From contig JAICKC010000005.1 in assembly GCA_025928155.1 (NCBI GenBank), positions 1 through 64,000 of the forward strand: a DNA stretch of 64,000 nt, in the 5' to 3' direction. The notes beneath the pieces are model-generated. The model ran no database searches and was not told the DNA's origin. It saw only the letters and a program-made list of their open reading frames with translations. Below are positions 1-64,000 of this stretch, piece by piece; the stretch's first letter is position 1; every line of letters begins with the position of its first letter. Source of the stretch: Candidatus Saccharimonadota bacterium (GTDB lineage: Bacteria; Patescibacteriota; Saccharimonadia; Saccharimonadales; UBA4665). The position numbers were made by a program, and so were the translations under genes.

Positions 1-25
1 ATGGGAGGAGTTGTACGGAGACGCC

Positions 26-66
26 CTAGTGGCGAATTACTCTACCGCGCCACACTAGACCCTGTA
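26..66. repeat. hairpin, first copy of an imperfect repeat
   Basis: Arms GTGGCG (33-38) and CGCCAC can pair around a loop containing CTCTACCG. The stretch 41-66 is closely matched at 1413-1438 (CTCTACCG, then an ACACTAGA block). Both copies sit at the edge of an accessory gene block. It could be a terminator or a recombination scar; neither copy has a clear U-tract. The function is not known. Confidence 0.4.
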
Positions 67-76
67 TTATGTATGC

Positions 77-544
77 ATGGTAGAAATCGCAGACGAGAAG
101 AAGGACCGCCGCAGTGGCATTGATCATATTGGCATCTCGGCAAGCTTTGTTATACATGACGGCAAAGGAAACGTGTTGCTACAACGAAGAGGACCAGGCG
201 CACGCGATGAGAACGGCAATTGGGATGTTGGCGGTGGGGCTATCGAGTTCGGCGAGTCAATTGACGAAGCGGTAAGGCGTGAAATTAAGGAAGAACTCTG
301 CGTGGAACCGATCGATATTCAATTCCTCACAGTTTACGACGCATTCAGAGAGCTCAAGGGCGCTAAAACCCACTGGATAGCCATCATGCATGCCGTGCAG
401 GTCGACTCCTCTGCGGTAAAGATCGGGGAACCCGATAAGATTGACGAGCTTGGCTGGTTCAAGAGCACTACCTTACCCTCCCCGCTCCACTCACAATTTT
501 GGAAATCCTATCAAGTTGCGCTCGATAGCGGTATCGTCAAATAA
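77..544 (+). CDS. NUDIX hydrolase
   Basis: 155-residue protein of the NUDIX superfamily, which hydrolyses nucleoside diphosphates linked to another moiety. The NUDIX box is near residues 52-75, with the GG-x5-E start and the REIKEEL core that binds the divalent metal. The substrate cannot be read from sequence; candidates are oxidised nucleotides, sugar nucleotides or capped species. It is cytoplasmic, with no signal peptide. The start at 77 gives a complete fold. It converges on the HAD hydrolase with a 1-nt gap, and the pair lies between two copies of a hairpin repeat (26-66 and 1401-1438), as accessory cargo might. Confidence 0.85.
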   Translation: MVEIADEKKDRRSGIDHIGISASFVIHDGKGNVLLQRRGPGARDENGNWDVGGGAIEFGESIDEAVRREIKEELCVEPIDIQFLTVYDAFRELKGAKTHWIAIMHAVQVDSSAVKIGEPDKIDELGWFKSTTLPSPLHSQFWKSYQVALDSGIVK

Positions 545-545
545 T

Positions 546-1205
546 CTAAGGATCGAGACTCATTACTGAATCTACGACTTCTGGAAACGTAGTGATAAAT
601 CGGTCAACTTCATGACCATTAAAATCTCGTTTCCGCCTCAAGCCACTTTCCAGGCTCGCTATAAAATATAGCCCCGCTTGTTTGGTAGCTACCGCATCGC
701 TTACAGAGTCTCCAACGTATACACACTCTGAGGGTTTTAGACCATGCGCCGCAAGAAGTTCCTTAAATACCCTTGGGTCGGGCTTGTGAAACTGAGTATT
801 GTCCTTGTAGTAAAAGGTTTCAATACGAGTGGCTAAGAGGTGGTCGGGTTCTAGCATATGTTTTAGCTCGCTGTGCGTGCGAGAGGTAAGTATCAGCAGC
901 AGCTTGCCTAGTTTAATAAGTTGGTCGAGCGCCTCATAGTTAGCTTGGGGTATAGAGTCGTACTCTCCACTCTCTATATATTCCGCAAGCGTGGATGCAT
1001 AGACGTTTTTAAAAGCTTCAACATCCACGCCAGGCGAACGAGCAGGCATTGCGTCAAATAAGGGCTGGCCCCAGGTTCGCTGATGGAGCGCACGGCTCAT
1101 TGGCTCACAGCCCATCTTAACGAGGGCGGCGTTTTCTAATCCGAAACAAGCCTCTTCTGTTAAGCACAAGGTATCGTCAAAGTCTATGATGACTGCTTTT
1201 AGCAT
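546..1205 (-). CDS. HAD-superfamily hydrolase
   Basis: 219 residues. HAD motif I is at the extreme N-terminus (IIDFDDTL), with the nucleophile and acid/base Asp pair. Motif II is the Ser/Thr in LILTSRT, and motif IV is near VYVGDSVSDA. The helical cap lies between motifs I and II, as in beta-phosphoglucomutase or phosphoglycolate phosphatase relatives. The likely role is a small-molecule phosphatase, substrate unknown. A plausible promoter on the minus strand (TTGGTG, 17 nt, TACACT) lies just upstream, inside the duplicated tRNA-flank segment 1220-1355. This suggests the gene originally followed the tRNA-fMet directly. Confidence 0.82.
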   Translation of the reverse strand: MLKAVIIDFDDTLCLTEEACFGLENAALVKMGCEPMSRALHQRTWGQPLFDAMPARSPGVDVEAFKNVYASTLAEYIESGEYDSIPQANYEALDQLIKLGKLLLILTSRTHSELKHMLEPDHLLATRIETFYYKDNTQFHKPDPRVFKELLAAHGLKPSECVYVGDSVSDAVATKQAGLYFIASLESGLRRKRDFNGHEVDRFITTFPEVVDSVMSLDP

Positions 1206-1219
1206 GGCATCAGTGTAGC

Positions 1220-1355
1220 AAACAGAGGTGGTGGCACCAAGCAGGACGCGAACTTACTTTACAGAGTTAACAACCCCAGAGAGACTAGCGTAATTGTTAA
1301 TCTCTATCTGTTATTTCTTCCTGGTTGCCCAAGTGGAATCGAATTGGAACCTCAT
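1220..1355 (-). repeat. degenerate copy of tRNA-fMet 3' end plus flank (R1)
   Basis: This segment aligns with 2080-2207, offset about 851 bp. Shared blocks include AACAGAG, ACCAAGCA, TACTTTACAG, GAGACT, AATCTCTATCTGTTATT, CTGGTTGC, a TCGAA core and ACCTCAT. At 1322-1355 it reads on the minus strand as a decayed tRNA 3' half ending in CAACCA. The terminator hairpin downstream of the real tRNA is also present but decayed. This is the pattern left when DNA is inserted at a tRNA 3' end and the original 3' end is displaced. The inserted unit would be the methyltransferase at 1435-2070. Confidence 0.7.
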
Positions 1356-1400
1356 CTTGTCGGAATTGAGTCGATGGAAGAGCCTGCTCAGAGGCAATAA

Positions 1401-1438
1401 CCTATTAGTTTGCTCTACCGAGCAACACTAGAACCTAG
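1401..1438. repeat. hairpin, second copy of the imperfect repeat
   Basis: TTGCTC, a TACC loop and GAGCAA form a 6-bp hairpin, extended by TAGT/ACTA outside. It lies immediately 3' of the methyltransferase stop. The segment 1413-1438 closely matches 41-66. It may be a weak terminator or part of the insertion scar. Confidence 0.4.
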
Positions 1439-2070
1439 GATGGCTTCCTAGAAAATGAATAAAGCCAATCCAAGTCACGCTTGTCTTGTCCGTAACGATC
1501 TCTCTCATTTAAGTAGTGCCACGCTTCTTCGTGAAGGCCTGACTCAGTTAGTAATCTGGCAAATGTCTCGTGGGTTTTGAAATTAAAGAACCGCTGAGAC
1601 TTACTGCTGAACCCTTCAACGAATTCCTGCGTACCTTCACCTTTCTTCAGAGAAACGGCCAGAATTCCTCCTGGTCTAAGAATTCGATTAAACTCACGTA
1701 ATGCCGCTTGGATGTCATCATCTTTCAAATGGAGGAGCGTAGCATTGCACCAGATTCCGTCGAAGGATGCATCTTCGAATCCTGTATTGCGCACGTCAGC
1801 AACGGCAAACTCAATATCGGGATAAAGCTCTCTTGCGCGAATTATTAGCGGGCGAGATAAATCAATCGCCCTAATTTGAAACCCTTTTGACTTAATATAT
1901 TCAGTGTCCCTACCGTACGCACAACCAGCATCAAGTACTTCTGCACCTACGCTAAGCATGCCAAGAAACTGATCTAGTTCTAAGGCCGGAACCATAGCTC
2001 GAGTACTGGCCTCATAGGTTTGAGTATCTTCATATGCCGCTAAGGTTCTAGTAATGTAATCTTCCATAGC
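1435..2070 (-). CDS. class I SAM-dependent methyltransferase
   Basis: 211 residues when started at the ATG giving MEDYITRT; an in-frame upstream start at 2091 would run into the duplicated flank, so the internal ATG is preferred. SAM-binding motif I is VLDAGCAYGRDT. A post-I acidic residue sits in IRAIDLS, motif II is in FDGIWCNATLLHL, and motif III is in ILRPGGILAVSL. It belongs to the Methyltransf_11/25 type; the substrate is unknown. A paralogue of the same layout lies at 61416-62057. Both copies are associated with tRNA 3'-end fragments, which suggests accessory cargo. Confidence 0.8.
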   Translation of the reverse strand, partial: AMEDYITRTLAAYEDTQTYEASTRAMVPALELDQFLGMLSVGAEVLDAGCAYGRDTEYIKSKGFQIRAIDLSRPLIIRARELYPDIEFAVADVRNTGFEDASFDGIWCNATLLHLKDDDIQAALREFNRILRPGGILAVSLKKGEGTQEFVEGFSSKSQRFFNFKTHETFARLLTESGLHEEAWHYLNERDRYGQDKRDLDWLYSFSRKPS

Positions 2071-2079
2071 GCTTAATAT

Positions 2080-2207
2080 AACAGAGACCAAGCAAGACTG
2101 GAATCTACTTTACAGGGGTGACATTAAAAAGAGACTCGCTTCTTTGCGAATCTCTATCTGTTATTCAAAACTGGTTGCGGGGGCAGGACTCGAACCTGCG
2201 ACCTCAT
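2080..2207 (-). repeat. intact copy of tRNA-fMet 3' end plus flank (R2)
   Basis: Counterpart of 1220-1355. It covers the 3' half of the functional tRNA-fMet, its terminator and about 45 bp beyond, up to the start region of the methyltransferase. See the R1 entry for the shared blocks. Confidence 0.7.
2125..2155 (-). terminator. terminator of tRNA-fMet
   Basis: On the minus strand AGAGATTCGC and GCGAGTCTCT pair around a 6-nt loop (one G-T pair), followed by TTTTTAATG. It starts 16 nt beyond the tRNA CCA end. Confidence 0.75.
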
Positions 2208-2246
2208 GGTTATGAGCCATGCGAGCTGCCGCTGCTCCACCCCGCG
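2172..2246 (-). tRNA. initiator tRNA-fMet (CAU)
   Basis: 75 nt including an encoded CCA. The arms fold well: acceptor CGCGGGG/CCCCGCA, D-stem GAGC/GCTC, anticodon arm CATGG-CTCATAA-CCATG, T-arm GCAGG-TTCGAGT-CCTGC. Two bacterial initiator hallmarks are visible: the unpaired C1/A72 at the acceptor end and the A11:U24 pair in the D-stem. The third hallmark, three G:C pairs at 29-31/39-41, is incomplete, because position 29:41 is U:A. The promoter is at 2370-2398 and the terminator at 2125-2155. Confidence 0.95.
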
Positions 2247-2369
2247 ACGAGGTAGTGAGAAAACCCTAGCGGTTCTTCTCATCGCACCGGCAAAATGGTT
2301 CACATTTTGTCGGGCTGCTCTTTTCCATTCTGTGACCGGGCGTCAGAAAATAAGGAAAATCTTATTTAT

Positions 2370-2398
2370 ATTTTAGCAATAGGGGTAGGTTTTGTCAA
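2370..2398 (-). promoter_or_regulatory. promoter of tRNA-fMet
   Basis: Minus-strand TTGACA (2398-2393), 17-nt spacer, TAAAAT (2375-2370). The -35 box overlaps the stop codon region of the upstream DivIC/FtsB-like gene. The implied transcript has a leader of over 100 nt before the tRNA. Confidence 0.7.
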
Positions 2399-2871
2399 TT
2401 CGTTGCCGGGTCACGATGGAGGAAAAAGTCTATCCACGCTTCGAAGTGGCGTTGCCACAGGGGCTGTTTGGGCACGGCTGAAGCTACCGTGGTCGTACCT
2501 GGTTGCTTCACCGTATACGCCGCTGCTACATCATTCGACACGAGCAGCTCGGTCTCGCCCGGCGCACCAAGGCCCAGGTTTTCCCGGGCGGTTATTTCCA
2601 TGTACTGCGGCGTATTGAGGTACTGGTTTTGGAGCGCCAGATCGGCGTTCTCCAGGTTTTGTACTTGGTTCTCCTGGGTCAGCTGCGCAATTTGCTTTTG
2701 GAGGCCATAGTTGGTTTGGATGCTTTTCACACCGCTCCAGCTTATGAGCAGTACGATAACGGTAAATACTAGCACGCCCACATTGCGCACGTCGCGCAGC
2801 GTCAACACATACGTCCATACATACGAGGTATACGGATCGAATCTTTGCATGATGTTTGTTTTATTGAGCAT
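2395..2871 (-). CDS. DivIC/FtsB-like septum formation initiator
   Basis: 158 residues with the bitopic layout of the DivIC/FtsB/FtsL family. There is a short cytoplasmic N-terminus, one membrane helix near residues 31-50, a heptad-rich coiled coil near 52-90 (LQKQIAQLTQENQVQNLE), then the TPQYMEITARENLGLGAPGE segment typical of the C-terminal part of DivIC/FtsB. These proteins form a complex at the septum that activates septal peptidoglycan synthesis. A variable tail of about 50 residues follows. It is transcribed divergently from the tRNA at 2942, and its stop overlaps the promoter of tRNA-fMet. Confidence 0.8.
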   Translation of the reverse strand: MLNKTNIMQRFDPYTSYVWTYVLTLRDVRNVGVLVFTVIVLLISWSGVKSIQTNYGLQKQIAQLTQENQVQNLENADLALQNQYLNTPQYMEITARENLGLGAPGETELLVSNDVAAAYTVKQPGTTTVASAVPKQPLWQRHFEAWIDFFLHRDPATN

Positions 2872-2884
2872 TTTCTCGTCTAAT

Positions 2885-2917
2885 AGTATACACCATCGTC
2901 GCGGCCTCTGGTATACT
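2885..2917. promoter_or_regulatory. divergent -10 boxes
   Basis: Two TATACT boxes face away from each other: minus strand at 2890-2885 for the DivIC/FtsB-like gene, plus strand at 2912-2917 for the tRNA at 2942. The -35 boxes are weak. Confidence 0.45.
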
Positions 2918-2941
2918 CGTATCTGTTAGCCACAACATGTC

Positions 2942-3017
2942 GGGGGTATAGCTCAGTGGTTAGAGCAGCGGGCTCATAACCTGTTGGTCCTTGGTTCAAA
3001 TCCAAGTACCCCCACCA
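2942..3017 (+). tRNA. tRNA with CAU anticodon (elongator Met or Ile-lysidine)
   Basis: 76 nt with encoded CCA. Arms: acceptor GGGGGTA/TACCCCC, D-arm GCTC-AGTGGTTA-GAGC, anticodon loop CTCATAA, T-arm CTTGG-TTCAAAT-CCAAG. The full acceptor pairing and C11:G24 pair exclude the initiator. Sequence alone does not decide between elongator Met and an Ile tRNA whose C34 becomes lysidine through TilS. Confidence 0.93.
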
Positions 3018-3032
3018 TCTGCATATACATAG

Positions 3033-3055
3033 CCTGCGTTTAGCGCAGGATTTTA
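3033..3055 (+). terminator. terminator after the CAU tRNA
   Basis: CCTGCG and CGCAGG (3033-3038, 3044-3049) pair around a short loop, followed by ATTTTAG. Confidence 0.55.
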
Positions 3056-3892
3056 GCTTATAGCGCCCCGGGGTGTTTGGCGGCCGGGCGAGGCAGGAAT
3101 TCTCGGTCGGAGGCGACCGGCAATAACGCCCGCAATTATACCGACGACCAGACAGATGAGGGCGATTATGCCAAAACGATTCCCTATATCCATTGTGATG
3201 TTTTTGGCCAGATCGTGGGCAAGCGGGGCAAAGGCGTTTGATGAGGTACTGAACTTAATATAGTGGTCGAGTGCGCCCACGCTGGAGCGCAAGATCAAGG
3301 CCAACGCACCTACAAACACTCCTACAGTGATGGCCACACCCGGCAAAGCGCCGTACCGGCGCCGCTGCCACGATACCGCCGCGAGCAACAGCGTCAGCAT
3401 GATGGTGGAGAGAAGAGCTGCGGCATGTGCACCCGCAAAGCTTTTCCCCGGGTACGCTACGGTTTTATTGGTGCCGGAATCGGGCACGAGCTTGATGGGC
3501 TGAAATAGCTGGTTATCCGCCGGCAGCGGTACGCCGGCCGCCTGGACTTGCGGGGCGAATTCGCTCAAATCGACACTAGGCGCCGGGCCCTTGCCCTGAT
3601 AATACAGCGACAGTTGGTCGATGGCGGTGTTGATTTTTTGCTTTAGGACATCGGGCGTCAAAATTTTGCTGACTGCGGTGGCAACAAGCGGGTTCGCAGC
3701 AGCATCTGATTGCTGGACAACTTGAGCGCTCAACGCCACTGACAAACGGTTGTAGGCATCAGCTTTGGTAAGCTGCCCCTCTAGATAATGGCTACTCATG
3801 AGTGTCTGGCTTAACACCGTTGAGATAATAAGGGCACAGAGTGAAGCAACCAAGAGGCTGGACAGGAGGTGTGACAGCCATTTTAAAAGCAT
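3053..3892 (-). CDS. membrane protein of unknown function
   Basis: 279 residues, family not recognised. There is one membrane helix near 8-30, then an extracytoplasmic domain of about 130 residues rich in Ala, Gln and Leu. Three helices follow in the C-terminal half (about 155-175, 183-200 and 235-258), with a basic Pro-rich tail. The layout, one anchor plus an external domain plus a C-terminal helix bundle, recurs in Gram-positive and Saccharibacteria envelope proteins. It lies between the CAU tRNA (convergent) and the trehalase gene (divergent). Confidence 0.7.
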   Translation of the reverse strand: MLLKWLSHLLSSLLVASLCALIISTVLSQTLMSSHYLEGQLTKADAYNRLSVALSAQVVQQSDAAANPLVATAVSKILTPDVLKQKINTAIDQLSLYYQGKGPAPSVDLSEFAPQVQAAGVPLPADNQLFQPIKLVPDSGTNKTVAYPGKSFAGAHAAALLSTIMLTLLLAAVSWQRRRYGALPGVAITVGVFVGALALILRSSVGALDHYIKFSTSSNAFAPLAHDLAKNITMDIGNRFGIIALICLVVGIIAGVIAGRLRPRIPASPGRQTPRGAIS

Positions 3893-4000
3893 AACGGCAT
3901 TGTACGGCTAACGACTCAGATACGCCAGTAATCGTTTACTTTTCGTTGTAATAAAGAAACAGTTGTGTTCTGTAGCCGCAGTTTTATACTTGTGGCTATA

Positions 4001-4067
4001 TTGTAAGATTTTTTACAATAAACCTTTGCGCAACTTAATCGGGAAAGTTACCGGCCGTCGAGCGGCC
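4001..4067 (+). promoter_or_regulatory. inverted repeat and hairpin upstream of trehalase
   Basis: TTGTAA-N6-TTACAA (4001-4018) overlaps a TATATT-like -10 and could be an operator. Further on, GGCCG-TCGAG-CGGCC (4053-4067) followed by CTTTT could act as an attenuator before the start at 4122. Both are read from sequence only. Confidence 0.35.
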
Positions 4068-4121
4068 CTTTTATGCTACTAAAGAAGAAATTATGGACAT
4101 TTCTACCTAGAAGGGATCTTT

Positions 4122-6029
4122 GTGAGCAATGCTGAGTACGACTTAGCGGGTTCTTACTCTTTAGAGTCGCTACCGCTCCAGGACATGGGAGCAGAGGCTG
4201 TTGACCCGGTTCAGCTCATGATGAGCGCAGGCCGCGGCACGGTTTTCCTGCGAGATCTGCGCCGTGACCACGAGGCAAGGGGCCGCATCGACGGCTTTGA
4301 GATAGCGAACGGAATACCCACCGGCGGACGAACCTGGAACCAATTGGACGCTGATTGGCAGGCTGCCGAGGCGAACGGACAACACCCAGAAGCTTTCTCC
4401 GCCAAGAACGTCGACACATCCAGAGCGGCGTTACGGGTCCGCGACGCCCATCCAGGCGAACTAATTGGAGAGTACACAGACTACGTTGCCGATACAGTAT
4501 TGCAGCATTGGAACGACCATCCGGGCTATGAAAAGTTGCCGAACAAGAGCGACGCGCCGGGAACGAGATTTATCAGCCCCTTCGCTGCCGACAGCGATAT
4601 TGTCGCTATGGGCAAACGGCACCGCGGTGACATGCAGGGTAGTCAAAATACCATCGACAATAGCGTCTACCTCATTAACAGGCTTGACGGGCTACTGCCG
4701 AACTTCCCGGGCTTTGATTCGATGGGTCGTGGCCAATCACCCACTCTTTCGTACGCGATTGAGTGCTTTGCATCGGCATACGGCAAGGACAGAGATGAAG
4801 TAGTAGCGCACTACCGAGAGCCGCTCGCTAAGAACGTTGAATTCTGGATGCGGGGACGGGAACAGCTTCAGCAAATACGCCATGATCGGGGCGCCATGTA
4901 CGGTCGGCAGATGCTGCTCGCGGGACGGAAACACGATATTGTCTTCCGATTCGGTAGTGATACGCCAATGGGCCCTGGACTCATGCAAGGTGTCCGCCCT
5001 GAGTCAGCTGCCGAAGATGAGGAGCTTATCCTGCGTGTCGTCGGTAACCTGACCGGCCGGGCACGCCGGCAACGAGCTCACAAGCTAAAGCGGGATGTAG
5101 AAGCCGGCTGCGAGAGCACCCAGGATTTTGCCGATTGGGAGTTTTCAAACTACCAAGATCTGGACACCATTAGGACTACCGACATCGCTCCCGCCTTCCT
5201 ACAGGCCAACATGGTGCACCAGATGCGCATGGCCGGCTACCACCAAGAAGCCAAAGAGCTGTCCGAGGTTATCATGCGCCGCTTCTTCCACCGGATTGAC
5301 GATACCCACGCCCAGTTCGCTGATTTGCTCCGCGATGGCACACCGACAAAGGCATTGCATGCTACTCAGGCGTATCCGCTCCTGGTCGGCGGCATCGTGC
5401 CGTACGAGGCTGCAATCCTGCTCGCCAACACTTGGCGCGATGCGCTCCTGCGACCCAACGGAGTGCTTATATCTGTTGGCAAGGCCGACGCACAGTGGAG
5501 CGGCAATCCGAGCGAGGTCGAAGACGAGCAACAGAATAGTTTTGTCCGACGCATGCAAGCGCGCATGTACGGCCGGCCGATGCTGGGCGGAGAAGGCGAT
5601 GACCGTTCCTGGCCCTCGGTGGGAATGCTCGTTTCTGAGAGCTTTACTATGGCCGCAATCGAGGCACAACTAAATGGCAAAGACCCCGGACCGCTCCTAG
5701 AAGTCGCCGAGATGGCACGCGTTGCTACGGTAAGTGGCATTGAGGCACGGTTTAACGCAGACCACTACATCGCCGAAAAGGTCAGTGCCGTCGATGCCAC
5801 AAAGTTCATCGACGGTGGTGAATATGCCCAGACACCCGACAAGGTCCAAAAGGGTTTTGGGATGACTATCGGTGCGCATCGCAGCCTTGCTGGCCGCAAC
5901 TTAGCGGCAGAGGTACGCTGGCCCGATGACTATTCTTGGCGGCAGTGGACCCTACGTCATGCGCTCGGTGATCTATCGATGGCTCGAACTATTACCATAC
6001 CCGTATCCAAGCGCGGCTCTCAAGTCTAG
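4122..6029 (+). CDS. GH37-type trehalase-like glycosidase
   Basis: 635 residues, GTG start with AAGGGA about 6 nt upstream. The landmarks of glycoside hydrolase family 37 appear in order: an APGTRF block near 145-150 (family PGGRF), YLINRLDGLLPN near 182-194, ESTQDF near 331-336 (family ESGWDF, catalytic acid Asp), TIRTTDIAP near 349-357, an AQW block near 457, and GGEY..GFG near 565-580 (catalytic base Glu). Both catalytic carboxylates appear kept although the classical signatures are diverged. There is no signal peptide, so it would act on cytoplasmic trehalose or a related alpha-glucoside. It converges on the ABC permease with a 4-nt overlap. Confidence 0.72.
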   Translation: MSNAEYDLAGSYSLESLPLQDMGAEAVDPVQLMMSAGRGTVFLRDLRRDHEARGRIDGFEIANGIPTGGRTWNQLDADWQAAEANGQHPEAFSAKNVDTSRAALRVRDAHPGELIGEYTDYVADTVLQHWNDHPGYEKLPNKSDAPGTRFISPFAADSDIVAMGKRHRGDMQGSQNTIDNSVYLINRLDGLLPNFPGFDSMGRGQSPTLSYAIECFASAYGKDRDEVVAHYREPLAKNVEFWMRGREQLQQIRHDRGAMYGRQMLLAGRKHDIVFRFGSDTPMGPGLMQGVRPESAAEDEELILRVVGNLTGRARRQRAHKLKRDVEAGCESTQDFADWEFSNYQDLDTIRTTDIAPAFLQANMVHQMRMAGYHQEAKELSEVIMRRFFHRIDDTHAQFADLLRDGTPTKALHATQAYPLLVGGIVPYEAAILLANTWRDALLRPNGVLISVGKADAQWSGNPSEVEDEQQNSFVRRMQARMYGRPMLGGEGDDRSWPSVGMLVSESFTMAAIEAQLNGKDPGPLLEVAEMARVATVSGIEARFNADHYIAEKVSAVDATKFIDGGEYAQTPDKVQKGFGMTIGAHRSLAGRNLAAEVRWPDDYSWRQWTLRHALGDLSMARTITIPVSKRGSQV

Positions 6030-6769
6030 TTAGCGTCGCGCTTCAGGAACAGCACCCAGGCAACTATCCACGCGATTACAAGATACACGCTGAAAACTAC
6101 CGCGGCGCTACCGTGCGTGATCGTCGAGCCATGCGGTGCGGGATTGAGCACAACTCCTTGAGCGGTAAACGGCAGATAGGCACTGTTATTTTTAAGCAGC
6201 AACGACAGCACCTGCTCGGCTATAGGTATAGCGAACAGTGATACGATGGCACCTATCTGGTTGCGGATGAGTACCGCTAACGCGAGGGCAGCCATGATAT
6301 ATGACCAGCCGCTGAATATTCCTCGCCAGATGATGCTGTGGTAGTCAATAGTCTGCGGCACCAACGTCGAACCGTGTATATGTACACCCAGGTACGACAT
6401 GGCTGGCGCCAGCACACCGACTACGGCGGTAAATACGAGCGCGTATACAGAAACGGCGATAAATTTTGCCGTCAGGGTTTTGGTACGACTATTGGATGAC
6501 GTCAGAGTGTACATGATGGTCGTATAGCGATACTCGTGCGTCATGAGCAGAATCGCTACGATGGCGCCGAAGACGGTTGGCAGCGAGGTCAGCGCGCCGA
6601 CCACATCCTCTCTGTACAGGTTCGGATTCTGTAAGTCCTTACCAGATAAGTGATAGCCTTCTATGTAAAAAGCGAAGAAGATGACAAATAGTATTGCCAG
6701 CCCAGTCAGAATATAGGTGGAGCGCACCGTGAACAGTTTGCGGAATTCGGCTTTCAAAGCTACTAACAT
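6026..6769 (-). CDS. ABC-2 type transporter permease
   Basis: 247 residues with about six membrane helices, beginning with the MLVALKAEFRKLFTVRST type N-terminus common to ABC-2 permeases. It works with the ATPase encoded directly upstream (6769-7677); stop and start touch at 6769, so translation is probably coupled. The substrate is unknown. Exporters of this form move drugs, peptides or lipids, or give self-immunity. Confidence 0.82.
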   Translation of the reverse strand: MLVALKAEFRKLFTVRSTYILTGLAILFVIFFAFYIEGYHLSGKDLQNPNLYREDVVGALTSLPTVFGAIVAILLMTHEYRYTTIMYTLTSSNSRTKTLTAKFIAVSVYALVFTAVVGVLAPAMSYLGVHIHGSTLVPQTIDYHSIIWRGIFSGWSYIMAALALAVLIRNQIGAIVSLFAIPIAEQVLSLLLKNNSAYLPFTAQGVVLNPAPHGSTITHGSAAVVFSVYLVIAWIVAWVLFLKRDAN

Positions 6770-7677
6770 TACTTTTTCACCTCCTTGGTCGCAAACTCTT
6801 CGCTGCCGGCAGTCAGCTCTAAGAACGCTTCCTCCAGCGAGGCCTGCTGCTGCGATAGCTCGTAAACGGGCACACCGGTCTCGAACGCTAGTTTGCCGAT
6901 CTCGTCGGTGCTTAGGCCCGCTACGCGTAAGCCGCCGGGCACCTTGTGGACCTCAGCCTTGGTACCGTGCAACGCCCGTTCCAACGCCGACGCCTTGGGC
7001 GAACGCACCAGCACGCCGCTGTGGCCGCTGTTTTTGATGAGCTCAGCCATAGACGTATCGGCAATGAGCTTGCCCCTGCCTATTACCACCACATTGTCGG
7101 CCATCTGCGACATTTCGCTCAGCAGGTGGCTGCTTACAAAGACGCCATTACCGCGATCGGCATAGTTTTTCAGGAATTCACGCAACCAAGCAATACCTTC
7201 GGGATCGAGGCCATTGGCCGGCTCGTCGAGCATCAGATACTTAGGCTTGCCGAGCAGGGCAGCGGCGATACCAAGGCGCTGGCTCATACCAAGGCTAAAC
7301 TTGCCTGGAGCCTTTTTGGCTACATCCGTCAGTCCCACCTCGTCCAGGACTTCATCAACGCGCTTGAGGTGTATGCCACCGGCGTCGGCCAGGATTCGCA
7401 GGTGCTGCCGCGCGGTGCGCGTGGGGTGAAAGGCCTTGGCCTCCAGTAGAATGCCAATAACCTGCGACGGTCGCGCATAGCTGTGGAGCGGCTTGTCGTC
7501 AAACAGTGTTTTGCCACTGCCATTATCAAGCCCCAGCATCAGGCGCATAGTCGTACTTTTGCCGGCGCCGTTGGGGCCCAAAAAGCCAGTGACTTTGCCC
7601 GTCTCAACCTTGAAGCTCAGGTCGTTGACGGCGAGTTTCTTGCGATAGTGTTTGGTAAGGTGTTCTGATCGGATCAC
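6769..7677 (-). CDS. ABC transporter ATP-binding protein
   Basis: 302 residues. Walker A is GPNGAGKS near 33-40, the Q-loop follows, and the signature is FSLGMSQRLG near 127-136. Walker B is YLMLDEPANGLDPEG, and the H-loop is in VFVSSHLLSEM. The C-terminal extension of about 80 residues is typical of ABC-2 exporter ATPases (BcrA/CcmA type). It forms the first gene of a two-gene operon with the permease at 6026-6769. Confidence 0.88.
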   Translation of the reverse strand: MIRSEHLTKHYRKKLAVNDLSFKVETGKVTGFLGPNGAGKSTTMRLMLGLDNGSGKTLFDDKPLHSYARPSQVIGILLEAKAFHPTRTARQHLRILADAGGIHLKRVDEVLDEVGLTDVAKKAPGKFSLGMSQRLGIAAALLGKPKYLMLDEPANGLDPEGIAWLREFLKNYADRGNGVFVSSHLLSEMSQMADNVVVIGRGKLIADTSMAELIKNSGHSGVLVRSPKASALERALHGTKAEVHKVPGGLRVAGLSTDEIGKLAFETGVPVYELSQQQASLEEAFLELTAGSEEFATKEVKK

Positions 7678-7698
7678 TAGTCTTAGTATACCAGATGG

Positions 7699-9696
7699 TC
7701 AAATATGTCGCCTGGAGCTACCTACTACATACGCTGATAGGCCATGGTACGCCGCTCTTTCTGCGAGCGTCATGCCTTGTGGCAGCTTATCGTATTGTTC
7801 GGGCCAACGGCCGGTTCGGTCATCGTGCCAGTCCTGAATATACGTATAGAAATCGTGCGGCGTGTACGTTTCGAGTCGTGCTTGCATGGCACGCATTGAA
7901 GTAAGTGCCCGCGACACCTGCTCGTCTCCTTCACCCGGTTTCGCCATAAGGCGCTTGGCAGTGTCTTCAATTTGCCGACCGTAGTATCCTTTCATAAATC
8001 CCCAAAAATCTTCACCGACTTCGCGGTACGATGTACCCGCACCAAGTAAAAAGTACAAACCTTCTGTTATAACCTCGCCAAAGACCTGCTGCACGGCCCG
8101 CTCCGGAGAGTCAAACGGGTCATATTCCTTTTGCTCGATCGTACCGAGCAGTACAGCCTTTCCTTGTTCGATCTTAGGGTAATAGCCATTGAAGTCTTCG
8201 TTGTAGGCTGGGTCATTGTAAAATGAGCGCCCGGTTTCGTCCGCTACCGCCAGAGAGTTGCCAGAGATGGACGGCTCGGGCTCACCACCCGCCAAAGCGT
8301 CCGCATGCTCCAGCACGGAAAGGTCGGCGAAAATTGGTAAGAAGCCGGCAATTTCGTATTCTCCGAGTGCACCGAACGCTCGCCCCACGTGGCCAGCAGT
8401 CCATTTTATATCGTCGTCGGAAAATATTCTGTCCCCCGGCAGGGTCGGACCAAAGAGCCTCTTCCCGCTTAAATTGCCGCTTCTATCAGCTACCGCTGGA
8501 TGCTGGCGCGTAGCAAAGCCGTCCGTCATGGGTGGCCACCATTGCTTCGGCACGTCGACAACCAGTCCGGTCGCGCCGCGTGCCTCCATGGCATCCACGA
8601 AATCCCTGGGGCGGGCATCGTGACTACACAGAGCAGCAAGCTGCACGCCCGTTTCCGCGGCCGCCTCGATAACCGACCGACCATAGCTACTCAATGAACG
8701 GGCGCCAGAAAGTACGATTACTTCCCGGCGGACCTCCCTGGTAACCGGCACGCTCATCGACAGCAGTTCCCTGTACGACCGCCGGTTTTGGACCGTGCGA
8801 GTCGTTAATAGCTGTCCAATCCTGTCCAGTAACGTACCGGTGACGGTATCGATTCCTTTTTGGGAAGCCCGGAAGTCATGGCAAATTGGTAGTTCTATAA
8901 ATTCGGCGGGCGCATACCTTGTTGCGTTTGCCAAATCACGTACTATCTTGGGGTTTATTTTTTCGTCGTACGTGCCGCCAACGAATAACGTTGGCAGCTC
9001 GTAGGCCCGGGACTCAAGTAGCTCATTAAGTCCCGCCAGCCTCCACCCGCCGCTCCCCCCTCCAGAGGTACCGAATAAGGACCTCTGAAAAGGATCCGCA
9101 TACTCAACAGCTGCCTGGGTCCCCACCTGCAAAGTAATCGAGTCACGTCTGCGCGGATCTTGAATAGAGCGATGACGTATACACGTGAGCCAGTGCTGAG
9201 AGAAATCTTGCCGATTCCTCCGTAACGTCGTGTCATGGAGTTCAACTGGATCAGACGACCGAGGAGGGTTGCGCGCCCAATCGCCGCTATAGGGCTCCAC
9301 TTGATCGAAAAAGATGGTCGGGGCTACAGCCACTGCCCCGGCAATACGATAACCCCTCTGGGAGAGTGCAAATGCATTTTGTATCGCCTCACGACCACCA
9401 AACCCGAAGCCACACAATACGGTCTCGGTCGGATCGTAGCTATCTATAACCGTCCTAATGGCGTCGAAGTAGTGATGGGGCCGAATGTTAGAAAAATAGA
9501 CACTACCATGCCGATCCTTTACCATCGGTCTCGTTGCGTCAGTTAAACCGTATATGTCCAGCACCTCACTATCTGCACCGACTTCAGGCAGATGTGAAAT
9601 CCAGCTCTGGTAGGAGTCATAGTCAGAGCGATCACCAAAACCCGGCAACCCGATGACCAGCGGTTTGCTTTCTGCTGATGTAAGCTGCTCTGTCAT
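7699..9696 (-). CDS. alpha/beta-hydrolase-like protein, nucleophile missing
   Basis: 665 residues, whole-protein family not recognised. The first 300 residues have an alpha/beta-hydrolase layout: a GLPGFGDRSDY oxyanion-like loop near 16-26, a nucleophile-elbow-like CGFGFGG near 95-101, a GGTYDEKI Asp region and ICHDF His region near 265-295. At the elbow the usual Ser/Cys/Asp is Gly, so classical catalysis is unlikely. The C-terminal half starts with a Rossmann-like stretch (VIVLSGARSLSSYG) and continues with an uncharacterised helical region. There is no signal peptide or membrane helix. It is a single gene between the ABC exporter and dus. Confidence 0.6.
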   Translation of the reverse strand: MTEQLTSAESKPLVIGLPGFGDRSDYDSYQSWISHLPEVGADSEVLDIYGLTDATRPMVKDRHGSVYFSNIRPHHYFDAIRTVIDSYDPTETVLCGFGFGGREAIQNAFALSQRGYRIAGAVAVAPTIFFDQVEPYSGDWARNPPRSSDPVELHDTTLRRNRQDFSQHWLTCIRHRSIQDPRRRDSITLQVGTQAAVEYADPFQRSLFGTSGGGSGGWRLAGLNELLESRAYELPTLFVGGTYDEKINPKIVRDLANATRYAPAEFIELPICHDFRASQKGIDTVTGTLLDRIGQLLTTRTVQNRRSYRELLSMSVPVTREVRREVIVLSGARSLSSYGRSVIEAAAETGVQLAALCSHDARPRDFVDAMEARGATGLVVDVPKQWWPPMTDGFATRQHPAVADRSGNLSGKRLFGPTLPGDRIFSDDDIKWTAGHVGRAFGALGEYEIAGFLPIFADLSVLEHADALAGGEPEPSISGNSLAVADETGRSFYNDPAYNEDFNGYYPKIEQGKAVLLGTIEQKEYDPFDSPERAVQQVFGEVITEGLYFLLGAGTSYREVGEDFWGFMKGYYGRQIEDTAKRLMAKPGEGDEQVSRALTSMRAMQARLETYTPHDFYTYIQDWHDDRTGRWPEQYDKLPQGMTLAERAAYHGLSAYVVGSSRRHI

Positions 9697-9713
9697 AGGA
9701 GTTTAAGTTTTAC

Positions 9714-10718
9714 CTATTGGAGTAATTGTAGCAGTTCTTCGGAAGATGGCGCCTGCATAAGTTTTTCGCGTAGTTCTTTGGCGCCGTCAAAGCCATTGAT
9801 GTACACTTTGCAGAATTTGTTCAGGGTTTTGATGTTGCGTTCGCCATGCTGCCAGGTACTCGCAAATAGCTCAATTTGGCGCCTGTACAGGCTGATTCTC
9901 GCAGCTTCGCCACAATTTTCCCATGCGAGAGGGTTGTCCTCTCGCAGGGGGTTTGCGAAGGCGAACGGGTTATGGAAGATGCCGCGGCCGATCATGATGC
10001 CGTCAAGCTTGTACTGTTTGGCCAGCGCTTCGCCCTGCTCGCGTGACTCTACATCGCCATTGCCGACAATGAGCGTCTGTGGCGCGAGCAGGTTGCGCAT
10101 CTTTGCCACTGCGCCAATGAGATCCCAATGTGCCGGCACCTTGCTCATTTCTTTGCGAGTGCGACCGTGCACGGTGAGCATGTCAAGGTTATGTCCCAGC
10201 AGGAATTCGAACCAGCTCATATCAACTTCGCTAAAGCCAAGGCGCGTTTTGACGCTGAGCGGCAAACGACCATGGAGACCTTCACGTGTGGCGTCAATAA
10301 TCTGCCCCGCCAGCTCGCGGTTTTCGGGGCGGATGAGCGCCGCACAGGCACCATTCTGCACCTCACTTTTGGCAGGGCAACCCATATTGAGGTCCAAGCC
10401 CGCAAAGTTGCAGCCGTCGGGCAAGCCGAGCTCGCGGGCCAGTGTTCCGTCGGCGATTTGTTCGGCGATAGCGCGGAAGTTTTCGGGCTTAAGGCCCCAC
10501 AGCTGGGCTACCAAATTTGTCTCGCTTTTAGCGAAACGGAGCTTTTTAAGTAAGTTGTCGCGGCCGACGCTCATCAGTCCGTCGACATTTACAAACTCGG
10601 TGAAGAATAGGTCGGGTGCAGCTAAGCCGGCAACTGTTTGACGAAAAACCGTATCGGTTACGTCGTCCATCGGTGCCAGCACGAAAAACGGCCTCGGCAA
10701 ATCTGTGGCGTAGTTCAT
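9714..10718 (-). CDS. dus: tRNA-dihydrouridine synthase
   Basis: 334 residues of the Dus family, FMN-dependent enzymes that reduce uridine to dihydrouridine in tRNA D-loops. Visible landmarks are LAPMDDVTD near the N-terminus (FMN site), the LNMGCPAKSEVQNGACAAL block with the catalytic Cys, SVKTRLG, LTVHGRTR, VGNGDV and IMIGRGIFHNP. The C-terminal helical domain is present. The member (DusA/B/C) cannot be assigned. It is transcribed in the same direction as the helicase upstream, 28 nt away. Confidence 0.9.
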   Translation of the reverse strand: MNYATDLPRPFFVLAPMDDVTDTVFRQTVAGLAAPDLFFTEFVNVDGLMSVGRDNLLKKLRFAKSETNLVAQLWGLKPENFRAIAEQIADGTLARELGLPDGCNFAGLDLNMGCPAKSEVQNGACAALIRPENRELAGQIIDATREGLHGRLPLSVKTRLGFSEVDMSWFEFLLGHNLDMLTVHGRTRKEMSKVPAHWDLIGAVAKMRNLLAPQTLIVGNGDVESREQGEALAKQYKLDGIMIGRGIFHNPFAFANPLREDNPLAWENCGEAARISLYRRQIELFASTWQHGERNIKTLNKFCKVYINGFDGAKELREKLMQAPSSEELLQLLQ

Positions 10719-10746
10719 TTACTATTATTATATAATGTTTATTCTT

Positions 10747-12399
10747 CTAGAACAAACTGGTTTGGGCGCGTTTGCGTTGGCGTTTTTGCAGACGTTTTTC
10801 TAAGGTTGGGAGACGGGGGTCGGCGGTGCAGGGGACGGCTATTTCAGACAGTTCAGTGACAAAGCGAGACGGTTTTGCCGGTTCGCCGGCACGGGTCTTG
10901 GTATGGAGAATTGTCAGACTTTCTTTGGCACGCGTGGCGGCAACGTAAAATAGGCGCTTTTCTTCGTCGATATTGCCTGGATCTTTTTTGGTGATTTTGG
11001 GCAGGATACCTTCCTCGGTGGCGACTAAAAAGGCATGCACGAACTCCAGACCTTTACTAGCATGAATGGTCATGAGTGTCACAGCGTTAACGGTCGGATC
11101 GTAAAACTCCTGCTCGGCAATGTCATCGATATGTTTCAGACAGGCTGCGACGTCATCGCCAAATTGCACGAGCGAGCCGAAGAACTGGGTGAGTTTTTCA
11201 GCCGGTAAGCTCAGCGCTTCGGCGACTTGATTGGCGAGGTCGTGCACAGACAGATTATCGGTGTTCTCGGCTGTCCGTAGCCCGGCAATAACGGCCTGAA
11301 CCTCAGGCTGCTCATACGGCGATCCCTCGCCGGCGATTTGATAGGGCACGCCCGCTTCGGCGAACGCTTTTTGTACGGCTTTGCCGGCCTGGTGTGTGCG
11401 GTACAGTACCGCGTAATCGTGCGGCTCGTGTGCGCCGTCGCCGCTAGCGCTCAGCATCGTGCTACCGCCGATTCCCTGCTCAATTTCACTGAGCACATAC
11501 GCGGCTTCGCTGTATTCGTGGAGCGTTTCCAGCGCTTGCACACTGCCTGACTCTTTTGCCTGCGCAACAAGCTGCGGAGATTCAGGGAAGATCGCATTAG
11601 CAAGCTGAACAATCTCTGGCCGCGAACGGTAATTTTCGGTCAGTGCGATTTCTGTGGCGTGCGGAAAGTCAGTACGAAAGCGTGTAAACATTTCCGCGCC
11701 GGCACCACGAAACGCGTAGATTGACTGGTTGGGATCACCAATGGCGAATATATTTTCAGCGGAGCCTAGCAGTTTTAATAACTCGTACTGCAGGTCGCTG
11801 GTATCCTGAAATTCATCGACCAGTACATATTTATAAGGTGGCCGCTTGGTTTCGTTGGCTTGTAAAAGTTCATAGGCCTTGATGAGTAAGTCGTCAAAGT
11901 CGTGGACGTTTCGTTCGCCCAGCGCCGCTTCATACCGCTTAAGCAACTGTTGGGTTGCGTTATCCAATGGAGTTTTGAGCGAGGTTTTCGCCCGGGAAAT
12001 CATGAGCGTCAGCTCGCGTACACTCAGGCTTTTGAACGCTTGCGGCCGTGCCAGGCTCCGAATAATCTCCTGCTGCTCAGCCGGCTTTACCAACTGTTTC
12101 TCATTGCCATCCCGCTTCAATAGATCAGCCCCGAGTGCGTGAAAGGTGCAGATTTTGGACGGGCGCACGCCGCTGCCAAGCAGCCCAGACAGCCGCTCCC
12201 GCATCTCGCGTGCCGCCTTGTTCGTAAACGTCAGCGCCACGATTTCGCTGGGCTTCGCGCCGCTTTCCAGCAAGTATGCAATTCGCGCAGTGAGCGTTTT
12301 GGTCTTCCCTGTTCCTGGCCCAGCTACAATCAGCACTGCACCATTACTGGATCCGACGGCCCACCGTTGCTGCTCATTGAGTTTGCCCAGGGAATCCAT
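10747..12399 (-). CDS. UvrD/PcrA-type superfamily 1 helicase, short form
   Basis: 550 residues, against about 720 for PcrA/UvrD. Motif I is VAGPGTGKTKT, motif Ia LTFTNKAAREM, motif II LVDEFQDTS, motif III IGDPNQSIYAFRGA, motif IV in LTENYRS, motif V VTLMTIHASKGLEF and motif VI RLFYVAATRAK. The regions between motifs Ia/II and IV/V (subdomains 1B and 2B) look reduced, and the usual C-terminal tail that binds RNA polymerase is absent. A 3'-5' helicase role in repair or replication restart is expected. Whether this is the organism's main UvrD cannot be told. Confidence 0.88.
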   Translation of the reverse strand: MDSLGKLNEQQRWAVGSSNGAVLIVAGPGTGKTKTLTARIAYLLESGAKPSEIVALTFTNKAAREMRERLSGLLGSGVRPSKICTFHALGADLLKRDGNEKQLVKPAEQQEIIRSLARPQAFKSLSVRELTLMISRAKTSLKTPLDNATQQLLKRYEAALGERNVHDFDDLLIKAYELLQANETKRPPYKYVLVDEFQDTSDLQYELLKLLGSAENIFAIGDPNQSIYAFRGAGAEMFTRFRTDFPHATEIALTENYRSRPEIVQLANAIFPESPQLVAQAKESGSVQALETLHEYSEAAYVLSEIEQGIGGSTMLSASGDGAHEPHDYAVLYRTHQAGKAVQKAFAEAGVPYQIAGEGSPYEQPEVQAVIAGLRTAENTDNLSVHDLANQVAEALSLPAEKLTQFFGSLVQFGDDVAACLKHIDDIAEQEFYDPTVNAVTLMTIHASKGLEFVHAFLVATEEGILPKITKKDPGNIDEEKRLFYVAATRAKESLTILHTKTRAGEPAKPSRFVTELSEIAVPCTADPRLPTLEKRLQKRQRKRAQTSLF

Positions 12400-12448
12400 G
12401 CTTCTATTGTAGAGTAGCAGTTACCCGTATGTCTGCTATGCTGTGAGC

Positions 12449-12832
12449 ATGACAGATTCTCGTGTCGATGACTATATCGCTACGCTGCCCGCCTGGCAGC
12501 AGACGACATGTGAGCATGTGCGGCAGCTGATTCATGAAGCAGGGCCAGACATCGCAGAAACTATTAAGTTCACCGATCGGCCATATTTTGTGCTGAGCGG
12601 CAACGTTTGCGCCCTGCTCGCTACTAAGGATCATGTGAATATTTTTATCTACGATCCCGTCGCGCCCGACCCGGAGCATATCATCAACCAAGGGCACGGC
12701 AATGCCACCGCCCGCGCTATTCAATTGTATGAGAATGATACGCTCAACGAGCGTGCGTTTGTTGATCTCATCAAAGCCGTGTGCGCCAGTAACCGCGCCG
12801 GCGGCTGGCGCAAACTGGGGTCCGTGAGATAA
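12449..12832 (+). CDS. DUF1801/YdhG-like protein
   Basis: 127 residues from the ATG (an in-frame GTG at 12443 is possible). It carries the compact fold of the DUF1801 family: an N-terminal helix with VDDYIATLPAWQQ, then AGPDIAETIKFTDRPYFVL. Function in the family is unknown; relatives often accompany small stress or toxin-like genes. It is divergent from the helicase and in the same direction as the glyoxalase-fold gene 26 nt on. Confidence 0.7.
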   Translation: MTDSRVDDYIATLPAWQQTTCEHVRQLIHEAGPDIAETIKFTDRPYFVLSGNVCALLATKDHVNIFIYDPVAPDPEHIINQGHGNATARAIQLYENDTLNERAFVDLIKAVCASNRAGGWRKLGSVR

Positions 12833-12858
12833 TGAACACATAAACAAAGGAGAGTACG

Positions 12859-13248
12859 ATGAAAGCAGTGGACGTTTTTAGCGGATTTTCGGTAAATGAC
12901 CCCGCAAAGGCCAAAGATTTTTATACAAACACGCTCGGTTTGGAGCTGGCCGATGAAACTATGGGCCTGAATTTTAAGCTGCCGGGTGGCGGCACATTGT
13001 TTGTATACGACAAACCGGATCACCAGCCGGCAACGTTTACCGTTTTGAATTTCGTGGTTGAAGATATCGATGTTGCCGTGGACGAGCTCACTGGCAAAGG
13101 CGTGGCATTTGAGCGCTACCCCGACATGCCAGCCGCACAGGACGACAAAGGGATTATGCGCAGCGATAATCCAAAGAACGGCCCGAGCATTGCCTGGTTC
13201 AAGGACCCTGCGGGCAACATTCTCTCTGTGATCCAAGCAGACAAGTAG
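12859..13248 (+). CDS. glyoxalase/VOC-fold protein
   Basis: 129 residues with a vicinal-oxygen-chelate fold: a beta-alpha-beta-beta-beta half starting VFSGFSVNDPAKAKDFYTN and a second half ending WFKDPAGNILSVIQ. Members are metal-dependent lyases or dioxygenases, or bind drugs in resistance proteins; the substrate is unknown. A strong Shine-Dalgarno AAAGGAGAG precedes the ATG. Confidence 0.85.
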   Translation: MKAVDVFSGFSVNDPAKAKDFYTNTLGLELADETMGLNFKLPGGGTLFVYDKPDHQPATFTVLNFVVEDIDVAVDELTGKGVAFERYPDMPAAQDDKGIMRSDNPKNGPSIAWFKDPAGNILSVIQADK

Positions 13249-13267
13249 TTTGGGATTGGGTGCTATA

Positions 13268-13293
13268 TCCTTCGGTTCGGACGATGACCGAAG
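13268..13293 (+). terminator. hairpin after the VOC gene
   Basis: CCTTCGGT and ACCGAAGG pair over 8 bp around a 10-nt loop. There is no U-tract, so it may be a weak or Rho-dependent terminator. Confidence 0.4.
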
Positions 13294-13319
13294 GTCTGAG
13301 TTCTGGGACCTATAATTTC

Positions 13320-13338
13320 ACTAGGAAACTAGTATAAT
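13320..13338 (+). promoter_or_regulatory. promoter/operator of the first GntR cassette
   Basis: TATAAT at 13333-13338 lies only 9 nt before the ATG at 13348, implying a leaderless or near-leaderless message. ACTAG-GAAA-CTAGT (13320-13333) overlaps the box and is a candidate operator for the encoded GntR protein. Confidence 0.5.
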
Positions 13339-13347
13339 GGTGATATT

Positions 13348-13725
13348 ATGATAACGTTCCGGCTCAATACGCATTCTGGCGTGCCGCCCTATCTGCAGAT
13401 TGTGCAGCAAGTGAAACAGGCGCTGCAGGTGGGGATTCTGGAGCCGGGTGACCAACTGCCGACGGTTAAGGAAGTTGTCGCGCATGTGGCGATAAACCCG
13501 AACACCGTGTTCAAGGCCTACCGCGAGCTCGATATGCTCGGCCTGGTAGAGGGCCGCACTGGCAGTGGCACTTTTGTAAAACAGCGGCCGGCCGGGCCAT
13601 CGCCGGAGGTGCAGGAAGCCCTGAGCCAGGATTTGGCAGGCTGGATCGCCAAAGCCGACAAGGCCGGGCTGGATGAAGAAGCGATAGAAGCATTAGTGCG
13701 CGTGGCGTTACATAAGAAGCAATAG
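13348..13725 (+). CDS. GntR-family regulator, YtrA type
   Basis: 125 residues. The N-terminal winged helix (GVPPYLQIVQQVKQAL..LPTVKEVV..INPNTVFKAYRELD) is that of the YtrA subfamily, followed by only a short helical effector/dimerisation tail. YtrA regulators usually sit first in ABC-exporter operons and repress them. Here the ATPase starts 11 nt after the stop and the permease follows. A paralogue at 57688-58092 heads an equivalent cassette. Confidence 0.88.
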   Translation: MITFRLNTHSGVPPYLQIVQQVKQALQVGILEPGDQLPTVKEVVAHVAINPNTVFKAYRELDMLGLVEGRTGSGTFVKQRPAGPSPEVQEALSQDLAGWIAKADKAGLDEEAIEALVRVALHKKQ

Positions 13726-13736
13726 AAAGGGCAGCC

Positions 13737-14612
13737 ATGGGGAAAACGGCAATACAAACTAAGGATCTCGGAAAACGGTACGGGTCATTCTGGGCGCTCC
13801 AGAATTGCAACATATCCGTGCCGGAAGGCAGCGTTTCTGCACTAGTAGGGCCAAACGGTGCGGGTAAGTCTACGCTGCTCAAACTTCTGACCGGCCTGAG
13901 CACGCCTAGCAGCGGCGAGAGTTTGGTACTTGGTAAAGCACCTCGGCAGCACGAGGATTTCTTAAGCGACGTTGGCTACCTAGCGCAGGAGATTCCACTC
14001 TATAAGAACTTAGATACAGCTGAGCACGTCAAAATGGGCAGGCACCTGAATAAGCGGTTTGACGAGGCCTTTATGCGAAAGCGCTTGGATGGCCTTGCTA
14101 TTCCGCTCGACCGAGCGGTCGGCAAACTCTCCGGCGGACAACGTGCCCAGGTTGCCCTGGCGCTCGCGCTTGCCAAAAAACCGAAGCTCCTGCTGCTGGA
14201 TGAACCGGTGGCGGCTCTTGATCCGCTGGCCCGGCACGATTTTCTCAGTTCCCTTGCTCAAGCCGTCGCCGAAGGCGGGCTGACCGTGGTAATGTCTTCG
14301 CACCTACTGGCCGACCTGGAACGTGTCAGCGACCATGCGATCGTGCTAGCCGCGGGCCAGACGCAACTCTGCGATGACATCGAGGTCGTGCTGAACGAGC
14401 ATAAGCTGTTGGTCGGCCCGCGCGAACATGGCAATGACTTAGGCGAAGGCGTAACGGTTATCCATGCAACGCATACCGTCAAACAGTCGACCTTGCTCGT
14501 GCGTATGAACAAGGGCGCGAAGCCGTCGCCCCACTGGCAAAAGCACGAACCGAATATCGAGGAAATCATCCTGGCCTATATGGGACAGGCCAACGAAGGA
14601 GGCAAGAAATGA
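13737..14612 (+). CDS. ABC transporter ATP-binding protein (cassette 1)
   Basis: 291 residues. Walker A is GPNGAGKS, the Q-loop is in YLAQEIPLY, the signature is KLSGGQRAQV, Walker B is LLLLDEPVAALDPLA, and the H-loop is in VVMSSHLLADLE. It partners the permease that starts 4 nt before its stop (ATGA overlap). It is clearly paralogous to 58070-58984: the order of motifs and even the ILAYMGQ-type C-terminus agree. Confidence 0.9.
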   Translation: MGKTAIQTKDLGKRYGSFWALQNCNISVPEGSVSALVGPNGAGKSTLLKLLTGLSTPSSGESLVLGKAPRQHEDFLSDVGYLAQEIPLYKNLDTAEHVKMGRHLNKRFDEAFMRKRLDGLAIPLDRAVGKLSGGQRAQVALALALAKKPKLLLLDEPVAALDPLARHDFLSSLAQAVAEGGLTVVMSSHLLADLERVSDHAIVLAAGQTQLCDDIEVVLNEHKLLVGPREHGNDLGEGVTVIHATHTVKQSTLLVRMNKGAKPSPHWQKHEPNIEEIILAYMGQANEGGKK

Positions 14613-15646
14613 ACTGGTTTGTCTGGCGGCAGCACCGCAAACAATTTCTAATTTTTGGAGTACTGCTGGCCGCATTTGCCGCTCTGATCATACCGACAGG
14701 CGTTCACTACTGGGACACCTACCAGCAGGCGCTGGCCACCTGCGCACAGAGTCCTGCTATACCGAGCTGCAGCAACCTGCAGGACAACCTGTTTACGAGC
14801 CACACTGACGGTCTTATTAGAATTACCGTATTTCTAGGCACCTTTGGCTTACCCATACTGGTAGGACTGTTCATCGGGTCGCCGCTTATTGCGCGCGAGT
14901 ACGAGGAAGGCACCGATAAGCTGGCCTGGACGCAAAGCGTCTCGCGCCGCAAATGGCTAACCGTTAAGCTGACGTGGGCTCTAGGGTTTGCGCTACTGTA
15001 CGGCATTGCAGTCACATCGCTGGCTACCTGGTGGTCACACACTCTGGACGCGCTGACACAATTCCGCTTCATACAGGGACACTTTGAAACCCAAGGACTT
15101 ATGCCGGTTGCGTACACAGTATTCTTTACGGCTATCGGCTTTACAGCCGGCACCTGGTTCCGAAAAACGCTCGTCGGTCTTGCTATAACGTTTGGCATAT
15201 TCGTCGTGTGTATGGCGTCGTTCGCCCAGTGGATACGGCCTCATTACATGAGCCCCGTGACCATAACATCGCCACTGACACCAAAAGCAAGTGATACAAA
15301 GATTCCTGAGGGCGCCTGGATCCTCAGTCGCAACATTGTCGACAAAGAAGGCAAGACATTCAGCTCGTTTTCCCCGGGTACCATGCCGGCACAGTGCCAG
15401 AAATTCATCCAGGAGACCCAAGTAATGAGAAGCGGGCCGGACAGTATATCCGTCGGACCAAGCACTAAAACCACCGGTGATTCGGTCGAAGACTGTCTCA
15501 ACCAAGCGGGCTATCGTGACCTTGCCAAATACCAGCCCGCCTACCGTTACTGGGACTTCCAGCGCATCGAGGCCGGCATTTACCTCGGCCTGACAGCACT
15601 GGCAGTTGGCGCGACCTATTGGTTTGTGCTGAAGCGTGACGCCTAG
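14609..15646 (+). CDS. ABC-2 family permease (cassette 1)
   Basis: 345 residues with six predicted helices and a large extracytoplasmic loop of about 100 residues before the last helix. It begins MNWFVWRQHRKQF and ends WFVLKRDA; both ends recur in the paralogue at 58981-59988. The loop has Cys residues that could pair outside the cell (around CQKF and DCLN). It is the export pore for the ATPase upstream. The 3' end overlaps the convergent EndoQ gene by 4 nt. Confidence 0.82.
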   Translation: MNWFVWRQHRKQFLIFGVLLAAFAALIIPTGVHYWDTYQQALATCAQSPAIPSCSNLQDNLFTSHTDGLIRITVFLGTFGLPILVGLFIGSPLIAREYEEGTDKLAWTQSVSRRKWLTVKLTWALGFALLYGIAVTSLATWWSHTLDALTQFRFIQGHFETQGLMPVAYTVFFTAIGFTAGTWFRKTLVGLAITFGIFVVCMASFAQWIRPHYMSPVTITSPLTPKASDTKIPEGAWILSRNIVDKEGKTFSSFSPGTMPAQCQKFIQETQVMRSGPDSISVGPSTKTTGDSVEDCLNQAGYRDLAKYQPAYRYWDFQRIEAGIYLGLTALAVGATYWFVLKRDA

Positions 15647-16929
15647 AGCAGCGAAAGCTGGTTGAGCGTTTCAGCGCGCTCGGCAGCGTCTTTGAAGACT
15701 TTAATAGTTCCGTAAACACCGTCGTAGCCGGCCTCTTTGTGGACTTTGTCGGTACGGATGCGCTCGACGGCTAAGGCGACTTGCGGTGAATATTCGCGGA
15801 TTGTATCGAGCGGTAGCTTACGCAAAATACTGAACTCGTCGCCCAGATTTGCAATAAGCTTGTCGTATTCCGCTACAACAGCCTTGCCGCTGGTGGACTT
15901 GGTGCCGTGCAGTTCTGCTACGACCTCGGTGAGGGGCACGATGTATTCGACGGTTTTGCTGGGCTTTTCGTCTTCGATTGCCCGGTCGGCGAGCTCGTCC
16001 ACGCGGTAATCCACGCCGACGACCAGCGGCTTGTGACAGACCGGACAAATACCATCGTGAGCCTTGGTTTCTTTGGGTGAAAACTTAACGCCGCAGGCAC
16101 GATGGCCATCGTAGTGATACTTGCCCTCTTCCGGGAAAAATTCGATGGTGCCCGCGAGCCGCCTGTCGTTGGTTCTGATGGCACCGATTACATCGACATA
16201 CGTCAGATTGGTATTGACAATAGTGGCTTCGCGGCCAAGTTTTTGCGGACTGTGGGCGTCGGAATTGCTGGTGATCGCCAGACCGTCCAGCTGCTTGAGT
16301 CGCCAGTTCATGGCCGGGTCGCTCGATAGCCCCGTTTCGATAGCATGGACTTCCGGCGCCAGGTCCTCGTAAGCTTCGGTGAGGGTATCGAACCCGGACT
16401 TGCTGCCAAACAGCCCGAACCAGGGCGTCCAGATATGCGCCGGAATATAGAGGGTATCTTTGTCAGCTTCCAGAGCGAAGCGCAGCAATTCATAACTATC
16501 GAGCCCCAAGATCGGACGACCATCAGCCTTTAGATTCCCGACACGTTCCAGCTGCGCATTCAGCCGACTGACCGCTTCAAAACTCGGCATGATAATAAGC
16601 TGGTGGAGCTTACGCACGCGCTCGCCCTTCTTGTAGATCGTGGCAATCTCCACGCTCGGTACGAAGCGTATCAGGTTGCTGCGTACACTGGCCGGTAGTG
16701 TTCTATCGATCTCGTCCGCAATTTCTTTCCGAAGCTCAAATAGCCCACCCTCGACCGGCGTCAGTTTGTCTCGAAACTCCTGGAACCATTCCGGGTGTGT
16801 AAAATCCCCGGTTCCGATGACGTTGATGCCCTTCAGCTTGCCCCAGAAATACAAGCCTTCGATTGTACAGTTCCGGCTCGTTGCACGCGAATAGTGCGAA
16901 TGTACGTGCAGGTCAACAAGCAGCTCCAT
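15643..16929 (-). CDS. EndoQ-like PHP-domain DNA endonuclease
   Basis: 428 residues. An N-terminal PHP domain starts VDLHVHSHYS, with further metal-ligand blocks GTGDFTHPEW, SVEIATIYK, YIPAHIW and NSDAHSP. A zinc-finger module follows near 280-305 (Cys, Cys-Pro-Val-Cys), continuing into VGVDYRVDELADR. This is the layout of endonuclease Q, which cuts 5' of deaminated bases (uracil, hypoxanthine) and abasic sites; it is known from Thermococcales, methanogens and a few bacteria. Length agrees with the archaeal enzyme (about 420). It may be cotranscribed with the 131-residue gene upstream (stop and start adjoin). Confidence 0.8.
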   Translation of the reverse strand: MELLVDLHVHSHYSRATSRNCTIEGLYFWGKLKGINVIGTGDFTHPEWFQEFRDKLTPVEGGLFELRKEIADEIDRTLPASVRSNLIRFVPSVEIATIYKKGERVRKLHQLIIMPSFEAVSRLNAQLERVGNLKADGRPILGLDSYELLRFALEADKDTLYIPAHIWTPWFGLFGSKSGFDTLTEAYEDLAPEVHAIETGLSSDPAMNWRLKQLDGLAITSNSDAHSPQKLGREATIVNTNLTYVDVIGAIRTNDRRLAGTIEFFPEEGKYHYDGHRACGVKFSPKETKAHDGICPVCHKPLVVGVDYRVDELADRAIEDEKPSKTVEYIVPLTEVVAELHGTKSTSGKAVVAEYDKLIANLGDEFSILRKLPLDTIREYSPQVALAVERIRTDKVHKEAGYDGVYGTIKVFKDAAERAETLNQLSLL

Positions 16930-17325
16930 CTACGCGGTTCGCTTATGGGTACGCGCCGCATCAAGTGCACGGGCGTGCGTTCGTGCCGCGTCCAGGTTCT
17001 TGCCAGTCACTACCCCGAAGCCGCCGGGTAGAAAGTCGCCTGGCTGTACATCGTCCGCATAGTTTCCTGTCCGCGCTAGGGGAGAATGCTTGCCAACCTG
17101 AGCATCACGATGGTGCTGGGTTACGACAGCGCTCCTAACTGCAGCAGCTACAGCAATCTCTTCTGGTGCGGGCGGCCGTTCTTCGGGGTGCTCAATAGAC
17201 GCCTCTTCGCCAGGCATCACAAAGTTATTTTTGACAGCAAAATTGCCAGGGTCTGTCGAGCCATTGCCCACAACCTCAACGTCAAATAAGGCACCTTCGT
17301 CTGGTTGTTCTTGGTGGTGCACCAT
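16930..17325 (-). CDS. hypothetical protein upstream of EndoQ
   Basis: 131 residues, not recognised. It is hydrophilic, rich in Pro, Glu and Ala, and ends with a near-repeat (DAARTHARALDAARTHKRT). There is no membrane helix. Its stop codon lies directly against the start of the EndoQ gene, which supports expression, but the low-complexity composition makes it less certain than its neighbours. Confidence 0.45.
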   Translation of the reverse strand: MVHHQEQPDEGALFDVEVVGNGSTDPGNFAVKNNFVMPGEEASIEHPEERPPAPEEIAVAAAVRSAVVTQHHRDAQVGKHSPLARTGNYADDVQPGDFLPGGFGVVTGKNLDAARTHARALDAARTHKRTA

Positions 17326-17370
17326 ACGTACACCATACCACTCCGGCTGCGCTTTTTACAAAAGGGGCCA

Positions 17371-18603
17371 TTACTCCCAACGGAAGACACGGAAGGCGAT
17401 GGCATAGACGATAACCAACCAGACGGCCATAACGCCCAGCTGGGGGCCAAGCTGCGTCAAGTGTTGGCCCTCGGTGGCAATGAGCCGCGCGCCGTCGATA
17501 ACCGGCGTCAGCGGCAAAAAGCCCGTAATGCTCTGCAGCCAGTGCGGCATCACATACCGCGGGAAGAATGTACCCGAGAGGAACATCATAGGGAACACCA
17601 CGATGTTGGCGAGCGGCGCCGCCTGCCGTTCATTGCTTGCCCAACCGCCAATGGCCAAACCAATCCCGAGTATGAGAATGATGCTAAAGACCAGAAACAG
17701 CCCTAGTTCGAAGTAGTTGCCGACAACTTTCAGGTGAAACAAGGCGATTGCCACGATAAACATGACGGCGATGCTCATTAGCCCCGACACCGCATTGCCG
17801 AACATCACGCTCAGGAAATATTGCCAAACGCGTAAGGGCGTAGTGTGCAATCGGCGCAAAATGCCCATCTTCTTGAGTTCCGGGAAGATGTTGATGGGGC
17901 CAAAAATGCCGGCGCCCAGGATGGAGAAGCCCAACAGACCGGTAAAGGTGTAGTCAAATGCGCTCAAACTCCGCTCGTTTTTCTGTTTGCTTACTACCGA
18001 GAGTGGCTGCTCGCTGTGCGTAAGCCTAACATTGATCCCTTGGAGTTCAGCCTGCAGCACGGTTGTAAGCGTCTGTGCTGCGCTCTGGTTGTTGTTGGTG
18101 TAGTGCACCACCGCTTGGCCGCTCGGATACGTCGTGCCGGGCTTTACATCGCCGAAGCTGGCGGGCAGTTCAATGGTCGCGTCCAGCTCGCTGCGGCTCA
18201 TTTTTTCGTTGGCGGCAGCGAAAGTTGTGATCGTCTTATCTACCTTGAGCGCCTTTTGCTTTTCCAGCTGCTGGACAAACTGCTTGGCAAACGGCGTGTG
18301 CGATTCGTTGATGATCGCCACGCTGAATGTCACCGACTTATTACCGCTGTTTAAGCCCCCGAACACAAACAGGAAGATGAGCGGAAACAGGAAGGTAAAG
18401 AACAGCGCCAGCCGGTCGCGGAACAGCCGCTTGATGTTGACAGCGAAAAATACCCAGACGGTGTAGAATTTTTTCTGCGTCGGACTGAGCGGCTTCAGGG
18501 GTTTCACGGGCTTATCCACCGCTGGGTGGCCACGGCGGTATAGCCGCCAACCGATGCGGGCAGCAATGAACGCGATAACGATAGCTACAATAACATTTGG
18601 CAT
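17371..18603 (-). CDS. ABC-2 type multidrug-style permease
   Basis: 410 residues. A cytoplasmic and first-helix region (FAVNIKRLFRDRLALFFTFLFPLIFLFVFGG) is followed by an external domain of about 150 residues, and five helices in the C-terminal half with the family segment YVMPHWLQSITGFLPLTPVI. This is the YhgE/DrrB-like ABC-2 membrane form. An extra N-terminal helix precedes it. It is 2 nt downstream of its ATPase gene. The likely function is export of a hydrophobic compound. Confidence 0.85.
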   Translation of the reverse strand: MPNVIVAIVIAFIAARIGWRLYRRGHPAVDKPVKPLKPLSPTQKKFYTVWVFFAVNIKRLFRDRLALFFTFLFPLIFLFVFGGLNSGNKSVTFSVAIINESHTPFAKQFVQQLEKQKALKVDKTITTFAAANEKMSRSELDATIELPASFGDVKPGTTYPSGQAVVHYTNNNQSAAQTLTTVLQAELQGINVRLTHSEQPLSVVSKQKNERSLSAFDYTFTGLLGFSILGAGIFGPINIFPELKKMGILRRLHTTPLRVWQYFLSVMFGNAVSGLMSIAVMFIVAIALFHLKVVGNYFELGLFLVFSIILILGIGLAIGGWASNERQAAPLANIVVFPMMFLSGTFFPRYVMPHWLQSITGFLPLTPVIDGARLIATEGQHLTQLGPQLGVMAVWLVIVYAIAFRVFRWE

Positions 18604-18605
18604 AG

Positions 18606-19373
18606 TTAACTCCTCAGCGCTTTCCCAGTCATATCAATAAATACGTCCTCGAGATTGGCCTGCTCGACGTGCTGCTCTTTCTTGAAACCTTTGGCCAGCA
18701 ACTGTTTGATGAGTACTTTAGGCGTATCGAGAGCGATAATTTTGCCGCGGTCCATAATAGCCACCCGGTCGCAGAGAATCTCCGCCTCGTCCATGTAATG
18801 AGTAGTCAAAATTACGCTAATTCCACGATCACGGACTTCGGTAATTAGGTCCCACAAGTTACGTCGGGCCTGCGGGTCTAATCCGGTCGTCGGCTCGTCT
18901 AAAAAGAACACTTTGGGGTTGTGTACGAGTGCCGCCACAATACTGAAACGCTGCTTCTGGCCGCCGCTTAAACTCTCGATATAAGCATCGGCCTTTTCGC
19001 CCAAATTCACTTCGTCCAGAAACTTTTTAGGATTCACCCGCTCACCGTAGGCGGCAGCGAACATCTGGATAAGTTCGGTCAGCTTGGTTTTGTCCTGGAA
19101 ACCGGGCGTCTGTGGCTGAACGCCGATCATACCACGGATTTCGTACGGCCTTTTGGCGACATCAACGCCATCAATAGTGGCTGTGCCACCATCAATCTCA
19201 CGCAGCGTTTCGATCATTTCCAGCGTGGTGGTTTTGCCCGCGCCATTGGGGCCGAGGATACCAAATATCTCACCTTTTTTAACCTCAAAGCTTATGCCGT
19301 CCACAGCCTTTTTGCCGCCATACGACTTCTGCAGGTTTTCTACTTTTAGGATAATTTGCTCCGATTTTGTCAT
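18606..19373 (-). CDS. ABC transporter ATP-binding protein (DrrA/CcmA type)
   Basis: 255 residues. Walker A GPNGAGKT, signature SLSGGQKQRF, Walker B VFFLDEPTTGLDPQA, H-loop in VILTTHYMDEAE. The short form without the long C-terminal extension fits exporters of the DrrA type. First gene of a two-gene operon with 17371-18603. Confidence 0.9.
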   Translation of the reverse strand: MTKSEQIILKVENLQKSYGGKKAVDGISFEVKKGEIFGILGPNGAGKTTTLEMIETLREIDGGTATIDGVDVAKRPYEIRGMIGVQPQTPGFQDKTKLTELIQMFAAAYGERVNPKKFLDEVNLGEKADAYIESLSGGQKQRFSIVAALVHNPKVFFLDEPTTGLDPQARRNLWDLITEVRDRGISVILTTHYMDEAEILCDRVAIMDRGKIIALDTPKVLIKQLLAKGFKKEQHVEQANLEDVFIDMTGKALRS

Positions 19374-19407
19374 ACTCTTTCACCCTAGCACACCCCAGAA
19401 AATAAAA

Positions 19408-19440
19408 AAAGCACCCCCGTTATTAACTTGGAGGTGCTTT
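19408..19440 (-). terminator. terminator of the 67-residue gene
   Basis: On the minus strand AAAGCACCTCC pairs with GGGGGTGCTTT (two G-T pairs) around an 11-nt loop, followed by TTTTATTTT. Confidence 0.8.
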
Positions 19441-19451
19441 GAGAGCGGAGC

Positions 19452-19655
19452 TTAAGAATTAGAGCTGCGCTTGACAGTCAGGAAGCCGTTGCGATCGTTT
19501 TCGTTCACAGTGAAGCCGGCCGGCAGGTCACATCCTTCAGGTCGCTCGTCCTTGCTGAAGTAGTAAATAGTTTGCTCTTTGCCACCGCGAAGGACGACTT
19601 TCTTAGAGTTCAAGTAGTAGGTAACGCCCTTTGAGTTCGTGTGCTGGTATGCCAT
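19452..19655 (-). CDS. small conserved-looking basic protein
   Basis: 67 residues, rich in beta-forming residues, with no membrane helix: MAYQHTNSKGVTYYLNSK, then an IYYFSK block and a C-terminal FLTVKRSS. It has its own promoter (19694-19723) and terminator (19408-19440), strong support for a well-expressed stand-alone gene. The family is not named; the fold may be a small beta-sheet domain. Confidence 0.8.
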   Translation of the reverse strand: MAYQHTNSKGVTYYLNSKKVVLRGGKEQTIYYFSKDERPEGCDLPAGFTVNENDRNGFLTVKRSSNS

Positions 19656-19693
19656 AGGTGCATATCTCCCTTATAACAGTTGCTAGTATCCCT

Positions 19694-19723
19694 AACATAC
19701 TCTGGAGCGATTTTGTTTGTCAA
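19694..19723 (-). promoter_or_regulatory. promoter of the 67-residue gene
   Basis: Minus-strand TTGACA (19723-19718), 18-nt spacer, TATGTT (19699-19694). An AAGGGAG Shine-Dalgarno follows before the ATG at 19655. Confidence 0.65.
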
Positions 19724-19831
19724 CTAGTTAACGCCAAAGTAACAACGTTTTAGCGTAAGGGGGTTGCCTTGCGGTGGCCGCATGTATTACACTTGTGCTT
19801 GTTACTAAATGAAGAAGGTGGTTTTAACGTA

Positions 19832-20485
19832 ATGGATTTTCGTCAAACGATCCAACCTGGTGCGAGCCGACCCGCTGCACCTGCCCCGGCTCCAGTGGCT
19901 CCTGTGCACAAAGAGGAGCGTGCCTCAAGCAAAAACAGCAAAGGTGGTAAGGCTCCACAATGGCTCCGCATACTAAGCTTCGTGTTACTAGTTGGTATTG
20001 CCGTTTTGCTCGTGGGGGTCATTCTTATCTCTACACGCAGCAGCACCGGTGACGACGAAAGCAAATTTGTTGACAAGAGCAAGTACCAAGCGGTCTTCTT
20101 AAACAATGGTCAGGTATATTTTGGCAACGTTAAAAGCCTCAACGAGAGCTACGTCCGTATGACAAACATCTACTACCTGACTCAGGGCAGCACGAGCAGC
20201 AGTAACACCAGCAACAACTATTCCCTGGTGAAGCTCGGTTGTCAGCAAATCCACGATCCGCTCGATGAAATGGTCATCAACCGCGACCAAGTCACCTTCT
20301 GGGAAAACCTGAACGCCGATGGTAAGGTAGTGAGCAGCATCAAGCAGTTCCAACAACAAAACCCGAAGGGTCCGGACTGCTCGCAGGTAAGCAGCCAAAC
20401 TCAGGCCAGCAACAGCTCAACCTCCGCACAGGGCACAGGCAGCAATAGCTCTTCTTCGAACTCCAGCAGCTCTAGCAGCCACTAG
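19832..20485 (+). CDS. single-pass membrane-anchored protein, Ser-rich tail
   Basis: 217 residues from the ATG giving MDFRQTIQPG; a longer in-frame reading lacks a ribosome site and looks non-coding. It has a Pro/Ala-rich cytoplasmic N-terminus, one helix near 50-72, then an external domain with KYQAVFLNNGQVYFGNV, suggestive of a small beta fold. The end is a low-complexity Ser/Asn/Gln tail. The function is unknown. A terminator follows at 20505. Confidence 0.75.
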   Translation: MDFRQTIQPGASRPAAPAPAPVAPVHKEERASSKNSKGGKAPQWLRILSFVLLVGIAVLLVGVILISTRSSTGDDESKFVDKSKYQAVFLNNGQVYFGNVKSLNESYVRMTNIYYLTQGSTSSSNTSNNYSLVKLGCQQIHDPLDEMVINRDQVTFWENLNADGKVVSSIKQFQQQNPKGPDCSQVSSQTQASNSSTSAQGTGSNSSSSNSSSSSSH

Positions 20486-20504
20486 TTCCCGTTTAGGGTC
20501 ACTT

Positions 20505-20533
20505 AAATACCCCTCGAAAGAGGGGTATTTTGT
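20505..20533 (+). terminator. Rho-independent terminator
   Basis: AAATACCCCTC-GAAA-GAGGGGTATTT, 11-bp perfect stem with a GNRA-type loop, followed by TTGT. Confidence 0.85.
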
Positions 20534-20559
20534 AATGGGCATGTATAATCGTAAGTACA

Positions 20560-21153
20560 ATGGATAAAGGCCATCTGCACCACTTGTGGCGGATTTATCG
20601 TCACGCCAGCCCATGGTACTTTGTGGCTGGCGTACTTATTTTTGGCACGATAAGTCTGGTGAGTTTGCGGCATAACAACGAAAAAATGGTGCACCTGCGT
20701 GATGCCGTGTATGCAGCAGATAAGAATAATGGCGACGTTGAAGGTAGGCTGCGCGTACTTCGGCAGTATGTCTACAGCCACATGAACTCCAGCCTTACCA
20801 GCGGTCCAAATGCCGTCCACCCGCCGATTCAGCTTAAGTATACCTACGAACGGCTGCAGCAAAACAAAGAACAGCAGCTGAGCGCAGGTGATAGTGTGCT
20901 CTACCAGGCGGCGCAAAACTACTGCGACGGCCAGTCGGACGTCGGCAGCGAGGTCATTGCCTGTATACAGCAGTACGCAATCGACCACGGCGCCCAGCTC
21001 GCGCCGGTACCGCCCAGCTTGTATGAGTTCGACTTTGTGAGCGCCCGCTGGTCACCCGACCTGGCGGGATGGAGCCTGGTACTTACGGTGCTGTCGGCTT
21101 TGGGGCTGCTTATTACCGCACCGTATCACTGGTGGGCTAAAAAGTACTTGTAA
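20560..21153 (+). CDS. two-helix membrane protein of unknown function
   Basis: 197 residues: an N-terminal helix near 19-36, an external domain of about 120 residues with helical pattern and a possible Cys pair (near YCDGQ and IACIQQ), then a second helix near 168-188. Not recognised. It is followed by a 49-residue membrane peptide and MurC in the same direction, suggesting an envelope role. Confidence 0.7.
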   Translation: MDKGHLHHLWRIYRHASPWYFVAGVLIFGTISLVSLRHNNEKMVHLRDAVYAADKNNGDVEGRLRVLRQYVYSHMNSSLTSGPNAVHPPIQLKYTYERLQQNKEQQLSAGDSVLYQAAQNYCDGQSDVGSEVIACIQQYAIDHGAQLAPVPPSLYEFDFVSARWSPDLAGWSLVLTVLSALGLLITAPYHWWAKKYL

Positions 21154-21243
21154 CGTTCGCTATGCTATGCAAACTTGAGGGGATTGAAAAGCCTCAGGTG
21201 CCCCCTATCCCATAGTTACGGCTGAATAGTACACTATGCCTAC

Positions 21244-21393
21244 ATGCTCTACGATGTACTCCTTTTGATTATCCGGAAGTACAAGACGTTTTACGTCTGG
21301 TGTCAGCAGCCGCGACAGCAAATCGTAGGCGGGGTCATCATCCTGCTACTGTTGCTGCTCCTGGCTGTCCTTGGACCGTACCCGCTCTTTTAG
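21244..21393 (+). CDS. 49-residue single-helix membrane peptide
   Basis: Short ORF: a basic, aromatic N-terminal part (RKYKTFYVWC, QQPRQQ), then one very hydrophobic helix (VIILLLLLLLAVLG), and ends GPYPLF. It lies between two envelope genes in the same direction. Length and composition fit a small membrane protein; no family is known to me, and no strong Shine-Dalgarno precedes it. Confidence 0.5.
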   Translation: MLYDVLLLIIRKYKTFYVWCQQPRQQIVGGVIILLLLLLLAVLGPYPLF

Positions 21394-21460
21394 GAGTACG
21401 TAGGCCGGGAGGATATACAAGGTTACAAGGTTGTACGCGGCCGTGGCTTAGGGCATACTT

Positions 21461-22759
21461 TTGGATATGCACGTCTATTTTTCGGGAATTGGAGGCACTG
21501 GCATCGGACCGCTGGCGCTCGTTGCCAAACAGGCCGGCTATGAAGTCTCGGGGTCGGATAAGCAGCACAGTCTCTACATCGACCACCTGAAGCAGCACGG
21601 AATTACCGATATACATATCGGGCAGGACGAGGCGGCAATTGCAAAGGTGCACGACACCAATCCGATTGACTGGTTTGTCTACACTTCTGCCCTGCCGCTC
21701 GAAAACCCTGACGCACCGGAGCTTAAATTTTGCCGCGAACAGGATATAAAAACCAGTAAGCGTGACGAGCTGCTCAACCAGATCATTGCCGATAAGCAGC
21801 TAAAACTTATTGCCGTAGCTGGCACACATGGAAAAACTACGACGACCGCCATGGCTGTGTGGCTGCTTAAAAAACTGGGCGTACCGTTCGGCTACATTCT
21901 GCCGGCCAAGAGCAGCTTTGCTGAGATGGGCGCGTACGAGTCGGGCACGGAGTATTTCGTATATGAGTGCGATGAGTTTGACCGAAACTTTTTGAGCTAC
22001 GAGCCGACTCTTAGCCTGATAACCGGCGTGGACTGGGACCACCCCGACATCTACCCGACACGGGAAGATTACAACGCCGCTTTCCTTGAGTTCTTGGAAC
22101 AGAGTAAACAGAGCGTGCTGTGGCAAGCAGATGCCGACCGGCTTGGACTGGAGCCCGGCGACAACCAAACTGTGCTCGACGAGGCTGATCCGGCCATTGG
22201 TGCGTCCCTCAGGCTGCCGGGCCTCGTCAACCGCCAGAACGCCTGGCTGGTCGCCAGTGCTTTGCAGTCACTCGTTGGGCGACCATTCGATGAGCTCGTT
22301 GCGCACCTCAATGACTTTCCGGGTGTGTCGCGCCGCTTTGAAGAAATTGCGCCAGGCCTATATAGTGATTACGCCCATACGCCACCCAAAATCCGCGGCG
22401 CACTTGCGACCGCCCGCGAGGTGGCCGGCGATAGTGTCGTAGTAGTGTACGAAGGTCTGCACAACACCCGGCAGCATTTTATCCGGGGCGAGCTGCATGA
22501 CCTATTCGATGGAGTGAAACAGCTGTACATCGTGCCGAGCTACCTGGCCCGCGAAGACCAGTCACTCAAACTACTCACACCTGACGACCTCAAACTGCTA
22601 CTGAGCGCTGAAACACGGACCGTAACCGAAGCAGCCGCGCTGGACGCGGACTTGCGTGAAGCCATTGTGCAGCATTTGTCTGTGGGCGACACAGTACTAT
22701 GCTTGAGCGCGGGCGGAGGCGGGAGCCTGGACGAGTGGCTACGCCGCGAGTTCTCCTGA
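21461..22759 (+). CDS. murC: UDP-N-acetylmuramate--L-alanine ligase (MurC-like)
   Basis: 432 residues. MurC landmarks: FSGIGGTGIGPLA with SGSD (UDP-binding domain), VAGTHGKTTTTAM (ATP loop), an ECDEFD block, LPGLVNRQNAW, GVSRRFE, and SDYAHTPPKI in the C-terminal domain. It adds L-alanine to UDP-MurNAc in the first step of stem-peptide synthesis. The 432 length is slightly below the usual 450-490. Mpl-type ligases are related, but the motif set fits MurC better. It is convergent with the Pro-rich tail-anchored gene. Confidence 0.82.
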   Translation: MDMHVYFSGIGGTGIGPLALVAKQAGYEVSGSDKQHSLYIDHLKQHGITDIHIGQDEAAIAKVHDTNPIDWFVYTSALPLENPDAPELKFCREQDIKTSKRDELLNQIIADKQLKLIAVAGTHGKTTTTAMAVWLLKKLGVPFGYILPAKSSFAEMGAYESGTEYFVYECDEFDRNFLSYEPTLSLITGVDWDHPDIYPTREDYNAAFLEFLEQSKQSVLWQADADRLGLEPGDNQTVLDEADPAIGASLRLPGLVNRQNAWLVASALQSLVGRPFDELVAHLNDFPGVSRRFEEIAPGLYSDYAHTPPKIRGALATAREVAGDSVVVVYEGLHNTRQHFIRGELHDLFDGVKQLYIVPSYLAREDQSLKLLTPDDLKLLLSAETRTVTEAAALDADLREAIVQHLSVGDTVLCLSAGGGGSLDEWLRREFS

Positions 22760-22767
22760 CGGCTAGA

Positions 22768-24606
22768 CTAGTGCAGTAGCCAGGCCAGACACAATACAAT
22801 GACCACGAGGGCCACCAGATACGGCCAGATCGGACCCGAGCTCGATCGCCCTGGCTGAGGAGTCGGTGCGCCTTGGGTGTTTGCACTTGGTATGTACGGA
22901 GACGACGAACTCGACGCTCCCGGTTGGCCCGATGAGCCTGAAGGCTTGGCAGCGGTAGTGTCGTCACCGCCACTCGCACCAGCGGCCGTGGCCGCCACCA
23001 GCGCTACTTCGCCGGCGGCGGCGTTACGCTGGGCAATCGGCATAGCTTCCTGAGCGCGTTCCCGGTAGTATTCCTGGCCGTACTGGAACGAAGGCGTTTC
23101 GACTGGCCGGCCGGTACGGGTATCTACCTCTATATGATGCCAGGCGCTCGATTGTATGACGTGCTCGGGCGGAACGGCCACCTGGTTTTCGGATTGAGGC
23201 TCCAGGGCAACCCGATTCGGCTGTACTTGCGCTTGCTCCGGACGCTGAACCACCGGCTGTTGCTCTCTGCGTTCGCGTTGCTCAGGTGCCCCAGGGTGCC
23301 GCTCCGCGACCCTGGAGAGCGTTCCTCCAGCTAAAGCAGCGGCGCGCGTACGTTCTGCCTGCTGCGAGCTTACCGCGGCCTGGTATCGGTTCAGCTCAAG
23401 ACGTTGCCGCTCAATCTCCGATCGTTGCTTGGCCTGCTCTTCTTGGGAAAAATGTAGCGTGGTTTCGGTCTGGTTTATTTTTTTGTCTTGTTCTTTGGTT
23501 TTGGCAGCAAATTCGCGCGTCATTTTCTTGCGCAGGAAACGGCGGCCGAGCCACCAGCCTGCTACCAATCCGGCCGCTACGCCACGGTTTTGGCCAGTTT
23601 TTTCTGCGCGGTAGAGGGCATTATTGTGCTCCCGCTTAGTAACGACTTGCTCGGACGGCGACACGCCGCCAGCAAAACTAACCGGAGCGGCCTGTGCCTC
23701 CCGCTCAATGTGTTCGCGGTAAATCCTCGCCGGATCCCACTCTTGATATAAGGGTTGCGGCGACACGCCGGCGACACCGCCAAACTCGGGCGGCTGTTCG
23801 CCGCCGTTGCCACTGCCTCCGCCGGGCGACGGCACTTCTCTGTTACCACCAGACGGCGGAAGATTTCTCCCACCATTGCCGCCAGTGCCCCCCAGAGACG
23901 GAAGTGGAACGAACTCGGCTGCCGGCTGTACGGTAGCCGGTGGTTCGACTTCAGGCATACGTTGCTCTGGCACCACTTCTGGCCTTGGCCCGTCCGCCGC
24001 TGACGCTTCGCCTTGCATGGGCTGCTGTTCGGGCTGGCGGAGAAACGGCAAGGCGTCGGCGAGCGGCGCAAAAGCGGCGGCCATTTTTTCGGCTGGCCCT
24101 TCGGCTTCCTGGGTGGCTTTGGGCTCCGCGTAATCGTGCAGGTATATTACCTCGCCGCCATAGTCGGCGCCCTTCGGCTTTTCCAGCTTGATTTCGATCG
24201 GCTGGTAGTCGTCAGCCGAGCTTTCTGCGGCATCCTCTTTTTTATCATTGTCGGATGTAATAGTATCTTTGGGAAGTTCAATCGCAGGAGCAAGCTGGTC
24301 TTCTGGCCGGGGTACGACAACTTCTTTGCCCTTTTTCCCTTTTCGCTTCTTTTTCTTGGCCTCTGTTTCGTCCTGCGGTAATTCGACAACCGGCGGACGA
24401 CCCAACAGCTCAGGCCGCGCAATAAGCTGTACTACCGAAGCCTTGGGGCGCTCTGACCCCTCCGGTCTTGGTGTGGTTTTCTGCTCCTCGCCAGTTAGGA
24501 CTACACGCGGTATGCTCCGAAAACGGCGAGCTGCTTCCTTGCCGCCTTCCGACTTCGAGTCCGATTCCTTTCCGGAGCTTTCCCACGAGAGCCGTTCTTT
24601 GTCCAT
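22768..24606 (-). CDS. large Pro/Glu-rich tail-anchored protein
   Basis: 612 residues, mostly low complexity: charged Lys/Glu-rich segments at 1-150, Pro/Gly-rich linkers at 190-290, a Gly-rich glycine-zipper-like helix near 335-360 (GVAAGLVAGWWLGRRFLRKK), and a coiled coil near 365-425. The last 20 residues are a membrane helix (LVALVVIVLCLAWLLH). This is a tail-anchored topology with a long cytoplasmic part. No enzymatic domain is visible. The 117-residue gene next to it repeats the layout in miniature. Confidence 0.7.
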   Translation of the reverse strand: MDKERLSWESSGKESDSKSEGGKEAARRFRSIPRVVLTGEEQKTTPRPEGSERPKASVVQLIARPELLGRPPVVELPQDETEAKKKKRKGKKGKEVVVPRPEDQLAPAIELPKDTITSDNDKKEDAAESSADDYQPIEIKLEKPKGADYGGEVIYLHDYAEPKATQEAEGPAEKMAAAFAPLADALPFLRQPEQQPMQGEASAADGPRPEVVPEQRMPEVEPPATVQPAAEFVPLPSLGGTGGNGGRNLPPSGGNREVPSPGGGSGNGGEQPPEFGGVAGVSPQPLYQEWDPARIYREHIEREAQAAPVSFAGGVSPSEQVVTKREHNNALYRAEKTGQNRGVAAGLVAGWWLGRRFLRKKMTREFAAKTKEQDKKINQTETTLHFSQEEQAKQRSEIERQRLELNRYQAAVSSQQAERTRAAALAGGTLSRVAERHPGAPEQRERREQQPVVQRPEQAQVQPNRVALEPQSENQVAVPPEHVIQSSAWHHIEVDTRTGRPVETPSFQYGQEYYRERAQEAMPIAQRNAAAGEVALVAATAAGASGGDDTTAAKPSGSSGQPGASSSSSPYIPSANTQGAPTPQPGRSSSGPIWPYLVALVVIVLCLAWLLH

Positions 24607-24673
24607 ATCGGCTATACTTTACAATTTTTGACCTGTTTTTTCAATGAGCTAGAGAGGTTTCAGGCGATACGGC

Positions 24674-25027
24674 TTACTTGGAGTGCGAGAAGGCGAGATA
24701 CGCCACAACTACCAGCACGATAATCACAACCAGGCCAGCGGCCATAGCTAGCACCGGTGGCTTGGGACCGTCCGCCGGTTTGGGGGCAGCAGCAGGTGGT
24801 ATAGGCTGTTGAGAGTCGGGCATAGGAGGTGGAGCGGGCTGGGTGTCACTGCTGGGTGCGGGTGGCGGGGTTGGCGACACTCCTGCGGGACCGCTCGAAG
24901 ATGGAGCCGCGGGGGCTGTTTCGACAGCAGGAGGGTTTGGTGCAGGGCTTGCAGACGGCTCTGCTGGGGCGGTGGTATCGACTGGTTTTTCTGCCTGTTC
25001 AGGCGCGGGCATTTTTTGTTCATCCAT
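24674..25027 (-). CDS. short Pro-rich tail-anchored protein
   Basis: 117 residues: Pro/Ala/Ser-rich for the first 85, then one C-terminal helix (AAGLVVIIVLVVVAYLAF) and a short basic end. Disordered cytoplasmic part with tail anchor. It lies between MutY and the 612-residue protein in the same direction. The function is unknown. Confidence 0.65.
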   Translation of the reverse strand: MDEQKMPAPEQAEKPVDTTAPAEPSASPAPNPPAVETAPAAPSSSGPAGVSPTPPPAPSSDTQPAPPPMPDSQQPIPPAAAPKPADGPKPPVLAMAAGLVVIIVLVVVAYLAFSHSK

Positions 25028-25045
25028 ATGCGCGTATTGTACCAG

Positions 25046-25930
25046 CTATAAAGCGTAAGTACTACCCTGCTCACGTATTAAGCCTTCTGCCACTAGATCA
25101 CCAAGTACACTTTCGAGGCGCTCGTCGCTAACCAGCCCGTGTAGCTGGGGGAGAGTTTTGCTGCCGCCGCCAAGTAAGCGGATGACTTGACCACGTACCT
25201 GGCGGCGTGATCCGTCGAACCTTGACTGCTTGGTGTAGTGTTTGCTGGCTTTGTTGGCGTTGCCGACTGTCACTTTGAGGTGGCTGCCGTAGTCCATGAG
25301 CGCCCAGTAAAACTCCCGGTAATGAGACGAGCGTGCGGTTTTTTTCATCCCGCTCGGCTGCGGCAAAGCCGACGGCTCGGGCCGCTCGTCTCCCGCTTCT
25401 TCGAGCAAGACCTGCTCTAAAAGGTCCAGTATTTCTCTATCGCTCACGTCGGTTCGCTCTGGAAAAAAATGGTATAGAAATACCGTGCGGACATTGGTTT
25501 CTACGAACAGCGCGGGTTGGTTATAGGCATAGGCCAGGATGGCACCGGCAGTACCCACGCCTATGCCGGGTAGCCGTACCAGCTCCTCCCGGGTGTCAGG
25601 AAAATGCTTCAAGTTATAAACTAACTTTGCAGCCTCATGCAAATATTTGGCCCGACGATTATAGCCCAGGCCCTGCCAGGTACGCAGCACGTCGCCGAGT
25701 TCGGCACGCGCCAGGGCTGCTACCGTAGGAAACTGCCGCAGAAATTCCCTATACTTTGGTATCACCCGCGACACCTGTGTTTGCTGCAGCAACAGCTCGC
25801 TGACCATAATTTTGTACGGGTCAAAACTGCCATCCGGCTCCGGCTCCCGCCACGGCAGGTCGTGGCGGCCGTGCGCATGGTAGTACGCCCACAGCACTTC
25901 ACGGAATAGACGCTTTTCGTGATCGGTCAT
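25046..25930 (-). CDS. MutY-like adenine glycosylase lacking the Fe-S cluster
   Basis: 294 residues from the ATG that overlaps the upstream stop (ATGA); a longer in-frame start is less likely. Helix-hairpin-helix LPGIGVGTAG near 121-130 and SELLLQQTQV near 44-53 (catalytic Glu kept) are MutY features. The position of the catalytic Asp reads ETNVR (Glu145). The four Cys that hold the 4Fe-4S cluster after ALMDYG are all absent, and the C-terminal NUDIX-like 8-oxoG domain is replaced by a short winged-helix-like tail. The family removes A opposite 8-oxoG; activity of this variant needs testing. Confidence 0.78.
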   Translation of the reverse strand: MTDHEKRLFREVLWAYYHAHGRHDLPWREPEPDGSFDPYKIMVSELLLQQTQVSRVIPKYREFLRQFPTVAALARAELGDVLRTWQGLGYNRRAKYLHEAAKLVYNLKHFPDTREELVRLPGIGVGTAGAILAYAYNQPALFVETNVRTVFLYHFFPERTDVSDREILDLLEQVLLEEAGDERPEPSALPQPSGMKKTARSSHYREFYWALMDYGSHLKVTVGNANKASKHYTKQSRFDGSRRQVRGQVIRLLGGGSKTLPQLHGLVSDERLESVLGDLVAEGLIREQGSTYAL

Positions 25931-26670
25931 CGCTTCTTTGGTCTTCCCGTCTTGCCGCCGACAATATCCCAGAGCCGCTCCTTGCGCGGCTGCCATACGC
26001 GGTCATAGGCTTCGTAGCGCTTTACTGCCAGCTTAAACTTGGCGCTTTTGGTCCCGTATATGTCGCGGGCCCAGATAGAGCTCGGCTCTGCCAGACGCAG
26101 CGCGCCGATCGCTGCCAGGGCTGGTATAAATACTCCGAAAACAGCAACGAATATCTTGCCCTTCAGGGCAGCTACTAACGCAAATACGAGGTTGAGCAAT
26201 TCAACGAGGATTAGCGTGGCAGGCGGCAGGTTGGCAGCACGGCCAAGCGGGGAGGTATGCAGCGCGAGCAGCAGGAACAGCAGGGCGGCGATAACCACCG
26301 CGTCAACCGATTTACGCCCCTCCTGCTCCCAATAGACGTCCTGCAGGTGTACGGCTAGCGCGAATTCGTCCAAAGTGAGCGCCGCGCCGCAGCCAAACAG
26401 ACTAGCCAGTAGCAGACGCATCGTGCCATTTTGGGGCGGGAGCGCGAATTCCACCGATCCGGCCAGAAACGCTATGACCACCCCGAACACCAGGTGATGC
26501 GTATGCACCCCGGCGATGTGAGCGCTCTGCCAACCGCGCAGCCGTGCCAAGCGGGTATACGCCCGTGCACAAGCGAACGTCACCAAAAAGGCGAGCAGCA
26601 GAACAGCCGACGCTTGTCCGGCGCTACCGGCATGGTGGGTGTACCCAGACAGGAGCGGCACAATACTCAT
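25927..26670 (-). CDS. polytopic membrane protein
   Basis: 247 residues with about seven helices and a basic C-terminal tail of about 55 residues. Notable is HIAGVHTHHLVFGVVIAF in an early helix, a His cluster seen in a family of actinobacterial integral membrane proteins whose role is unknown. It overlaps the MutY-like gene by 4 nt, so the two are probably cotranslated. No transporter motif is visible. Confidence 0.72.
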   Translation of the reverse strand: MSIVPLLSGYTHHAGSAGQASAVLLLAFLVTFACARAYTRLARLRGWQSAHIAGVHTHHLVFGVVIAFLAGSVEFALPPQNGTMRLLLASLFGCGAALTLDEFALAVHLQDVYWEQEGRKSVDAVVIAALLFLLLALHTSPLGRAANLPPATLILVELLNLVFALVAALKGKIFVAVFGVFIPALAAIGALRLAEPSSIWARDIYGTKSAKFKLAVKRYEAYDRVWQPRKERLWDIVGGKTGRPKKR

Positions 26671-26723
26671 AGGCTCCTCACGCCTCCTGGAGGCTTACGT
26701 GTCAAGCTCTCATTATAGCGTGC

Positions 26724-28556
26724 CTACAGGCCGCCGTAACCACCGCCGTAGCCCTGGTAGTTGATGGCCGGTTTGTAGTAGTCGGTGATTTTGAACGGTG
26801 TGCCGCCGGCGGCGGGCATGACATACAGTTCACTGCTGTTTTTACTGACTAACAGGTAGTTGTCAGTGTACCAGCCATAGGTGTTGTAGTCGGTCAGAGT
26901 ACCGAGCTGCTTGGCATTCTTGCCCTCCTGGTCACCCACGTTCAGCAGGTTTTTGCCGTCGCGCTGATCAGCCCAGAAGTTCTGACTACCCGAAGGGGAC
27001 AGCAGGTAGGTGGGATATGGCGTGTTATAGAAGGTGTCCGAGGTCATAGTACTATCGGCTGTAACCTTACCATCTTCATAGTCATAGAAGCTGTTTTGAT
27101 CGCCACTCTGGAACTGTACATACAAACTGCTTGGTTCATAGGGCTTGGTGGAGACGGTCATAGAGCTATAGCCAAACCCACTGGGTGGCGTATCTGGTGC
27201 GAAGCTCTTGAGTATATGGTGGCCAGAGCCGTCCGCACCAATGGTGTCGAGTTCAGACTGCTTATCGCTCAACACGCTGTTACCATACCCCTGCCAGCTT
27301 TTGGCGTATACTACCTGGTTGCCGATCAAATAGGGCGTAGCGAATGACTGCTTTGCGTAGTTCGTCGCACTACCGCCGGAAGCTTGCGTCTGGTCAAGCA
27401 GCAGTGTGTGGCCAGTGGTAGGATCAAAGCTCTTAAGGGCCTCCTGGCTGGACTGCCAGTCGGCAATGTCGTGACGGGTCACTTGGTAAATAAATCGGTC
27501 CCCGCTCCAGCCGACGAGCGAGAAATCGGCGTTGCCCTGATCTACGGTGCTGAGCTGATCGCCGTTGGTGGTATCAATGAGATACACGCTTGCGTTGTCG
27601 CCGCCGCGCTTAGCAAGCAGCGCCAGGTATTTCCAATCGCGCGAGGCTAAGAGTGATGTGCTAGCGCGATCTTCTTTGCCGGTGCCGGCAAGCACGGTTT
27701 GGCGGCTGGAGCCATCCAGGTTGGTTTTGATGACATCGATAGTGCCGCTGAGGTTGCTCAGGAAGTAGAGCTTGCCCGCAGGCGTAATCTTGAAGGTGTT
27801 TTTGGCGAGCTCGGCGTTGACGTCTATGGTCACCTTGGTGCTATTGTAGCCGCTGAAAGTTACAGTGGACTCTTGCATGGTCGCACTGCCGGGCAGCACA
27901 ACCGTCGCTACACCGTTTTTGTCGGTTTTGGCAGCGGAATCGCCGGCCTTCACCGTGGCGCCCGCGAGCGGCTTGCCGGATATTTTATCGACCAACTTAA
28001 GCTGTACCTGGCGACCCAGCGCGGTCAGCTTGGTAGTGAAGACATTCTTGCTGGGGGTGAGGGTAACAACTACCCGTTGGTTGGCATCGTCGTAGTATTT
28101 CTTGGTCACGCTCAGGTGCTTGCTGCCGGCACGCGGGTGTAGCACGGCTTTGCCGTCACCGTCGGTTTCGGCCCTCACCGCCCCTACCTCCACTGCAGCA
28201 CCGCTCACCGGCGTGTTGGTCCTGCTGTCGACAACATGGACGGTTACTTGCGGGTGCACAACCAATCCAACCAGCTCATAGCGCGTGATCGGCACCGCGA
28301 ACAGCGCCGCAATAACCACTACAACGCCGGCGACGGTTCCCCACTTTTTGCGCGGGTCACCCCACCACCTGGCCTGGAAGTTCTTGAACCGCTCCCACCA
28401 GTTTTGCTTCATGATAACTGGTTTTGCGGCGGTATCTTGCGCCTTTAGCTCATCGTCACCTTCCTTGCGAGTGATGTCGTCGACCGCGTGGTCAGTTTCG
28501 GGATCTTCCGGTTCTTTAACTGGTTCGATATCTTTTGGTTCGTCTAGCTCTGCCAT
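26724..28556 (-). CDS. membrane-anchored protein with Ig-like domains and beta-propeller
   Basis: 610 residues. An acidic cytoplasmic N-terminus, one helix near 76-95, then two tandem carboxypeptidase-regulatory/PEGA-like domains (VTVHVVDSRTNTPVSGAAVEV and QLKLVDKISGKPLAGATVK). A C-terminal part of about 350 residues has repeated blades (LYFLSNLSGTIDVIKTNLDGS type), like TolB/WD40 propellers. It ends with a Gly/Tyr-rich tail. A surface sensor or adhesion role is possible; no enzyme motif is seen. Confidence 0.72.
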   Translation of the reverse strand: MAELDEPKDIEPVKEPEDPETDHAVDDITRKEGDDELKAQDTAAKPVIMKQNWWERFKNFQARWWGDPRKKWGTVAGVVVVIAALFAVPITRYELVGLVVHPQVTVHVVDSRTNTPVSGAAVEVGAVRAETDGDGKAVLHPRAGSKHLSVTKKYYDDANQRVVVTLTPSKNVFTTKLTALGRQVQLKLVDKISGKPLAGATVKAGDSAAKTDKNGVATVVLPGSATMQESTVTFSGYNSTKVTIDVNAELAKNTFKITPAGKLYFLSNLSGTIDVIKTNLDGSSRQTVLAGTGKEDRASTSLLASRDWKYLALLAKRGGDNASVYLIDTTNGDQLSTVDQGNADFSLVGWSGDRFIYQVTRHDIADWQSSQEALKSFDPTTGHTLLLDQTQASGGSATNYAKQSFATPYLIGNQVVYAKSWQGYGNSVLSDKQSELDTIGADGSGHHILKSFAPDTPPSGFGYSSMTVSTKPYEPSSLYVQFQSGDQNSFYDYEDGKVTADSTMTSDTFYNTPYPTYLLSPSGSQNFWADQRDGKNLLNVGDQEGKNAKQLGTLTDYNTYGWYTDNYLLVSKNSSELYVMPAAGGTPFKITDYYKPAINYQGYGGGYGGL

Positions 28557-28630
28557 GATGCTTGTCCTTTGCTGTAACTATAGCAAAAGCGCTACAAATC
28601 AACTACTTTCCGTGGCGAAGCATTACTGAT

Positions 28631-31129
28631 TTACCTCACCGCAACGCGGGCATCATTTAAGGTATTTCCCATCCATGACAACATGGGTCGTCCGGGAGAT
28701 ACGATGCAAGATGTGGGTCGCTGGTCTTCACTATTGTGTACTGCCTTTGGCTCGAGATCAAAGTGTCGAATCCAGGTTTTCTCATCGAGTCTGTTGCCCG
28801 TAAGGCTGTCGCCACCAGCCCGCAGTGTGTACCAATAGGTAACCGCATCCAATACGCTTGGTACGTGAAAGGATAGATTGGGACGCTCGCTTTGCATTTC
28901 GGCCAGCCTCGCACGTTGGGCAGGTCCCGACGACCAGAACAGTCCGTTGTCCCAAGCGTTTTTATTTGGTATAAGAGATACGCGCACCGGTCCGCCAACA
29001 ACTCTGCCAGATAGTTCTTCGGGGGTGTATTGGCTATACAGTACTCCTCTATCTGAATGGGAGATGCGTTCAGATGCGTTATGTACGACCTGCGGCTGGC
29101 CTTCGAGAAACTTATCAGCCAGGGCGAGTAGTTGTTGATGAGAAGCTAGGACATTCGGTGCTATTACCGGCGTATGCAGCTCTTTGTTCTTGCCCATAAA
29201 AGACTCGGCGACGTACTCCAGTACGCCCCGCCTCTGCCAATCTTCCATCTGGGCATCGAATATCTGGCGGAGCCGTTCGTCCGTGACATGGGGTGCATGC
29301 TCTAGCTGGTCGGCGACCGCACGATAGCCGGCAACGGCAGCATCGAAACGCTCACGCAAGCGCTCTACTGCTAGGATTCGCAGCTCGGCGTAGTCTCTCG
29401 TGCCACGCTTCTCTTTTAGCTCATATACACGAGGGTCTGATTGATATCCAAACCCTTCGATATCACCGTCAATTTCGTAGAGAAATTTGAGGTCTTCTCT
29501 ACTAAGCTCCATCTGTGAGTTGCTCGCCAACAGCTCGTCTAGGGCAGTCAGACGCCTCATGTCCTCGGCCTTACGGAAGTACGCTTCCCCACCGGGCAGG
29601 CCCCTAATCTTCTCCAGGGCAATATCAACGAGACGAGGCTCCAGTTCTTGGCTGGGAAGCACACCACGCACCTCGGCCACCTGGCCGTGATCCATGCGAA
29701 CAGCAATGCGCGGTATAGTGTCCTTACCGTCCTCGCTCCGGCTATAGTACACGTAGAAATCCCCGTCCCTCAGTTGCTCAGCTGCTTTACTTTCGCCGGC
29801 CGTACACCAGCCGGTGCCATGGCCCTGCAAGCTACCCGCAAGACGTTGAGCCGTATGGGGATCGTCACTTTGATTAAATTGAGCCCACGATCCCGCTATC
29901 TCCTGCCTGCTCTCAAGAGAGTCGGGCGTTGCTTCCTGGATCGCGTGCGCGTACAGCTGGCCAAAGCTGCCATCCTTGAGCAGTCTGGTAAGCTGGGTGT
30001 CGTCTATTTGCTCACCGATGACGTGAGCCTTTTTAACCATGTCATATACATAAGCGAGAGCCTCGCGGTTGATTTCCGGATACGGAGCTACGGTATCGAC
30101 TTCGCGGCGTCCAAACTTACCCGTTTCCTTATCAAAGCTCCCTAGATGCATAATCGAGCTCCAGGTATACTGCTTAAACCAGTCCGGGTAGTTTGCATCC
30201 GTTCCGCTTACGTACTCAGCCCATTGCTCCAGGCTGCCGCGCTGATCGGCTTGTATTGCTTCGATAAACTGGCTGCGTGCAGCGGGAGTAATCTCTAGGT
30301 CGCCTTGACCCTGATTACGCGCAATCCGACGCTGGAGTGCAAAGTAGCTTTCCGGAACATCCTCAGCCCGGATAATACGGGGATTGATCTGACGTGCGAT
30401 ACTGTCGGGATTGCCGGTCAAAATGCCATCATCAACATAACCGGGGTCTGCCATAAACTGCAGATACGCATCAGTACGGTCGCGCCCATTATCACGAATC
30501 TTCGCACCATGTTGACGCAAATACCTTACTGTTACATCGACTCCCTTTTTATCGGGGCGGTCGTATTTATGTAAAAACTGAGCTCCGGCCCGAGTCTCAG
30601 CATCTCTGACCGTAATAGACTCCCCGGGTGCAGCAACGGCCGCCGCACGGGGAGAAGGTTCCTCCGCTTTTTTAGCCAGCCAAAAGTCTTGGGAGTACTT
30701 TGCAAGGAGCCGCCGGGCGGCCTCATTAGCCGCACCTGCCAACTGGAGCGGCTGCGCTTCCTGTCTTCTTATAGCCAAGGCAAGTGTGGCAGCGGCAGCG
30801 GCGCTCCTGCCAATCGCTTCGGTTTCTGGGGCGTCCGGTAGCTCCGCCTCCATGCGATCCGCTGCAGTGACTAGGTCTTCTAACGTGGCATTTTCTCGTA
30901 TTGCACTCTTGTCGCCACCATACACATTCGCCAGTCGGGCGGCTTTCAGTGGTCCGTATGTATCGCCCTCCAAGCCCTCCCGCACCGCCACCGTTACACT
31001 GACACGCTTGCTCTGATCTATAAAGGTGCTCAGCGGCATGGGCTCAACTCCTTGGAACGCTTGCTCACCGCCGAGCCCGTTTGGGTCAGTGAAAGCGGGG
31101 TCGAGGTAATCAGCTTCGTTGCGTGGCAC
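28631..31129 (-). CDS. large protein of unknown function with a WCTA motif
   Basis: 832 residues, no signal peptide or membrane helix. The one recognisable piece is near 440-500: GHGTGWCTAGES, then GDFYVYYSR and a VAEVRG strand. This resembles the Cys-containing core of PcfJ-like plasmid/phage proteins, but the match is by eye only. The rest is helical and Ala/Arg/Glu-rich. It stands alone with about 75-90 nt on each side. Confidence 0.6.
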   Translation of the reverse strand: MPRNEADYLDPAFTDPNGLGGEQAFQGVEPMPLSTFIDQSKRVSVTVAVREGLEGDTYGPLKAARLANVYGGDKSAIRENATLEDLVTAADRMEAELPDAPETEAIGRSAAAAATLALAIRRQEAQPLQLAGAANEAARRLLAKYSQDFWLAKKAEEPSPRAAAVAAPGESITVRDAETRAGAQFLHKYDRPDKKGVDVTVRYLRQHGAKIRDNGRDRTDAYLQFMADPGYVDDGILTGNPDSIARQINPRIIRAEDVPESYFALQRRIARNQGQGDLEITPAARSQFIEAIQADQRGSLEQWAEYVSGTDANYPDWFKQYTWSSIMHLGSFDKETGKFGRREVDTVAPYPEINREALAYVYDMVKKAHVIGEQIDDTQLTRLLKDGSFGQLYAHAIQEATPDSLESRQEIAGSWAQFNQSDDPHTAQRLAGSLQGHGTGWCTAGESKAAEQLRDGDFYVYYSRSEDGKDTIPRIAVRMDHGQVAEVRGVLPSQELEPRLVDIALEKIRGLPGGEAYFRKAEDMRRLTALDELLASNSQMELSREDLKFLYEIDGDIEGFGYQSDPRVYELKEKRGTRDYAELRILAVERLRERFDAAVAGYRAVADQLEHAPHVTDERLRQIFDAQMEDWQRRGVLEYVAESFMGKNKELHTPVIAPNVLASHQQLLALADKFLEGQPQVVHNASERISHSDRGVLYSQYTPEELSGRVVGGPVRVSLIPNKNAWDNGLFWSSGPAQRARLAEMQSERPNLSFHVPSVLDAVTYWYTLRAGGDSLTGNRLDEKTWIRHFDLEPKAVHNSEDQRPTSCIVSPGRPMLSWMGNTLNDARVAVR

Positions 31130-31221
31130 ATATATAATCTAACAGTTTGTGTATGCTTTTAAAATTAAAGCCGACGCCTACCGCAGCGGCGCCACCCAGC
31201 TGACACATATGAGATAATTTT

Positions 31222-31860
31222 GTGGTGAAGCATATGAACGAAGTGGTGGCGCGGGAAGCGGCCAAGCACCTAGCCGAACACGATGCGGTGCTGCGGCCGG
31301 TTATTGCCGAAAAAGGCCTATGCACCATCCGACCGAACCGTGATTACTACCAGGAGCTGGTGGACGCCATTATCAGCCAGCAGCTGAGCGTGCATGCGGC
31401 GCGGGCGATTGAGCAGCGATTCCGCGAGCTATTTGGCGGCGTGTTCCCGACGGCGGAGCAGATACTTTCGAAGGACGTGGAGACCCTGCGGAGCTTAGGC
31501 TTTTCGCGCGCCAAAGCCGCCTACGTGCTTGACCTGGCCCAACATGTCGCTGATGGGCGCGTGCGGTTTGACCATATGGACACTCTGAACAACGATGAAG
31601 TAATTACCGAACTCACCGCTGTGAAAGGCATCGGTGTGTGGACGGCGCACATGTTTCTGATGTTTTGCATGGGCCGCACGGACGTCTTGCCGGTGGGCGA
31701 TCTGGGAATACGTAATGGCATCCGCAGACTGTATGGTTTTGAGGAGGCCCCGACCCCGCAGCAAATTACCGAGCTAGCTCTAGCGCGTGGCTGGCACCCC
31801 TACGAAAGCGTGGCCAGTTGGTACGTGTGGCAGGCGCTCGACAACGCGCCGGCGGTGTAG
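31222..31860 (+). CDS. AlkA-type DNA-3-methyladenine glycosylase
   Basis: 212 residues from the first GTG; an ATG at 31234 is an equally possible start. The HhH-GPD fold is clear: ELVDAIISQQLSVHAARAI, LGFSRAKAAYVLDLA, VKGIGVWTAHMFL (hairpin), and LPVGDLGIRNGI holding the catalytic Asp. It removes alkylated purines, leaving abasic sites. It lacks the N-terminal beta domain of E. coli AlkA and so matches the short bacterial/yeast MAG-like form. Confidence 0.88.
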   Translation: MVKHMNEVVAREAAKHLAEHDAVLRPVIAEKGLCTIRPNRDYYQELVDAIISQQLSVHAARAIEQRFRELFGGVFPTAEQILSKDVETLRSLGFSRAKAAYVLDLAQHVADGRVRFDHMDTLNNDEVITELTAVKGIGVWTAHMFLMFCMGRTDVLPVGDLGIRNGIRRLYGFEEAPTPQQITELALARGWHPYESVASWYVWQALDNAPAV

Positions 31861-31868
31861 TGCTCTGC

Positions 31869-32762
31869 TTAGCCCTGCAGCACAATGGACTCGATCAGGT
31901 TGGTCACGTCTTTGCTGGCGGCGCTGGACTGCCAACTGCTGGCGTTGATGGTAATGGTTTTGGGTGATGTGCAGTTTTCGTCAGAACAAGCGTCAAACAT
32001 GACGCTGATGAGCGGGTTGCCTTTGACGATGTCGCTCATGGGCACTGACTGCCCCTGTTGGTAACCGTTGTCGCCGGTAACATAGAGCGCATCAAGGCCG
32101 CTGGTCATGCGAAAGCCAAGGTAGCTTAGATACGTCTGCGCGCGCTGGACGCTGGACGGCTGTTTGTAGGTGAGGTGGCTGCTTGCCAGCGAGGCAACGG
32201 CGCCACTAGCTGGAAAGCCGGCGATGCTACTGACTGGGTTCTGTATGGCCACCACTACGCGCCCGTTTACCTTCGAGCCGGTGGCGGTGGTGAGCTGCGT
32301 AGTCGGTGAGGTCACCGTAAGCCGTGCCGACGTGTCGCTGACCGTCCAGGTTTTGGGATAGTCGAAACCGAGGGTGTAGGTGCTGGAATCGTAATGCTTG
32401 GTTTCGGTGGCGGCCTGCGTCTGCTGGTTTTGCGCTTGGTTGGCTTGATGGTTCGTAGTTGAAGACGAAGCTGTCGTGGCGGCCTGCTTTTTGCTGGCCT
32501 GGTGGTTGCCGAACCAATATGAGCCGAACGCTGCTGCCACTAGCACGACTACCATAATGACAATCTTGGGCCAGAGCTTTTTGGGCCGGTATGCTGCCCT
32601 TGGAGCGGACTGCAGTGCGGGGTGGCTTTCCTGCCAATGCTGGCGTTGCTCGGCCGCGATTATGCCATCTGGGTCGCCCGGATCTTGCACGTGCTCGTTT
32701 AGTTCGTCGGGTTCATCCGGCGGGTCGGTGGAGCCGTCATGGATAGGGATGGTGGTGGACAT
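31869..32762 (-). CDS. single-pass membrane protein, external domain unknown
   Basis: 297 residues from the ATG giving MSTTIPIHD. Acidic cytoplasmic N-terminus, a helix near 71-91, a Gln/Asn/Thr-rich linker, then an external domain of about 180 residues starting TYTLGFDYPKTWTVSDTSA. That opening resembles PsbP/lipoprotein-type folds that begin with a FxYPxxW motif. Function unknown. Confidence 0.72.
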   Translation of the reverse strand: MSTTIPIHDGSTDPPDEPDELNEHVQDPGDPDGIIAAEQRQHWQESHPALQSAPRAAYRPKKLWPKIVIMVVVLVAAAFGSYWFGNHQASKKQAATTASSSTTNHQANQAQNQQTQAATETKHYDSSTYTLGFDYPKTWTVSDTSARLTVTSPTTQLTTATGSKVNGRVVVAIQNPVSSIAGFPASGAVASLASSHLTYKQPSSVQRAQTYLSYLGFRMTSGLDALYVTGDNGYQQGQSVPMSDIVKGNPLISVMFDACSDENCTSPKTITINASSWQSSAASKDVTNLIESIVLQG

Positions 32763-32835
32763 GCTTTCAGTATAAACCTTTAGCAGACGCACTCAGGCCT
32801 TTACCGTAGATCACCCCCTACTACCAGGCTGCGAC

Positions 32836-34463
32836 TTAGAGCTCAGCTGGCTCAGGTACTGACTTACGGCGCAACCGGATAGTTACGCTGTCGAGCAGAG
32901 TACCGGAAACTGCACTGAACGCAATGCCGTACATGAGTGCGGTGTTTACAGCCGCCCAGAACATCAGAATCGGGGATTCACGGTGGACTTCAATACCAAG
33001 CATGAAGTCTAGCAGTGTGATGGTGCCGAGTACAAAGTGTGGCACGAACAGCATAACGGGCGTCCTGTTTGCCGCTAGCGTCCGACGCTTTGGCGTAACC
33101 TTGAAGGTCAATTTTTTACCAGTCAGAGCGCTAAAGAACGCCATCATGTAAACTGGCTGTGCTGCAATGCTGACCATCTTGCCATACGACAGCAAGCCCT
33201 TCTCTTTTTCGGGGCGGACGTTAAAGCGCTGGAGCCAGGTTGAAATGCCAAGGTTAGTAACAAGGAGCGGTATATACGTTGCCAAGAAAAGCAACGGAGA
33301 AACCAACGTAATCTGCAGGCCAAAAACAAAGTACAGCGACAGGAACGTATAATACCGGCTGCGATCGTAACCCCACTCAAGTAATGCTGCTGCATGATGA
33401 GGTAGTACACCTGTTGGCGAAACCGCATACGCGAGGTCAGCTTGGCGCTGTTATGTAACAGAATGTCGAAGCATCCCTGTGCCCATCGCCGTTGCTGAAT
33501 AAAGAAGTCTTTCCAGGTACTTGGGCCTTCGCCGATAGCCAGCGGCTCAGCGACGTATACGCTCTTGAATCGACGCGAGTGCATGGTCATACCGGTCAGC
33601 AGATCTTCGGTCAGATGAGCACCATAGTAGCCGATTTCTTTCAAAGCGGACACCCTGACAATATGGTTGGCGCCGAGCATCATGCAGCTACCGCGACCAG
33701 ATAGGCCGCGCAGAATTGGGCCATAGAACGTGAATCCCTGTTCGCTGGCGCCGCGCGCCACGTCAGAGTCTTCTTCGTTGCCGTAAATCTGCGGCGTTCC
33801 CACGAAAGCGATTTCGGGGTCATTGAAGTAGCCCAGCGTACGAGTCAAGAAGTCTTGGCGGGGAATAAAGTCGGTATCAATTTGTGCCACGACATCATAG
33901 ATGTGGCCGTGCGCGTCATACCAGGCATTGTGGTTGCCGCCTTTAGTTTTGGTGGCGAATTTATGGCCGGTTGGTTGGTTATATTTCTCAATGCCTTTGC
34001 GGGTAAAGTATCTAACGCCGTACTGCTTGCAGAGGCGCTTGGCTTCAGGATGATTGCCTTCGTCGAGCAGCCAGGTGTCGTGTTCGTAGTCGGTCTGTTT
34101 CATAGCGGGCAGGATGTTCTCAAGCAGCTCCAGGGGCTCGCTGCCCGGTACGAACGTCGTGATAAAGGCGACCTTCAGGCCGGAGGCTGGTTGCTGGGGT
34201 ATGGTGTTCTTCATGGCGCGGGCGATCAGCCAGAGGACTGTATCCATCATGATCTGATGCCAGACCACGTAGGACACGACGAAGAACAGCACGAAGTCCA
34301 TAACGTGCCAGCCGCCGTGGAAGTTATTCGGTATATTCTTGGCGTTAAACCATATGCCGGCAAACACCATGAGGAACGTTACAGCCAAGATCATGAGCGC
34401 ACTGTATCGGTGCTTCTCGTGGCGCGTCATGACATCCGTAAGTTGGACTGTTGAGTGTTTCAT
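32836..34463 (-). pseudogene. processive family-2 glycosyltransferase, frameshifted
   Basis: Two reading frames together make one cellulose-synthase-like protein of about 540 residues. The upstream frame (34463 to about 33390) has two N-terminal helices and the GT2 motifs QIDTDFIP (DxD), GTPQIYG, TEDLLTGM and QQRRWAQG (QxxRW). After YYLIMQ near 33390 the frame becomes nonsense. The frame offset by one base continues as LLEWGYDRSRYYTFLSLYF and then five membrane helices to 32836. A single-base deletion near 33380-33395 explains it; there is no homopolymer or slippery heptamer there. A sequencing error or real inactivation are both possible. Confidence 0.75.
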
Positions 34464-34685
34464 AAGAGGGCTCCGACCAATACGTCTTTAATAGCTTTCA
34501 GATTTTATCATAAGATTGTTATTTTAGCAAGTATATTCTCCGGTCAAATAACTCGATGTCCCTATGGCTACTGAATTCTGTAGGCATAAACACCATTACA
34601 GCTGCTATAATGTACTCAGTGATTTGCCTCCAAAGTCGCTAAACAAGGAAAGCTGCCGCAGCCAACTGGCTTTAGGCACTAATGA

Positions 34686-34868
34686 ATGAAGCAAAAGCCC
34701 CAGCCCAATCACGCACCCAAAGATGCGCCAGCCGCTCGCAAGCGGCGCTTACAACAGCGGCTGCGTGAAATTAGCGAGCACAATGAGCGGGAAATGAATG
34801 CCCTTATGCGGTCTGTGGAGCGCATAAAAGCCACGTTTCGTGGTAAGAAACCCAGCAAATCTCCATAG
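34686..34868 (+). CDS. small basic coiled-coil-like protein
   Basis: 60 residues, strongly basic with a central helix (RKRRLQQRLREISEHNERE) and KKPSKSP end. It is preceded by TATAAT at about 34603 but no clear Shine-Dalgarno. Possibly a nucleic-acid binding peptide; may also be spurious. Confidence 0.4.
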   Translation: MKQKPQPNHAPKDAPAARKRRLQQRLREISEHNEREMNALMRSVERIKATFRGKKPSKSP

Positions 34869-34922
34869 TTTTCCACAGCCCTCCCACCCCTGTTACAAAA
34901 CGCTTGTGTTTTTTTAAAAATA

Positions 34923-34951
34923 TTGCATACTATGTAATATAAGCGTAAAAT
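34923..34951 (+). promoter_or_regulatory. promoter of the Cys-Pro-rich surface protein
   Basis: TTGCAT (34923-34928), 17-nt spacer, TAAAAT (34946-34951), then a small CCTC/GAGG hairpin in the leader and GAGGTG before the ATG at 34986. Confidence 0.55.
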
Positions 34952-34985
34952 ACGCCTCATCATTAATTGACGAGGTGTATGCATT

Positions 34986-35834
34986 ATGCTAAAGCTTGCA
35001 AACGCAGCGAAGTTAGCAGTGGTGGGCGCCGTTGTTTTCGGCGTAGTCAGTATCACAAACACGAGTCATGCAGCCGCGGATTCCTTCCCGAAGGGGTTCG
35101 GCAACAATGGCCACAACCAGAGCTACGATAGTCCGCAGTTCGGTTGGAAGAACAACAATAACAAAAACGACGACAATACTAACGGTACTAACGACCCCGA
35201 CCACGGTAATAAGGGCGGTGATGACCAGGACAACAACATTCCTGCACCGTCAAACAACCCGAAGGGTGACGACAAGTACATCGGCCAGGACGACCAGGAT
35301 AAGGCTCCGTGCCCGCCGCAAACTGACGGTCAGGCTCCAAAAGGTGACGACACCAAGCACGACGATGACCACAAAGCACCGTGTCCGCCGCACAACAGCG
35401 GCAAAGACGACGACAGCGACCACTCGGAGCACCACGAGCATAAGGCTCCGTGCCCGACTCCTGAGCCGCCCACGAAACCTTGCCCGCCCAAGCACCATGA
35501 ACACCAGGACTGCCCGAAGCACCACGAGCCTGAGCACGAGCACAAGCCGTGCCCCACTCCGGTTCCGCCGGCACCAAAGCCCTGCCCGAAGCCCGAGCAC
35601 CACAAACACCACCACAAACACTGCCCGCCGACTACTCAGCCGACCGGTGGTATGGGTGGTGGCCCGCTGCCGACAACTCCGGAGGCTCCCGTGGTAACCG
35701 CAGCCGCAGTTACTTCGGCACCTGCCGAACTCAGCAACACTGGCTTTAACGTACAGCTGACGAGCGTTATCGCGACCGTCTTGCTGGCCGCTGCCGGCTA
35801 CGTGTTCACTCGCCGCAACGAAGTGCGCGAATAA
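34986..35834 (+). CDS. Cys-Pro/His-rich sortase-type surface protein
   Basis: 282 residues. Signal peptide near 1-30 (ends SHAAA). A mature part rich in Asn/Asp/Lys, then about 130 residues with eight Cys, each followed by Pro (APCPP, KPCPTP, HCPP) among His/Glu/Asp runs. The C-terminal sorting signal is LSNTGF, a helix, and RRNEVRE, a diverged LPxTG-like arrangement. It is probably exported and covalently or membrane anchored. The Cys-Pro and His clusters suggest metal binding or disulfide-linked surface structures (inference). It has its own promoter and terminator. Confidence 0.78.
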   Translation: MLKLANAAKLAVVGAVVFGVVSITNTSHAAADSFPKGFGNNGHNQSYDSPQFGWKNNNNKNDDNTNGTNDPDHGNKGGDDQDNNIPAPSNNPKGDDKYIGQDDQDKAPCPPQTDGQAPKGDDTKHDDDHKAPCPPHNSGKDDDSDHSEHHEHKAPCPTPEPPTKPCPPKHHEHQDCPKHHEPEHEHKPCPTPVPPAPKPCPKPEHHKHHHKHCPPTTQPTGGMGGGPLPTTPEAPVVTAAAVTSAPAELSNTGFNVQLTSVIATVLLAAAGYVFTRRNEVRE

Positions 35835-35852
35835 GAGCTGGCCTCTTGCGAG

Positions 35853-35882
35853 AAACCCCTCCGAACTGGAGGGGTTTTCTTT
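35853..35882 (+). terminator. Rho-independent terminator
   Basis: AAACCCCTCC-GAACT-GGAGGGGTTT followed by TCTTTTG. Confidence 0.85.
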
Positions 35883-35909
35883 TGTGCCGGGACTACTTCG
35901 GCAAGGAGA

Positions 35910-36560
35910 CTATGCTGTTCTGAGTGTGCTGAGACTGGCTTCTAACTCGTACAGCGCGTCCTCGTTATATGCTGCCAACGCCGCCCACTCACCGAGCTGT
36001 AGGTCGCGCTGACGGGCCAATTCAGCCCTTCTGCGATCTCTCGCGCCCAGAGGAACCACATCCCACCCGTCCGGACCGATCATGAACACCCCTTGGTCGG
36101 TGTCTATACTGGCGACATCGCGCGAGGAGGTACCAAGCATATCCGCTGGCATCTCTGCCGGGAGCAACGGCACGATACCGATCTGCGGCCCCCTGGATGT
36201 TGGATGCAGGCCTTCCTCTACAAGCGTCATAAGATGCTTATGTTGGTCATGCAAAATTCTGAAGTCGCCTCCCACGACAAACTGGTTCTGCAATCCGGCA
36301 ATCGTCATAATTATTCGCCCTAGGGCACCCGCTTGGGCTAGCCTGCGGCCACGGTTGACTCTGTTCTCAGCTCTAAGATCAGCGAGCTCTGCCGGTTCAC
36401 CACCATGCCTAAGCACTGCGCGCGCATAGTCTAGGGTTTGCACGTCATCTGGTACCACATAAGTCGTAGCCGCCTCTTTGAGACGAGCGTTCTCGAGAAC
36501 TCTGAGCTGTCGGTAGAGGGCAGGCGGCTCGCCTATTCTGCTAAAGTTGAATCTGGCCAT
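35910..36560 (-). CDS. hypothetical protein
   Basis: 216 residues, not recognised. Soluble, rich in Arg, Ala and Leu; helical N- and C-terminal parts, with a beta-rich middle (FVVGGDFRILHD, PQIGIVPLLP, VFMIGPDGWDVVPLG). It stands alone, convergent with the surface-protein gene. Length, an ATG with CCTCC complement upstream (minus-strand GGAGGG) and even composition support it as real. Confidence 0.6.
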   Translation of the reverse strand: MARFNFSRIGEPPALYRQLRVLENARLKEAATTYVVPDDVQTLDYARAVLRHGGEPAELADLRAENRVNRGRRLAQAGALGRIIMTIAGLQNQFVVGGDFRILHDQHKHLMTLVEEGLHPTSRGPQIGIVPLLPAEMPADMLGTSSRDVASIDTDQGVFMIGPDGWDVVPLGARDRRRAELARQRDLQLGEWAALAAYNEDALYELEASLSTLRTA

Positions 36561-36670
36561 GCACCCTCCTTTGATTACCCATATCCTAAGCCATTTATTG
36601 AAGCTATAAGGGCATTATATCCCTGTATCTACCCCACTTACAGTGATGTCAGGTGCGGTTCGTAGCAGAA

Positions 36671-37411
36671 CTATGATGTGGTATAGCCAGCGTCTACCAG
36701 TAAATTTATACCGGTCACCGCTTCTGCTGTGGCGAGATATAGAAACGCTTCGGCGATTTCTTCCGGCTGGATCCAGCGCTTTAGCAGCGTGCCTTCTATA
36801 AAACTCGTTACCATTGGTGAGCCGTGATCATAGTTTGGTGTCATCACAAACCCGGGAGCAACGGCATTCACACGAACTTTCGGTGCCAGTTCTTTGGCAA
36901 GATTTTTTGTAAAGCTAATCGTTGCCGCCTTGGCAGTTGAATACGCCATGGCTGTAGGCCGGCCACCGTGTTCCAGCCCGCGTATGGAGGTGGTGTTCAG
37001 GATAACTCCCCTTCCCTTTTCGAGCATAATTTTAGCCGCCACTTGCGAACACAGCATCATACTGAACAGGTTGTCTTCGTACTGCGATTGCCAGTCAGCG
37101 AGCGTAGATTCCAGAAATGGCTTTCCTCGCGTAACGCCTGCGTTGTTTACTACTATGTCCACCGTGCCAAACTTCTCAATGACGGCTGCGAAAAGTTTTT
37201 CAACCGCTTCGGGTTTCGCGAGATCTGCTTGCACGAACACGGCTTCCCCGCCCTGCTGTTGTATGTCGGTAACGGTCTGTTCGCCGCCCTTTATGTTTGT
37301 CTTGGTGGTAACGACAACTTTTGCACCCTCTTTGGCAAACAACAGCGCCGTGGCGCGACCGATGTTGGCCGCCGACCCAGTAACGATGGCAACTTTTCCG
37401 TGTAACTTCAT
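36671..37411 (-). CDS. short-chain dehydrogenase/reductase
   Basis: 246 residues from the ATG that overlaps the upstream stop (ATGA at 37408-37411). NAD(P) motif TGSAANIGRA, NNAG (VVNNAGVT), catalytic Ser in TTSIRG and YSTAK for the Tyr-x3-Lys pair. Classical FabG-like SDR; substrate unknown. Translationally coupled to the HD hydrolase upstream. Confidence 0.87.
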   Translation of the reverse strand: MKLHGKVAIVTGSAANIGRATALLFAKEGAKVVVTTKTNIKGGEQTVTDIQQQGGEAVFVQADLAKPEAVEKLFAAVIEKFGTVDIVVNNAGVTRGKPFLESTLADWQSQYEDNLFSMMLCSQVAAKIMLEKGRGVILNTTSIRGLEHGGRPTAMAYSTAKAATISFTKNLAKELAPKVRVNAVAPGFVMTPNYDHGSPMVTSFIEGTLLKRWIQPEEIAEAFLYLATAEAVTGINLLVDAGYTTS

Positions 37412-38025
37412 GCGATCTCTCCGCTTAGGAACTTGGCGGGCAGCTCGCCGCTTTGCTCGCAAAGGAACGTGTAGCGGGGCTCGAACGCCTTCCGGGCTTC
37501 TGGCAGCACGATCTTACGCTCCCAATCTTTCTCGACTTTACGGCGGTTCAACTCCATAAGCTCCTCGAACGTCTTACCCGTGAATGTCTTATCAGTGGCC
37601 TCATGCCAGAATATGCACAAAAACGGTCCCACCATATGCGAGCAGCCGTCAGCAGAAGATACAATCTGCACCTCGATCGGTGCTTCGTGCAGATCCACTT
37701 CCAGTTTTTTATCCAAAGTGTCTATATAGTGCGCGGCCTTTGCGGCAAAGTCCGTGGAAAAACCGAGTTGTGCCAGTATCTTAGGGCCGTCGGTCTGCGT
37801 CCTTTCGTACTCGTGGTCGTAGTCCAGGATTTTGCCATAGTCATGCAACCATGCCATGACCTCGACCAGGTCACGATCGGCATCAGGATAATGATCGCAC
37901 AACTCAAGCGCAATCCGTTCCACAATTTCCAGGTGCCACTTTACGAACCACTTATGGTGCGGGAACTCTGGGTTTGCCGACGCCTCTCGCACGTGCTGTT
38001 TGAACGCCTCAATCTTCTCTCGCAT
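37408..38025 (-). CDS. HD-domain phosphohydrolase
   Basis: 205 residues. The HD superfamily metal site is visible: His in KWHLEIVER, the HD pair in MAWLHDYGKI and a later Asp in SSADGCSH. Such proteins hydrolyse nucleotides or other phosphate esters. First gene of a two-gene unit with the SDR. Confidence 0.82.
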   Translation of the reverse strand: MREKIEAFKQHVREASANPEFPHHKWFVKWHLEIVERIALELCDHYPDADRDLVEVMAWLHDYGKILDYDHEYERTQTDGPKILAQLGFSTDFAAKAAHYIDTLDKKLEVDLHEAPIEVQIVSSADGCSHMVGPFLCIFWHEATDKTFTGKTFEELMELNRRKVEKDWERKIVLPEARKAFEPRYTFLCEQSGELPAKFLSGEIA

Positions 38026-38123
38026 GCCGTCATTGTAGCAGAATTATCACTGAGCCGGATGGTTGCGTCTGGCCGGTGCCTCAGGCGTGCTATCATTGAC
38101 GTATCGATAAGAGTAAGGGGTAT

Positions 38124-38462
38124 ATGGAAGACATTATTATAGTAACTACCAACGATATCCCAGGCTACGAAGTAGTCGAGACGTATGGGGAAGTTTTTGG
38201 CGTGCTAGTACGGAGCCGCAACCTCGTCAGCAACATTGGGGCAGGACTGAAGTCGATAGTCGGCGGCGAAATCGGCGGGTACACCAAGCTGCTCAGCAAC
38301 AGCCGCATCGAGGCAGTGGAGCGCTTGCGGCAAGCCGCTGCCGAACGGGGCGCCAACGCGGTGCTGGCCATGCGCTTTGACACCTGCGACATGGGCAATG
38401 CCATGAACGAAGTTGCCGCATACGGTACCGCTGTTAGAATTCAGCCCAAAGCGAAAAAATGA
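38124..38462 (+). CDS. YbjQ/UPF0145 family protein
   Basis: 112 residues with the family's opening IPGYEVVETYGEVFGVLVRS, a central IGGYTKLLSNSRIEAVERL and GANAVLAMRFDT. UPF0145 proteins form pentamers; a heavy-metal-binding domain is proposed but the role is unsettled. The stop overlaps the start of a small membrane protein by 4 nt. Confidence 0.88.
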   Translation: MEDIIIVTTNDIPGYEVVETYGEVFGVLVRSRNLVSNIGAGLKSIVGGEIGGYTKLLSNSRIEAVERLRQAAAERGANAVLAMRFDTCDMGNAMNEVAAYGTAVRIQPKAKK

Positions 38463-38671
38463 CCAAACGAGTGAGTACTTCGCGGCCCATACGAGCAAGT
38501 CGCGGCCTAGTAAATCCCGAGGCAGCTTCACCAGGTACTGTTCAAACGAGCCCGCCTAAGAAACAGTTCCGTACCCACATACCCGAGCCACGGTGGCAAC
38601 GGATTGCCAGTCTGGTGCTCGTGTTTTGCTTCGTTATGCTTGAACTTTGGCTTTGGCTGCACCGCAAATAG
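38459..38671 (+). CDS. small membrane protein coupled to YbjQ
   Basis: 70 residues: a basic Ser/Pro-rich N-terminal part and one helix near 49-67 (IASLVLVFCFVMLELWLWLH). ATGA overlap with the YbjQ gene indicates translational coupling. A membrane partner for YbjQ is possible. It ends 3 nt before the convergent aspS stop. Confidence 0.7.
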   Translation: MTKRVSTSRPIRASRGLVNPEAASPGTVQTSPPKKQFRTHIPEPRWQRIASLVLVFCFVMLELWLWLHRK

Positions 38672-38674
38672 CGT

Positions 38675-40420
38675 CTAGTGCTCGATGATGCGCAGATTGA
38701 GGTCGTCGAGCTGTTCAATGTCGACGGCGTTGGGTGTCTGCATCATGGCGTCGACGCCGCTACCGTTTTTGGGGAAGGCTACGATTTCACGGATGTTTTC
38801 TTCGCCCACCAGCACCATGAACATGCGGTCAATGCCGAAGGCGCAGCCAGCGTGCGGTGGCGCACCGTATTTGAAGGCGTTAATCATGGCACCGAAGCGG
38901 GCGTCGACATATGCCTGGTCAAAGCCGAGGTTGCCGAACGCTTTGTACATAATCTCCGGACTGTGGTTGCGCACGCCGCCGCTGCAGATCTCGTAGCCGT
39001 TCATAACCATGTCGTATTGGTCGGCGATGATGCTCGTTTTGTCTTCGCCTTCGAGCGCTTGCAGGCCGCCTTTTGGCATGCTGAACGGGTTGTGGGCAAA
39101 ATCGAGGTTGCCAGTTTTTTCGTCGGTTTCGTAAAATGGGAAATCGACAATCCAGCACAGCGCGATAACGTTTGAGTCTTTGAGGTTGAAGTGTGCCGCG
39201 AACTCGCTGCGCAGCTTACCCAAAACCTTATTTACTTTGCTCCGTTTATCAGCACCAAAGAATACTGCGTCGCCATCTTGTGCGCCGGTTTTTTGCGTAA
39301 TGGCATCGAGTTCTTCCGCGGCCAAAAACTTGGCAATCGGTGATTGCGCTTCGCCATCTTTGTAGGTGATATACGCCAGGCCGCCGGCGCCTTCGTTTTT
39401 AGCGATTTCGGTGAAGTTGTCGATTTGCGAACGACTGAGTGAGGCGCCGTCTTTGACGCAGATTGCTTTCACGCACTCGGCGCTCTTGAACACCCCAAAC
39501 TCGGTGTTCTTCAGCTCGTCGGTTAGCTCCACCAGCTCCATGCCAAACCGTAGGTCTGGCTTGTCACTCCCGTACGTTTCCATTGCCTCCTTATACGGAA
39601 TGCGTGGGATGTCCTCGTTTAGCAATTTTTTGCCGGCAAACTCGGTCGAGAGCTGCTTGATGAGCGGCTCTATAGTGCTACGCACTTCTTCGCCGTCTTC
39701 CACAAAGGACATTTCCAGATCCAACTGGTAAAACTCGCCGTACAGCCGGTCAGCCCGCGGGTCTTCATCGCGGAAACATGCCGCTAGCTGGTAGTAGCGT
39801 GGGATGCCGCCCACCATCAGCAGCTGTTTGAACTGTTGCGGGGCCTGGGGGAGGGCGTAAAACTTGCCGGATTGCAGGCGCGAAGGAATCAGAAAGTCAC
39901 GTGCACCTTCCGGACTACTGTTGGCGAGGATTGGTGTTGTCACCTCGGTAAAGTCGCGCTGTTCCAAATACTGCCGCATCATTGCGTAATACTGTGCCCG
40001 CTGCTTTAGCCGCAGCTGCATTTTAGGTCGTCGCAAATCGAGGTAGCGATATTTAAGGCGCAGATCTTCATTAGCGAGCGAATCGCCCTGCACCTGGATC
40101 GGCAGCGGTTCGCTGCGGTTCAAAATCTCGAGCGCTTCTACCTTAAGTTCTACGCCGCCGGTCGCAATGTTCGGATTTTTGAGCCCCTCTTCGCGCTCCA
40201 AGACTGCGCCAGTGGCGCTAATGACAAACTCATCACGCAGCGCCTCGCCCAGCTTGAAGGCTTCGGCTTGTTCCGGCCGGATGGCCAGCTGCACCACGCC
40301 GGTGTGGTCGCGCAGGTCAATAAAAATCAGGCCGCCATGGTCGCGCCGCGAGTTTACCCATCCTTTTACAGTTACCGTTTCACCCACTTTTTGGGTGGTG
40401 TCGGCTGCCAATATTCTCAT
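38675..40420 (-). CDS. aspS: aspartyl-tRNA synthetase
   Basis: 581 residues, bacterial type with an inserted GAD domain. The N-terminal OB fold has VNSRRDHGGLIFIDLRDH. Motif 2 is FRDEDPRADRLYGEFYQLD and motif 3 is GCAFGIDRMFMVL. It charges tRNA-Asp. The His of RRDHGG corresponds to the position (His31 in Pseudomonas) linked to non-discriminating AspRS that also charges tRNA-Asn for GatCAB; this is an inference from one residue. A long hairpin precedes it in the leader (40462-40507). Confidence 0.95.
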   Translation of the reverse strand: MRILAADTTQKVGETVTVKGWVNSRRDHGGLIFIDLRDHTGVVQLAIRPEQAEAFKLGEALRDEFVISATGAVLEREEGLKNPNIATGGVELKVEALEILNRSEPLPIQVQGDSLANEDLRLKYRYLDLRRPKMQLRLKQRAQYYAMMRQYLEQRDFTEVTTPILANSSPEGARDFLIPSRLQSGKFYALPQAPQQFKQLLMVGGIPRYYQLAACFRDEDPRADRLYGEFYQLDLEMSFVEDGEEVRSTIEPLIKQLSTEFAGKKLLNEDIPRIPYKEAMETYGSDKPDLRFGMELVELTDELKNTEFGVFKSAECVKAICVKDGASLSRSQIDNFTEIAKNEGAGGLAYITYKDGEAQSPIAKFLAAEELDAITQKTGAQDGDAVFFGADKRSKVNKVLGKLRSEFAAHFNLKDSNVIALCWIVDFPFYETDEKTGNLDFAHNPFSMPKGGLQALEGEDKTSIIADQYDMVMNGYEICSGGVRNHSPEIMYKAFGNLGFDQAYVDARFGAMINAFKYGAPPHAGCAFGIDRMFMVLVGEENIREIVAFPKNGSGVDAMMQTPNAVDIEQLDDLNLRIIEH

Positions 40421-40461
40421 GTTTCAAATTCCTGGTTAGTTGTTCGAGAGGGCTGGTCGGA

Positions 40462-40507
40462 GGGTCGGTTACGCGAAAAATAGCGCCGGCTATTTACTCG
40501 CCGACCC
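40462..40507 (-). promoter_or_regulatory. long hairpin in the aspS leader
   Basis: Outer stem GGGTCGG/CCGACCC and inner stem AAATAGC/GCTATTT around a 4-nt loop, about 40 nt before the aspS ATG. It could be an mRNA regulatory element or stability hairpin. No T-box specifier arrangement is evident on this strand. Confidence 0.45.
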
Positions 40508-40579
40508 GTGAATTCATATTCGCATTCAGCCGTGTCATTGCAGTTATTCTACCACCTCTGGTGGGGAACGTCTACGAAC

Positions 40580-40960
40580 CTATTTACCGTCCTTGAACCT
40601 GCCGTGTTTATCTTGGTAGTCTATTTGCTCAAACAGACGGTTCACGATAATTTGCGAAACTTTGTAGGTTTCCAGCAAGGTCGCCGAGACGAGTACCGAA
40701 AAAACGAGCTGTAGCTTGTCGAGAGCGCCATTCTGTAAAGCCCACCACACGATCCAGACGACGGCCGCATTTTGTGCAATAAGGAGAGCGGCGAAGAAAC
40801 CTGCCACTACAGGACGCATCGTGATCTGCTGGTTGACGTCCCGCAGCTCCACTTTATGGAGTTGCTCGGCGTCGCTCAGGGTCTTTCGCGCGACTGCGTT
40901 GTCGACGTGTGAAACCCTAAATTTGCCTAATTCGGAAGGGAGCGGGGGATTCTTTGCCAT
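40580..40960 (-). CDS. two-helix membrane protein next to ImmA/IrrE peptidase
   Basis: 126 residues: a cytoplasmic N-terminal part with a helix rich in Asp/Val/Leu, two membrane helices near 50-68 and 78-97, and a basic C-terminal end. Unknown family. It begins 7 nt after the ImmA/IrrE gene stop, so both are on one message; the two may work together, for example as peptidase and membrane substrate or effector. Confidence 0.68.
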   Translation of the reverse strand: MAKNPPLPSELGKFRVSHVDNAVARKTLSDAEQLHKVELRDVNQQITMRPVVAGFFAALLIAQNAAVVWIVWWALQNGALDKLQLVFSVLVSATLLETYKVSQIIVNRLFEQIDYQDKHGRFKDGK

Positions 40961-40967
40961 TTCACCA

Positions 40968-41483
40968 TCATTTCCCCACCAAGTCTAGATCTTTGAGCCG
41001 ATAACTCAGCGCTGTCTTGGAAACCCCAAAGAACGTGCAGAGCTGCTCGATATCTTGCGTAACCTTCCACATCCTCCGCATAGCCTCTTCCGGCATGAGA
41101 AGACATGCGGCGAACCAGTTCGCCTGCGTCTCATTTTTTGGGTGCGTGCCGTCAGCAAATTGCCAAATAGCCTTGCGGTACAGCAAGTCGGTTTTTACGT
41201 CCTTATGAAGCCTGTCGTGTCCAATTTCGTGCGCGATTGTGAACCGCTGCCGCTCCAAGCTCTCGTCAGAATCTACAAATATAGCTGCCCCTGCTCTATC
41301 GTAAGCTCCGGATACAGTCTGGTCTTCAAACGTGCCGGTTTTTATAGTCAGGCCATACTTGTCGGCAACCGCACTTAAATCAAGAGGGAATTCCACGATA
41401 TCAATACTGCCGAAGGTATCGTTGAGTACCTCGGTAGCCGTGGTTTCTGCGACACGCTTCTGCTCATCGGTCATTGTAGCCAT
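40968..41483 (-). CDS. ImmA/IrrE family metallopeptidase
   Basis: 171 residues. Zinc-peptidase motif HEIGH near 86-90, third ligand Glu in the NETQANWFAACLLMP block, then a helical C-terminus with a helix-turn-helix-like pattern (FFGVSKTALSYRL). ImmA and IrrE cleave DNA-binding repressors after a stress signal; no such repressor is adjacent. A TATAAT box and GAAGGGAG ribosome site precede the ATG. Operon with a two-helix membrane protein. Confidence 0.85.
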   Translation of the reverse strand: MATMTDEQKRVAETTATEVLNDTFGSIDIVEFPLDLSAVADKYGLTIKTGTFEDQTVSGAYDRAGAAIFVDSDESLERQRFTIAHEIGHDRLHKDVKTDLLYRKAIWQFADGTHPKNETQANWFAACLLMPEEAMRRMWKVTQDIEQLCTFFGVSKTALSYRLKDLDLVGK

Positions 41484-41556
41484 AGACAGCTCCCTTCTAT
41501 AGGGTAATTATAGCTAAAAATGCGACGACTTACCAGGGGTGAGACGTATGATGCGG

Positions 41557-42633
41557 CTATTCACGCTCCGGCGCCAGCTCCGCCTTGCGTTCGTCCGGCT
41601 CGGTTTTGGCTTTTTGGTGCTCGGCGTGCTCTTTTTGGGCCGCCACGGCGGCTACGGCGCGCAGGTCGTCGTACTTGTCAAACTCGTCCAAGATGGGTTT
41701 GCCGATCATCTGCTCCAGCACGTCCTCAATGGTAATGACGCCCACCAGTTCCTCAAAACTATTCACCACTAAGAACAAATGTCGCTTGGTTTTCAGGAAT
41801 GCCTGCAAGGCCTGATACAGCGTAAAATCTTCGTGCACGTAGGTTAGTTTGTGGCTCATTATGTCAGCTACGGTGCCGCTATGTTTAGCACCTACTAGGT
41901 CACGCAAGTACAAAATGCCGATGACATTGTCTTGCGTGCTATCGTACACCGGGAAGCGACTATGGCCGCTGCGGTTGAGTTCGTCCATGAGCACCGGGCC
42001 AACGGCGTCGGTGGCCGCCACCATTTTCACTACGCGCTTCGGCACCAGGGCATCCGATACGAGCCTATCGCCAAACGTCAGGGCGTGCTGTAGCAGCTCA
42101 ATTTCGCTTTCCGATATTCGGCTGTCCGGCTGTCCCTTTTGTCGTTCCAGCAGCTCCACCAGGTCGACCTTCTCGTACAGGCCGGTGTGCACTCGTACCC
42201 GCCGGTGCTTGCCCGCCGCGTTTACCAGGCCGTTTATAAACGGATGGAGTCGCTCCAGCAGCCAGGCTATACCAGGCGCAGCGCCACGTGCCAGCCACAG
42301 GCCGCTGCGCGTGAGTTCGTCGCTCGGCACAAATATATACGCGCCCACGCCAACCAGAACCAGCACGATAAGGAGCGACCACCAGACATTGGTTGCTGAC
42401 GCAAAAGCCACCAGCGCCAGCGCGCCAAAAATCACCACGCCGCCGGTCAGCAACGCCCGCAGGCTGGCGCCGTACGCCACCGCGCGGTAGAGCAGATCAG
42501 CCAGGGGATCGCCGCGGCGGGCCAGACGCTTGAGTTCACGTGACGGTACGTGCACGTAGGTCTGGCGCAGTACCCAAAATACGACTGCGACGACAGCCGA
42601 CAGGGAGCCGAGTATAAAATAGAGCATAACCAT
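41557..42633 (-). CDS. CNNM/CorC-type CBS-domain membrane protein
   Basis: 358 residues. An N-terminal membrane part with about three to four helices (first at 4-22, then near 60-105), then a CBS pair near 195-320 (ALVPKRVVKMVAA, RFPVYDSTQDNVIGILYLRDLV, ELVGVITIEDVLEQMIG). The tail is charged. This is the HlyC/CorC family, linked to magnesium or cobalt efflux; the membrane region is shorter than a typical DUF21. The C-terminal transporter-associated domain is missing. Confidence 0.78.
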   Translation of the reverse strand: MVMLYFILGSLSAVVAVVFWVLRQTYVHVPSRELKRLARRGDPLADLLYRAVAYGASLRALLTGGVVIFGALALVAFASATNVWWSLLIVLVLVGVGAYIFVPSDELTRSGLWLARGAAPGIAWLLERLHPFINGLVNAAGKHRRVRVHTGLYEKVDLVELLERQKGQPDSRISESEIELLQHALTFGDRLVSDALVPKRVVKMVAATDAVGPVLMDELNRSGHSRFPVYDSTQDNVIGILYLRDLVGAKHSGTVADIMSHKLTYVHEDFTLYQALQAFLKTKRHLFLVVNSFEELVGVITIEDVLEQMIGKPILDEFDKYDDLRAVAAVAAQKEHAEHQKAKTEPDERKAELAPERE

Positions 42634-42730
42634 ATCTTACGATGAGCTTGCGAATTCGGCAAAAGCTGGAGCGACAAAGCAGCTATTTCGTGGTACTATT
42701 AGCCTGAACGTAACGGAGTGAATCGCTAGA

Positions 42731-43429
42731 ATGGACAGACGATTTTTAGCCATTATCGGCATTATTGTGTTGGGATTTTTCGGATTTTTGCTGTTTGGCA
42801 ACCGCGGGTCAAATAACGATAGCGGTGGTAACTCTGCACAGGCGACAAACCACGTTGAGGGCAAGCTCGACAGTAAAGTGACCTTGGTGGAGTACGGTGA
42901 TTATCAGTGTCCAGTGTGCGAGGGCTACTATCAAGCCGTGCAGCAGGTGCAGCAGAAATACAACACCACGATTAAATTCCAGTTCCGCAACTTGCCCCTG
43001 CCAGCCTCCCTTCACCCGCTGGCGCTCGAAGCTGCCCGTGCCGCCGAAGCAGCTGACCTGCAAGGTAAGTTCTGGCAAATGCACGACGCTCTGTATACCC
43101 CCCAGAATTACGATGAATGGGCCTACGACCCCACCACACAATCCGTGCGCAGCGCCGATCCTATGCCGCTCTTTAAAGACTACGCGAGAGCAATGGGACT
43201 GAATGTTACCAAGTTCCAAACTGACTTCGCCAGCAGTGCGGTTAACGACCGTGTCCAGGCCGACCTGGCAGCTTTTGCCAACACCAAGCAACAACAGGCT
43301 ACGCCAACCTTTTTCTTGAACGGCAAGTACGTGGTCAATTCTAAGCTTGTAGACAGTGGGGGCGTCCCGAGCGTGGACGCCTTCAGTAAGGTCATCGACG
43401 CCGAGCTCAAGACCGTCGGTCAGAACTAG
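42731..43429 (+). CDS. membrane-anchored DsbA-like thiol oxidoreductase
   Basis: 232 residues. An N-terminal helix near 5-23 anchors it outside the cell. The thioredoxin fold has the active site CPVC in YGDYQCPVCEGYY and a cis-Pro block ATPTFFLNGKYV. This is the DsbA/BdbD type that forms disulfides in exported proteins. It could act on Cys-rich exported proteins such as the one at 34986. It converges on the DUF3817 gene with a 4-nt overlap. Confidence 0.88.
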   Translation: MDRRFLAIIGIIVLGFFGFLLFGNRGSNNDSGGNSAQATNHVEGKLDSKVTLVEYGDYQCPVCEGYYQAVQQVQQKYNTTIKFQFRNLPLPASLHPLALEAARAAEAADLQGKFWQMHDALYTPQNYDEWAYDPTTQSVRSADPMPLFKDYARAMGLNVTKFQTDFASSAVNDRVQADLAAFANTKQQQATPTFFLNGKYVVNSKLVDSGGVPSVDAFSKVIDAELKTVGQN

Positions 43430-43827
43430 TCGGTAGTTGCAACCAGCGCGTTATAGAGCAAAAACTGGCGGTAGGTCCGGAAGCCGGCGTTGTGACGCTT
43501 GGCGGCTGCCCACTGCTCGAATAGGAGCGTCCCGTAGGGCGGCACACTAAAAGTAAGGGCAAACAAGCCGCGCCACCGCGACCAGCCCAAGCTCGGATAC
43601 AATCCCAGCGAAGCCAAACAGTATAGTAAAAACAGCATGCCGTGTGTGCGGCCGGCCAATATCAAAAATGATGCGCTGTGCCGTGCGCCATGAGCTTGCA
43701 GGATCACCGCTGAACCCAGCAGCGTCCAGCCGCAGGCTTCGGCCACGGCCGCAATCCGGAACAGCAGCCACGCCTCCGCTTCGGTAAATGGCCGGCCCTT
43801 TTCAAACTTGCCGAGTAGCTCAAGCAT
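43426..43827 (-). CDS. DUF3817 membrane protein
   Basis: 133 residues from the ATG giving MLELLGKF; the longer reading is unlikely. Three to four helices with FRIAAVAEACGWTLL, a TKG-like TEAEAWL start and the RTHGMLFLLYCLASL segment typical of DUF3817 integral membrane proteins. Function unknown. Confidence 0.72.
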   Translation of the reverse strand: MLELLGKFEKGRPFTEAEAWLLFRIAAVAEACGWTLLGSAVILQAHGARHSASFLILAGRTHGMLFLLYCLASLGLYPSLGWSRWRGLFALTFSVPPYGTLLFEQWAAAKRHNAGFRTYRQFLLYNALVATTD

Positions 43828-43882
43828 ATAAAAATAGTACCGCGTAATGCACTGCGGTACTATTTCAGGACGCAAGTTTCAG

Positions 43883-45346
43883 CTAGCCAGCGTGAACCGG
43901 GGCGACGGCTGCATCCTCTTGGGCAACGCCTTGGCGGCCCTTTTGCTGGAGTACGATCGTGGCGATTATGGCCGCACCAACCATGAAGCCGGAGGCGACG
44001 TAGAAGGCTGCGTGGTAGCCATGCAGCGCTGCTTCCACCGGCGTAAGTGCACCCGGATGTGCCGCATGTTTCGCAAAGCGCGTCGCACTTGAGGCTGAGA
44101 CACCGGCCAAAATCGCCAAGCCGAGCGCACCACCGACTTGCTGCGAAGTATTTAAGAGCCCTGACGCCAGGCCGGACTCGCGTCCGCTCACCCCGCTCGT
44201 CGCGGCAATGGTTATCGGCACAAAGGTCGCCCCCATACCGAGACCCATCAGGATGAAACCAGGCAGTAAGTCGTGCACGTAGCTGCCGTGCAGCGGCACG
44301 TGCGCCAGCAGGTAGAGTGCCAGTGCGACAACCAACGGCGCGACCATGAGGATTGGCTTGTAGCCAGTCTTTTTGATCAGACGTGGGATTTGCGTGGCTG
44401 AAATGGCGATAGCAAACGGAATCACCAGAAAGCTCAGACCCGTTTTTACCGGTGAGTATCGCAGCATACCCTGCACGTACAGTGATGTGAAGAAGAAAGT
44501 GCTGAACATACCGGCCATAATCGGCATCATAGTTAGGTTAGACCCGGTAATATTACGAATGCGGAAGATATTGAACGGCACCAGCGGGTGCTCACTCCTC
44601 AGCTCGTTGGCAATGAAGAAGATGAGCAGCGCCACCGCTCCGCCCAGATAGCCCAGCGTCGACCCAGCTGTCCAGCCGTGACTTGGGGCTTCCACCAGAC
44701 CGTACACCAGGAGCATCATAGCAGCGGTTATCGAAATCGCGCCGGGTAGGTCAAGGTCGTTGTGCCTCTCTTCGGACTCGTGCGCTGGCACTAAGCGCCA
44801 GGCAGCATAGAGCACGGCCGCGGCGACGGGTACGTTGACAAAGAAGTTCCAACGCCAGCCCCAGTATTCGGTAATGATGCCGCCCAGCAGCACACCGGCT
44901 GCTGCGCCGCCCGAGGCTACCGCACCCCACACACTTAAGGCAGTGTTACGTTCGTGCCCTTCTTTGTAGGTTACGAGTACGATCGACAAAGCCGCCGGCG
45001 ACATGAGTGCCGCGGCCAGCCCTTGCGCCGCGCGCAGGCCGATCAGCATGGTGCCTGACTGCGCCAGACCGTCGACCAGCGAGGCAATCCCAAACAACAC
45101 GGCACCGATCATAAATAGCCGACGACGTCCAAACAGGTCAGCCGCACGGCCGCCAAACAGCAAGAAGCCACCGAACGTCAGCGTGTAGGCCGTAACAATC
45201 CACTGCAGACTCGTCTGCGACATACCGAATGCTCTCTGCACTGCTGGCAGGGCCACGTTCACGACCGAGGTGTCGAGTACCACCATAAACTGGGCGAGCG
45301 CCAGGATTATTAGTATCCACCAGTGATGCTTATGCTTATCAGTCAT
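43883..45346 (-). CDS. MFS drug exporter, DHA2 (14-helix) type
   Basis: 487 residues, about 14 helices. Motifs of the EmrB/QacA family: LDTSVVNVALPAV in helix 1, GGRAADLFGRRR (motif A), motif-C-like GGAAAGVLLGGIITEYWGWR and a second-half ATFVPITIA region. It is an H+-driven drug exporter. The divergent MarR gene (45458) and palindromes between the two suggest local repression. Confidence 0.92.
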   Translation of the reverse strand: MTDKHKHHWWILIILALAQFMVVLDTSVVNVALPAVQRAFGMSQTSLQWIVTAYTLTFGGFLLFGGRAADLFGRRRLFMIGAVLFGIASLVDGLAQSGTMLIGLRAAQGLAAALMSPAALSIVLVTYKEGHERNTALSVWGAVASGGAAAGVLLGGIITEYWGWRWNFFVNVPVAAAVLYAAWRLVPAHESEERHNDLDLPGAISITAAMMLLVYGLVEAPSHGWTAGSTLGYLGGAVALLIFFIANELRSEHPLVPFNIFRIRNITGSNLTMMPIMAGMFSTFFFTSLYVQGMLRYSPVKTGLSFLVIPFAIAISATQIPRLIKKTGYKPILMVAPLVVALALYLLAHVPLHGSYVHDLLPGFILMGLGMGATFVPITIAATSGVSGRESGLASGLLNTSQQVGGALGLAILAGVSASSATRFAKHAAHPGALTPVEAALHGYHAAFYVASGFMVGAAIIATIVLQQKGRQGVAQEDAAVAPVHAG

Positions 45347-45357
45347 ACAGCCTCTCC

Positions 45358-45450
45358 TTTGTATTTTTACTACAAACGTATTATTATTGAACTCACAACC
45401 ATTCTAATTCCCAAATGTTGACGATGTCAACTATTTTGTAGGACAATCTT
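45358..45450. promoter_or_regulatory. divergent promoter region with MarR-type operators
   Basis: Three symmetric elements: TTTGTA-N7-TACAAA (45358-45376), GTTGAC-GAT-GTCAAC (45417-45431), and TTGT-AGG-ACAA just after. The TTTTGTAG core occurs on both strands. They lie between the MFS and MarR starts and are candidate binding sites for the MarR protein. Confidence 0.55.
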
Positions 45451-45457
45451 TGACAGT

Positions 45458-45904
45458 ATGAAGCATCAGCACATCAGCCACGAGTTCTATTTCGCACTGC
45501 TGGGAGTTTTAATGACCGCTAAGCAGCATATTGTCGCTATTGGCGGCGAGTTTGGCCTGACGAGCATACAAGCGGTCACGCTGCTACTACTCGACGCTAC
45601 TACACCCCGGCCGATGAAAAACTTCTGTACGGTATACCACTGCGATGCCAGCAACATCACTGGCATCGTGGACGGATTAGAAAGTAAGGGGCTCGTCAGC
45701 CGCCAAAGTGACGCGCACGACCGGCGCATCAAGGTCATCCAGCTTGAATCAGCCGGCCAAAGGATGCAACAACGCATTCTGGAGCGGCTAGCCGCCGACA
45801 GCGGTTACCTGTTTGATCCGCTTAACGCTACCGAGGTGCAGCAGTTTGTACGCATTGTCGAGAAACTCGCTGCCGCTAACACGGTAGGCTGCGGCGGAGT
45901 TTAG
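45458..45904 (+). CDS. MarR-family transcriptional regulator
   Basis: 148 residues. Winged helix with FGLTSIQAVTLLLLD, the recognition-helix region VYHCDASNITGIVDGLESKGLV, and the wing RQSDAHDRRIKVIQL. Dimerisation helices at both ends. It probably represses the divergent MFS exporter and itself, released by a small ligand. Confidence 0.9.
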   Translation: MKHQHISHEFYFALLGVLMTAKQHIVAIGGEFGLTSIQAVTLLLLDATTPRPMKNFCTVYHCDASNITGIVDGLESKGLVSRQSDAHDRRIKVIQLESAGQRMQQRILERLAADSGYLFDPLNATEVQQFVRIVEKLAAANTVGCGGV

Positions 45905-46255
45905 TAAGCTATAAACTGCTGCCAGACCGGTCGTCTCGGCCGGCGAACTTTTACCGACACGAAGGCCGGCGCCGACTGGGCGTCTATGATTGCAATGGTC
46001 ATTTTTGTGTTGCTCCGAGCAAGCCCCGACTTCTTTAGAAGCGGTGAGAAACGCCTGCTCTTTTCTTTTTATTAAAGTTTTTGTCTCTTCGGTGTTTACC
46101 TACACCTGGATTACATTAAGCGTAGCAAGTGCCTATGCTTGGGTCAAGCAAGAAAACTGTGGAAAACCAGAGAGGCTTCTTTGGTTAGGCGTCTGCTGCG
46201 CACATTCGTCGTTTACGACTCATCAGTACGGCTCTTAGAGTATCCGTAGTGTGCG
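45905..46255. other. intergenic region, no gene seen
   Basis: About 350 nt between the MarR gene and a long inverted repeat. It contains short imperfect palindromes (for example GGCCGGCG near 45940) and an AT-rich patch at 46060-46080. An 82-codon frame here has no ribosome site or plausible protein features. It may mark the left boundary of the foreign segment that follows. Confidence 0.4.
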
Positions 46256-46314
46256 TGTGTGGGGAGTAGCTGTTGAGATCGATGAACGACCCGCGAACAG
46301 TACTCGCCCACACA
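46256..46314. repeat. long imperfect inverted repeat
   Basis: Arms 46256-46274 and 46296-46314 pair over 18 bp with one bulged base on each side, around a 21-nt loop. No U-tract on either strand, so it is not a standard terminator. More small hairpins follow (GGAGAG/CTCTCC near 46315-46332, GGCAT/ATGCC near 46348-46361). They lie just beyond the 3' end of the ARC-like operon. Confidence 0.6.
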
Positions 46315-46399
46315 GGAGAGTGATGGCTCTCCCCCAAAGCGGTTCACGGCATGTGAATGCCATGAAGTGTCTGCCCGCTCAGCAGGGTTTGTATTACAC

Positions 46400-46729
46400 C
46401 TAGTGGCTCATCGACCCGATTGCTCGGTAGATGAGGTAGGACGAGAAGGACGCCAGGGCGACTACCACCAGGACGGAGGTGCAGAGGTCAATGACATAGA
46501 CCCCACAGTTCACCACCACCGGACGGTAAATCGCGACCGCGGCAAACGCCAGCCAATGGCTCATGCAGTTCGGGCAGCTGAACAGCTCCCCGAACCACTT
46601 GTTCCGGTTGATGATGGCGTCCCGCAAGGGCTTGGAGACCTTCGCCTTGGTGATGGTCATCGACATCGTCGAGACCGCCAAGCTCAGGAAGGCCACGACG
46701 AGCAGCGCATGGCCGTAGTCGGGTCTCAT
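46400..46729 (-). CDS. DUF1360-like membrane protein
   Basis: 109 residues from the ATG overlapping the upstream stop (TGATG); a 114-residue reading is possible. Helix near 8-28, a KPLRDAI segment, then LFSCPNCMSHWLAF, which matches the CPxC-x-x-W signature of DUF1360 proteins, and a C-terminal helix pair. Members are short membrane proteins found in Bacillus and in actinophages; function unknown. Last gene of the ARC-like operon; codons mostly end in G or C, unlike the surrounding genes. Confidence 0.7.
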   Translation of the reverse strand: MRPDYGHALLVVAFLSLAVSTMSMTITKAKVSKPLRDAIINRNKWFGELFSCPNCMSHWLAFAAVAIYRPVVVNCGVYVIDLCTSVLVVVALASFSSYLIYRAIGSMSH

Positions 46730-46908
46730 CACCAGCACCCACATCCGCTGGCCTGAGTTTCCTCCTCCGTTGAGAGGTTCTCCGCCTGCTCCAGCAGCCC
46801 CTCGACGTCGGGTACCTGCTCACGCAGTTTCTCGAGGTCGAGTTCCGTGCCGTTGCTGCCGGACGGATTGCCCGGGCGACGAGTCCTCTTGCTGTCGAAG
46901 ATTCGCAT
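46729..46908 (-). CDS. 59-residue acidic peptide ending CGCW (Pup-sized)
   Basis: Short ORF with an AAGGGAAG ribosome site. Basic N-terminus (MRIFDSKRTRRPG), a Gly/Asn/Ser linker, an acidic helix near 22-46 (LDLEKLREQVPDVEGLLEQ), and a C-terminus ending SGCGCW. Size, acidity, disorder and central coiled-coil helix resemble Pup, the proteasome tag that binds Mpa/ARC, and the upstream gene is ARC-like. It lacks the Gly-Gly-Gln/Glu end of Pup; the Cys-rich end could instead be a metal site, a lipid or ligation site, or a RiPP core. Coupled to the next gene by TGATG. Confidence 0.65.
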   Translation of the reverse strand: MRIFDSKRTRRPGNPSGSNGTELDLEKLREQVPDVEGLLEQAENLSTEEETQASGCGCW

Positions 46909-46919
46909 TGCTTCCCTTT

Positions 46920-48590
46920 CTACGCCGCAACGAGGCGACGCTTCTGGATTCCTTGGACGTCCGCATGGAACTCGCGGGTGAAGCCGGTCAGTTCCTCTCG
47001 GTGGTCGAGGTCATAGTTCTGCGCGAAGACCAGGTCAATAGCCTCCAGCAGATCGCTGGCACGAAGCCCCTCCGGAGCACTCCCGGACACAAGGTCCCGG
47101 CGCACGGCGATGGAGGTTGCCTGATCGATGATGCCGGCGATCATGGCACCGCTGACCAGCTGGCTGAGGGTGAAGTTGAGGGTCGTTCCACCCTGCAACA
47201 ACACATCGTAGAGCACCCGGCTCTCGTTGAAGAGCGATGCCGTCGCCAGCCCCGCCAGACCCTGGGCAGTGTATCCGTTCGAGAACGGCACGCGGCGCAG
47301 GTACAAGCTGAAGATGTCCTGGGCTGACGCCGGGGTCGGGCGGTCGATCTTGATCTTGCGATCGATGCGCCCATCCCGAACGATTGCCGGGTCGAGAACG
47401 TCGGGACGGTTCGTGGCCAGGATGACCACCGCGCCCGAAGCCTCGAGTCCGTCCATCTCCGTCAGGAACGTGGGTACGATCGTGCGCTCGACGTCCGAGC
47501 TGATGCCCGTGCCGCGCTTGCCCATGATGGCGTCCGCCTCATCGATGAAGATGACTGCGGGGTAGCCGTGCTCCTCGTAAAACCTCCGGGCGTGCTCAAA
47601 CATCTGCCGGATAGTGGCCTCGGCAACGCCGATGTACCTGTCCAGCATCTCCGGGCCCTTGACGTACAGGAAGCCCCCGTCGGTGGCGTGGTGCAGTCGA
47701 GCCAAGGCGGTTGCCGTGGCCTTTCCGAGCAGGGTCTTCCCGTTACCGGGGGGACCGTAGAGCAAGACACCCTTGACCGACTGCTTGCCGTAGAACTGAT
47801 ACAGGTTGGCGTGCAGAACGGGGTCCTCGATGACCTCGCGCATCACGGCCTTGGCGTCGGTAAGTCCACCGATGTCATCCCACGAGACGTTCGTGGTCTG
47901 GCTGAAGGTGAACCGAGACTCCATGCGGCCGAGCACGTGCATGATGACGTATCCGCTGGCGTCGAGGATGACGAGGTCACCCTTCTCGATGCCGTTGAAC
48001 TGGCCGGAGAGGACGACCCGGGGCGAACCCTGGTAGTCGACCTCGACTATGCTGCCGTCGTGCACGTGTTTGATGGTCACGATTTCACCATGTGGCTCCA
48101 TGTCTGCCTTGTCGACGATCTGCATCGTCTCCATCGACAGCTTGACCAGGTCGCCCAGGCGCAGGTTCAGGAACGGCGGGCGCCGGAGCTGAACGTGCTT
48201 ACCATCGTAGAACACGATGACGTACTCGTCGGTGGGGTTGATGACCTCCAGCTGCTCCGGCTGGTACCACTCGTGTGACCCGTCGCGGAACTTAATCCGA
48301 ACGTTCAGGTAGCTGCCGTCGAAGGTCAGGCTCAGGGGCGAACCGTCGGCGCTCTCGTTGATCTGCACGATCTCGCCGGCCTGGCCTTGCTTCCAGCCCT
48401 CGGTGACCCTAGCCTGATTACCTTTGGTGAAGGCTTTCCGGGACGCGGGCGGGATGGGTGTCGAGCCGACGGCGATGACGGGCGCGAGCGCGAGCGGGCT
48501 GGCGGTGAGCTGCTCCAGGAGTGTTGCCTGGGTTTTCACCGTACCCGCCAGCCTGGCCACCATGTCTCGCATGTCTTCGTAGGACGCCAT
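46920..48590 (-). CDS. ARC/Mpa-like AAA ATPase
   Basis: 556 residues. N-terminal helix/coiled coil near 1-30, OB-like domains near 65-120 and 145-215, then one AAA domain: Walker A GPPGNGKT near 279-286, Walker B VIFIDEAD near 346-353. The block RGTGISSDVERTIVP and the entry NVSWDDIGGL are characteristic of the Mpa/ARC proteasomal ATPases. The C-terminus (RRLVAA) lacks the QYL tail that docks to the 20S core, and no proteasome, ligase or Dop gene is in the window. It probably unfolds or remodels protein targets as a ring. First gene of an operon with the CGCW peptide and DUF1360 protein; codon usage is G/C-ending. Confidence 0.85.
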   Translation of the reverse strand: MASYEDMRDMVARLAGTVKTQATLLEQLTASPLALAPVIAVGSTPIPPASRKAFTKGNQARVTEGWKQGQAGEIVQINESADGSPLSLTFDGSYLNVRIKFRDGSHEWYQPEQLEVINPTDEYVIVFYDGKHVQLRRPPFLNLRLGDLVKLSMETMQIVDKADMEPHGEIVTIKHVHDGSIVEVDYQGSPRVVLSGQFNGIEKGDLVILDASGYVIMHVLGRMESRFTFSQTTNVSWDDIGGLTDAKAVMREVIEDPVLHANLYQFYGKQSVKGVLLYGPPGNGKTLLGKATATALARLHHATDGGFLYVKGPEMLDRYIGVAEATIRQMFEHARRFYEEHGYPAVIFIDEADAIMGKRGTGISSDVERTIVPTFLTEMDGLEASGAVVILATNRPDVLDPAIVRDGRIDRKIKIDRPTPASAQDIFSLYLRRVPFSNGYTAQGLAGLATASLFNESRVLYDVLLQGGTTLNFTLSQLVSGAMIAGIIDQATSIAVRRDLVSGSAPEGLRASDLLEAIDLVFAQNYDLDHREELTGFTREFHADVQGIQKRRLVAA

Positions 48591-48635
48591 TGCTGGCTCC
48601 TCCTCTTCTCGTGAAGTACTGATGAAGCGGGACGC

Positions 48636-48659
48636 CTACGGATGTAGGGCCTTACTCAT
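48636..48659 (-). CDS. 7-codon leader ORF
   Basis: In the leader of the ARC-like operon, a perfect AGGAGG sits 2 nt before an ATG that opens MSKALHP and stops at TAG. CCTAC/GTAGG around the stop can pair. The spacing of 2 nt is shorter than ideal. It could be a regulatory leader peptide whose translation affects the downstream gene, or a decoy ribosome site. Confidence 0.4.
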   Translation of the reverse strand: MSKALHP

Positions 48660-48726
48660 AGCCTCCTAAAGGTGTAGGTGCTTCCACGAATTACTAGTAA
48701 ATACAGATGTACCCGTAGACCGACAT

Positions 48727-48754
48727 ATTATAGTATAAATTCAGTTTTATTCAA
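48727..48754 (-). promoter_or_regulatory. promoter of the ARC-like operon
   Basis: Minus-strand TTGAAT (48754-48749), 16-nt spacer, consensus TATAAT (48732-48727). The transcript would have a leader of about 130 nt. GAGGAGG precedes the ATPase ATG at 48590. Confidence 0.7.
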
Positions 48755-48778
48755 GCACTTGTACCTGAGGCCTGCACT

Positions 48779-49444
48779 TTAACTTTGCCCATGGCGGATC
48801 GGGGGGAGATAGAGCCACTGTTTGCGGGCGTAGCGCCACACACTCGGCAGAATGCCGCGCGCAGGCTGGCCGGTGCGGATACTTTTACGCACGTCGGCGG
48901 AGTTTATGTGGTCGGTGCCGATATCGATAAACGTGACATTACCAAATAGGTGTTCATGACTCGTAAGCCGGCTTAAGACTTCGGCCATTTGGGCATGCGA
49001 CACCACGGCAACGACGAGGTGCAGCTTGCGATACAGCGCTGGTAGCTCGCCCTCGTACCATAGCAGCTCGCTGGCAGTGGTCAGCAAACTGAGGTCGGCG
49101 CGGGGAAGCCCGTCGACCACTCGGGTGAGGCTCTTGCTGGTGAGCCGGGCGTCCGGCAGGTCAAAAATCTCAAATTGCTTATACGGCTGAAGTGCGTTTT
49201 GGAGCATAATGCTGCGATGCACGTAGTGTTCCGGTTCGGCGCCGTGTTGGGGCCGGCGCTCTGGTACAAAGTAGACTTTTTCGAGCCCGGCAACTTTTTG
49301 ACTCTTGAGTGCAAACACAATGTGGCCCGTGTGCACCGGGTCAAAGCTGGCACTGTAAATGCCGATGCGTGGCAGTTTTTCATCGTCAAGTACAACCGGC
49401 TTGGTGCCCGGCTGGAAGTGATAGCGGGTTTCGACTTTACCCAT
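48779..49444 (-). CDS. NadD-like nucleotidyltransferase
   Basis: 221 residues from the ATG giving MGKVETRY. The nucleotidyltransferase site IGIYSASFDPVHTGHIVFAL (T/HxGH) is present and an ISSTxxR-like block reads INSADVRKSI. This is the fold of nicotinate-mononucleotide adenylyltransferase; the substrate could differ. It overlaps the 76-residue gene upstream by 8 nt and may belong to the riboswitch-headed transcript starting near 52300. Confidence 0.72.
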   Translation of the reverse strand: MGKVETRYHFQPGTKPVVLDDEKLPRIGIYSASFDPVHTGHIVFALKSQKVAGLEKVYFVPERRPQHGAEPEHYVHRSIMLQNALQPYKQFEIFDLPDARLTSKSLTRVVDGLPRADLSLLTTASELLWYEGELPALYRKLHLVVAVVSHAQMAEVLSRLTSHEHLFGNVTFIDIGTDHINSADVRKSIRTGQPARGILPSVWRYARKQWLYLPPIRHGQS

Positions 49445-49667
49445 GGCTACTCTCCAGCGGCATACCTTCACAGCATTTGGTTACGTTATGACAGGCAGGA
49501 CAAAAGAAGTGCCCGTGCACCGGTTGGATGGGATAGTGCATACACACGTCACAAAAGAGCAGCGGAGACCGCTCCTTAACCATCTCGGCGTATGGATCAT
49601 ACTCGTCGACGTTCACATGAATAGTATAAACCGGTGTCCCGAACAAACTGTAAAAATTCAGTCTCAC
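49437..49667 (-). CDS. small zinc-ribbon-like protein
   Basis: 76 residues. Pairs CDVC and CPAC with nearby His and another CC suggest a zinc ribbon near 39-67. Overlaps the gene before (4 nt) and after (8 nt), so translation is coupled on both sides. Function unknown. Confidence 0.65.
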   Translation of the reverse strand: MRLNFYSLFGTPVYTIHVNVDEYDPYAEMVKERSPLLFCDVCMHYPIQPVHGHFFCPACHNVTKCCEGMPLESSHG

Positions 49668-51223
49668 GCCGCCAGCGTGAGCGCTTTCCTACCCAACCCC
49701 AAAAACTTGTTCCAGGTCGGCGGCTGCTCGGCCTTTTGCGGTGGCGTCTCTGGCGCCTCGCAGTCCACCCTCACGCTGCAGCGTGAACACCGTTTCTCTT
49801 TAACGTTGGCCACGCGCCGATAGTTCTGGTGCCCTTTCGCACACTTAAACCACCGGCTGCCGAGGCCATCTTCATCTCTGGCACGCTTTTTGTCAGGATC
49901 TTCGTCCTGGCCACCAAACACATCCTGCGGATTGCGCTCGTTCTCTGTCAGTGGGTCATCCCCGAGACTCTTGTTCCCCAGTTTTATCTCGTTACCGCAG
50001 GCTGAGTACACACGGTTGTTGCGGGCACCGTCGGCACCGAAACCACCCAGCATATTCTGGAATTGGGCAGCACCAGCTGACTGCAAAGCGGCAGCCGAGA
50101 GGTACGCGGTGTCGCCACCATGGACGCCCTGCTGCAAAGCCCTTTCTTGCAGATGCAGAGCGCGCATCATCTCAATCGTGGAGTAGACCAGCAGCTCGTG
50201 AAGTACTACCGAGTCGTCATCGGTAAACTGGCCCTCGTTCGCTCTCATCCTGTACAGTGCCTCGGCGTACCGTTCGTTAAAGTGGCGTGCTTTGTCGGCG
50301 AGCTGGAGAATCAATGCCTTTGCTCCGGCCGTCTGGCGGCCCCGGACAAGCGACTCGCAAATATGTACGTATGATTCATTAAACGCCCGCTCCATGATTA
50401 CCCGGTACTGCTTAGTCACGTCCACGGTGTTGACGTTCTTTTTGTAGCGCGGATCGCCGGCTTTGTTGGCGATTTCTGTGGCGAGCGCCTTGGCCTGGTC
50501 TGCTGACAGCGTAGCGGTAAGGGCATATTTCAGCCAGTTGTCCGTTACCTCTCCGTCCGGTATGTGGACGCCGTACTGGCCGAATAATTCCTTGAGCCGC
50601 CGTTTGTCGCTGCCGTCAAACGACAGGGAGCCGGTGACCAGGCCGTCCTTGGTGGCGACGTACAGCTGCACGAAGCCGCGCCGCAGGTGCGGCACATAGC
50701 CGATCTTGCGCCAATACGCGTCACCGCTCTGGGCCGCCCCCTCCTCTGGGAAGGGGCTGGCCACGATGCGCACATTGTAGTCGGTTTCACCTCGGACCAT
50801 TCGGTCTACAATGAGCGCGTTTTTGTGGTCCCATACTGAGCGCGTGAGCTGGGGGTTGAACCGCGCGTCTTTTAGGGCGGTCTCTTTGGCACAGGCTAGG
50901 CCGGATTCGGTCATACCGGAAATGGCTGTTTTGAGGTCCTTGGACATGACTCGTCCGTTGACGACGGGGCGGGTGTCAAAATCACGGACTTCCAGGCCTC
51001 CACCCAGCTCCATATCCGTACCAAACCCCTCTTCCACCGAGGTGAAGAATTCGACTTTTGCTTGCGCCGCCTCGGGGCTGTTGATAACCTGGCTTTCTGT
51101 TAGCGTCTCCAGCATAAAGGCGCCGAGCCGGCGGATGGTGCCGAGTGACCGGCCGTAGATTTCGGACTCGGGCGCACGGACTGCGGCTGGGGCGGGCATT
51201 CGCTCAAGGGTGAGTGTGGACAT
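49664..51223 (-). CDS. hypothetical protein with C-terminal zinc ribbon
   Basis: 519 residues, not recognised. Mostly soluble with a mixed alpha/beta N-terminal half (VRIVASPFPEEG, GFVQLYVATKDGLVTGSLSF), a helical middle near 240-360, an acidic linker, and a C-terminal ribbon (FKCAKGHQNYR, then CSRCS). Signal peptide and membrane helix are absent. The stop overlaps the 76-residue zinc-ribbon gene by 4 nt; it follows DUF6580 after 13 nt, so cotranscription from the cobalamin riboswitch is likely. Confidence 0.62.
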   Translation of the reverse strand: MSTLTLERMPAPAAVRAPESEIYGRSLGTIRRLGAFMLETLTESQVINSPEAAQAKVEFFTSVEEGFGTDMELGGGLEVRDFDTRPVVNGRVMSKDLKTAISGMTESGLACAKETALKDARFNPQLTRSVWDHKNALIVDRMVRGETDYNVRIVASPFPEEGAAQSGDAYWRKIGYVPHLRRGFVQLYVATKDGLVTGSLSFDGSDKRRLKELFGQYGVHIPDGEVTDNWLKYALTATLSADQAKALATEIANKAGDPRYKKNVNTVDVTKQYRVIMERAFNESYVHICESLVRGRQTAGAKALILQLADKARHFNERYAEALYRMRANEGQFTDDDSVVLHELLVYSTIEMMRALHLQERALQQGVHGGDTAYLSAAALQSAGAAQFQNMLGGFGADGARNNRVYSACGNEIKLGNKSLGDDPLTENERNPQDVFGGQDEDPDKKRARDEDGLGSRWFKCAKGHQNYRRVANVKEKRCSRCSVRVDCEAPETPPQKAEQPPTWNKFLGLGRKALTLAA

Positions 51224-51236
51224 ATGGGAATTCTGC

Positions 51237-51770
51237 TTAGCGTGCTAGTTGCGCTGACGTTTTTATTGCACGTTGTACGCCAACGCCTGCCAGAGCATAG
51301 AGCCCGAACAGTACGGCCGTATAGACTAGGTCGCTGGCGAGTGTGTTACGGAAGAAAGGTACGGCCATGATGTAGCACTGGATGAAGCCGTGCCAGGTGT
51401 GCGCGTACATGCCGCTGGCTGCCCAGACGGCGAAGTTCGTAACAATGAAGAAAAAGAGGGAAGCGCTGAGGGTTACTGCGACGCCCCTGCGAAGTGTTAG
51501 CGTGCGCAGCCAGTAGTGGCTGGCGAGGGCGATGACAGCGTAGCAGGCCCAGGTAACCCAGATGATATCGTAGAAGCCGATAAACAGGTCGGAGACCATC
51601 ATGGCGGCGAGCGGCACCCACACGGCCGCTCGGCGCGGCAGCACGGCACCGCCAAAGATGGCAATGGCGGTGATGGGTGCGAAGTTGGCCGGGTGCGGTA
51701 ACAGGCGCAGGCTAATGCCGATGGCAATAAGGCTGAAGGCTATGGCCAACTGGAAGCGGTCAGTTTTCAC
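51237..51770 (-). CDS. DUF6580 membrane protein, ECF S-component-like
   Basis: 177 residues, GTG start overlapping the DUF4430 stop by one base. Six helices; RLLPHPANFAPITAIAIFGGAVLP is the hallmark of DUF6580, a family resembling substrate-binding components of ECF vitamin transporters. Position behind a cobalamin riboswitch and a DUF4430 gene argues for corrinoid uptake. The ATPase and EcfT parts would be elsewhere. Confidence 0.72.
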   Translation of the reverse strand: MKTDRFQLAIAFSLIAIGISLRLLPHPANFAPITAIAIFGGAVLPRRAAVWVPLAAMMVSDLFIGFYDIIWVTWACYAVIALASHYWLRTLTLRRGVAVTLSASLFFFIVTNFAVWAASGMYAHTWHGFIQCYIMAVPFFRNTLASDLVYTAVLFGLYALAGVGVQRAIKTSAQLAR

Positions 51771-52141
51771 TACTGCAGCTTCCAGGTGAGGGTGTCGGTG
51801 CTTTTGGTGGTGTACACTCCGGCGCCGACATTCGCCATTCTATTGTTTATATAAAATGTCCAGTATTTTGGCCCGGTCCCTTTGGTGCCGTTGATGGTCG
51901 TGACCATATCACCAAACGTGTAGTGTTTGGTTTGTACGGTAGCGTGCTTTTTAAGGAGAGCCAGGGCGTTTTGATTGGATTGGCCGTGATAACTGAGCTG
52001 GATGGTCTGATGCTGGGCGTTGGTTACCACCGACACTTTGTGGGTTGGTGAATTGGCGACGTACGCCGTGGCGCCGAAGCCGAGCGCAGCAATAACTACG
52101 ACGGCGATTATGTTTGTTTTTAGTATGGCTGCTCGGCTCAT
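51770..52141 (-). CDS. DUF4430 (transcobalamin-like) exported protein
   Basis: 123 residues: an N-terminal anchor helix near 9-29, then a DUF4430 domain (ALALLKKHATVQTKHY, then IN..KYWTFYINNRMANVGAGVYTTKSTDTLTWKL), which is the fold of the C-terminal domain of transcobalamin/intrinsic factor. It would sit outside the membrane and bind a corrinoid for the DUF6580 protein. It is the first gene after the riboswitch. Confidence 0.8.
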   Translation of the reverse strand: MSRAAILKTNIIAVVVIAALGFGATAYVANSPTHKVSVVTNAQHQTIQLSYHGQSNQNALALLKKHATVQTKHYTFGDMVTTINGTKGTGPKYWTFYINNRMANVGAGVYTTKSTDTLTWKLQ

Positions 52142-52205
52142 ATATCCCTCTTCTGTCGGGCGAGCAGCAGGGCCTCGAAAAGAGGTGAATGCTTCTGCTC
52201 GGAAG

Positions 52206-52310
52206 ACTTTTAAGAACCAGGTCTGGCTTACTCACTTACGTGAGATTACAGTTGCGGCACAGCCGGGGAATCGCACCCCATTCCGGTTATGTTGTTAATG
52301 GTACTAGTAG
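52206..52310 (-). promoter_or_regulatory. cobalamin riboswitch
   Basis: The minus strand carries the core landmarks in order: GGGGTGCGATTCCCC, GGCTGTGCCGCAACTGTAA, a P-stem TCACGTAAGTGA, and the B12 box AAGCCAGACCTGG. Downstream, CCTCTT (near 52185) can pair with AAGAGG of the DUF4430 ribosome site (near 52150), suggesting control of translation; CGAGCAG/CTGCTCG forms a further stem. Covariance scoring against RF00174 would settle it. Confidence 0.85.
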
Positions 52311-52458
52311 TGTAGCAGGCAGGTGAGACGCTAGATATAGTATTTTTGTATACAAACTCACGCCGTGCGGAATAGTAAAGCCAGTCGGTAGTGATGTCTG
52401 TCTGATATACTTCAGAATCCATGAAAACCTAGGTGAGCTTGAAAAGTACCTGGATCGC

Positions 52459-52587
52459 ATGACAGTGAGTATAATCCTCAAAAACGAAGACAATAAGATT
52501 GGTACTGTCCAGGAAAATGTGCCGAATATTTTACAGTCTATTCCCCCGCTGCTAACTAGAATGGAACTCGAGAAAGCATTACAATAG
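52459..52587 (+). pseudogene. short ORF, probable gene remnant
   Basis: 42 codons from the first ATG (MTVSIILKNEDNKIG), but the open frame continues upstream to about 52327 with protein-like sequence (HENLGELEKYLDR) and no start codon. It looks like the 3' end of a gene whose 5' part is lost, overlapping the leader of the riboswitch on the other strand. Confidence 0.4.
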
Positions 52588-52598
52588 GAGCAAGTCTG

Positions 52599-52751
52599 AT
52601 GAAACTACCCGTACAACGAAAACAAGTGAGCCTACGTGAAATTGCGGCCCCAAAGCCCTCGCGCGCAGCGTCTCGCGCCGTCCGAAGCGCTCTTAAGGGT
52701 GCTTATAAGGATCAACAAGCGACTCTCAAAAAAGCACGCTCAGCAAAGTAG
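52599..52751 (+). CDS. 50-residue basic protein
   Basis: Short ORF with AGGAG 8 nt before the ATG. Strongly basic and helical (MKLPVQRKQVSLREIAA, LKGAYKDQQATLKKARSAK), following the remnant ORF by 11 nt. It could be a nucleic-acid-binding peptide or the second half of a toxin-antitoxin-like pair; nothing decides. Confidence 0.5.
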   Translation: MKLPVQRKQVSLREIAAPKPSRAASRAVRSALKGAYKDQQATLKKARSAK

Positions 52752-52774
52752 TGATAGGTTTTGCTTTGGAGCCC

Positions 52775-53320
52775 CTATCCGGTAGTCACATTTTGGGTAA
52801 GCTTGGTTTTCAGCGTGTTCAGCCGAGCGACGAAGCTCTGAGCGGCAGATTCTAGACCGAGCACGCGCAGCGCGCCGAGCAGCACGTAGAGATTATCGAG
52901 ATGCTGTTGCTGGAGCGACAGTTCGGCTTCGGCGGCTCTGAAAAACTGCTCTACTTTGGCAACCAGCCACTTCTCTTCCCCGACTTTCACGCCGTTGGTC
53001 TGCAGGGGTGTCTCGGCCGGCTTTTGCCCAGAGCGTACAACCTCGAGTGAGCGGGCGCTGTGGTCGCGTTTGTGCAAATGGCCACGCTTGATGAGGTTGC
53101 CGACGTGCAGCGCCACCGTAGCCACACTGGTGTATGCCAGTCCGCTCATGATTTCGCGGTAGCTGGGGCTGTAGCCGTGCTCGGTAATAAAGGCGTCGAT
53201 GTAATCGAGCAGCTCCTTTTGTTTTTTGGTGGGGCGCACAGAGAGCTCTCGGGCCTCAGCCTCAAGACTCCTCCCCGCCTTTGGTTTTTGTTCTGATGCT
53301 GATGTTTGGTTTTCGTTCAT
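52775..53320 (-). CDS. LexA-type DNA-binding protein without peptidase
   Basis: 181 residues. Residues about 28-96 match the LexA winged helix (RPTKKQKELLDYIDAFITEH, GYSPSYREIMSGL, SVATVALHVGNLIKRGHL). The usual self-cleaving Ser-Lys domain and Ala-Gly cleavage site are absent; instead there is a helical C-terminal part of about 70 residues. It may be a repressor not switched by RecA. Confidence 0.82.
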   Translation of the reverse strand: MNENQTSASEQKPKAGRSLEAEARELSVRPTKKQKELLDYIDAFITEHGYSPSYREIMSGLAYTSVATVALHVGNLIKRGHLHKRDHSARSLEVVRSGQKPAETPLQTNGVKVGEEKWLVAKVEQFFRAAEAELSLQQQHLDNLYVLLGALRVLGLESAAQSFVARLNTLKTKLTQNVTTG

Positions 53321-53486
53321 GCTTATAGTATGTCACGGATTCGCCGTAGTGGCAGTATGTTCTTATGCTCATTCCTACCATGGAAAGTAGAGTGGCGCTT
53401 ATTTTTGCGCCCGGCTATGGCTTTGAATACGAAGCATCCAACCCTTCCAAAGGTGTTGGTGTTAAGTTAGTGCTGGTATGATTAAC

Positions 53487-53515
53487 TTGCATATTTATAT
53501 ATTTTAGTATATAAT
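53487..53515 (+). promoter_or_regulatory. promoter of the lipoprotein gene
   Basis: TTGCAT (53487-53492), 17-nt spacer, TATAAT (53510-53515). The leader would be about 140 nt before the GTG at 53663. A TTGACA at 53554 has no good -10. Confidence 0.6.
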
Positions 53516-53573
53516 GTATGTACTCCTGTCGAGCTAGCTCCAGGAAGTGAACCTTGACAAACAGCTAGGCTGA

Positions 53574-53620
53574 GATGAGTAACACAAGCGCACGCACATC
53601 GCGAGTTTGTGTTACTCATC
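53574..53620 (+). repeat. 14-bp perfect inverted repeat in the lipoprotein leader
   Basis: GATGAGTAACACAA (53574-53587) and TTGTGTTACTCATC (53607-53620) pair perfectly around a 19-nt loop. In the transcript this forms a strong hairpin 42 nt before the start codon; as DNA it could be an operator. Confidence 0.75.
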
Positions 53621-53662
53621 CCACACATCCAGTACAAAACAACCAACGGAAAGGTACTACTC

Positions 53663-54220
53663 GTGCGCAACCTTCGTGTCACTCTCATGCTCGCCGCTTT
53701 CCTGTCTGGCACCGCCGGCCTGGCCGCCTGTGGCACCACGGGTAATGGCGACTACATCGCGACACCCGACGTCAGCACGGTCCAGCAGGCGCCGCTCGGA
53801 AAGGCACTGGCCAGTAACGGCTACACCCCCGTCAGCGCCATCTACAACCAGCGCAACGTCATGATCAGTGCCGTCTACAAGTACTGCGGCGGTGACACCA
53901 ACATCACCCACTGCGCCCAGTACGTCACGGCCAGCGCCGAACACCCCATCCTCTACACCACCGGGAACCAGGTAGTAGTCCTCCAAGGCGACCACCTCAC
54001 CGGCTTCCTGGATGGCAGAAGCTACCTCCTGGACGTACCGACCAACTGGCGCAACTTCGCGCGTCTTACTCCGGCACAACGGCACAGCCTCCTCGGCTGC
54101 ATGGCTGAAGCCCAGCGGGACGACAAAGGCCAGGTGAGCAGTGACATCCTCCTTAGCGCGCTCGGAAGCGCCGAGGTACGCGTGTACCTGCAGCAGACGT
54201 CCACGACGGGCTCCTACTAG
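53663..54220 (+). CDS. lipoprotein of unknown function
   Basis: 185 residues from a GTG with GGAAAGG 8 nt upstream. Signal peptide near 1-23 ending in the lipobox LAAC, then CGTTGNGDYIATPD. The mature part has possible disulfide Cys (KYCGGDTNITHCAQY) and a beta-rich middle (HPILYTTGNQVVVLQGDH). Codons mostly end in C or G, as in the ARC-like operon and unlike nearby genes. Own promoter, structured leader and terminator. Confidence 0.78.
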   Translation: MRNLRVTLMLAAFLSGTAGLAACGTTGNGDYIATPDVSTVQQAPLGKALASNGYTPVSAIYNQRNVMISAVYKYCGGDTNITHCAQYVTASAEHPILYTTGNQVVVLQGDHLTGFLDGRSYLLDVPTNWRNFARLTPAQRHSLLGCMAEAQRDDKGQVSSDILLSALGSAEVRVYLQQTSTTGSY

Positions 54221-54228
54221 GACCCCGG

Positions 54229-54296
54229 CAGCGACGGACACGGTGACGCTTCTCAAGGTCGCCGTGTCCGTACGCGCTGTTTTTTTGTTTTTTGTT
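54229..54296 (+). terminator. terminator of the lipoprotein gene
   Basis: CAGCG-ACGGACACGG pairs with CCGTGTCCGT-(ACG)-CGCTG, followed by long T runs. Confidence 0.85.
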
Positions 54297-54451
54297 TCGT
54301 ACTTCCTGCTGTTTGTCTTGTCCCTTGTAGCCCTGAAGTTCGGAGCCGGAAGGGACAACGCGGCCGTCGCTATCCACATGGGTACAAGCGCAACCTACCT
54401 ACAGTAAGGGTACGGGTGCCTATGGTGCGGTATAGCGAAAGTAGCCTGCTG

Positions 54452-55720
54452 CTACGTATATTTCTTTAGACTGTCCGTGTACTTGATGAGCTCCTTGTTG
54501 CCGGACTTTTTGGCGTAGCTATGCATGCGCTTGACGGTACTGGCGTGCCGCTTGATTGAGTCGGTGGTTAGGTCTGATCCAAGTTTTTCCTGCTCTTCAA
54601 AAAACAATGCTTCATAGCATTGGCGTATGAGGGTCTGGTCGTTAAGCTGTTTGAACGCCTTAATAGCATCATGATAGTGCTGCGTCTGGTAGTAGTGAGC
54701 ACCTTCGGCCTGCCAGGTGCTTCGGATGAGCTCATCGTGGTCCATGGCGTGCTGGGCGAAGCGTCGGGCTGCGGCATAGTTATGCTGCTGCATCTCATAC
54801 ACGGCACCGTTATGGCCGACGACGCTGAGCAGTGTCATGTCTCGGCTCGCAACGGCGAATTCCAACGCTCTCCTGTAGTTATTACGCTCCATAAGAGCAT
54901 TGATCAGCCTTTTATAGGCGGCATCAAGGTTGTGGGTGACAACATCCCGATCGTGTGACAGGATGAATGCCAGGCGTGATGCCTGCAGCAGGTCCTCCGG
55001 GGCGACTTCATGCGTGGCTAAGTACGAGTCGGTCGTATCGAGCAGGTTAATACTGACAATTTCTTCTACGGGCAGGAGTGCACCGCCAGCTTTTCCATCG
55101 TAACTGGCAAATGTGCCGGTGGTTGTCTCGACATCGATTCCGCCGTAATGGAGTGCGACGTGCTCGGGCAGGATGCGGAGCTGGAGGTCGCGTAGGTCAT
55201 GGTAGCGTGCGTACAAATACATATAGAGGGTGACTATCTGGTTGCAATCCCCTATCAGCTTTTCGTGCGTCGGGTCACGCAGCAATCGCCCGAACGAGCT
55301 GGATTCACGGTACTCGTACATACCTCGTCCGGGTGAAAAGTAATCATTAAGCGCCTGCAGGCATCGTGCCTTTTCGGGATCAATTGCGGCGTGCGGCGCC
55401 AGCCGGTGGATGTGGTTTACGACTGCTTCGGCCGAGCGTATATGGGACTCGTAAAAACGGTCAAAGTCGTCAGCAATACGCTGCAAATTGGCGTAGAGCT
55501 TTTTGCGCTGTGATTTGCGCAAGTATCGGTAGCCTTTGTACCGATACTCGGTCCAGAGGTTGATGGCGGCGATATCGCGCTGCAGTAAGTGGCCCAGTCT
55601 TTCACGTATTTTTGACTGGCTGCTGCGTTCGGTCAGACCCCTGAAGAAGACGGCGACTGCTCGCTCACGGGCGTCTGTATACGGGGTGAAGAAATAGAAA
55701 ACGCTCGTGATAAAGCTCAT
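54452..55720 (-). CDS. transglutaminase-like protein with TPR-like tail
   Basis: 422 residues. A papain/transglutaminase-like core is suggested near 155-215: Cys in IGDCNQIVTLYMYLYA, His in LPEHVALHYGG and an acidic residue in IDVETTTG. The C-terminal 130 residues are TPR-like helical repeats (RRALEFAVASRDMTLLS, AIKAFKQLNDQTLIR). An N-terminal hydrophobic stretch (SVFYFFTPY) may touch the membrane. Role unknown; could be a protease or cross-linking enzyme. Confidence 0.62.
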   Translation of the reverse strand: MSFITSVFYFFTPYTDARERAVAVFFRGLTERSSQSKIRERLGHLLQRDIAAINLWTEYRYKGYRYLRKSQRKKLYANLQRIADDFDRFYESHIRSAEAVVNHIHRLAPHAAIDPEKARCLQALNDYFSPGRGMYEYRESSSFGRLLRDPTHEKLIGDCNQIVTLYMYLYARYHDLRDLQLRILPEHVALHYGGIDVETTTGTFASYDGKAGGALLPVEEIVSINLLDTTDSYLATHEVAPEDLLQASRLAFILSHDRDVVTHNLDAAYKRLINALMERNNYRRALEFAVASRDMTLLSVVGHNGAVYEMQQHNYAAARRFAQHAMDHDELIRSTWQAEGAHYYQTQHYHDAIKAFKQLNDQTLIRQCYEALFFEEQEKLGSDLTTDSIKRHASTVKRMHSYAKKSGNKELIKYTDSLKKYT

Positions 55721-55784
55721 ACCGCCAGTGTAGCAAAATAAGAAGGCGTCGGAAGCTTTGGCGAAACTGCCGCCTTGGATTGAG

Positions 55785-56213
55785 CTATCCGCTGCTGATC
55801 ACTGCTATGAGAGCAAGTGCTATAGCAAGGCATGCTAGGATGAAAGCGATTGATTGGGTACTGCCGGGAGTGTAGGTGGGAATGATGGAGGTAGGCTTAT
55901 AGATGTCATAGCCGCCACGAACCTTGCGGGCGCCGTACTGTTTGCGATATTCCAAGGTGACGTTGTTTTCTATTTCACCTGCCCTCTTGCCGGACATGCG
56001 GCCCAGCGGGTGAATGGCTATGATTTCATCGAGCACTTTGCCCCGGTTGACTCTGGCTCCGAGCGGACCGCCGTGTTGGTTGATCCTAACCATGAAGTTA
56101 CGGCGCGAGGTAATGCCGACGTAGTAGTGGCCACCGACGAACCTTACGACGTAGAGAGTCCAGGTGCGAATGGCATGCTGGTCGAATTGAACTCTGGGTT
56201 GCTTGGCAGGCAT
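55785..56213 (-). CDS. membrane-anchored GIY-YIG nuclease-like protein
   Basis: 142 residues from the ATG giving MPAKQPRV (a TTG 18 nt upstream is possible). GIY-YIG core: TLYVVRFVGGHYYVGIT, RINQH, and the metal-binding Glu in EIENNVTLEYR, followed by YGARKVRGG. The C-terminal 22 residues are a membrane helix (SIAFILACLAIALALIAV). A nuclease domain fixed to the inner face of the membrane would suit DNA uptake, nucleotide scavenging or defence. Confidence 0.78.
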   Translation of the reverse strand: MPAKQPRVQFDQHAIRTWTLYVVRFVGGHYYVGITSRRNFMVRINQHGGPLGARVNRGKVLDEIIAIHPLGRMSGKRAGEIENNVTLEYRKQYGARKVRGGYDIYKPTSIIPTYTPGSTQSIAFILACLAIALALIAVISSG

Positions 56214-56388
56214 GGTGGTAGTGTATCGCAAAGGTTCGCGGACGGTACTCCAGGCTCCGCCGACCTGATGCGTGCGGCGCTACAAGCGTATTGTACAGGG
56301 TATGGCTGCGAGGTGGTGGTCGGCTATACCCGGAGCGGATCCCTAACGTTGCTGTCCGGCCGTACGCTATGAGATAAGGGCTCGTTTA

Positions 56389-56431
56389 TTGACAATACAT
56401 GGAGCCACTGTATACTTCACTTTTAGGTGAA
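56389..56431 (+). promoter_or_regulatory. promoter and operator of the ArsR gene
   Basis: TTGACA (56389-56394), 16-nt spacer, TATACT (56411-56416). TTCAC-TTTTAG-GTGAA (56416-56431) overlaps the start of transcription and ends 5 nt before the ATG, implying autoregulation and a very short leader. Confidence 0.7.
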
Positions 56432-56436
56432 CTATT

Positions 56437-56787
56437 ATGGCGGACACGCTGGATGAAATATTCGAAGCACTGAGCCATCCTAAACGGCGAGGCATAGTGC
56501 ACACGTTAGCCTTCCGGCCGGCGACCACCAGTCAGTTGGCCGAAGAGTACGAGTTGAGCCTGCCGGCTATACATAAGCACCTAGCGATACTCGAACGTGC
56601 GCAGCTTATTACGCGCAGAAAAACCGGTCGCGTTAACTTTGTAGCGCTTAACCCGGTCGCCCTTGAAGCGGTACAGACCTGGGCTGCGCAATACCATACT
56701 GCTTGGAATAGCAGCAAACAGACGCTGGAGAATTATATCGCCAGTCTGCAAAACGGACATAAGCCGCAAGGGCGGAATGTTACATAG
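56437..56787 (+). CDS. ArsR-family transcriptional regulator
   Basis: 116 residues. Winged helix of the SdpR/ArsR type: DEIFEALSHPKRRGIVHTL, ATTSQLAEEYELSLPAIHKHLAILERAQLI, RRKTGRVNFVAL. No metal-binding Cys. Cotranscribed with the YCII-like gene 24 nt on; the operator at 56416-56431 suggests it controls itself. Confidence 0.9.
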   Translation: MADTLDEIFEALSHPKRRGIVHTLAFRPATTSQLAEEYELSLPAIHKHLAILERAQLITRRKTGRVNFVALNPVALEAVQTWAAQYHTAWNSSKQTLENYIASLQNGHKPQGRNVT

Positions 56788-56811
56788 TAATGTATTTAGG
56801 AAGGGGATAGA

Positions 56812-57123
56812 GTGAAGAACTACGTATTAATCTATTTCAATAACGGGATCCGGGATGGTGTTTCGCCAGAAGATTTCAAGGCGGAATGGGGTAACTGGTT
56901 TGGCGGACTCGGCGATAAGCTCGTCGACGCCGGTAACCCATTTAACACCGGCGGCCAAGCTGTCGAAAAGAGTGGTGTGACGACTATTGAGAACTGGCCG
57001 TCGACGGGTTATTCAATCGTTAAGGCGGAGACGATGGACGAGGCGGTCGAAATGGCTAAGAGTTGTCCAGTGCTTAATGAGCCGGATGGCGCGGTGCGCG
57101 TGTACGAAACCATGCCTATGTAG
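56812..57123 (+). CDS. YCII-related protein
   Basis: 103 residues with the ferredoxin-like YCII fold: KNYVLIYFNN, a GGLGDKLVDAGNPF turn, STGYSIVKAETMDEAVEMAKSCPVL and VRVYETMPM. GTG start with GAAGGGG upstream. Role unknown; often paired with small regulators. Confidence 0.82.
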   Translation: MKNYVLIYFNNGIRDGVSPEDFKAEWGNWFGGLGDKLVDAGNPFNTGGQAVEKSGVTTIENWPSTGYSIVKAETMDEAVEMAKSCPVLNEPDGAVRVYETMPM

Positions 57124-57142
57124 GGCTGGAGCATGGGAGAAT

Positions 57143-57175
57143 AAATGAGCCGCTTAAAGCGGCTCATTTTCTTGT
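57143..57175 (+). terminator. terminator of the ArsR-YCII operon
   Basis: AAATGAGCCGC-TT-AAAGCGGCTCATTTT type hairpin followed by CTTGTTGG; symmetric, may also work on the minus strand. Confidence 0.75.
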
Positions 57176-57183
57176 TGGTTCTC

Positions 57184-57226
57184 TGGCTGGGGCGGTAGGA
57201 TTCGAACCTAGGATGCCCTCGGCTAA
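57184..57226 (-). tRNA. tRNA 3'-half fragment (F2)
   Basis: On the minus strand it begins TTAGCCGAGGGCATCC, then a T-arm with GGTTCGAATCC, and ends CGCCCCAGCCA. The CCCCAGCCA end is like tRNA-Gln. The 5' half is missing, so it is a remnant, not a functional tRNA. It shares TTAGCCGAGG and CCCCAGCCA with the fragment at 60976-61008. Confidence 0.7.
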
Positions 57227-57624
57227 TTGCAGCAGCATATTGTAGCGAGTTTTGGCCAGGATAGAGGCTGCTTATTGCCGGCTTCTAATCGTGAGACGTT
57301 CGGGGATTGTCCACCGTGCGGTCAATTCACGATCGCACGTTGGATCGGGAAGACGCCAGGCGGCGTTGGGCTTCATCTGGCTCACCAATACGTCGACCAA
57401 CTCCCCGACAACATCAAGCAGGCTAGCGCCGCACTTCGCACTGCTGACCGCCGACGATTTATCTAATGTGCGCCGCACCCCTACCATCTGCGCACTCTGC
57501 CTGGAGGACAACTCGCCAGCCCGTTCACTGTAATGTCACCTCAGGTCAAAATGCAGCCTCAACCAGCCCTGGAACAGGCTCTACGCTCACGGGTAAGACA
57601 ATTTGTAGCCGCCTCAAGACCTTA
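57227..57624. other. intergenic, probably decayed sequence
   Basis: About 400 nt between the tRNA fragment and the GntR promoter. Open frames exist on both strands but none has a ribosome site or recognisable motif; it may be degraded coding DNA. Confidence 0.4.
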
Positions 57625-57681
57625 TTGACATTCGTCAAGCGTAGTTTAATACTTTTCAGTGTACCATCATCATAGTACACT
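57625..57681 (+). promoter_or_regulatory. promoter and operator of the second GntR cassette
   Basis: TTGACA (57625-57630), 17-nt spacer, AATACT (57648-57653). AGTGTAC-N10-GTACACT (57658-57681) lies at the start of transcription, a probable site for the encoded GntR protein. Confidence 0.7.
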
Positions 57682-57687
57682 CATACT

Positions 57688-58092
57688 ATGATATTTCATA
57701 TCAGAAGTCGTACGGGTATACCACCTTACCTTCAAATCGTTCAGCAGGTTAAGCAGGATATTCGTTTAGGGCTACTGAAAGAAGGGGACAAGCTACCTGC
57801 CGTTCGAGAGGTAGTTACGATGGTTGCCATCAACCCAAACACGGTAGTTAAAGCCTATCGGGAACTTGAAAACCAGGGGTGTATAGAAAAACGATTAGGC
57901 GTTGGTACATTCGTCACTAAACAGCCGGCAGGGCTATCGCCCGATATCCAGTCAGCACTGCTTGACAAGCTAGAGGGATGGCTAGCCGAAACGCAGGCTG
58001 CCGGCTTGGATGAAGAAGCGGTTGAAGCGCTTTTTCATACGGCGCAACGTAACCAGAGAGGGGATCAACATGGAACAGACAGTAAAAGGTAA
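57688..58092 (+). CDS. GntR-family regulator, YtrA type (cassette 2)
   Basis: 134 residues. Same layout as 13348-13725: GIPPYLQIVQQVKQDIRLG, LPAVREVVTMVAINPNTVVKAYREL, GVGTFVTKQPAGLSPD. The two proteins are close paralogues. It overlaps the ATPase gene by 23 nt. Probably represses the exporter. Confidence 0.9.
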   Translation: MIFHIRSRTGIPPYLQIVQQVKQDIRLGLLKEGDKLPAVREVVTMVAINPNTVVKAYRELENQGCIEKRLGVGTFVTKQPAGLSPDIQSALLDKLEGWLAETQAAGLDEEAVEALFHTAQRNQRGDQHGTDSKR

Positions 58093-58984
58093 AGTGAGCG
58101 AAGCCGTCCAGACAAACGGTCTAGGCAAGCGCTATGGGTCATTCTGGGCTCTCAAGGACTGCACGATTAGCGTGCCACGCGGCAGCGTTACGGCGCTTGT
58201 TGGTCCAAATGGTGCCGGCAAAACATCGTTACTCAAGTTGCTTGTCGGTCTCAACAGTCCAAGCGCAGGTGACGTTGTAGTACTCGGACAAAGCCCATCT
58301 CAATCCACAAGTTACTTATCAAGTATTGGCTACTTAGCCCAGGAAATACCGCTATACAGCCAATTCACTGCGGCTGACCATTTCGCCATTGGCAAGCATA
58401 TGGACGTCAACTGGGACAATGAACTTGCGGTCAAGCGCTTGCAGGAGTTACGCATCCCGCTCGACCGAAAGGTTGGGAAGTTGTCAGGGGGACAGCGCGC
58501 GCAAGTGGGTCTGGCTATGGCCCTTGCGAAACGACCACAGCTGCTCTTGCTCGATGAACCTGTAGCAGCACTTGACCCACTAGCACGTATGGATTTCCTT
58601 ACATCACTTGCGCAGGCAGTGACTGACGCTGACGGTGAGCTGACTGTCGTTATGTCTTCACATCTACTAGCCGACCTAGAGCGGGTTTGCGACCGAGTTA
58701 TCATTCTTGCGGCGGGAGAGACACAACTCTGCGAAAACATTGAGCATACACTTGAAACCCATAAACTACTTGTCGGACCCAAGGGCCAGCAGCCAAACAA
58801 CGATGGCTATCGGGTTATAAAAGAGACTCACTCGCCAACGGCAACACATTTATTAGTGCGGCTCGAACAGCCTAAACATAACCTGCCCGGCTGGCATATA
58901 CGCAACGTTGATATTGAAGAGATTGTTTTGGCTTACATGGGACAAAACAAAAATGAATCTATCACTAAAGGAGACGTCCGATGA
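58070..58984 (+). CDS. ABC transporter ATP-binding protein (cassette 2)
   Basis: 304 residues from the ATG with AGAGGGG upstream, inside the end of the GntR gene; a longer frame from 58010 has no ribosome site. Walker A GPNGAGKT, signature KLSGGQRAQV, Walker B LLLLDEPVAALDPLA, H-loop VVMSSHLLADLE. Paralogue of 13737-14612. Partner is the permease starting 4 nt before its stop. Confidence 0.9.
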   Translation: MEQTVKGKVSEAVQTNGLGKRYGSFWALKDCTISVPRGSVTALVGPNGAGKTSLLKLLVGLNSPSAGDVVVLGQSPSQSTSYLSSIGYLAQEIPLYSQFTAADHFAIGKHMDVNWDNELAVKRLQELRIPLDRKVGKLSGGQRAQVGLAMALAKRPQLLLLDEPVAALDPLARMDFLTSLAQAVTDADGELTVVMSSHLLADLERVCDRVIILAAGETQLCENIEHTLETHKLLVGPKGQQPNNDGYRVIKETHSPTATHLLVRLEQPKHNLPGWHIRNVDIEEIVLAYMGQNKNESITKGDVR

Positions 58985-59988
58985 ACTGGCTAGTATGGAA
59001 ACAGCATAGTAAACAATTCATGATTGCCACAATATTACTAATTCTATTTGCAGCATTACTAATACCAACGGGACTGCACTACTGGCAAGTCTATCAACAT
59101 GCCTTATCTACGTGCAGCCAATCGAATACGTGCGCTGAATTGAAGGGTGAATTATTTCAATCAAGTACCGATCAAGCAATATTTCAGCTAGAACCATTCG
59201 CAATCATGATTCTGCCCATACTGCTTGGCATGTTCTGGGGAGTGCCGCTACTGGCGAGAGAATACTCCGAAGGCACGAATCTTCTCGTTTGGACCCGAAG
59301 CATTTCCCGGAGGAGATGGCTAACAACAAAGCTAATTTGGATATTGGTCGCGACAGTCGTTGTCTCTGGAGCTTTTACCGCACTTGGCACCTGGTGGTCA
59401 AAAACACCAAATGCCCTGAACTTGGATAGGTTCGTTTTCTTGCCGTTTAGTACCCAAGGTATTGTCCCCGTCGCATATGCTACTTTCGCTGTTGCGCTGG
59501 GCATCGCACTTGGAGCATGGCTCAAGCGCACCATGATCGCCCTAGGTTTAACATTCGTGCTGTTGGTTGGAATCATAGTTATTGTCGTACCAACCCTCAT
59601 ACGACCCCAATACGTAACGCCGATTACAGTCACCTCATCTATGGGCTTTAACGCGTTGAGATCAAAACTACCTAGTGGCGCTTGGCGGCTTAGCATGGGC
59701 GTCATAGACAAGAATGGCAATACATTCGATCAACTTGACTTCCCCAACTGGCCACCGCAGTGCCAAACTCTAGCCCAAACCCAACAGGCCCCAACGGCGG
59801 GTTCCAAGACAGAAGACTCAGCTACAGTTGATAGCTGTCTGACGGCCGCTGGCTACCGTCAGATTGCCAGGTACCAGCCGGATAACCGCTACTGGGAGTT
59901 CCAGCAAATCGAGTTTGGCTTATACATGTTGCTAAGTCTGATTCCGATTGGAGCAACCTACTGGTTAGTATTGAAGCGTGACGCATAA
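58981..59988 (+). CDS. ABC-2 family permease (cassette 2)
   Basis: 335 residues, six helices and a large external loop before the last helix, as in cassette 1. Begins MNWLVWKQHSKQF and ends YWLVLKRDA. Codons in this copy are more A/T-rich than in cassette 1, so the copies differ in history. Third gene of the cassette. Confidence 0.85.
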   Translation: MNWLVWKQHSKQFMIATILLILFAALLIPTGLHYWQVYQHALSTCSQSNTCAELKGELFQSSTDQAIFQLEPFAIMILPILLGMFWGVPLLAREYSEGTNLLVWTRSISRRRWLTTKLIWILVATVVVSGAFTALGTWWSKTPNALNLDRFVFLPFSTQGIVPVAYATFAVALGIALGAWLKRTMIALGLTFVLLVGIIVIVVPTLIRPQYVTPITVTSSMGFNALRSKLPSGAWRLSMGVIDKNGNTFDQLDFPNWPPQCQTLAQTQQAPTAGSKTEDSATVDSCLTAAGYRQIARYQPDNRYWEFQQIEFGLYMLLSLIPIGATYWLVLKRDA

Positions 59989-60181
59989 GCAAGACTACGA
60001 GCTAATCGTGCCGGCCGCTAAGACCAGCAAAAATATTTCCGACAGCCTGAATTGTCGGTATTGCTATGGCTATGGGCAGCAATTGCTTGTCTGCCTCCGG
60101 CGCAGCTAACAGGCCGAGCATAAATGAACCATAAGTCGATTGCGGCAAGCGCATATATGCCCCGAGCCGAACACTCGGAAG
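59989..60181. other. intergenic region, no gene seen
   Basis: Between the permease stop and the 47-residue ORF. It contains a short palindrome (CCGACAGCCTGAATTGTCGG near 60040-60059) that could end the cassette transcript, without a U-tract. Confidence 0.35.
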
Positions 60182-60325
60182 CTAACGTTGCAAGTCTTTA
60201 AGTTCTATCTTAGGCCGGACGGTCGTTTTCAAAGAGCCATTTACACAAAATACTATGAACCCGTGTGAGTGGCTCTGCCGCATCAGGAAATCATTTAGTT
60301 TGTCGATTACTTCTTCATGAGCCAT
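60182..60325 (-). CDS. 47-residue hypothetical protein
   Basis: Short ORF: MAHEEVIDKLNDFLMRQS, then FIVFCVNGSLKTTVRPKIEL. A GATAATAT box just upstream suggests a nearly leaderless message. Family unknown. It lies within the segment bounded by tRNA fragments. Confidence 0.4.
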   Translation of the reverse strand: MAHEEVIDKLNDFLMRQSHSHGFIVFCVNGSLKTTVRPKIELKDLQR

Positions 60326-60501
60326 AAGCTCATATTATCAGATGTAAGAGCTAAAATATCAGATTAGGAACAAGAGTCTGAATTTTAGCTGCTGCATCTG
60401 GCCAGGGATTATGTTCAGTATTAAAACCATTTTAATGAACTCATTCCAGGCGGCAGGTTATAGCCCCTGAGACATTGATCTTGTCTTGATAATAACTATA
60501 A

Positions 60502-60939
60502 CTAATCCGTCAAAGGCGCAAGCCTATAAGGTGATTCTGATAGCGACAATGCAGTATTCGTCTGCTCAATCAGCGATCCATGATACCGATCTAGTGCAAG
60601 CATTGGATCTTCGAGTGTTTTAGCTTCGCTTGCGTCCATCTCTGGGTGAAAGACCGCAGAGGGTTCTCCGTAATACGTTGCATTCTCGTCGATAATAAAT
60701 CCAAATATTGAGTTCACTCGGGCCACAGAGTTGTCGGCTACAGTGTTTCTCATAACGACGCCGTTCATAGTCAGTAAGATACTCCCTATAAAAGCACGTC
60801 TATACTCAGGAAGAATAACAGTGGCGTGTTTATCACCGTACACATTCATAGGGAACCGTTGGCTGTAGGCTTTAACGGTATCTTCTAGTGGGGTGCCCGG
60901 AACGGAAACATTAAAACTTACTTCCAAGAGACGAGTCAT
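60502..60939 (-). CDS. hypothetical protein
   Basis: 145 residues, soluble, not recognised. Beta-rich N-terminal part (RLLEVSFNVSVPGTPLED), a middle with FIGSILLTMNGVVMRNTV, and a helical acidic C-terminus. It lies in the tRNA-fragment-bounded segment. Confidence 0.55.
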   Translation of the reverse strand: MTRLLEVSFNVSVPGTPLEDTVKAYSQRFPMNVYGDKHATVILPEYRRAFIGSILLTMNGVVMRNTVADNSVARVNSIFGFIIDENATYYGEPSAVFHPEMDASEAKTLEDPMLALDRYHGSLIEQTNTALSLSESPYRLAPLTD

Positions 60940-60975
60940 TACAATACGATAACATAATACAAAAGAAAACGCAAA

Positions 60976-61013
60976 TGGCTGGGGATGAAGGGTTCGAACC
61001 TCGGCTAACGAGG
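60976..61013 (-). tRNA. tRNA 3'-half fragment (F3)
   Basis: Minus strand reads CCTCGTTAGCCGAGG, then TTCGAACCC, TTCAT and CCCCAGCCA. It matches F2 (57184-57226) if 9-10 nt are deleted from F3, and its last 23 nt match F5 (62194-62232) in most positions. CCTCG/CGAGG can pair. The stop codon of the 82-residue gene lies inside it. Confidence 0.65.
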
Positions 61014-61253
61014 TAGGGTGATACCGGCCTGTTTGGCGGCGGCTAGAAGCTCCGAGTTGAGTTTTAGTAGTTTTTCTTCAAGGCTGAGCTTCTGAAATTG
61101 ATTGGCAGATAGTGCCTTTTTCTGCAAATCAGAAATCATCACGTAAATTTCCTTAATATCGTTATTGAGCGCTTCTATATCACCTCGAAGAGGGTTAACC
61201 GTTTCTTCGACAATTGTCCGGATTGCTTGTAGATCCTCTTGCGATAGACTCAT
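61005..61253 (-). CDS. 82-residue coiled-coil protein
   Basis: Acidic helical protein: EDLQAIRTIVEETVNPLRGDIEALNNDIKEIYVMISDLQKK is a strong heptad pattern, resembling small coiled-coil accessory proteins of mobile elements. Its TAG stop is provided by the tRNA fragment F3, so the gene was joined to this sequence by an insertion or was truncated there. Confidence 0.65.
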   Translation of the reverse strand: MSLSQEDLQAIRTIVEETVNPLRGDIEALNNDIKEIYVMISDLQKKALSANQFQKLSLEEKLLKLNSELLAAAKQAGITLPR

Positions 61254-61415
61254 TAGTACATTTTAACATGATGCCAGGTGTCCCGAGTCGTACTAAAAAC
61301 TCTACGGTGAATCCGAGACTCTCTAATATTCTCATGGCTAACTCTGTATCCCGCAGGTGGAACCAACTTTGGCCGAGTTTGAGGGATACCTACGCAAAGC
61401 TAAGAGAACTAGAGT

Positions 61416-62057
61416 TTAAATTTTCTGAGCAAGACACCATATGAGTTTTACTTCAGGGCGTCCATGCGGGATCGTGTCCGTTTCGCCATATTCCTTGATG
61501 CTCGTAATCCTGAATCCGTTTTCGGCCAGCAGGCCTTTCAACTCATCGGCAGAAAAGTATTGGAAGAATCGATCGTGTCCGGAAAGCTTGTCGGCAACAA
61601 CTGCTGTCTTGGAGTCGGTTTGTGCCTTGACCACGACATGCAATACGCCGCCCGTTCTTGTCACCCGATTCATTTCCTTGAGCGCTTGTCTAACATCCTC
61701 AACAGTCTCGAGATGCAATAGCGAAGTATTCGACCATACACCATCGAATGAATCGTTTTCAAACGGAAGTTTTAGCAAATTACCTTCGATAAAAGTAATC
61801 TCAGGGAATTTGTGTCTTGCCACAGCAAGGAGGCCTTTTGAAAGGTCTAAACCAGTCACGTCTAGCCCTTCTTCTTGGAGTAACGCAGTATCACGTCCTG
61901 CCCCGCAGCCCGCATCGAGCACTTTGGCATTTTTGGGAAATACCGAAACGAAGGTTTTAATATGATTCAAGTCGAAATAGGTAGCGCCAGCTTCCGCGTA
62001 TTGCTCTGCGTGTTCGTCATACCATTTTATTGTGTCCTCAAGACCAGATACAGACAT
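61416..62057 (-). CDS. class I SAM-dependent methyltransferase (second copy)
   Basis: 213 residues. Motif I VLDAGCGAGRDTALL, acidic post-I in VTGLDLS, FDGVWSNTSLLHLE, and RTGGVLHVVVK. Same family as 1435-2070 with the same spacing of motifs. It lies between tRNA fragments F3 and F5. Substrate unknown. Confidence 0.85.
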   Translation of the reverse strand: MSVSGLEDTIKWYDEHAEQYAEAGATYFDLNHIKTFVSVFPKNAKVLDAGCGAGRDTALLQEEGLDVTGLDLSKGLLAVARHKFPEITFIEGNLLKLPFENDSFDGVWSNTSLLHLETVEDVRQALKEMNRVTRTGGVLHVVVKAQTDSKTAVVADKLSGHDRFFQYFSADELKGLLAENGFRITSIKEYGETDTIPHGRPEVKLIWCLAQKI

Positions 62058-62083
62058 GGGTTCATTTTAGCAGAAACAAGCCA

Positions 62084-62108
62084 TCAAGGATTCGAACCCA
62101 TTTTACAG
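62084..62108 (-). tRNA. degenerate tRNA-like fragment (F4)
   Basis: Minus strand: CTGTAAAATGGGTTCGAATCC. It looks like an anticodon loop (CTGTAAA as in tRNA-Tyr) fused to a T-loop, without a CCA end. It is upstream of the second methyltransferase. Weak on its own. Confidence 0.35.
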
Positions 62109-62180
62109 ATAGAAGAATCAGTAGAAGATGTCAAAAATAAAAATCGAAGCAAAATAGCTGACTTTTTTACCTGTAAAATG
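62099..62180. repeat. inverted repeat upstream of methyltransferase 2
   Basis: CATTTTACAG (62099-62108) and CTGTAAAATG (62171-62180) are perfect 10-bp inverse copies flanking an AT-rich 62-nt segment. Confidence 0.5.
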
Positions 62181-62193
62181 ATTCCAAATAATC

Positions 62194-62232
62194 TGGTTGA
62201 GGGTGAAGGGCTCGAACTCGATCTCTTATAAC
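62194..62232 (-). tRNA. tRNA 3'-half fragment (F5)
   Basis: Minus strand: after the ABC-F stop, ATCGAGTTCGAGCCC, TTCACCC and TCAACCA. T-loop and CCA end are visible; the 5' half is missing. Most of its last 23 nt agree with F3. Confidence 0.6.
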
Positions 62233-63869
62233 TACTGGACGCCGATCTTCAAAACTTCTCCAACGATCTTGCTGCGGAAATACCCGTCGTGGCTGACATA
62301 TAGTATCGCGCCGGTGTACTTACCGAGTGCAGTTTCCAGCTCTTCAATGCTTGGAAGGTCGAGGTGGTTGGTTGGCTCATCCAGTATCAGCAACTGGGGA
62401 TCGTTGGCCAGCATGGTAATGAGTTGGAAGCGTGCTTTCTGGCCGCCACTTAACCGCGCAATTGGAGTTTTTCCATCCCCCTCAGTAAATAGATAGTCGC
62501 TGAGCAGGCTCCGTATCTTTGTCGTGGAGATAGTGAGATCACGCGAAAGGTACATTTTCTCGATTGCTTCGTCCAAGGGAAGGTCGAAATAGGTAGGAGA
62601 CACCTCCTGCTCATAGATGCCGATACGGATCTGGTCGTCGACCTTGAGCTCGCCGTCAAATGTCTTCACGGCCGGGTCTCCCAAGATGGCTTTGATGAGC
62701 GTCGTCTTACCGGCTCCGTTACGGCCGCGGAATTCTAGCGCTTCGCCTTCGCGCAAATCCAGGTTGACGCCAGTGAAGAGCGGAGAATCATAGCCCAGGC
62801 TCAGGTTCCGAGCGGAGACCAGCACATGCTTGCTGCGGGATTCGGTACTCTTTAGGTTGATCCTGACGTTTCTGGCCTTGAATTTCTCGTACTGGCCGGC
62901 AGTCTTGTAGTTCATGTCGGCCATTGATTCCTTATCGATCCAAAAAGTCGGTTTGCTGCGGGTTTGTAGCTTGACGAGTTCGGCGCGTGAGTTTTCCTCC
63001 AGGCGCTTGAAGCGTTGGATGGTACTGCCAGTACGCGATTTCTCCTTGAGGCGTTGGTATTCAATGACTTTGACCTTCAGGTTGGCGATACGTTTCTCGG
63101 TCATTTCGAATTCGTTCATCTGGCTACCTGTCGAGACGGCGTTCTGCTTCAGGTAGGCATCGTAGTTGCCCTTGTAGCTCTGTGAAGAGCCATCCTTTAT
63201 TTCAACGATGCGATCAACTTCTCTCAGAACGTCACGGTCATGGGTGATGACTAACATGGCCTCGCGGGCCCCCTTGAGCCAGTCAATGAACTGGTTTTTG
63301 GCAATATAGTCCATATGGTTGGTCGGCTCGTCGATCAGTGCCAGTTGGGCGTCTGAGTGCATGATCTTCACTACTTCAACGAGGCGTTTTTGGCCGCCTG
63401 AAAGGGTGGAAAAGTGACGATGGGCCACGTCGGGTAGCTGGAAGTTCGCTAGTTCACGCTCGATCTGCTCGTCGATCTGATAGAAGCCTTTGTCGTTATA
63501 GCGCTCCAGAGCAGTACTATATTCATGGATCTTCTTCAGGTTCTCACCCATGGTCTCGGGATAGGTTTCGATAATATGGCTCAGCGCTGCGTATTCCGGC
63601 AGACCCTGCAAGACGTATTGCAGAACCGTCTTGTCGCCGACATCGTGGTATTCCTGCTGGGTAGCGACAATGACCGCACCAGGTTTGTACATAATGTTCC
63701 CGGTGTAATCTTTATCGGTGCCGCTTAGGATGCTAAAAAGTGTTGATTTGCCAACGCCGTTGCGGCCGATAACGCCGATTTTTTCACTATCATTAACCGT
63801 GAGCCTCACGTTTTTCATGAGAGACTTTGGCCCAAAGGATTTCTCGGTGATGGTTATATCCGCTAGCAT
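62232..63869 (-). CDS. ABC-F family ATPase
   Basis: 545 residues with two ABC domains and no membrane part. Walker A GRNGVGKST and GRNGAGKTT, signatures LSGGQKRLVEV and LSGGQKARFQL, Walker B with DEPTNHMD and DEPTNHLD, and a charged inter-domain linker (about 230-320). ABC-F proteins act on the ribosome E site, in translation control or antibiotic protection. Its 3' end abuts tRNA fragment F5. Confidence 0.9.
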   Translation of the reverse strand: MLADITITEKSFGPKSLMKNVRLTVNDSEKIGVIGRNGVGKSTLFSILSGTDKDYTGNIMYKPGAVIVATQQEYHDVGDKTVLQYVLQGLPEYAALSHIIETYPETMGENLKKIHEYSTALERYNDKGFYQIDEQIERELANFQLPDVAHRHFSTLSGGQKRLVEVVKIMHSDAQLALIDEPTNHMDYIAKNQFIDWLKGAREAMLVITHDRDVLREVDRIVEIKDGSSQSYKGNYDAYLKQNAVSTGSQMNEFEMTEKRIANLKVKVIEYQRLKEKSRTGSTIQRFKRLEENSRAELVKLQTRSKPTFWIDKESMADMNYKTAGQYEKFKARNVRINLKSTESRSKHVLVSARNLSLGYDSPLFTGVNLDLREGEALEFRGRNGAGKTTLIKAILGDPAVKTFDGELKVDDQIRIGIYEQEVSPTYFDLPLDEAIEKMYLSRDLTISTTKIRSLLSDYLFTEGDGKTPIARLSGGQKARFQLITMLANDPQLLILDEPTNHLDLPSIEELETALGKYTGAILYVSHDGYFRSKIVGEVLKIGVQ

Positions 63870-64000
63870 GGCCTAGTTATAGTAGCACCTAAACGCAGCT
63901 CTACCTTGTAGCTACGCTAAGACACAAGCTTTGCACTTAATATTGTTGACGGCCTGGCAGGTCGTAAAACTCTCGTTTACGCCACTTCTTGTCCCCTCGC

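Follow-up and report, generated by a model that had tools for sequence, protein, structure and literature searches.

A three-gene phage-type module of an Mpa/ARC-like ATPase, a cysteine-tailed peptide and a DUF1360 membrane protein in a Saccharimonadota chromosome: a possible membrane-recruited unfoldase

The 64,000-nucleotide stretch of DNA analysed here (the window) carries on its minus strand, at 46400-48590, an operon of three overlapping or near-touching genes. The first encodes an Mpa/ARC-like AAA+ unfoldase of 556 amino acids (46920-48590), recognised by PF00004, TIGR03689 and profile and fold matches to Mpa; it is followed by a small adaptor-like peptide of 59 amino acids (46729-46908) and a helical DUF1360 membrane protein of 114 amino acids (46400-46744). 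According to the ORF coordinates, 16 nucleotides (46729-46744) are shared by the peptide gene and the DUF1360 gene, and the sequence AGGAGG lies directly upstream of the ATPase start. All three ORFs had been proposed at these positions in an earlier reading of the letters alone (the sequence-only reading) and are real. The same reading had described a deviant codon use, a flanking inverted repeat and a promoter. Codon use is indeed different, with GC3 values of 0.78-0.90 in the operon genes compared to 0.65-0.73 in the neighbouring genes, and the inverted repeat is a long hairpin on the minus strand directly downstream of the operon (46256-46314), for which the folding z was -4.45 and none of 200 shuffles was as stable. 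This hairpin has no U run and is a candidate transcript end structure. As for the promoter, a site TTGAAT-16-TATAAT is present on the minus strand (48754-48727) and is a good match, but with 0.8 such sites expected by chance it is not significant. The sole match found with Rfam was a weak hammerhead far below its cut-off.

The operon had also been regarded as foreign, and the comparison with a genome of the same genus (G002) confirms this. The flanking genes, which are MFS, MarR and adenylyltransferase-like genes, have an identical order in G002, and the window flanks at 44076-45874 and 48783-49636 are colinear with positions 5392-7191 and 7652-8538 of L278 from that genome. Between these flanks G002 has an empty site of 460 bp, which is replaced in the window by 2.9 kb (45875-48782). 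The colinear flanks and the empty site show that the module was inserted and rule out contamination: the three-gene set entered the chromosome as a piece of 2.5 kb. A second bacterium of the phylum with a small genome (G456) contains the module between a purD-like gene and other chromosomal genes (gene names assigned by eye). A resident prophage is unsupported, as the module is located between ordinary chromosomal genes in both bacterial genomes. The host genome has a size of 1.30 Mb and is 98% complete. Among the 99 relatives searched there was no other with a window-type DUF1360, and the only other ARC-like ATPase was a true ARC in G029; DUF1360 on its own occurs in other genomes of the same phylum.

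When the window ATPase was used as a single-protein query, scans of viral contigs gave no match, and it was the use of aligned ATPase queries that retrieved further phage contigs. The genome scan returned mostly ordinary ARCs. The DUF1360 alignment varied too much to serve for scanning the collection, and most of the phage DUF1360 members are missed by Pfam PF07098. In the megaphage LR756500, weak matches to ATPase and DUF1360 were found 300 bp apart, with a 79-residue ORF containing SCCGCGCY between them. Altogether 83 loci were examined, and in 29 of them (28 distinct ones, since L179 repeats L025) a DUF1360 gene is located at most 1.3 kb downstream of the ATPase gene. These 28 loci, comprising the window, G456 and 26 phage contigs, have the same gene order, and the ATPases of the phage contigs are only about 29-55% identical to the window ATPase. 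Every one of the 28 contains a small ORF of 46-104 residues between ATPase and DUF1360, with median gaps of 11 nucleotides (ATPase to peptide) and 4 nucleotides (peptide to DUF1360) and with 21-22 of 27 gaps within 50 nucleotides. The conservation of the neighbourhood, which had been suggested as a check, is thereby found: the peptide is kept beside the ATPase in the relatives. A constant fourth partner was not seen among the phage neighbours, which included only HNH nucleases, an RNA ligase and scattered AAA proteins.

DUF1360 and the ATPase are each also found without the others, and the three genes might merely travel together while having separate functions. One gene order in 28 loci from very diverged phages, overlapping genes and a Cys signature common to peptide and DUF1360 make such a coincidence hardly credible, and the three-gene module is almost certainly a genuine functional unit. 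The literature searched (subscription papers and preprints excluded) contains neither the module with its Cys-tailed peptide nor such phage ATPases, and mentions DUF1360 only in passing; to this extent the assumption of a system not described before stands.

The ATPase matches PF00004 above the cut-off (E 1.2e-33), and among the NCBIfam models it fits the proteasomal ATPase TIGR03689 best (E 1.5e-91), at a score of 307.7 bits that is below the curated equivalog cut-off of 504.75. Its layout consists of a short N-terminal helix, OB-type beta domains and an AAA domain. The AAA domain (residues 275-416; 47343-47768, minus strand) contains the Walker A motif GPPGNGKT and the Walker B motif VIFIDE. 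The pore loop has Tyr-Ile-Gly at residues 319-321, within KGPEMLDRYIG (47628-47636, minus strand), corresponding to the aromatic-hydrophobic-Gly threading motif defined for Mpa (PMC8755798). All 28 module ATPases retain an intact Walker A motif and aromatic pore loop. Structural information comes from an AF2 model of the ATPase of locus L127, which is 49% identical to the window ATPase and was modelled with its TAG stop read through to include the peptide. The model shows an N-terminal helix, OB-type strands and an AAA domain at a mean pLDDT of 83, and its best 30 matches to solved structures are all Mpa, ahead of 26S ATPases. The helix comprises residues 2-27 of the L127 model, and by alignment and homology residues 1-27 of the window ATPase (48510-48590, minus strand) may form a coiled coil at the entrance of the ring.

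Compared with Mpa/ARC (TIGR03689; PDB 5kwa, 7px9), the window ATPase has in common the N-terminal helix, the OB and AAA domains, the overall fold and the pore loop. Among the PDB sequences in the matches listed by the profile search Mpa alone gives a full-length alignment, whereas Cdc48 and its relatives match only the AAA part, and do so twice. The differences are a shorter coiled coil, the lack of the GQYL-type docking tail, which is absent in 28 of 28 module ATPases (the window protein ends RLVAA), and an arginine-finger block that reads RDGR in the window and RDGR, REGR or RPGR among the relatives, instead of the RPGR of Mpa/ARC. In addition, module ATPases are phage-borne. An ATPase of the proteasomal (Mpa/ARC-like) type without a docking tail, as had been proposed, is what the operon encodes. 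In the phylogenetic tree the ARCs form a clade (SH-aLRT 96), and the window ATPase stands apart among phage ATPases, grouping with those of L046 and L127 (85). FtsH and Cdc48 are separated from it with an SH-aLRT of 99; a clustering with these ordinary AAA proteins, which would have spoken against the sequence-only reading, did not occur. A tree joining window, L046 and L127 to the ARCs was not rejected in the AU test (p 0.72).

The neighbourhood of such an ATPase and a small peptide had led to the suggestion of a link to Pup. The peptide would then be attached to target proteins and bring them to the unfoldase, in the role that Pup has for Mpa. Like Pup (PF05639), the window peptide is short and partly disordered, has one amphipathic helix and is encoded beside an Mpa-like ATPase, and its helix motif PDVEGLLEQ (in relatives VDDTLSDLDAAL) is similar to DDLLDEIDDVL, the helix of Pup. 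With an initial 14 peptides, hhalign also gave a value of 75% against 44 Pup sequences from ARC loci. This match vanished against the control with reversed peptides: with 29 peptides the score was 23.3, compared to 23.5 for the reversed ones. The score can be explained simply by a helix that is amphipathic and acidic. At E<=10, PF05639 matched 0 of 14 peptides, in a search in which the HMMER filters drop most weak matches. The peptide ends in a Cys pair and not in GGQ/E. The absence of proteasome, PafA and Dop, originally noticed for the vicinity of the operon, holds genome-wide, with no match to PF00227, PF05639 or PF03136 in the host genome at its 98% completeness, and neither PafA nor Dop was found in seven phage records. 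Thus, none of the features tested identifies the peptide as Pup, and Pup-like tagging is highly improbable; its helix may nevertheless be able to bind a coiled coil in the manner of Pup.

The window peptide (MRIFDSKRTRRPGNPSGSNGTELDLEKLREQVPDVEGLLEQAENLSTEEETQASGCGCW) had been described as an acidic peptide of 59 residues. Its size is correct, but the N-terminus is basic and only the middle is acidic; a basic disordered start is followed by one predicted helix and a tail with paired cysteines, SGCGCW, in which Cys-Gly-Cys occupies residues 56-58 (46735-46743, minus strand). The module peptides have in common that they start basic, continue with a short helix behind a proline (IPDVxDxLxxLDxAI) and end in a Cys tail. 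Their position and a close Cys pair are conserved in 28 of 28 loci, and the total number of cysteines is always two or four. The tails themselves vary, as in SSGCTCW (L120), DDDCKC (L121), GPCGC (L123), GRGCVC (L128), GGCWC (L154), HNCEC (L135), RPPCCCC (L051), RRCCGCGC (L153) and DWCTPCE (L048). In 24 of the 28 peptides the pair lies in the last 12 residues, compared to 3.6% of 830 other small ORFs from the same loci, a comparison that is not blind because candidate peptide ORFs were listed with a Cys filter; the slot usually fits only one ORF. In L025, L058, L060 and L175 the pair is located 32-39 residues from the end. For four close pairs of peptides the pN/pS was 0.35-0.53, showing that the peptides are translated and constrained.

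Alternatively, terminal cysteines of this kind could carry a lipid as an anchor. CC, CxC or CCCC at the end of the peptide would be acylated or prenylated, DUF1360 would be an enzyme or a lipid-handling partner and the ring would be tethered without a metal. Rab C-termini carry such a lipid on terminal cysteines, and in 20 of 28 peptides (CGC, CKC, CWC, CCCC) a cysteine lies at most three residues from the C-terminus. The cysteines of CD4 are palmitoylated as well (PMC12198760). In the other eight peptides, however, the Cys pair is 4 to 39 residues away from the end, and the model of DUF1360 matches no solved structure and hence no known enzyme. As we also know of no such pathway in bacteria, lipid anchoring appears quite unlikely.

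The third protein is, as initially described, a DUF1360 membrane protein with a CPNC motif. It matches PF07098 with 26.2 bits (cut-off 21), and its AF2 model is an all-helical membrane protein (pLDDT 91) whose fold matches are viral proteins named DUF1360; there was no fold match among solved structures. CPNC (residues 57-60; 46565-46576, minus strand) lies where the second transmembrane helix begins, on the cytosolic side as judged from the positive-inside rule, with K+R counts of 3.8 in loop 1 and 0.8 in loop 2. Both cysteines are invariant in 30 aligned DUF1360 proteins, and the proline varies (CWWC, CVYC, CTYC, CFYC). This pattern speaks for metal binding over a glutaredoxin-like catalysis. 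It bears on an explanation by redox or metal handling, according to which CxC and CxxC exchange a disulfide or a metal and the ATPase remodels the client. CPxC resembles glutaredoxin-type sites, and standalone DUF1360 genes beside Rrf2-type regulators would fit as well, but the proline is variable while the cysteines are not, a fold match to a thioredoxin-type protein was not obtained and the cytosolic face is reducing, making this explanation unlikely.

We propose instead that the phage-type module, inserted into a bacterial chromosome, encodes a membrane-recruited unfoldase without a protease. Judged from homology and the intact motifs, the ATPase would assemble into a hexamer like that of Mpa and thread proteins through the pore of this ring. 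The peptide would act as an adaptor whose helix contacts the N-terminal coiled-coil entrance of the ring, and whose terminal Cys pair contacts the CxxC of DUF1360 on the cytosolic side of the membrane. Such a tether would hold the ring at the inner membrane, and membrane proteins or membrane-bound proteins could there be extracted, unfolded or remodelled by it without being degraded. The same order in 28 loci, the tight spacing, the Cys pair in all 28 peptides and the invariant CxxC argue for this reading, to which as a whole we assign a probability of roughly 45%. In the read-through AF2 model of L127, which included four rows with ATPase and peptide, the peptide helix reached a pLDDT of 64-72 between disordered flanks and no docking was seen. 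If the proposed tethering holds, the system would be similar to FtsH, the membrane-anchored AAA protease, in being an AAA unfoldase at the membrane. Unlike FtsH, the window ATPase belongs to a separate clade and has no protease domain, and its proposed anchor is a separate protein; the host genome has its own FtsH-like gene (L002).

The contact between the cysteines would most simply be made by one zinc ion held by two plus two cysteines, in analogy to the CxCP tails of CD4 and CD8-alpha with Lck, a zinc clasp of two plus two cysteines at the cytosolic membrane face (PMC12198760). In that clasp one partner likewise contributes CxC and the other a Cys pair, and a Cys pair on each partner is present here in 28 of 28 peptides and all 30 aligned DUF1360 proteins. 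The resemblance is an analogy only, with no sequence relation, and the zinc of the module is putative; that zinc in particular is shared between peptide and DUF1360 is possible but doubtful.

Phages without an adjacent DUF1360 provide a further argument for recruitment via cysteines. In 28 of 29 such phage records checked, DUF1360 was also absent from the rest of the record. Where a peptide is present in these phages (L137, L142, L149, L145), it carries a three-Cys element, CxCGxPxC, for example CICGNPGCGIGP. In 17 of 53 phages without an adjacent DUF1360, the N-terminus of the ATPase contains CGDPxCxxC (CGDPNCxxC or a close variant). We read this as the Cys element of the peptide, apparently fused to the ring entrance, a fusion that would link peptide and ATPase beyond gene order alone. 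It also bears on processing or export of a peptide, the third option of the sequence-only reading, in which the small ORF would encode a product that the ATPase matures and DUF1360 hands on. A variable core with a conserved Cys tail and a membrane protein in the operon are consistent with a product, but the unit contains no protease, modifying enzyme or transporter, and the fused Cys element in other phages suggests that the peptide is a working part rather than a product, so that export is very unlikely. For the recruitment proposal itself, the association between Cys tail and DUF1360 comprises five independent changes, only one of them on well-supported branches, and its phylogenetic weight is modest.

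On a broader scale, the module may belong to a widespread phage system in which a protease-free unfoldase is docked by a detachable adaptor to a DUF1360 receptor through a shared metal, and which was captured by bacteria as a chromosomal cassette; this generalisation is tentative. As a guess, phages might use it for the extraction of envelope or defence proteins of the host or for superinfection exclusion, and the two bacteria for a captured defence or quality-control function. If the proposal is true, it would give a first function to DUF1360, a membrane family of many phages and bacteria, and would show that phages have an Mpa/ARC-type unfoldase separate from Pup and the proteasome. The clasp-like tether of two plus two cysteines would then have a bacterial example, and phages would possess a tool that unfolds membrane proteins instead of cutting them.

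Standalone DUF1360 proteins, which are encoded on plasmids and, next to portal genes, in Gordonia phages, keep the CxxC although this peptide is not present, showing that this motif has a role beyond peptide binding. On three unrelated plasmids the gene adjoins Rrf2-type regulators, which often sense Fe-S or thiols, and this hints once more at an involvement of metals or thiols.

A true ARC, with the GQYL tail and a long coiled coil, was found in G029, a relative from the same family as the window genome, where it lies in two pieces on separate contigs (L003, C25:1-1144, and L023, C6:1-681). G029 also contains a Pup-ligase family match (C47:1347-2471), and no proteasome was found in this genome, which is 75% complete. 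An ARC-like ATPase matching the window ATPase at 38% is encoded on a Nanoarchaeota MAG contig (L181:4971-6596), and it is adjoined by neither the peptide nor DUF1360.

A second group of phage ATPases (L028, L054, L057, L063, L066 and others) carries CGDPxCxxC at the N-terminus and is found without DUF1360; in Brevundimonas phages its members are annotated as 'proteasome-associated ATPase'. Some phages encode a second, divergent AAA protein near the module (L055:1811-3301, L133:3302-4696 and L154:5564-6652).

Among the 29 records checked of phages in which DUF1360 does not adjoin the ATPase, only the contig of ATPase L049 (533 kb) contained a DUF1360-like match, located about 0.3 Mb from the ATPase (L266, G470:C1:412000-422000).

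In the window, the gene at 49664-51223, for which no DNA match was present in the corresponding interval of G002, the same-genus genome with the empty site, encodes a 519-residue protein that lacks a Pfam match and has a Cys ribbon-like C-terminal stretch (CAKGH...CSRCS).

Standalone DUF1360-like genes were observed on plasmids of Klebsiella, Azospirillum and Pantoea (L026, L029, L030), each adjoined by a gene for an Rrf2-type regulator. In Gordonia phages, a DUF1360-like gene lies immediately ahead of the portal gene (L031:3927-4235 and L032:3950-4243), and in Gordonia phage Sixama a small Cys-rich ORF (CTC, CDC) precedes the DUF1360-like gene.
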